Source: Pseudomonadota bacterium
GTDB taxonomy: Bacteria; Pseudomonadota; Gammaproteobacteria; Burkholderiales; Burkholderiaceae
Reading direction: 5' to 3'
Assembly (NCBI GenBank): GCA_963205525.1
Contig: CAUJJP010000212.1
Span: 1-14,367 of the forward strand
Length of the DNA: 14,367 bases
The translations under genes were made by a program, and so were the position numbers. Numbering within the stretch: the first letter of the stretch is position 1; each line of letters starts with the position of its first letter. Below, one piece after another: positions 1 through 14,367 of this stretch. The notes beneath the pieces were generated by a model, which did no database searches, was not told the origin of the DNA, and saw nothing but the letters and a program-made list of their open reading frames with translations.

Positions 1-216
1 ATGCCCGAGGCCGACGCCGTCAGCCTCTATCCCGCGGTGCCCCCGGCGGTGCCGCGCGTGGCCGGGATCGAGCGCATGCAGATGCTGCTCGAATCGCCCT
101 CGCGCCCGGCGCTGCAGCGCTTCCTCGCCGCCTGGCTGCCCACGCTGCACGCGCTGCGCCGCGCGCACAAGGGCCTTGCGCGCTGGGCGGTGGACGTCGA
201 TCCGCTGGCGATCTGA
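1..216 (+). CDS. priA: Primosomal protein N' (PriA helicase), C-terminal fragment
   Basis: The visible 71 residues match the extreme C-terminus of PriA, the 3'-5' helicase that reloads the replisome at stalled forks. The stretch RPALQRFLAAWL followed by a closing RWAVDVDPLAI is the usual PriA tail, in which a final helicase-core region ends in a 'DVDP' motif. The gene is cut by the window edge: the first base happens to begin an ATG, but PriA is normally about 700 residues, so the true start lies upstream. The stop is TGA at 214-216. It runs towards the minus-strand glycosyltransferase operon, with 123 bases between the two stop codons. Identification rests on recognising the tail only. Confidence 0.85.
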   Translation: MPEADAVSLYPAVPPAVPRVAGIERMQMLLESPSRPALQRFLAAWLPTLHALRRAHKGLARWAVDVDPLAI

Positions 217-339
217 TCAGCGCGGCGCGACGCCGTAGGCCGTGGCGATGGCCGAGAAGCTGACGAAGGCCGCCACCGTCGAGTCATGGCGGGGCAAAAC
301 ACCTGGCCGGACCGGTGTGGCTGAAGCCCTGCGCCGGCA
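217..339. other. Convergent intergenic gap between priA and the giant glycosyltransferase
   Basis: These 123 bases separate two converging stop codons. A short hairpin (CGGCG, loop CGA, CGCCG, 223-235) lies just after the priA stop but has no U-tract, so no convincing intrinsic terminator is visible. On the minus strand an open stretch ending with TGA at 217-219 reads DSTVAAFVSFSAIATAYGVAPR, which looks more protein-like than random, but there is no start signal and an in-frame stop lies about 40 codons upstream. Confidence 0.4.
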
Positions 340-3300
340 TCATCCCCGCTTGCCCAGCCGCGGCTCGATCAGCGCCAGCAGCCGTTCGCCCAGCCGGTCG
401 ATGGTGAAGGCTTCAAGGTACTGCTGGCGCGCTGCCCGGCCCATCGCTGCGCAGTGTGCCGGGTCCTGCATCAGCGCGGCGATGGCTTCGGCCAGCGCCC
501 GTGTGTCCTGCGGCGGTACCACCAAGCCGTCGATGCCGTGACGGATCATCTCGGGCACCCCGCCGACGGCGGAGGAAAGCACCGGCCTGCCCAGGGCCAT
601 CGCCTCGAGGATGGTTACCGGAAAGACTTCGTCGCGCGACGGGCACACCAGCAGATCGGCCTCCGCCAAGTGGCGCAGCGCCGCCTCGTGCGACAGCGAC
701 CCGAGGTGGCGCACGCAAGGCGTGCCTTGCAGCGTCGGCAGGATGCGCGCATGGAACTCGGGGTCGAGCACGCGCCCGATCAGTCGCACGTCGAGCCGAG
801 CCTGCATCTCGGCGGGCAACCGCGCTACGGCATCGAGCAGCAGGTCCTGACCCTTGCGCGGCTCCACGCTGCCGATGTGCACGATCGTGAAGCGCGCCGG
901 GACATGCTCGACGGCGCCCGGCACTTGCGGCTCCTGAGTGCCGTAGGGAATGACATGGAAGCGACCTCGATCGCCCAGGTCCTCGTACAGTGTTCGCGTG
1001 GCGGCGCAGGCGAAGACCACGTCGTCGGCGGCCGCTAGCGCTTCGATGATCGACGGGTTGGCCAGCGCCATCTCGCGGCCAGCCATCGATTCGTGCAGCA
1101 ACCACAGCACCGGCGTGCCCGAGGACTCGGCCACCTGCACCGAGGGCCAGGCGACGATGGTGTTGGCCAGGATGAGGTCGAAGGCGGCCATCAGCTTGGC
1201 CGTCTGCGCATCGGGTGCGCGCGCGATGGTGGCATCCACGATCACCGGGATGCCATGCGAGCGGTAGGCCGCGGCAAGCTCGCCGTCCAGCGGCGACATC
1301 ACGGTGACGAAGTGGCCGCGGGCGCGGAAATGCGCGGCCAGTTGCAGCAGCAGGATCGGCGCGCCGCTCAGGCTCAGGTCGTGACTGACGAGCAGGAGGT
1401 CGGCCGCCGCCAGCATCGCGTCGTCCTCGCGCGCGAGCTCCATACGGTAGGGCACATGGCCGGCGTGGTACAGGTGGGCCCGCATGTTTTCCGGGTACCA
1501 GGGGTCGCGCGAGAGGAAGTGGCCGAAGCGCTTGATGAGGTAGGTGTCGGCCTTGTCCTTGCGGCGCTCGCGCAGGTGGTCGGTGGCCTTCAGCGACAGG
1601 TGGCCAATGTGGCGCAGCTCGGCGAATGGCGTATAGATCATGGCGTAGCCGCGCTCGCGGATACGGCAGCACAGGTCGACGTCGGAATGCATGATCGGCG
1701 TGCGCTCGGCATCCCAGCCGCCGATCTCGTCGAACACCCGGCGCGGCATCAGCAGGCAGGCACCCGACAGCAGCGAGACATCGCGCTCCGACTGCGCAAG
1801 GTTGAAGTACACGCCGCTGTCCTTGGGCTGGGCGTGGAAGGCCGTGCCCACCAGGCCGCGCACGCCGGTCACCATGCCGGCGTACTGGAGGGTGTCGTTC
1901 TCGTAGAACAGCTTGGGCGACACCCCGCCGACGTTGCCGCGGCCGAAGACGCCCAGCATGTCCCCGAGCCAGCTGCCGTGGGTGGCCTCGACATCGTCGT
2001 TGAAGAACAGCAGGTAGTCGCCGTGCGCTGCCGCCGCGCCCGCGTTGCACTTCGCCGAAAAGTTGAACGGCTGGTCGTAGGCACACAGTCGCACAGCGTC
2101 GTCGCCGGCGTGGCGCTGCAGCAGTTCATTCCCGAGCGCCGAATGGGTGACGGCGACGATCTCGTACGGCCGATGGTCGGTGTGCCGCTGGATCAGGTCG
2201 ATGCAGTTGAAGAGGTTGCTGCGGTTGTCGGTGGGGATGACGATGGACACCAGGGGTCGCTGCGCCTCGTCGCGCGGCAGCCTGAAGCGCACGCGGTTGG
2301 CACGGGGCAGGGCCTCAGCCACGGCGTCGTAGCCGCGGCGGCGGCAGGCGTCCTGCAGCGCGGCGATGTTGGAAGTGCGCGCGAAATCCTTGCCGCCGCC
2401 GGCGGCCGAGCCCGGCAGCGTGCGCCAGTGGTACAACACCTTGGGCAGGTGGTGGATGCGGTCGGTGCGTTCGGTGATGCGCAGCGCCAGGTCGTAGTCC
2501 TGCGAGAAGTCGTAGGCCGAGCGGAAACCGCCCAGCTCGATCACCAGGTGGCGGCGGTAGACGCTCAAGTGCCCGGTATACATGCAGGCGAACAGCAGCT
2601 GCGGGCTCCAGTCGGGCTTGAAGAAGGGGTCGTGGTGCAGCGTGCTGCCGTCGGCCTGCTGCGTGATGCGGTCCTCGTCGCTGTAGACGAGGTCGGCATC
2701 GCGATGGCGGCCGAGCAGGGCCGCCACCTCGAGCAGCGCGTCGGGGTCGAGTTCGTCGTCGTTGTCCAGCAGCGCGACGAAGTCGCCGCTCGCCTGCGCC
2801 AGCGCGGCGTTCGAGGCTGCCGAGATGCCGCCGTTGCGGCGACTCCAGGTGACGACGATGCGCGGGTCGACCGTGGCCCAGCCGCGCAGCGCGCGGCGCG
2901 TGTCGGCCCGTGTCGAGGCGTCGTCGTGCAGGCACAGCTGCCAGTGCGGGTAGCTCTGCGCACGCACCGACTCGATGCAGCGCGCCAGCCACTGCGGGTC
3001 GACGTTGTAGACCGGCGTGACGATGGAGATCGTGGGCCGCTGCTCCAGGCTGTCCAGCAGGCGCCGTCGCACCTCGTCGTCCAGCGCTGGCCGCGCCGCC
3101 AGCCACTGCGCATAGGACGGATCGTGCACGACCTTCGGGCTCGGCGGCACCCCGGGCACGAAGGGACCGCCGCGCGCCAGGTCGTCGCGGATGCGTAGCG
3201 CCGTGGCCTTCGCGCCGTGGCGCCGCGCATGGGCCAGCGTGCGGCCAGCCAGTTTGGGCACACGCCGCAAGCCACGCGCCAGCCGTCGCACGGCGCGGTT

Positions 3301-4518
3301 CGCTGCGGCGGCCATGCCGTCGCGGCGCATGGCCATCAGTCCGCGCAGCCCGAGGTCGAACAAGCGTCCGCGCAGCGTGCCGTGCGGCAGCAGCCGGCTG
3401 CGCACGCGGCGCGTCTTCTCCAGCAGCTGCCAGCCCGATGTGGCGCGCATGGCGGCCATCTCGCCCTGCAGGGCTGCGATGCGCCGCTCCTGCCCCAACC
3501 ACTCGGCATCGTGCGCGGACTGGCGCAGCGCCAGCAGGTCCTCGAGGTGGTGAATGTGGTCGTCGCGGGCCTGCGCGAGCTGCTCCAGCCAGGCGACGCG
3601 GGCGACACGCTCGTCGAGCAGGATCTGCCGGTCGGCCAATTCGCGGGCATCGTGGGCGATTTGCTCGGCCGCCTGCTGCAGCGCAGCCTCCGCGGCCTGC
3701 GCCGAGGCGGCGGCGGTGGCCTGCACCGTCTGCAACTGGGCGTCCCGGCGGTTGCGGTAGGCCAGGATCACCGCGGGCGTGATGTCGGCCTGGTGCTTGT
3801 CGAGGATGCGCAGCGTAGCCTTGGCCATCGCATCGGCACTGGCGCGGTTGATCTGCTGTGCCTGATCCCATTGGTGGTAGCGCGCCGTCGCCGTGTCGAC
3901 ATGGTGGAAGGACTGGCCGCGTGCCAGTCGGATCAACAGATCCCAGTCCTCGTAGAGATCGAGGGATTCGTCGATGCCTCCGATCTCGCGCAGCCGCGCC
4001 GCGTCGATCAGGACGGTGTTGAAGGGGATGTAGTTGCCGACCAGAAGCTCAGGCCAGCTGAAATCCTTGGACAGCACCTGGCAGTCGTGCACCTCGAAGC
4101 GGCCTTGTTTCTCGGACCAGCTCGCAAAGGCCATCTCGGCGCCGCTGTAGGCCACGTCCACCGCCTGCGCCTGCGCCGCCTCGACCAGACCGCTCAGGTG
4201 ATTGGGCAACCACTCGTCGTCGTCGTCGAGAAACGCGATCCAGCGGCCTCGGGCACGGGCGATGCCGGCATTGGCGGCGCGCGCCCGGCCCTGATTGAGC
4301 GGCAGCGCGGCGTCGACCAGGGTCACTTCTCCCAGCAGCTCTTGCAGGTGCGGCAGATCGAGCGGTGCGCCGCCGTCGTTGACGAGCACGACCTCGATCG
4401 GCCGGTAAGTCTGCGCGGCGATACTGGCCAGCGCGGCTTCCAGCATGCGCGGACGGTCCCGGGTGCGCACGACGACGGAGACCAGGAGTGGCGTCGACCT
4501 TGGTTCGTGGCGATTCAT
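340..4518 (-). CDS. Giant multi-domain glycosyltransferase (GT2-coiled coil-GT2-GT2-GT4)
   Basis: Predicted cytoplasmic enzyme of 1392 residues adding several sugars to a surface glycan. Domains seen: GT2 at about 10-225 (DDDD at 98-101); an Ala/Gln/Glu-rich coiled coil at about 262-358; a basic amphipathic linker at about 361-435; a second GT2 at 495-735 (DNDD 585-588, SDEDR 613-617); a third GT2-like domain at 753-985 (NDD 840-842, DVDLCCR 946-952); and a GT4 domain at 1038-1385 with the E-x7-E motif (E1297, E1305) and GSVEPRKG at 1216-1223. GT2 enzymes invert and GT4 enzymes retain the anomeric centre, so at least two linkage types are possible. Start: ATG at 4518, whose ATGA overlaps the preceding gene's stop; ATG at 4524 would add two residues. 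The frame stays open upstream to 5256, but that part is a high-GC shadow of the neighbouring gene. Last gene of the minus operon. Acceptors and donors are unknown. Confidence 0.9.
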   Translation of the reverse strand: MNRHEPRSTPLLVSVVVRTRDRPRMLEAALASIAAQTYRPIEVVLVNDGGAPLDLPHLQELLGEVTLVDAALPLNQGRARAANAGIARARGRWIAFLDDDDEWLPNHLSGLVEAAQAQAVDVAYSGAEMAFASWSEKQGRFEVHDCQVLSKDFSWPELLVGNYIPFNTVLIDAARLREIGGIDESLDLYEDWDLLIRLARGQSFHHVDTATARYHQWDQAQQINRASADAMAKATLRILDKHQADITPAVILAYRNRRDAQLQTVQATAAASAQAAEAALQQAAEQIAHDARELADRQILLDERVARVAWLEQLAQARDDHIHHLEDLLALRQSAHDAEWLGQERRIAALQGEMAAMRATSGWQLLEKTRRVRSRLLPHGTLRGRLFDLGLRGLMAMRRDGMAAAANRAVRRLARGLRRVPKLAGRTLAHARRHGAKATALRIRDDLARGGPFVPGVPPSPKVVHDPSYAQWLAARPALDDEVRRRLLDSLEQRPTISIVTPVYNVDPQWLARCIESVRAQSYPHWQLCLHDDASTRADTRRALRGWATVDPRIVVTWSRRNGGISAASNAALAQASGDFVALLDNDDELDPDALLEVAALLGRHRDADLVYSDEDRITQQADGSTLHHDPFFKPDWSPQLLFACMYTGHLSVYRRHLVIELGGFRSAYDFSQDYDLALRITERTDRIHHLPKVLYHWRTLPGSAAGGGKDFARTSNIAALQDACRRRGYDAVAEALPRANRVRFRLPRDEAQRPLVSIVIPTDNRSNLFNCIDLIQRHTDHRPYEIVAVTHSALGNELLQRHAGDDAVRLCAYDQPFNFSAKCNAGAAAAHGDYLLFFNDDVEATHGSWLGDMLGVFGRGNVGGVSPKLFYENDTLQYAGMVTGVRGLVGTAFHAQPKDSGVYFNLAQSERDVSLLSGACLLMPRRVFDEIGGWDAERTPIMHSDVDLCCRIRERGYAMIYTPFAELRHIGHLSLKATDHLRERRKDKADTYLIKRFGHFLSRDPWYPENMRAHLYHAGHVPYRMELAREDDAMLAAADLLLVSHDLSLSGAPILLLQLAAHFRARGHFVTVMSPLDGELAAAYRSHGIPVIVDATIARAPDAQTAKLMAAFDLILANTIVAWPSVQVAESSGTPVLWLLHESMAGREMALANPSIIEALAAADDVVFACAATRTLYEDLGDRGRFHVIPYGTQEPQVPGAVEHVPARFTIVHIGSVEPRKGQDLLLDAVARLPAEMQARLDVRLIGRVLDPEFHARILPTLQGTPCVRHLGSLSHEAALRHLAEADLLVCPSRDEVFPVTILEAMALGRPVLSSAVGGVPEMIRHGIDGLVVPPQDTRALAEAIAALMQDPAHCAAMGRAARQQYLEAFTIDRLGERLLALIEPRLGKRG

Positions 4519-5681
4519 GTCCATCCGAGGGCCCGACGGATCACCGGCGCCTGCGTCGCGCAGGCAAACCGCTGCAGCGCCAGTTCGCGCGCCCGGGCCG
4601 CCATGGCTGCCCGGGCGCCGGGGGCGTCCAGCAGCGCCGCCAGGCGGCGCTCCCATTCGTGGGCGCGGGCTAGGACGCCATTGTGGCCGTCGACGATGCA
4701 GTCCACGTGGTTGGCGGTGGGTGAGGCGATGCTGACGGTGCCTACCGCAGCGGCCTCGAAGAACTTGAGCGGCGACTTGCAGTCGGCAAAGACGCTGGCC
4801 TGCAGGGGCATCAGGTTGACCTCGACCGATGCCACCCGGCGCTGCAGGTTGACCCAGTCGGTGAAGGGCGCGCGCAGCACCCGCTCGCCAAAGCGCGACC
4901 AGGACGCAGCGGGTTCCAGGTAGCCGACGGTCATCACGCGCAGCTCGGGCCGGCGTTCGAGCAGGGCCTCGAGCGCCGGCGCGACGATGGCGAAATCGAG
5001 CCGGTGCGAGGGCGAGCCGCTGAAATAGGCCAGCACGGGGCGGTCGTCGCCCGCGATGCCGGACGGCTGCTTCTCGGCCCACAGGCGGTCGGAAATCGTC
5101 AGCTGCTCGCGATTCATGAAATTGGGCACGACGGCCACCGGCTTGCCGCAAAATTCGCGCATGCGCTCGGCCAGGAAGGCGTTGGTTGTGATTCCACCAT
5201 CGCAAGCCTGCAGCGTGGCCCCCATGCGAGACACCATGCCGAACCAGTCGTCCCACACGCGCGGATCGTCGGCGTCCAGCCCCAGGGTGGACACCAGCAG
5301 CGGCACGTAGCGGGTATCGAAGACGAGGTCGTCGATGTCGAACAGCACCGGCTTGCCGCGGCGTCGGAACTGCGTGATCAGCTCGCCCAGCGCGTGCTCC
5401 CAGCCCGAGCGGCAGATCACCAGCACCTGGGCGCCGTCGGCGATCGCCTGGGCGTGGCCGAGGTCGTCGCGATGGAACCAGCTGGCCGAGCAGCCTCCTT
5501 CAGCATCGGCATTGAGCACCTGCGCCATGTTGTAGGCGCGGTAGCGAAAGCTGCTGTTGTTGGGCGCTTCGTAGTAGTAGGCCGCGCGCCGCGTGCCGCG
5601 CAAAAGCTGGCGCAAGCGATCGCCCAGCGGCAGCAGCCAGGGGTCGTGGTAGGGCTGCTGCGGCGTGCGCAGGGCGAACAT
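4515..5681 (-). CDS. GT-B fold glycosyltransferase (GT4-like)
   Basis: A 388-residue protein with the two-lobed layout of GT-B glycosyltransferases. Visible landmarks are YYYEAPNNSSFRYRAYNMAQ (35-54), an acidic FDIDDLVFD loop (114-122) common in this group, VAVVPNFMN (182-190), a second-lobe start at DRPVLAYFSGSPSH (213-226), and CKSPLKFFEAAAVGTVSIAS (301-320), which corresponds to the donor-binding region of GT4 enzymes. Only one Glu of the usual E-x7-E pair is obvious (E309). The ATG at 5681 overlaps the stop of the upstream gene as TGATG, and the TGA at 4515-4517 overlaps the next start as ATGA, so translation is probably coupled on both sides. No membrane segments are seen, so it presumably acts at the cytoplasmic face. 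Sugar specificity cannot be read from the sequence. Confidence 0.85.
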   Translation of the reverse strand: MFALRTPQQPYHDPWLLPLGDRLRQLLRGTRRAAYYYEAPNNSSFRYRAYNMAQVLNADAEGGCSASWFHRDDLGHAQAIADGAQVLVICRSGWEHALGELITQFRRRGKPVLFDIDDLVFDTRYVPLLVSTLGLDADDPRVWDDWFGMVSRMGATLQACDGGITTNAFLAERMREFCGKPVAVVPNFMNREQLTISDRLWAEKQPSGIAGDDRPVLAYFSGSPSHRLDFAIVAPALEALLERRPELRVMTVGYLEPAASWSRFGERVLRAPFTDWVNLQRRVASVEVNLMPLQASVFADCKSPLKFFEAAAVGTVSIASPTANHVDCIVDGHNGVLARAHEWERRLAALLDAPGARAAMAARARELALQRFACATQAPVIRRALGWT

Positions 5682-6970
5682 CAGGGTTCCGAGGCCAGTC
5701 GCTCGATAACGGGGCGCAGCGATTGCGCCCAGTCGCGTGACAGGCCGTTGGCCTGGAAGTGGGCCTGCCGCCGCGCCGCGTCGGCCACCAGCGCCACGCC
5801 ATCACGCAGCCCATCGAGCAAGGGCTGCAACGCGGCGTCGCGCAGGATCAGGTTGCGTGACCAGGCGGAGAGGTCCTGCTTCAGTCCGTGGCGCGTGCTG
5901 ACGACCACCGCGCCGCTGGCCACCAGGTCCAGCGGCGGGTAGCTGGGGTGTGGCGTGTCCATCAGGCTCAGGCCGAGGTCGGTGCCGCCGATCAGCGCGG
6001 CGTAGTCCGACCAGTCGAGGTTTTCCAGCCGCTGCGGCCGCACGCCGCCGGCCAGCACCAACACGGGGATGTGGCTGCCGACGAAGACGATGTCCCATTG
6101 CTGCGGGTCGATCACGCCCTGCAGCAGCGCCTGCTCGATCACCTCCAGCCCGAGGTGAAAGAGGTTGCGTGGGTTGTGTGGCCGGGCATAGAAGACGAAG
6201 CGGCGGCGATCGCCGGCCACGCGAGGGCGGGGGTAGAAGACGCTGGGCGGAAAGGCCGGCTCGAAGCTGATCGCCCGGGTGTCGAAGTGGGCCAGCCCGC
6301 TGGCCGCGAAATGGGCGCGCAGCAGTTCGGTGTTGACGACGAAGCGCAGGTCGGTGCGCCGCAGCAGGGCCTCGCAGCGCAGGCGGTCGTCGCCCTGCGG
6401 GTAGAACATGCGCTCGTCTTCCTGCAGCAGGTAGGCCACGCGGCTGGCGGGCACCGCGGCCAGCGTGGCGGCGGTGGTCCACCAGCTGCTGGTGAGCAGC
6501 AGCTCGTCGTCGAAGAGGTCGAGTTCGGTATCCGGTGCGCTCACCGGGGCGAAGCGGAACTGCGACTCGCGCTGCAACGCAAGCCCGTAGACCTGCAGAA
6601 GATGGTCGAGGTTGGCGGGCTGCGGCGGCTCGGTGCGCGTGATCACACGCAGATCGGCGCCGCGGCGGTTGGCCAGCAGCGTGGCGAGGATGAGCGCCGT
6701 GCCCACGCCGCCGAACAGACTGCCGCGGCCGATGCTGTCGGTGATCAGGCTCACGCGCCGCCGCCCCTGCGCGGGCGTGGCAAAGGAGCGCAGTGGCGTC
6801 AGCGCTGCAAAGCGCTCGGCCAGCAGCGCGCTGGCCGAGCGCGGCCCACTGGGCGCAGGGGCCCGCCGACGGCGCCACTCATGCAGCACCCGCGCCAGCG
6901 TTGCTCGCCAGCCGAAGCGGCGACTGTAGTTCAGCAGGCGGGACAGGTTGCTGGGCGTGGCTTCAGGCAC
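5681..6970 (-). CDS. WsaF-like glycosyltransferase (possible rhamnosyltransferase)
   Basis: A 429-residue protein resembling the WsaF group of GT-B enzymes; the founding member is a rhamnosyltransferase of S-layer glycan assembly. Supporting motifs are AYLLQEDERMFYPQGDD (179-195), which corresponds to the family's 'QDxExxFYPxG' signature, FVFYARPHNPRNLFHLGLE (258-276) in the second lobe, and LGLSLMDTPHPSYPPLDLVA (332-351) followed by SGAVVVST, the nucleotide-sugar side. The start is GTG at 6970 because no ATG, GTG or TTG lies in frame over the 65 bases up to the upstream gene; the Shine-Dalgarno is poor. The only clear break in the minus operon precedes this gene. The N-terminal 70 residues are basic and may be a membrane or partner contact. 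Family assignment is from remembered motifs; rhamnose as donor is an inference. Confidence 0.75.
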   Translation of the reverse strand: MPEATPSNLSRLLNYSRRFGWRATLARVLHEWRRRRAPAPSGPRSASALLAERFAALTPLRSFATPAQGRRRVSLITDSIGRGSLFGGVGTALILATLLANRRGADLRVITRTEPPQPANLDHLLQVYGLALQRESQFRFAPVSAPDTELDLFDDELLLTSSWWTTAATLAAVPASRVAYLLQEDERMFYPQGDDRLRCEALLRRTDLRFVVNTELLRAHFAASGLAHFDTRAISFEPAFPPSVFYPRPRVAGDRRRFVFYARPHNPRNLFHLGLEVIEQALLQGVIDPQQWDIVFVGSHIPVLVLAGGVRPQRLENLDWSDYAALIGGTDLGLSLMDTPHPSYPPLDLVASGAVVVSTRHGLKQDLSAWSRNLILRDAALQPLLDGLRDGVALVADAARRQAHFQANGLSRDWAQSLRPVIERLASEP

Positions 6971-7035
6971 GGAACTCAGGCGGCAGCGGCGACGGTTGTG
7001 CCGGATGCGGTGCGGCGACAGGCAAACGGCGAATT
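6971..7035 (-). other. 65-base gap inside the minus-strand operon
   Basis: This is the only non-overlapping junction of the minus operon. On the minus strand a TAAAAT hexamer, which includes the GT2 stop codon, resembles a -10 box, but no TTGACA-like -35 box lies at a suitable distance. An internal promoter is therefore possible but not supported. Confidence 0.3.
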
Positions 7036-7953
7036 TTAGGGGGCCGTCGGCCGGCCGACGTCGGCGGGCCGCGGACCGTCGACGCCTTGCCAGCCATCAA
7101 CCAGACCCCGCCCCATCATGCGCAGCCGCGCCCATCGCCCCGACGCCAGCATGCCGAAGTAGAGCAGCAGCGACAGCAGTTGCCGCGCATCGGCGCGCTT
7201 CCATGCCGCCGTGGCGTGCGGGCACCGACGCAGCAGCAGCCCGTTGCGCCAGATGTAGTAGTAGCGAAACGGCTGATGCAGCGCCAAGTGGCGCCAGCGC
7301 CCGAACCAGACGCGGATCTGTCGCTGCCCCAGCCGATGCCGCAGGCGCGCCCCCGGCACGCCGATCAGCCGCCAGCCGCGCCAGGCCGCGCGCAGGCACC
7401 ACTCGGTGTCGACCTTGTCGATGAACAGTTCCTCGGCCATCGGCCCGATGTCTTCCCACGCGGCGCGCGGGATCAGCGTCCCCGAGGCGATCAGCAGATC
7501 GCAGTCGATCCAGCGCTCGGCCGCAGCGGGCGCGATGGCGACATAGCGGCCATCACGAAAGCGCACGAAGCCCTCGCTGCCTCCCGCAGGGTCGACGATC
7601 AGCGGCCCGGCCGCCGCCACGCGCAGGCCCTGCGCGGCGGCGTCATCCACCACCCGGCGCATCTGCGCCACCATGTCAGGCGCCGGCAGGCTGTCCTGGT
7701 CGAGCAGCAGCACGAACCGCGCGCCGCCCTCGAATGCCGCCTGCGCGCCGAGGTTCTGCGCGCGCGCCACGCCTTCGTTGCGGCCCAGCCGGATCAGCCG
7801 CGCCGGCGCCGGCACCCGGGGCGGCGCGGGGCTCGCGTTGTCGACGACGACGATGGCCTGCACCTGCGGCGCCAGCGCCGCCAGCAGTTGCGCCAGCGCT
7901 TCGGATTCGGGGTGGTAGCTCACCACCACGGCGGCGACGCCGGGCGGGTTCAC
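7036..7953 (-). CDS. GT2 glycosyltransferase, rhamnosyltransferase-like
   Basis: A 305-residue GT-A enzyme of the group that includes O-antigen rhamnosyltransferases. It opens with AAVVVSYHPE (7-16), followed by IVVVDNAS (34-41), the metal-binding LLLDQDS (82-88), an acceptor-side FIDKVDTEWCLRA (177-189), and HQPFRYYYIWRN (226-237). The FIDxVDxEWCLRA string and the C-terminal YYxxRN region are typical of L-rhamnosyltransferases. A hydrophobic stretch near 258-270 could associate with the membrane. The start is GTG at 7953, which overlaps the vapC stop as GTGA; earlier in-frame starts would read far into vapC. The stop is TAA at 7036-7038. It sits directly behind a toxin-antitoxin pair and heads the glycosyltransferase part of the operon. 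dTDP-rhamnose as donor is likely but not proven. Confidence 0.85.
   Translation of the reverse strand: MNPPGVAAVVVSYHPESEALAQLLAALAPQVQAIVVVDNASPAPPRVPAPARLIRLGRNEGVARAQNLGAQAAFEGGARFVLLLDQDSLPAPDMVAQMRRVVDDAAAQGLRVAAAGPLIVDPAGGSEGFVRFRDGRYVAIAPAAAERWIDCDLLIASGTLIPRAAWEDIGPMAEELFIDKVDTEWCLRAAWRGWRLIGVPGARLRHRLGQRQIRVWFGRWRHLALHQPFRYYYIWRNGLLLRRCPHATAAWKRADARQLLSLLLYFGMLASGRWARLRMMGRGLVDGWQGVDGPRPADVGRPTAP
7045..7065. repeat. Overlapping perfect palindromes at the end of the GT2 gene
   Basis: CGTCGGCCGGCCGACG (7045-7060) is its own reverse complement, and GCCGACGTCGGC (7054-7065) is a second palindrome sharing seven bases with it. They lie in the last codons of the GT2 gene, 7-27 bases before its stop. 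In RNA the first could form a 6-bp stem with a CCGG loop. The minus-strand transcript continues CCCCCTAAAATT, not a U-run, so a classical terminator is not supported; pausing, RNA-end protection or chance in GC-rich DNA are the alternatives. Confidence 0.4.
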
Positions 7954-8327
7954 ACCGGCAGCACGATGTCCCCGTAGGCGGCCAGGGCCGCATCGGCCGT
8001 CAGCAGCCGCAGGGGTTCGGCCAGCGCTTGTGCCACGAGCAGCCGGTCGAACGGGTCGTTGTGGTGCGGGGCCAGTTGGGTCACGCCCGCGGTGTGCACG
8101 GCACGCACCGGCAGTTCGACGAATCCGCTGACGTCGATGGCCGTCACCAGCTCGGCAGGATCGGCCCTCAGCTTGCCCAGCCGGACCTTGATGGCGATCT
8201 CCCAAATCGAAGCCGCCGACACGTGGACTTCATCGGCGGCTTCGATGATGCGGCGGGTCGCCGGCTTCAGCAGCGGTGAGGCCGCCACCGCCCACAGGAA
8301 GACGTGGGTGTCCAGCAGCAGCCGCAT
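7950..8327 (-). CDS. vapC: PIN-domain toxin of a type II toxin-antitoxin pair (VapC family)
   Basis: A 125-residue PIN-domain protein, a typical VapC length. VapC toxins are Mg-dependent ribonucleases that cut tRNA, rRNA or mRNA and arrest growth. The expected acidic residues are present: D6 in LLLDTHVFLW, E43 in SAASIWEIAIK, D94 in HHNDPFDRLLVAQA, and D112 in LLTADAAL, so the active site appears intact. The ATG at 8327 overlaps the antitoxin stop by one base (TGATG), the standard coupled arrangement. The 3' end overlaps the GT2 start as GTGA, which is unusual because it couples a toxin gene to a glycan gene. The HxDPFDRLLIAQA variant belongs to the PIN group commonly paired with Phd/YefM-like antitoxins. 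Confidence 0.92.
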   Translation of the reverse strand: MRLLLDTHVFLWAVAASPLLKPATRRIIEAADEVHVSAASIWEIAIKVRLGKLRADPAELVTAIDVSGFVELPVRAVHTAGVTQLAPHHNDPFDRLLVAQALAEPLRLLTADAALAAYGDIVLPV

Positions 8328-8563
8328 CAGGTTCCTTCGAAGGCGGCCAGCATTTCGGCGGGCAGCGGCGCGTCGAAGTCGGTCGCGATAATCAGCTTGC
8401 CTTTCAGCACGCCGAAGCGGATCGGACGCTTGGGCTGTTCGAGCCGCGTGATGCGGGCCAGCGGTTTGCCGTTGCGGCTGACGACCACGTCCTCGCCTGC
8501 GGCGGCCTTGTCGACCAGTTGCGACAAGCGGGTCTTGGCATCGTAGATGTTGACGGTGTCCAT
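8327..8563 (-). CDS. vapB: Phd/YefM-type antitoxin
   Basis: A 78-residue antitoxin. The N-terminal half (VNIYDAKTRLSQLVDKAAAG, 4-23, then EDVVVSRNGKPLARI) is the Phd/YefM DNA-binding and dimerisation fold. The C-terminal part (RFGVLKGKLII with DFDAPLPAEML) is the usual toxin-neutralising tail that wraps the PIN active site. Members of this group bind their own promoter and repress it together with the toxin, so the operon here may be autoregulated. The ATG at 8563 is the first gene after the divergent intergenic region, and its Shine-Dalgarno is weak. The symbol vapB is used by partnership with VapC; by fold it is Phd/YefM rather than the AbrB or RHH VapB types. Confidence 0.9.
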   Translation of the reverse strand: MDTVNIYDAKTRLSQLVDKAAAGEDVVVSRNGKPLARITRLEQPKRPIRFGVLKGKLIIATDFDAPLPAEMLAAFEGT

Positions 8564-8593
8564 GGTGCCCGGTGTGGTCGAGAATCTTGGTCA

Positions 8594-8622
8594 AGTCTAG
8601 TCTGGCGCGGCTGCGACAGCAA
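8594..8622 (-). promoter_or_regulatory. Candidate sigma-70 promoter of the toxin-antitoxin/glycosyltransferase operon
   Basis: Read on the minus strand, TTGCTG (8622-8617) and TAGACT (8599-8594) are separated by 17 bases, with the antitoxin ATG 30 bases beyond. The -10 matches the consensus in 4 of 6 positions and the -35 in 3 of 6. The adjoining AGTCTAGTCT direct repeat (8594-8603 on the plus strand) could be an antitoxin operator half-site, but no clear palindrome is seen. Confidence 0.35.
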
Positions 8623-8655
8623 GCCACTGCCATGTCCCGCCCGTTCCCGCGCCGA

Positions 8656-8661
8656 TATCAT
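8656..8661 (+). promoter_or_regulatory. Candidate -10 box of the original wzm leader
   Basis: TATCAT within GCCGATATCATCGCGG matches the -10 consensus at 5 of 6 positions and lies 108 bases before the ATG of the broken wzm copy. No good -35 element stands 16-18 bases upstream. If functional, it now drives the inserted genes rather than the intact wzm. Confidence 0.25.
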
Positions 8662-8763
8662 CGCGGCCCCGGTGGCGCGGCCTGCCGGGCCTGGGCTCCT
8701 CCGGCGGCGACCGTGTTCGGTTCCACCTCGCTCGCCCCTACCTCTTTCAATGCGCCGCACCGC

Positions 8764-8838
8764 ATGAATCCCTCGTCCTGGTGGCTTTCCTACGCTTCGC
8801 GCAGCGCGAGGTGAGCAACCGTTTCGCCGGCTCGCTGC
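8764..8838 (+). pseudogene. Truncated, frameshifted 5' fragment of wzm
   Basis: The ATG at 8764 opens a sequence nearly identical to the start of the intact wzm at 10517. From 8776 to 8838 it matches 10529-10592 with a single missing C after base 8786 (CTTTCC against CTCTTCC). The loss shifts the frame so that translation ends at TGA 8812-8814 after 16 residues (MNPSSWWLSYASRSAR). The first 12 bases differ from the intact gene at five positions (7 of 12 match), and the DNA after 8838 is unrelated low-GC sequence. It is a dead gene end left by insertion or recombination at the wzm start, and it marks the left boundary of the insert. Confidence 0.85.
8776..8838 (+). repeat. Direct repeat, left copy (63 bases)
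   Basis: Matches 10529-10592 at 63 of 64 aligned positions, the only difference being a one-base gap. Both copies are in the same orientation and bracket the low-GC insert. They are part of a coding sequence (wzm codons 5-26), not a mobile-element end. Confidence 0.95.
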
Positions 8839-8843
8839 CGGGA

Positions 8844-8959
8844 TGTCTCCGACAGGTGCTCTAGCGGACACGAATCGCCATCTTCAGCGAATTATTGCGG
8901 TAACTTTGGACGGTATAGGATTTGCTAGAATTCCAAACTCGTGAATATGGGGGAAATCG
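8844..8959 (+). promoter_or_regulatory. Leader and candidate extended -10 promoter of the inserted deacetylase gene
   Basis: After the wzm fragment the sequence turns A/T-rich. TGCTAGAAT (8923-8931) is a good extended -10 element (TGn plus TAGAAT, 5 of 6), giving a start near 8938, about 20 bases before the GTG start codon. No -35 at normal spacing is seen; TTGGAC (8906-8911) is only 14 bases away. Inverted arms TTTGGA (8905-8910) and TCCAAA (8932-8937) flank the -10 box and could be an operator. GGGGGAAA (8949-8956) is a clear Shine-Dalgarno sequence and fixes the start of the next gene. Confidence 0.45.
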
Positions 8960-9791
8960 GTGGTAGCTCGAACGAACATCCGGGTCCTGACCTATCACTC
9001 GCAATCTAATCAAGGTGACCATTACACTACGAATGATCACGAGGCCTTTCGTGAGGATCTGCGGGTGCTCTCTAAGGAAGGATTTAGGGTAATCACCGCA
9101 CTTGCCCTGGTTGACCATCTATTGGCAGCAAGATTGCACGCATTGCCATCGAAGACTATCATCATCACGATGGACGATGGGCCTATCTACGATGTGGTCG
9201 ATGATCCGTCGGGCTTGCCCGGCGAGCGACGGTCTATGCTCAGAATCGCACGGGAACATCGACGAAATCTCTTTGGTATTCCTCTCACGCGCAGTAGTGT
9301 CCGAACCACTTCCTTCGTTATCGCATGCGAAAAGGCTCGCAAGGATATTGAGGATGGAGGTCCAAGCTATCTGGATGGAAACTGGTGGGTCGAGGCGCAG
9401 CGCACGGGGTACGTCGATATCGGCACACATAGTTGGAACCACGTACACCCTCTTGTCGAGGAGGTGCGAGCGCAGACGCCGAATTTATGTGAGGCGTTTC
9501 ATCTGATCGACAATGATCAAGAAGCAGAGCGCCAAATTGTTCAGGCCGCGCGCAAGATTCGAAGCGTGACGCACAGTCCGGCGGCTTCTCTCTTCGCATA
9601 TCCCTATGGACAGAGAGGCGCCTTCCTCACCGAAGATTTTTTTGCCGCGACAGAAAGAAATTATGGCTGCGTTCACGACCGACGGATTGCCGGTCGTTCT
9701 GGATACCAAGCGCTGGGAAATTCCACGATACGTTTGTAACTATCATTGGAAGAGCCCGGATGATCTGGCGCGTTTGCTATACGCTGCATAG
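8960..9791 (+). pseudogene. Polysaccharide deacetylase (NodB/CE4 family), frameshifted at a T7 run
   Basis: A NodB-like carbohydrate esterase that would remove N- or O-acetyl groups from a glycan. Motif 1 is TMDDGP (D72 base, D73 metal), motif 2 is THSWNHVHP (H157, H161), and motif 3 is FAYPYG (212-217), so catalytic residues are kept. Read straight from the GTG at 8960 the protein ends at 9739 (259 residues) in a tail that looks unrelated to the family. The family-like ending (AAFTTDG, RWEIPRYVCNYHW, SPDDLARLL) lies in the +1 frame, ending at TAG 9789-9791. Removing one T from the run at 9637-9643 joins the frames as EDFLPRQKEIMAAFTTDG and gives 276 residues. The cause may be a real slippage mutation, phase variation, or a sequencing error. 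A strong Shine-Dalgarno (8949-8956) supports the GTG start. Base composition and codons are poorer in GC than the flanks. Confidence 0.75.
9637..9643 (+). repeat. T7 homopolymer at the frameshift point
   Basis: Seven consecutive T residues lie inside the deacetylase gene, where removing one T (or adding two) restores a family-like reading frame. Homopolymers of this kind slip in replication or transcription and are also a common site of sequencing error. Confidence 0.7.
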
Positions 9792-9794
9792 TCG

Positions 9795-10337
9795 ATGACT
9801 GGAAACCTTTTTAGGCGCTTGGCCCGAAGATTCCTGTCGGCCGTTCCAGTTGCTGTACGGTGCCGGGAGACCAGTGAGCTGCCACCCAACGCGGACGAGT
9901 TGTTCCGCAAGGTGTTCAGGGTCGCGGGACCGGTCGCAGGCAGGCACTTTATACTGGAGTGCGTCGAACCAACGACGCAGGGTTGCACTCAGTTGCTAGG
10001 TTATGTCAATTTCAGGGCGCATAAGACTGGCTATTTGGCCGGTGGATTGGTCGTGGACGCATGGCGCTATCGCAATCTCGATCGGCCTGTCCAAGCGGAG
10101 ATCAAGAGGCATGGCGGCATGGCAGAGTGGCTCATGCGCCATGCGGTCCGGGCCGTGGCGCCGTGCACCGCGGTCTACGCATATATCGGCGACAAAGCTT
10201 CCGAAACCGTCAATGCGCGAGTCGGTTTCCGGCGTACGGCGACGCCATACCTGTTCGTGCTCAGTGAAAGCGCCGCTAATGCGCAGTTGGAACTAGATGC
10301 ATTGACAGAGAGCGTCGCCTCGTTAGGGCCCTTCTGA
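9795..10337 (+). CDS. Putative GNAT-family acyltransferase
   Basis: A 180-residue protein, tentatively an N-acyltransferase. Residues 80-152 read like a GNAT core: a beta strand AGGLVVDAWRYRNL (82-95), a helix GMAEWLMRHAVRAV (108-121), AVYAYIGDKAS (126-136), and VNARVGFRRTATPYL (139-153), where the Asn and the VGFRRT strand resemble the acetyl-CoA-side end of the fold. The ATG at 9795 is three bases after the deacetylase TAG, so the two genes were probably co-translated; one could remove acetyl groups and the other add a different acyl group at the same sugar position. The N-terminus is basic (FRRLARRF) with no signal peptide. Composition is intermediate between the low-GC deacetylase and the high-GC flanks. 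The function is an inference from partial motifs. Confidence 0.5.
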   Translation: MTGNLFRRLARRFLSAVPVAVRCRETSELPPNADELFRKVFRVAGPVAGRHFILECVEPTTQGCTQLLGYVNFRAHKTGYLAGGLVVDAWRYRNLDRPVQAEIKRHGGMAEWLMRHAVRAVAPCTAVYAYIGDKASETVNARVGFRRTATPYLFVLSESAANAQLELDALTESVASLGPF

Positions 10338-10516
10338 TGCATGGACGTAAGACCTGCGCGGCCTCACGGGCTAGCGTGGTCCTCGCCGTACCTCGCACTG
10401 CGTATTAGCTGATTCCCAAGCCCGTTCAACATAACGATCACCAGAAGCAGCCGCCTTGGGCTTGACCCTTGTGTCGATCCTATTGCGTTGCCGTCCCTGC
10501 CGAATTCCCCGCCTAC
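10338..10516 (+). other. Intergenic right end of the insert, leader of intact wzm
   Basis: These 179 bases between the acyltransferase stop and the wzm ATG hold no gene I can support. CAAGCCC and GGGCTTG form a weak 7-bp inverted repeat with a long loop. TTGACC at 10462-10467 resembles a -35 box, but the only -10-like hexamer (TATTGC, 10481-10486) is 13 bases away, too close. There is no resemblance to the leader of the broken wzm copy beyond the first few codons. Confidence 0.5.
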
Positions 10517-11293
10517 ATGAACCAGACCTCCTGGTGGCTCTTCCTACGCTTCGCGCAGCGCGAGGTGAGCAACCGTTTCGCCGGCTCGCTGCTTGGCAGC
10601 CTGTGGGCGCTGGTGCATCCGCTGGCGCTGTTGCTGATCTACAGCTTCGTCTTCACCACGGTGCTGCGGGTGCGGCCGGTGGCCGAGACTAGCGTGCCCT
10701 TCCTGGTCTTCCTTGCCGTGGCGCTGTGGCCGTGGCTGGCCTTCCAGGAGGCGGTGATGCGCGGCACCGGGGCCGTGGTGGCCAACGGGGCGCTGGTCAA
10801 GAAGGTGCCGTTCGCGCACGAGGTGGTGGTGCATGCCGCGGTCGCCTCCAGCTTCGCGGTGCAGCTCGGCGGCTACGTCGTGGTCATCGCCTTCATGGTG
10901 TTCACCGGCCAGCCGCTGCACCTGGCGGGGCTCGGGCTGGTGCTGCTGTGCCTGCTCGGGCTGGCGGCACTGGCCACTGGCCTGGCGCTGATGCTGGGTG
11001 CGCTGCAGGTCTTCGTGCGCGACGTCGAGCAGGGTCTGGCGCCGGTGATGGGCATCGTGTTCTACCTTTGTCCGATTCTCTACCCGGTGGCGATGGTGCC
11101 CGAGTGGATGCGCGGCTGGATGCTGCTGAACCCGGTGGCGGTGCTGATCGAGGCCTGCCGCGAGGCGCTGATCGAGGGTCGCGCCTGGCCCGCCGCCACC
11201 GAGGGTCTGGCGCTGCTGGCCTGTGCGGCGGTGCTGCTGCTGGGCCGCATGGTCTTTCATCGCCTGTCGCCGCACTTCGAGGAGGAGCTGTGA
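10517..11293 (+). CDS. wzm: Polysaccharide ABC transporter permease (Wzm)
   Basis: A 258-residue ABC-2 type inner-membrane permease that would export lipid-linked O-polysaccharide with Wzt. Six hydrophobic segments are seen at about 28-50, 60-80, 105-130, 137-163, 172-193 and 228-247, the usual count for Wzm/TagG proteins. LLGSLWALVHPL (25-36), LQVFVRDVEQ (163-172) and FYLCPILYPV (182-191) are conserved positions of the family. The start is ATG 10517 (MNQTSWWLFLRFAQRE), giving the normal family N-terminus; an upstream in-frame GTG-type start at 10469 would only add intergenic-looking residues. It ends in a GTGA overlap with wzt. Its first codons are duplicated at 8764, so this copy may have a replaced or recombined 5' end and a changed promoter. 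Confidence 0.93.
   Translation: MNQTSWWLFLRFAQREVSNRFAGSLLGSLWALVHPLALLLIYSFVFTTVLRVRPVAETSVPFLVFLAVALWPWLAFQEAVMRGTGAVVANGALVKKVPFAHEVVVHAAVASSFAVQLGGYVVVIAFMVFTGQPLHLAGLGLVLLCLLGLAALATGLALMLGALQVFVRDVEQGLAPVMGIVFYLCPILYPVAMVPEWMRGWMLLNPVAVLIEACREALIEGRAWPAATEGLALLACAAVLLLGRMVFHRLSPHFEEEL
10529..10592 (+). repeat. Direct repeat, right copy (64 bases)
   Basis: Matches 8776-8838 except for one extra C, which keeps the wzm frame open. It marks the right boundary of the low-GC insert; bases after 10592 continue wzm, while bases after 8838 do not. Confidence 0.95.
11279..11287 (+). promoter_or_regulatory. Strong Shine-Dalgarno for wzt
   Basis: GAGGAGGAG ends three bases before the GTG start of wzt and lies in the last wzm codons (EEEL). 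It decides the GTG at 11290 as the start and supports coupled translation with wzm. Confidence 0.75.
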
Positions 11294-12507
11294 CGGAGAC
11301 AGTGCATCCCGCGGGGCTCGAGCCGCCGCTGATCTCGCTGCGCGAGGTCGGCAAGGTGTATCCGGTGCACGGCGGCGCGGCGAGCAGGATCGCTGCGCTG
11401 TGGGCCAAGCTGCGCGGCGTGCCGCACGCGGCTTCCGAGTTCCGTGCGCTCGACGGCATCAGCTTCGACGTTCGCCGTGGTGAGTCGACGGCGCTTGTCG
11501 GCGTCAACGGCGCCGGCAAGTCGACGCTGCTGAAGGTCATCGCGGGCGTGGCCAAGGCCAGCAGCGGCACGGTCGCGATTCATGGCCGTGTCGGCGCGCT
11601 GCTCGAACTGGGCGCGGGCTTTCACCCCGAATACACCGGCAGCGAGAACATCGCCCTGGCCTGTGCGCTGATGGGCCTGTCGCCGGCGCGCACGCGCGAG
11701 CACCAGGAGGCCATCGTCGCCTTCGCCGACATCGGCGCGCACATCGACCAGCCGGTCAAGCACTACTCCTCGGGCATGGTGATCCGGCTGGGCTTTGCCA
11801 TCGCCACCGCGCTCACGCCCGACGTGCTCATCACCGACGAGGTGCTTTCGGTCGGCGACGAGTCCTTCCAGCGCAAGTGCATCGCCTGGATGGAGAACTA
11901 CCTGAGCCAGGGCGGCACGCTGCTGCTGTGCTCGCACAGCATGTACCACGTGCAGAAGCTGTGCCGGCAGGCGATCTGGATCGAGGCCGGCCGCGCGCGC
12001 CTGATCGGCGACGCCTTCGAGGTCACCCGCCAGTACCTGGCCTGGCACGAAGAACGAACCGCGCAGTCGCGCAAGCTGCAGCCCGGCGCCGTGGCCGCCG
12101 GTGGCGGCAGCATCTACCAGGTGCGCAGCATGCGGCTCAACGACATGCACTCGGAAGAGCCGGTGCTGGTTCCCGAAGGCGGCACGCTGGTCGTCAGCGG
12201 CAGCGTCTACTCGCCCGACGACCGCGTCCCGCAGATCGCCGTGGGCGTGGTCAAGCTCGACGGCACGCCGGTGGCCGGCTGCTACTCGGAGATGGACGGC
12301 TTCACGCTGCACCGCCAGGAGCCGCAGCTCTACACCTACACGCTGACGCTACCCCGCCTGCCGCTGCTGCCGGGGGCCTATGTCGCGCGCAGCCATGCGA
12401 TGGACCCCGAGGGCATGCGCATGTTCGATCACGTCGAACTGCGCTTCGACGTGGCCGGCGTCTCGCGCGAGACCGGCATCTGCAAGCTCGAGCACGCGTG
12501 GTCGTGA
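11290..12507 (+). CDS. wzt: Polysaccharide ABC transporter ATPase with glycan-binding domain (Wzt)
   Basis: A 405-residue ATPase partner of Wzm. The nucleotide-binding domain carries Walker A GVNGAGKST (71-79), the signature YSSGMVIRLGFA (159-170), Walker B DVLITDEVLSVGD (178-190), and the switch His216 in CSHSM. Residues from about 275 onwards form an extra C-terminal domain (SIYQVRSMRLND, 274-285, to the end) as in Wzt proteins, whose beta-sandwich recognises the modified end of the finished O-polysaccharide and so couples termination to export. The presence of this domain suggests a chain cap exists, though no capping methyltransferase or kinase is seen here. GTG start at 11290 overlaps the wzm stop; the TGA at 12505-12507 overlaps the next GTG, again as GTGA. 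Confidence 0.95.
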   Translation: MTETVHPAGLEPPLISLREVGKVYPVHGGAASRIAALWAKLRGVPHAASEFRALDGISFDVRRGESTALVGVNGAGKSTLLKVIAGVAKASSGTVAIHGRVGALLELGAGFHPEYTGSENIALACALMGLSPARTREHQEAIVAFADIGAHIDQPVKHYSSGMVIRLGFAIATALTPDVLITDEVLSVGDESFQRKCIAWMENYLSQGGTLLLCSHSMYHVQKLCRQAIWIEAGRARLIGDAFEVTRQYLAWHEERTAQSRKLQPGAVAAGGGSIYQVRSMRLNDMHSEEPVLVPEGGTLVVSGSVYSPDDRVPQIAVGVVKLDGTPVAGCYSEMDGFTLHRQEPQLYTYTLTLPRLPLLPGAYVARSHAMDPEGMRMFDHVELRFDVAGVSRETGICKLEHAWS

Positions 12508-13955
12508 CGGCCGCTGTCGCTGCACGCGCGATCCACGTCGTTCCGCCGGGCGGCGGCGGCGTCGAGCGCTGCGTGCGCGACATCGTGTACCAGCGCCCGC
12601 AGGACCTCATCCTGCACACCGCCGATGCGCAGTGCGTGCTCGAGCGGCCGGCGCCGGCCGGCGCCGATGCTCAGGCGCGCTTCGTCCCGCTTGCCCGTGC
12701 CGACCTACTGGGCTGGGCGGCCGCGGGCGGCCTTGGCGCCCCGCTGATCCTGCATGCGCACAGCACGGTGGCCGCGGTGCGCGATCTGTGCGAGCGCCTG
12801 GCCGCGGCCACCGCGGCGCCGCGCCTCCTGACGCTGCACGACATCTGGTTCGCCGATCCGGCGCTGCCGGCGAGCGAACGTGCCGAGCGCCTGGCCTTCG
12901 TGCGCAGCGCCGCGCGACGCTGTGCGCCCAGCGACTTCATCGTCGAGCGCGCGCGCGCCGCGCTGGGGGATCAGGCCGACACCGCGCCGGTGACGCGCTG
13001 GCCGCTGGCCGCCGCGCCCTTCGAACCGGGTTGCGAGGCGCAGGTCCGGGCGCTCTCGCCGGCCGCCGACCAGGCCTGCGGCGCGCGCGGCTTCGCCATC
13101 GCCGTCATCGGCGCCATCGGTGCGCACAAGGGCCTGGCGGCGCTGGAGGCACTGGCCGCGCGCTTGCCGGCGACGCTGCGCGTGGTCGTGCTCGGCTACA
13201 CCGGGGAGCAGTTGCGCCAGGGCTGGACGGCGGACGGTCACATCTGGGTGCACGGCATCTTCCATCCCCGGCAGTTGCCGAGCCTGGCGCAGCACTACGG
13301 GGCGCGCCTGGCGCTTTTCCCGCCCGGCATGCCCGAGAGCCATTGCTATGCCCTGGGCGACGCCTGGATGAGCGGCCTGCCGGTCCTCGCCCCGGACCAC
13401 GGCGCGCTTGCCGAGCGCATCCGCTGCCATGGCGGCGGCACGCTCTACGATCCGGCGATCGATGTCGACGACTGGTGCGCGCTCGTCGTTGCGCAGGCTG
13501 CGGCGGCGCGCCGGCATCCGAGCGCGCTGCCCCTGTTGCGACCGCTGCCCACGATGGAGGAGATGATGAGCCGGCTCGAGGCCTTGTACGCCGAACTCCC
13601 GCCCAGCGGCGCGGCACGTCCGGCCGACGACGACGGCGTGCAGCGCCTGGCGCAGAAGCACCTGGACTCGCAGTTCCTGCGCCGGGAGGTGACCGACCTC
13701 CAGCAGCAACTGGAGCGCTGCGAGCGCGAACGGGATGCACTGCGCGAGCAGACGAACGAGCGGCAGGCCGCCGGGCAGCAGCACGCCCAGGCCCTTGCCG
13801 AGTGCGAACGCAGGCTTGCCGCCACGACGCAGGAGCGCGAGGCCTTCGCTGCCGCCTACCTCGGCCTGCGCGGGCGGCTGCAGCGCCTGGTGGGCTGGCT
13901 CCCCGATCCGCTGCGGCGTGCACTGGTGGCGCTGGCCCGGCGGCTGCGAGGCTGA
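12504..13955 (+). CDS. GT4-type glycosyltransferase with C-terminal coiled coil
   Basis: A 483-residue GT-B enzyme. IHVVPPGGGGVERCVRDI (10-27) is the N-lobe nucleotide loop of GT4 enzymes, and LHDIWF (111-116) is a family-like strand. The second lobe begins at IAVIGAIGAHKG (199-210), and GIFHPRQLPSLA (251-262) plus FPPGMPESHCYALGDAWMSG (272-291) form the donor site; the second acidic residue of E-x7-E is an Asp (E278, D286). From about 380 to 450 a Gln/Glu/Arg heptad-like region forms a coiled coil, and the last 30 residues (LGLRGRLQRLVGWLPDPLRR and on) are basic and amphipathic. Such a tail could bind the membrane. The start is GTG 12504, overlapping wzt; GTG 12498 would add two residues. 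Donor and acceptor are unknown. Confidence 0.85.
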   Translation: MTAAVAARAIHVVPPGGGGVERCVRDIVYQRPQDLILHTADAQCVLERPAPAGADAQARFVPLARADLLGWAAAGGLGAPLILHAHSTVAAVRDLCERLAAATAAPRLLTLHDIWFADPALPASERAERLAFVRSAARRCAPSDFIVERARAALGDQADTAPVTRWPLAAAPFEPGCEAQVRALSPAADQACGARGFAIAVIGAIGAHKGLAALEALAARLPATLRVVVLGYTGEQLRQGWTADGHIWVHGIFHPRQLPSLAQHYGARLALFPPGMPESHCYALGDAWMSGLPVLAPDHGALAERIRCHGGGTLYDPAIDVDDWCALVVAQAAAARRHPSALPLLRPLPTMEEMMSRLEALYAELPPSGAARPADDDGVQRLAQKHLDSQFLRREVTDLQQQLERCERERDALREQTNERQAAGQQHAQALAECERRLAATTQEREAFAAAYLGLRGRLQRLVGWLPDPLRRALVALARRLRG

Positions 13956-13959
13956 GGCG

Positions 13960-14367
13960 ATGAGCGAAGCCCCCCCCTCCCTCAACCCCGCCCAGATGGA
14001 GGCCGTGCACCATCTCGCCGGCCCCTGCCTGGTGCTGGCGGGGGCCGGGTCGGGCAAGACGCGGGTCATCGTGCACAAGGTCGCGCGGCTGCTGCAGGCG
14101 GGGGTCGCGCCCGGGCAGATCGCCGCCATCACCTTCACCAACAAGGCCGCCGCCGAGATGCGCGAGCGGGCCAAGGCGCTGGTCGGTCCGCGCGCGGCGC
14201 GCGAACTGGTGCTGTGCACCTTCCATGCGCTGGGCGTGCGCATGCTGCGCGAGGACGGGGAGCGCGTCGGGCTCAAGCCCAACTTCAGCATCCTCGACGC
14301 CGACGACGTGCTGGGCGTGATCCGCGACGCCGGCGGCTGCACCGACAACGCGCAGGCGCGGCGCTGG
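13960..14367 (+). CDS. rep: ATP-dependent DNA helicase Rep, N-terminal fragment
   Basis: The first 136 residues of a superfamily 1A helicase, cut by the window end. Seen in order are the Q motif region LNPAQMEAV (8-16), Walker A AGAGSGKT (27-34), motif Ia ITFTNKAAAEMRER (57-70) and motif Ib TFHALGVR (87-94). LVLAGAGSGKTRVI and the later KPNFSILDADD resemble Rep more than UvrD. Rep moves 3'-5' and removes proteins ahead of forks, working with PriA in restart. The ATG at 13960 follows the glycosyltransferase stop by four bases, with GAGG just upstream, so rep is probably reached by read-through from the polysaccharide operon. Full length would be about 670 residues. Confidence 0.92.
   Translation, partial: MSEAPPSLNPAQMEAVHHLAGPCLVLAGAGSGKTRVIVHKVARLLQAGVAPGQIAAITFTNKAAAEMRERAKALVGPRAARELVLCTFHALGVRMLREDGERVGLKPNFSILDADDVLGVIRDAGGCTDNAQARRW

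What the first reader, a model, noticed from the sequence alone, without database searches (positions are those of the whole stretch)
8764..10592. Low-GC cassette inserted at the start of wzm, bracketed by a 64-base duplication of the gene
Bases 8776-8838 and 10529-10592 are the same sequence but for one base, in direct orientation. The right copy is inside intact wzm; the left is a dead end. Between them the composition drops: by hand count, 8881-8940 is 40% GC and 9061-9120 is 53%, against 68% at 11521-11580. The repeat is ordinary wzm coding sequence, which points to recombination through short homology (for example a single crossover with a circular donor carrying a wzm 5' fragment) rather than transposition. 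The codons just before the repeat differ between copies, consistent with two alleles. This may be a route for swapping glycan-modifying cargo into ABC-exported O-antigen loci.
Basis: partly seen in the sequence, partly recalled or inferred. Interest (0 to 1): 0.75.

Follow-up and report, generated by a model that had tools for sequence, protein, structure and literature searches.

The report
Foreign two-gene insert splitting wzm's start
A bacterium related to Rubrivivax appears to have gained two foreign genes, probably for modifying sugars, inside the start of a surface-sugar exporter gene, leaving a dead scrap of the old start behind; it is a clear but fairly ordinary case of gene acquisition.

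Summary
Bases 8776-8838 and 10529-10592 are a direct repeat (63 and 64 nt, one missing base; 52 nt identical, against at most 17 in 50 simulated windows). The DNA between (8839-10528) is 55% GC; the flanks are 70-72%. The deacetylase was found in 0 of 81 genomes of that genus.

The cargo is a NodB-type deacetylase, frameshifted here though an intact relative exists, and a GNAT-fold acyltransferase. Their relatives lie together or within about 1 kb in 11 of 14 other loci, in varied settings.

The insert's right end brings an in-register wzm start (ATGAACCAGACC). I infer a donor in which these genes preceded a wzm, with a homologous joint in wzm and an irregular left joint. No recurrence was seen: 0 of 32 other wzm loci show a second wzm start. 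No reads and no donor locus could be examined.

The parts
8327..8563 (-). Phd/YefM-type antitoxin gene; marks the resident left flank
   Evidence: Pfam PF02604, E 6.5e-11; region 7089-8842 is 93.8% identical to L001
8564..8763 (+). original wzm leader, now cut off from intact wzm
   Evidence: continuous with the wzm start in L001 and L002; 70% GC
8764..8838 (+). dead 5' remnant of resident wzm, 75 nt (left repeat 8776-8838)
   Evidence: ATGAATCCCTCG plus 63 nt of wzm lacking one base; stop after 16 codons
8839..10528 (+). foreign insert, 1690 nt
   Evidence: 55.4% GC; no significant DNA match in L001-L034 (best 16 nt, E 0.59); no match in plasmid or phage records
8960..9739 (+). NodB-type (CE4) polysaccharide deacetylase, frameshifted near its 3' end at or near the T run 9637-9643; the family match goes on in another frame
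   Evidence: Pfam PF01522; D72, D73, H157, H161 invariant in 26 relatives; intact 276-aa relative P0001; family matches in two frames; T run
9795..10337 (+). GNAT-fold acyltransferase (180 aa), no Pfam family
10338..10516 (+). insert-borne region upstream of wzm, its new leader
   Evidence: 59.8% GC; does not follow the resident leader; no promoter or terminator consensus found in 8500-10650
10517..10528 (+). insert-supplied wzm start codons (MNQT)
   Evidence: in register with, but different from, the resident start; among 72 other wzm relatives printed, 1 (P0051) also begins MNQT
10529..10592 (+). right copy of the repeat, inside intact wzm
10517..11293 (+). intact wzm, ABC-2 type glycan export permease
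   Evidence: Pfam PF01061, E 9.8e-17; 96% identical to L001
11290..12507 (+). wzt, ATP-binding subunit
   Evidence: Pfam PF00005; best NCBIfam models are teichoic-acid and galactan exporters, all below their cut-offs

Best explanation
A resident wzm gene received about 1.7 kb of foreign DNA by recombination anchored in wzm homology. The donor DNA most likely read X - deacetylase - GNAT acyltransferase - wzm', the two genes lying just before another wzm. At the right end, donor and resident wzm were joined in register within the conserved first codons, giving a hybrid wzm whose first four codons and leader are foreign and whose remainder is resident. At the left end, the donor was joined irregularly 75 nt into resident wzm, leaving a dead stub on the old leader. 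Because resident nt 13-75 now occur twice and look like one allele, the event either involved two resident copies (sister chromosomes, or a switch of replication template) or used a donor circle that carried the same stretch. Shown: the repeat, the empty site in two relatives, foreign composition, no deacetylase found in the genus, and the in-register foreign start. Inferred: the donor layout, a single event, the molecular pathway, and the function (removing N-acetyl groups from an exported glycan and putting another acyl group on).
For: L001 and L002 have leader and wzm contiguous. Both flanks track L001 alike (93.8% and 94.6%), so only the middle is new. The deacetylase profile matched 0 of 81 genus genomes (the same profile did match), and a single-sequence search gave one weak partial match in 399 family genomes and none in G001-G004. 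The insert's last 12 nt are an in-register wzm start. Both repeat copies share three states absent from L001. Relatives of the two cargo genes lie together or within about 1 kb in 11 of 14 other loci, and directly downstream of wzm-wzt in L005 and L008. PMC3240628 (passages) describes both one-ended events (homology at one end, irregular joint at the other) and single crossovers that left duplications of 109-950 bp.
Against: No donor locus was found in which these genes directly precede a wzm; in L005 and L008 they follow wzt. The left joint cannot be checked for microhomology without the donor. One-ended events, as described in PMC3240628, generally delete resident DNA, which is not seen here. 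The MNQT match of P0051 is a weak hint. The window's genome is not held, so reads and other copies could not be examined.
Confidence: 0.68

Rival explanations
1. Campbell-type single crossover: a small circular molecule (or a linear fragment that closed on itself) carrying the two genes and a short wzm 5' piece recombined through about 63 nt of wzm. This overlaps with the second branch of the best explanation.
For: The order leader, stub, insert, new start, repeat, wzm is what this predicts. PMC3240628 (passages) reports duplications of 109-950 bp in 14 sequenced clones, ascribed to this route.
Against: It needs a donor with different codons 2-4 but 52 identical nt after them, and very short homology. 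No relative of the insert was found in plasmid or phage records.
Confidence: 0.27
2. Assembly artefact: reads from two strains or organisms were joined wrongly at the 52-nt identical stretch.
For: No whole genome is held for the window; 52 nt is within the range of short-read k-mers (recalled); one frameshift lies in a T run.
Against: The stub-to-insert junction would still need a source, since swapping pieces at the repeat cannot create it. Near-identical cargo proteins occur on other contigs (P0001 on 3, P0027 on 1), though that does not test the junctions. The cluster P0039 begins MNQT but is represented by the window's own protein, so it is no independent support.
Confidence: 0.08
3. Transposon-like insertion with an unusually long target-site duplication.
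For: Direct repeats flank the insert.
Against: No transposase or integrase family in the two insert genes or ten further ORFs there; the duplicated stretch is ordinary wzm coding sequence; the insert ends in a wzm start in register, which a transposon would match only by chance.
Confidence: 0.04
4. The 5' end of wzm is a recurrent site where glycan-modifying cassettes are exchanged.
For: Related proteins at 75% and 63% identity (P0002, P0029) each have a longest contig of 1772 nt, about cassette size; the glycosyltransferase block left of 7089 also differs from L001.
Against: 0 of 32 wzm loci show a second wzm start; contig lengths may reflect fragmented assemblies; most of the deacetylase loci found without regard to wzm are away from it (11 of 12).
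Confidence: 0.07

Closest known systems
Homology-facilitated illegitimate recombination (PMC3240628; passages read)
   Same: Foreign DNA anchored by homology at one end and joined irregularly at the other.
   Different: Generally deletes resident DNA; here 63-64 nt are duplicated instead, so I do not file this case as a member, only as working like it.
Single-crossover integration with partial duplication of the target gene (same paper; passages read)
   Same: Insert plus direct repeat of part of the target gene.
   Different: Reported duplications were 109-950 bp with a lacZ plasmid construct; a circular donor is not shown here.
Horizontally variable lps locus with wzm/wzt in Xanthomonas oryzae (PMC524487; passages read)
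   Same: A predicted acetylase gene and wzm/wzt in a locus of atypical composition that varies between strains.
   Different: There the cluster as a whole is foreign and insertion sequences lie in it; here a small insert splits the start of wzm itself.
NodB-NodA pair with the NodI/NodJ exporter (recalled)
   Same: A NodB-type deacetylase and an N-acyltransferase beside an ABC-2 type exporter.
   Different: The GNAT-fold protein and its 11 relatives matched no NodA model in Pfam; resemblance of logic only.

Membership tests
Insertion by recombination anchored in wzm homology | Relatives lack the insert and have a single wzm start on the same leader | tested here: met
   L001 and L002; L004 also has one wzm start but lacks the antitoxin-leader segment
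Insertion by recombination anchored in wzm homology | Insert ends in wzm sequence in register at the homologous joint | tested here: met
   ATGAACCAGACC directly before the repeat, same spacing as the resident ATG
Homology-facilitated illegitimate recombination | Short microhomology (3-10 bp) at the irregular joint | not testable with these tools
   donor sequence beyond the left joint unknown
Homology-facilitated illegitimate recombination | Loss of resident DNA at the joint | tested here: not met
   against L001, no leader or wzm sequence is missing apart from one base in the stub; 63-64 nt are duplicated
Single-crossover integration of a circle | Direct repeat of the homologous segment at both ends | tested here: met
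Single-crossover integration of a circle | Existence of the circular donor | tested here: inconclusive
   no match in plasmid or phage collections by DNA or protein
Transposon | Transposase or integrase gene in the insert | tested here: not met
   none in Pfam for the two insert genes or ten further ORFs in and next to the insert (one weak HemY_N match below its cut-off)
CE4/NodB deacetylase family | Catalytic Asp-Asp and His-x-x-x-His residues (motif recalled) | tested here: met
   D72, D73, H157, H161 invariant in 26 relatives; present in the window before the frameshift; Pfam PF01522
GNAT acyltransferase superfamily | GNAT fold | tested here: met

The most novel reading that the evidence does not exclude
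The conserved first codons of wzm act as a repeatedly used entry point through which deacetylase-acyltransferase pairs are swapped into ABC-exported O-antigen loci, each entry replacing the leader and start of wzm and so also resetting its expression.
Probability: 0.07. Interest if true: 0.6.

Novelty: new member of a known kind. Interest (0 to 1): 0.36.

Why it matters
It is a legible record of how a surface-glycan locus can gain cargo without a recognisable transposase: the old gene start is kept as a fossil, the empty site is known, and the insert brings both the cargo and a new start for the exporter gene. It also points to a gene pair (NodB-type deacetylase plus GNAT-fold acyltransferase) that stays together in most of the loci examined, in different settings, and may exchange acyl groups on glycans.

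Tried and rejected
RNA families and tRNAs as insertion targets: none in the window. Deacetylase relatives in viral contigs, plasmids and phages: none; insert DNA in plasmids and phages: none; PHROGs, 3 proteins at E 0.01: none. Promoter and terminator consensus in 8500-10650: none. Ten further ORFs in and next to the insert: one weak HemY_N match below its cut-off. NodA as relative of the acyltransferase: no Pfam match in 12 members.

Second wzm start elsewhere: 32 loci tested on one strand within the sequence held, some with little sequence upstream; 8 of the 32 gave one short hit (15-40 nt), none resembling the window's 64-nt repeat, which the same search found as a control. L023 and L031 (wzm start not held) and L035 (brought in by a weak deacetylase match) were left out.

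Synteny count: the class search also gave two weak matches (E 2.6e-17 and 5.1e-11), left out. The 14 loci are L005, L008 and the 12 strong genomes. Without a partner: L051, L062 and L061 (contig ends right after the deacetylase). L059 has the partner about 1 kb away and is counted as having it. L005 and L008 were found through wzm, so they do not show how often the pair sits by wzm. I did not check whether any two of the 14 come from one genome. Stretches were 15 kb (L045), 11.4 kb (L061) and 20 kb (others).

Wzm starts: I printed 73 relatives (P0039-P0111) of 120 listed and 1071 found; P0039 is the window's own. Literature searches: seen as listings only; passages were read in two papers. Nothing in the listings appeared to describe this insert or pair, which does not prove that none exists.

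Full report
What was checked. The repeat is real: 8776-8838 (63 nt) and 10529-10592 (64 nt) differ by one missing base, with 52 identical nt. In 50 first-order Markov simulations of the window the longest exact repeat was at most 17 nt. The stretch between, 8839-10528, is 55.4% GC against 70.2% left and 72.1% right of it. The left copy reads 16 codons and stops, so it is a dead remnant.

Empty site. A genome scan with wzm gave 34 loci; the closest is L001, Rubrivivax sp. SCN 71-131, 96% identical in wzm. L001 aligns to the window at 93.8% over 7089-8842 and 94.6% over 10529-14367, and not in between. In L001 the leader runs straight into the wzm start, and no second start is present in the 20.8 kb held; L002 shows the same at about 79% identity. 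L004 (wzm 85%) also has a single start but no antitoxin-leader segment. In the genus of L001, 3 of 81 genomes have this wzm at E 1e-60 (G001, G003 and G002, the genomes of L001, L004 and L002), and 0 of 81 match the deacetylase profile, which did match. In 399 genomes of the family, a single-sequence search gave one weak partial match.

The pair elsewhere. A profile search found the deacetylase in 8 of 399 genomes of the order and 6 of 369 of the class; 12 of these 14 are strong matches. Together with L005 and L008, an acyltransferase match lies next to it or within about 1 kb in 11 of 14 loci, in both relative orientations. The exceptions are L051, L061 (contig end) and L062. L005 and L008 carry the pair directly downstream of wzm-wzt, but they were found through wzm. 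Of the 12 strong genomes found without regard to wzm, only L062, which lacks the partner, has wzm/wzt in the stretch fetched. Other neighbours include MBOAT acyltransferases (L048, L052) and, in L047, a pyrophosphatase and a phosphofructokinase. These relatives are 30-38% identical to the window's deacetylase; closer ones at 75% and 55% (P0002, P0003) are known to me only from contigs of up to 2.6 kb.

How it arose. The 12 nt before the right repeat, ATGAACCAGACC, hold an ATG at the same distance as the resident start, so the insert ends in the start of a wzm rather than in random DNA. Of 72 other wzm relatives printed, one (P0051, 71% identical) also begins MNQT; this is a weak hint. The repeated stretch looks like one allele in both copies: they share three states that differ from L001. 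So the right joint looks like recombination between a donor wzm and resident wzm in the first codons, while the left joint is irregular. That one allele now occurs twice is explained by two resident copies taking part, or by a circle that already carried the stretch. PMC3240628 (passages) describes both one-ended events and single crossovers that leave duplications; its one-ended events generally delete resident DNA, which speaks against a plain case of that kind here. The data do not decide between the two.

Function. Inference only: removal of N-acetyl groups from an exported glycan and re-acylation by the GNAT-fold protein. With the frameshift, if real, the deacetylase may be inactive in this strain. 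The insert also replaces the leader and first four codons of wzm, so expression of the exporter may have changed; no promoter consensus was found.

Verdict. Probably a single insertion of foreign glycan-modifying genes into the start of wzm; a new member of a known kind of event. Recurrence, which would make it more interesting, was not seen in 32 other wzm loci.

Noticed in passing
window 340-7088: The glycosyltransferase block left of about 7089 does not align with L001 apart from about 73-74% over 4649-5684, while 7089 onward is 94%: a second, sharp boundary in the same locus.
   Followed up: partly
window 12600-13200: Identity to L001 dips to 84-92% within the 527-codon frame 12380-13963, which has no Pfam, NCBIfam or PHROGs match.
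   Followed up: no
window 8327-8563: A Phd/YefM-type antitoxin gene sits between the glycosyltransferases and wzm, in a stretch conserved in L001; L004 lacks this segment.
   Followed up: no
L045 3353-5622: One genome has two deacetylase matches flanking one acyltransferase match; the first deacetylase and the acyltransferase share one open frame.
   Followed up: no
L059 11343-12495: One genome has two acyltransferase matches in a row about 1 kb from a deacetylase.
   Followed up: no
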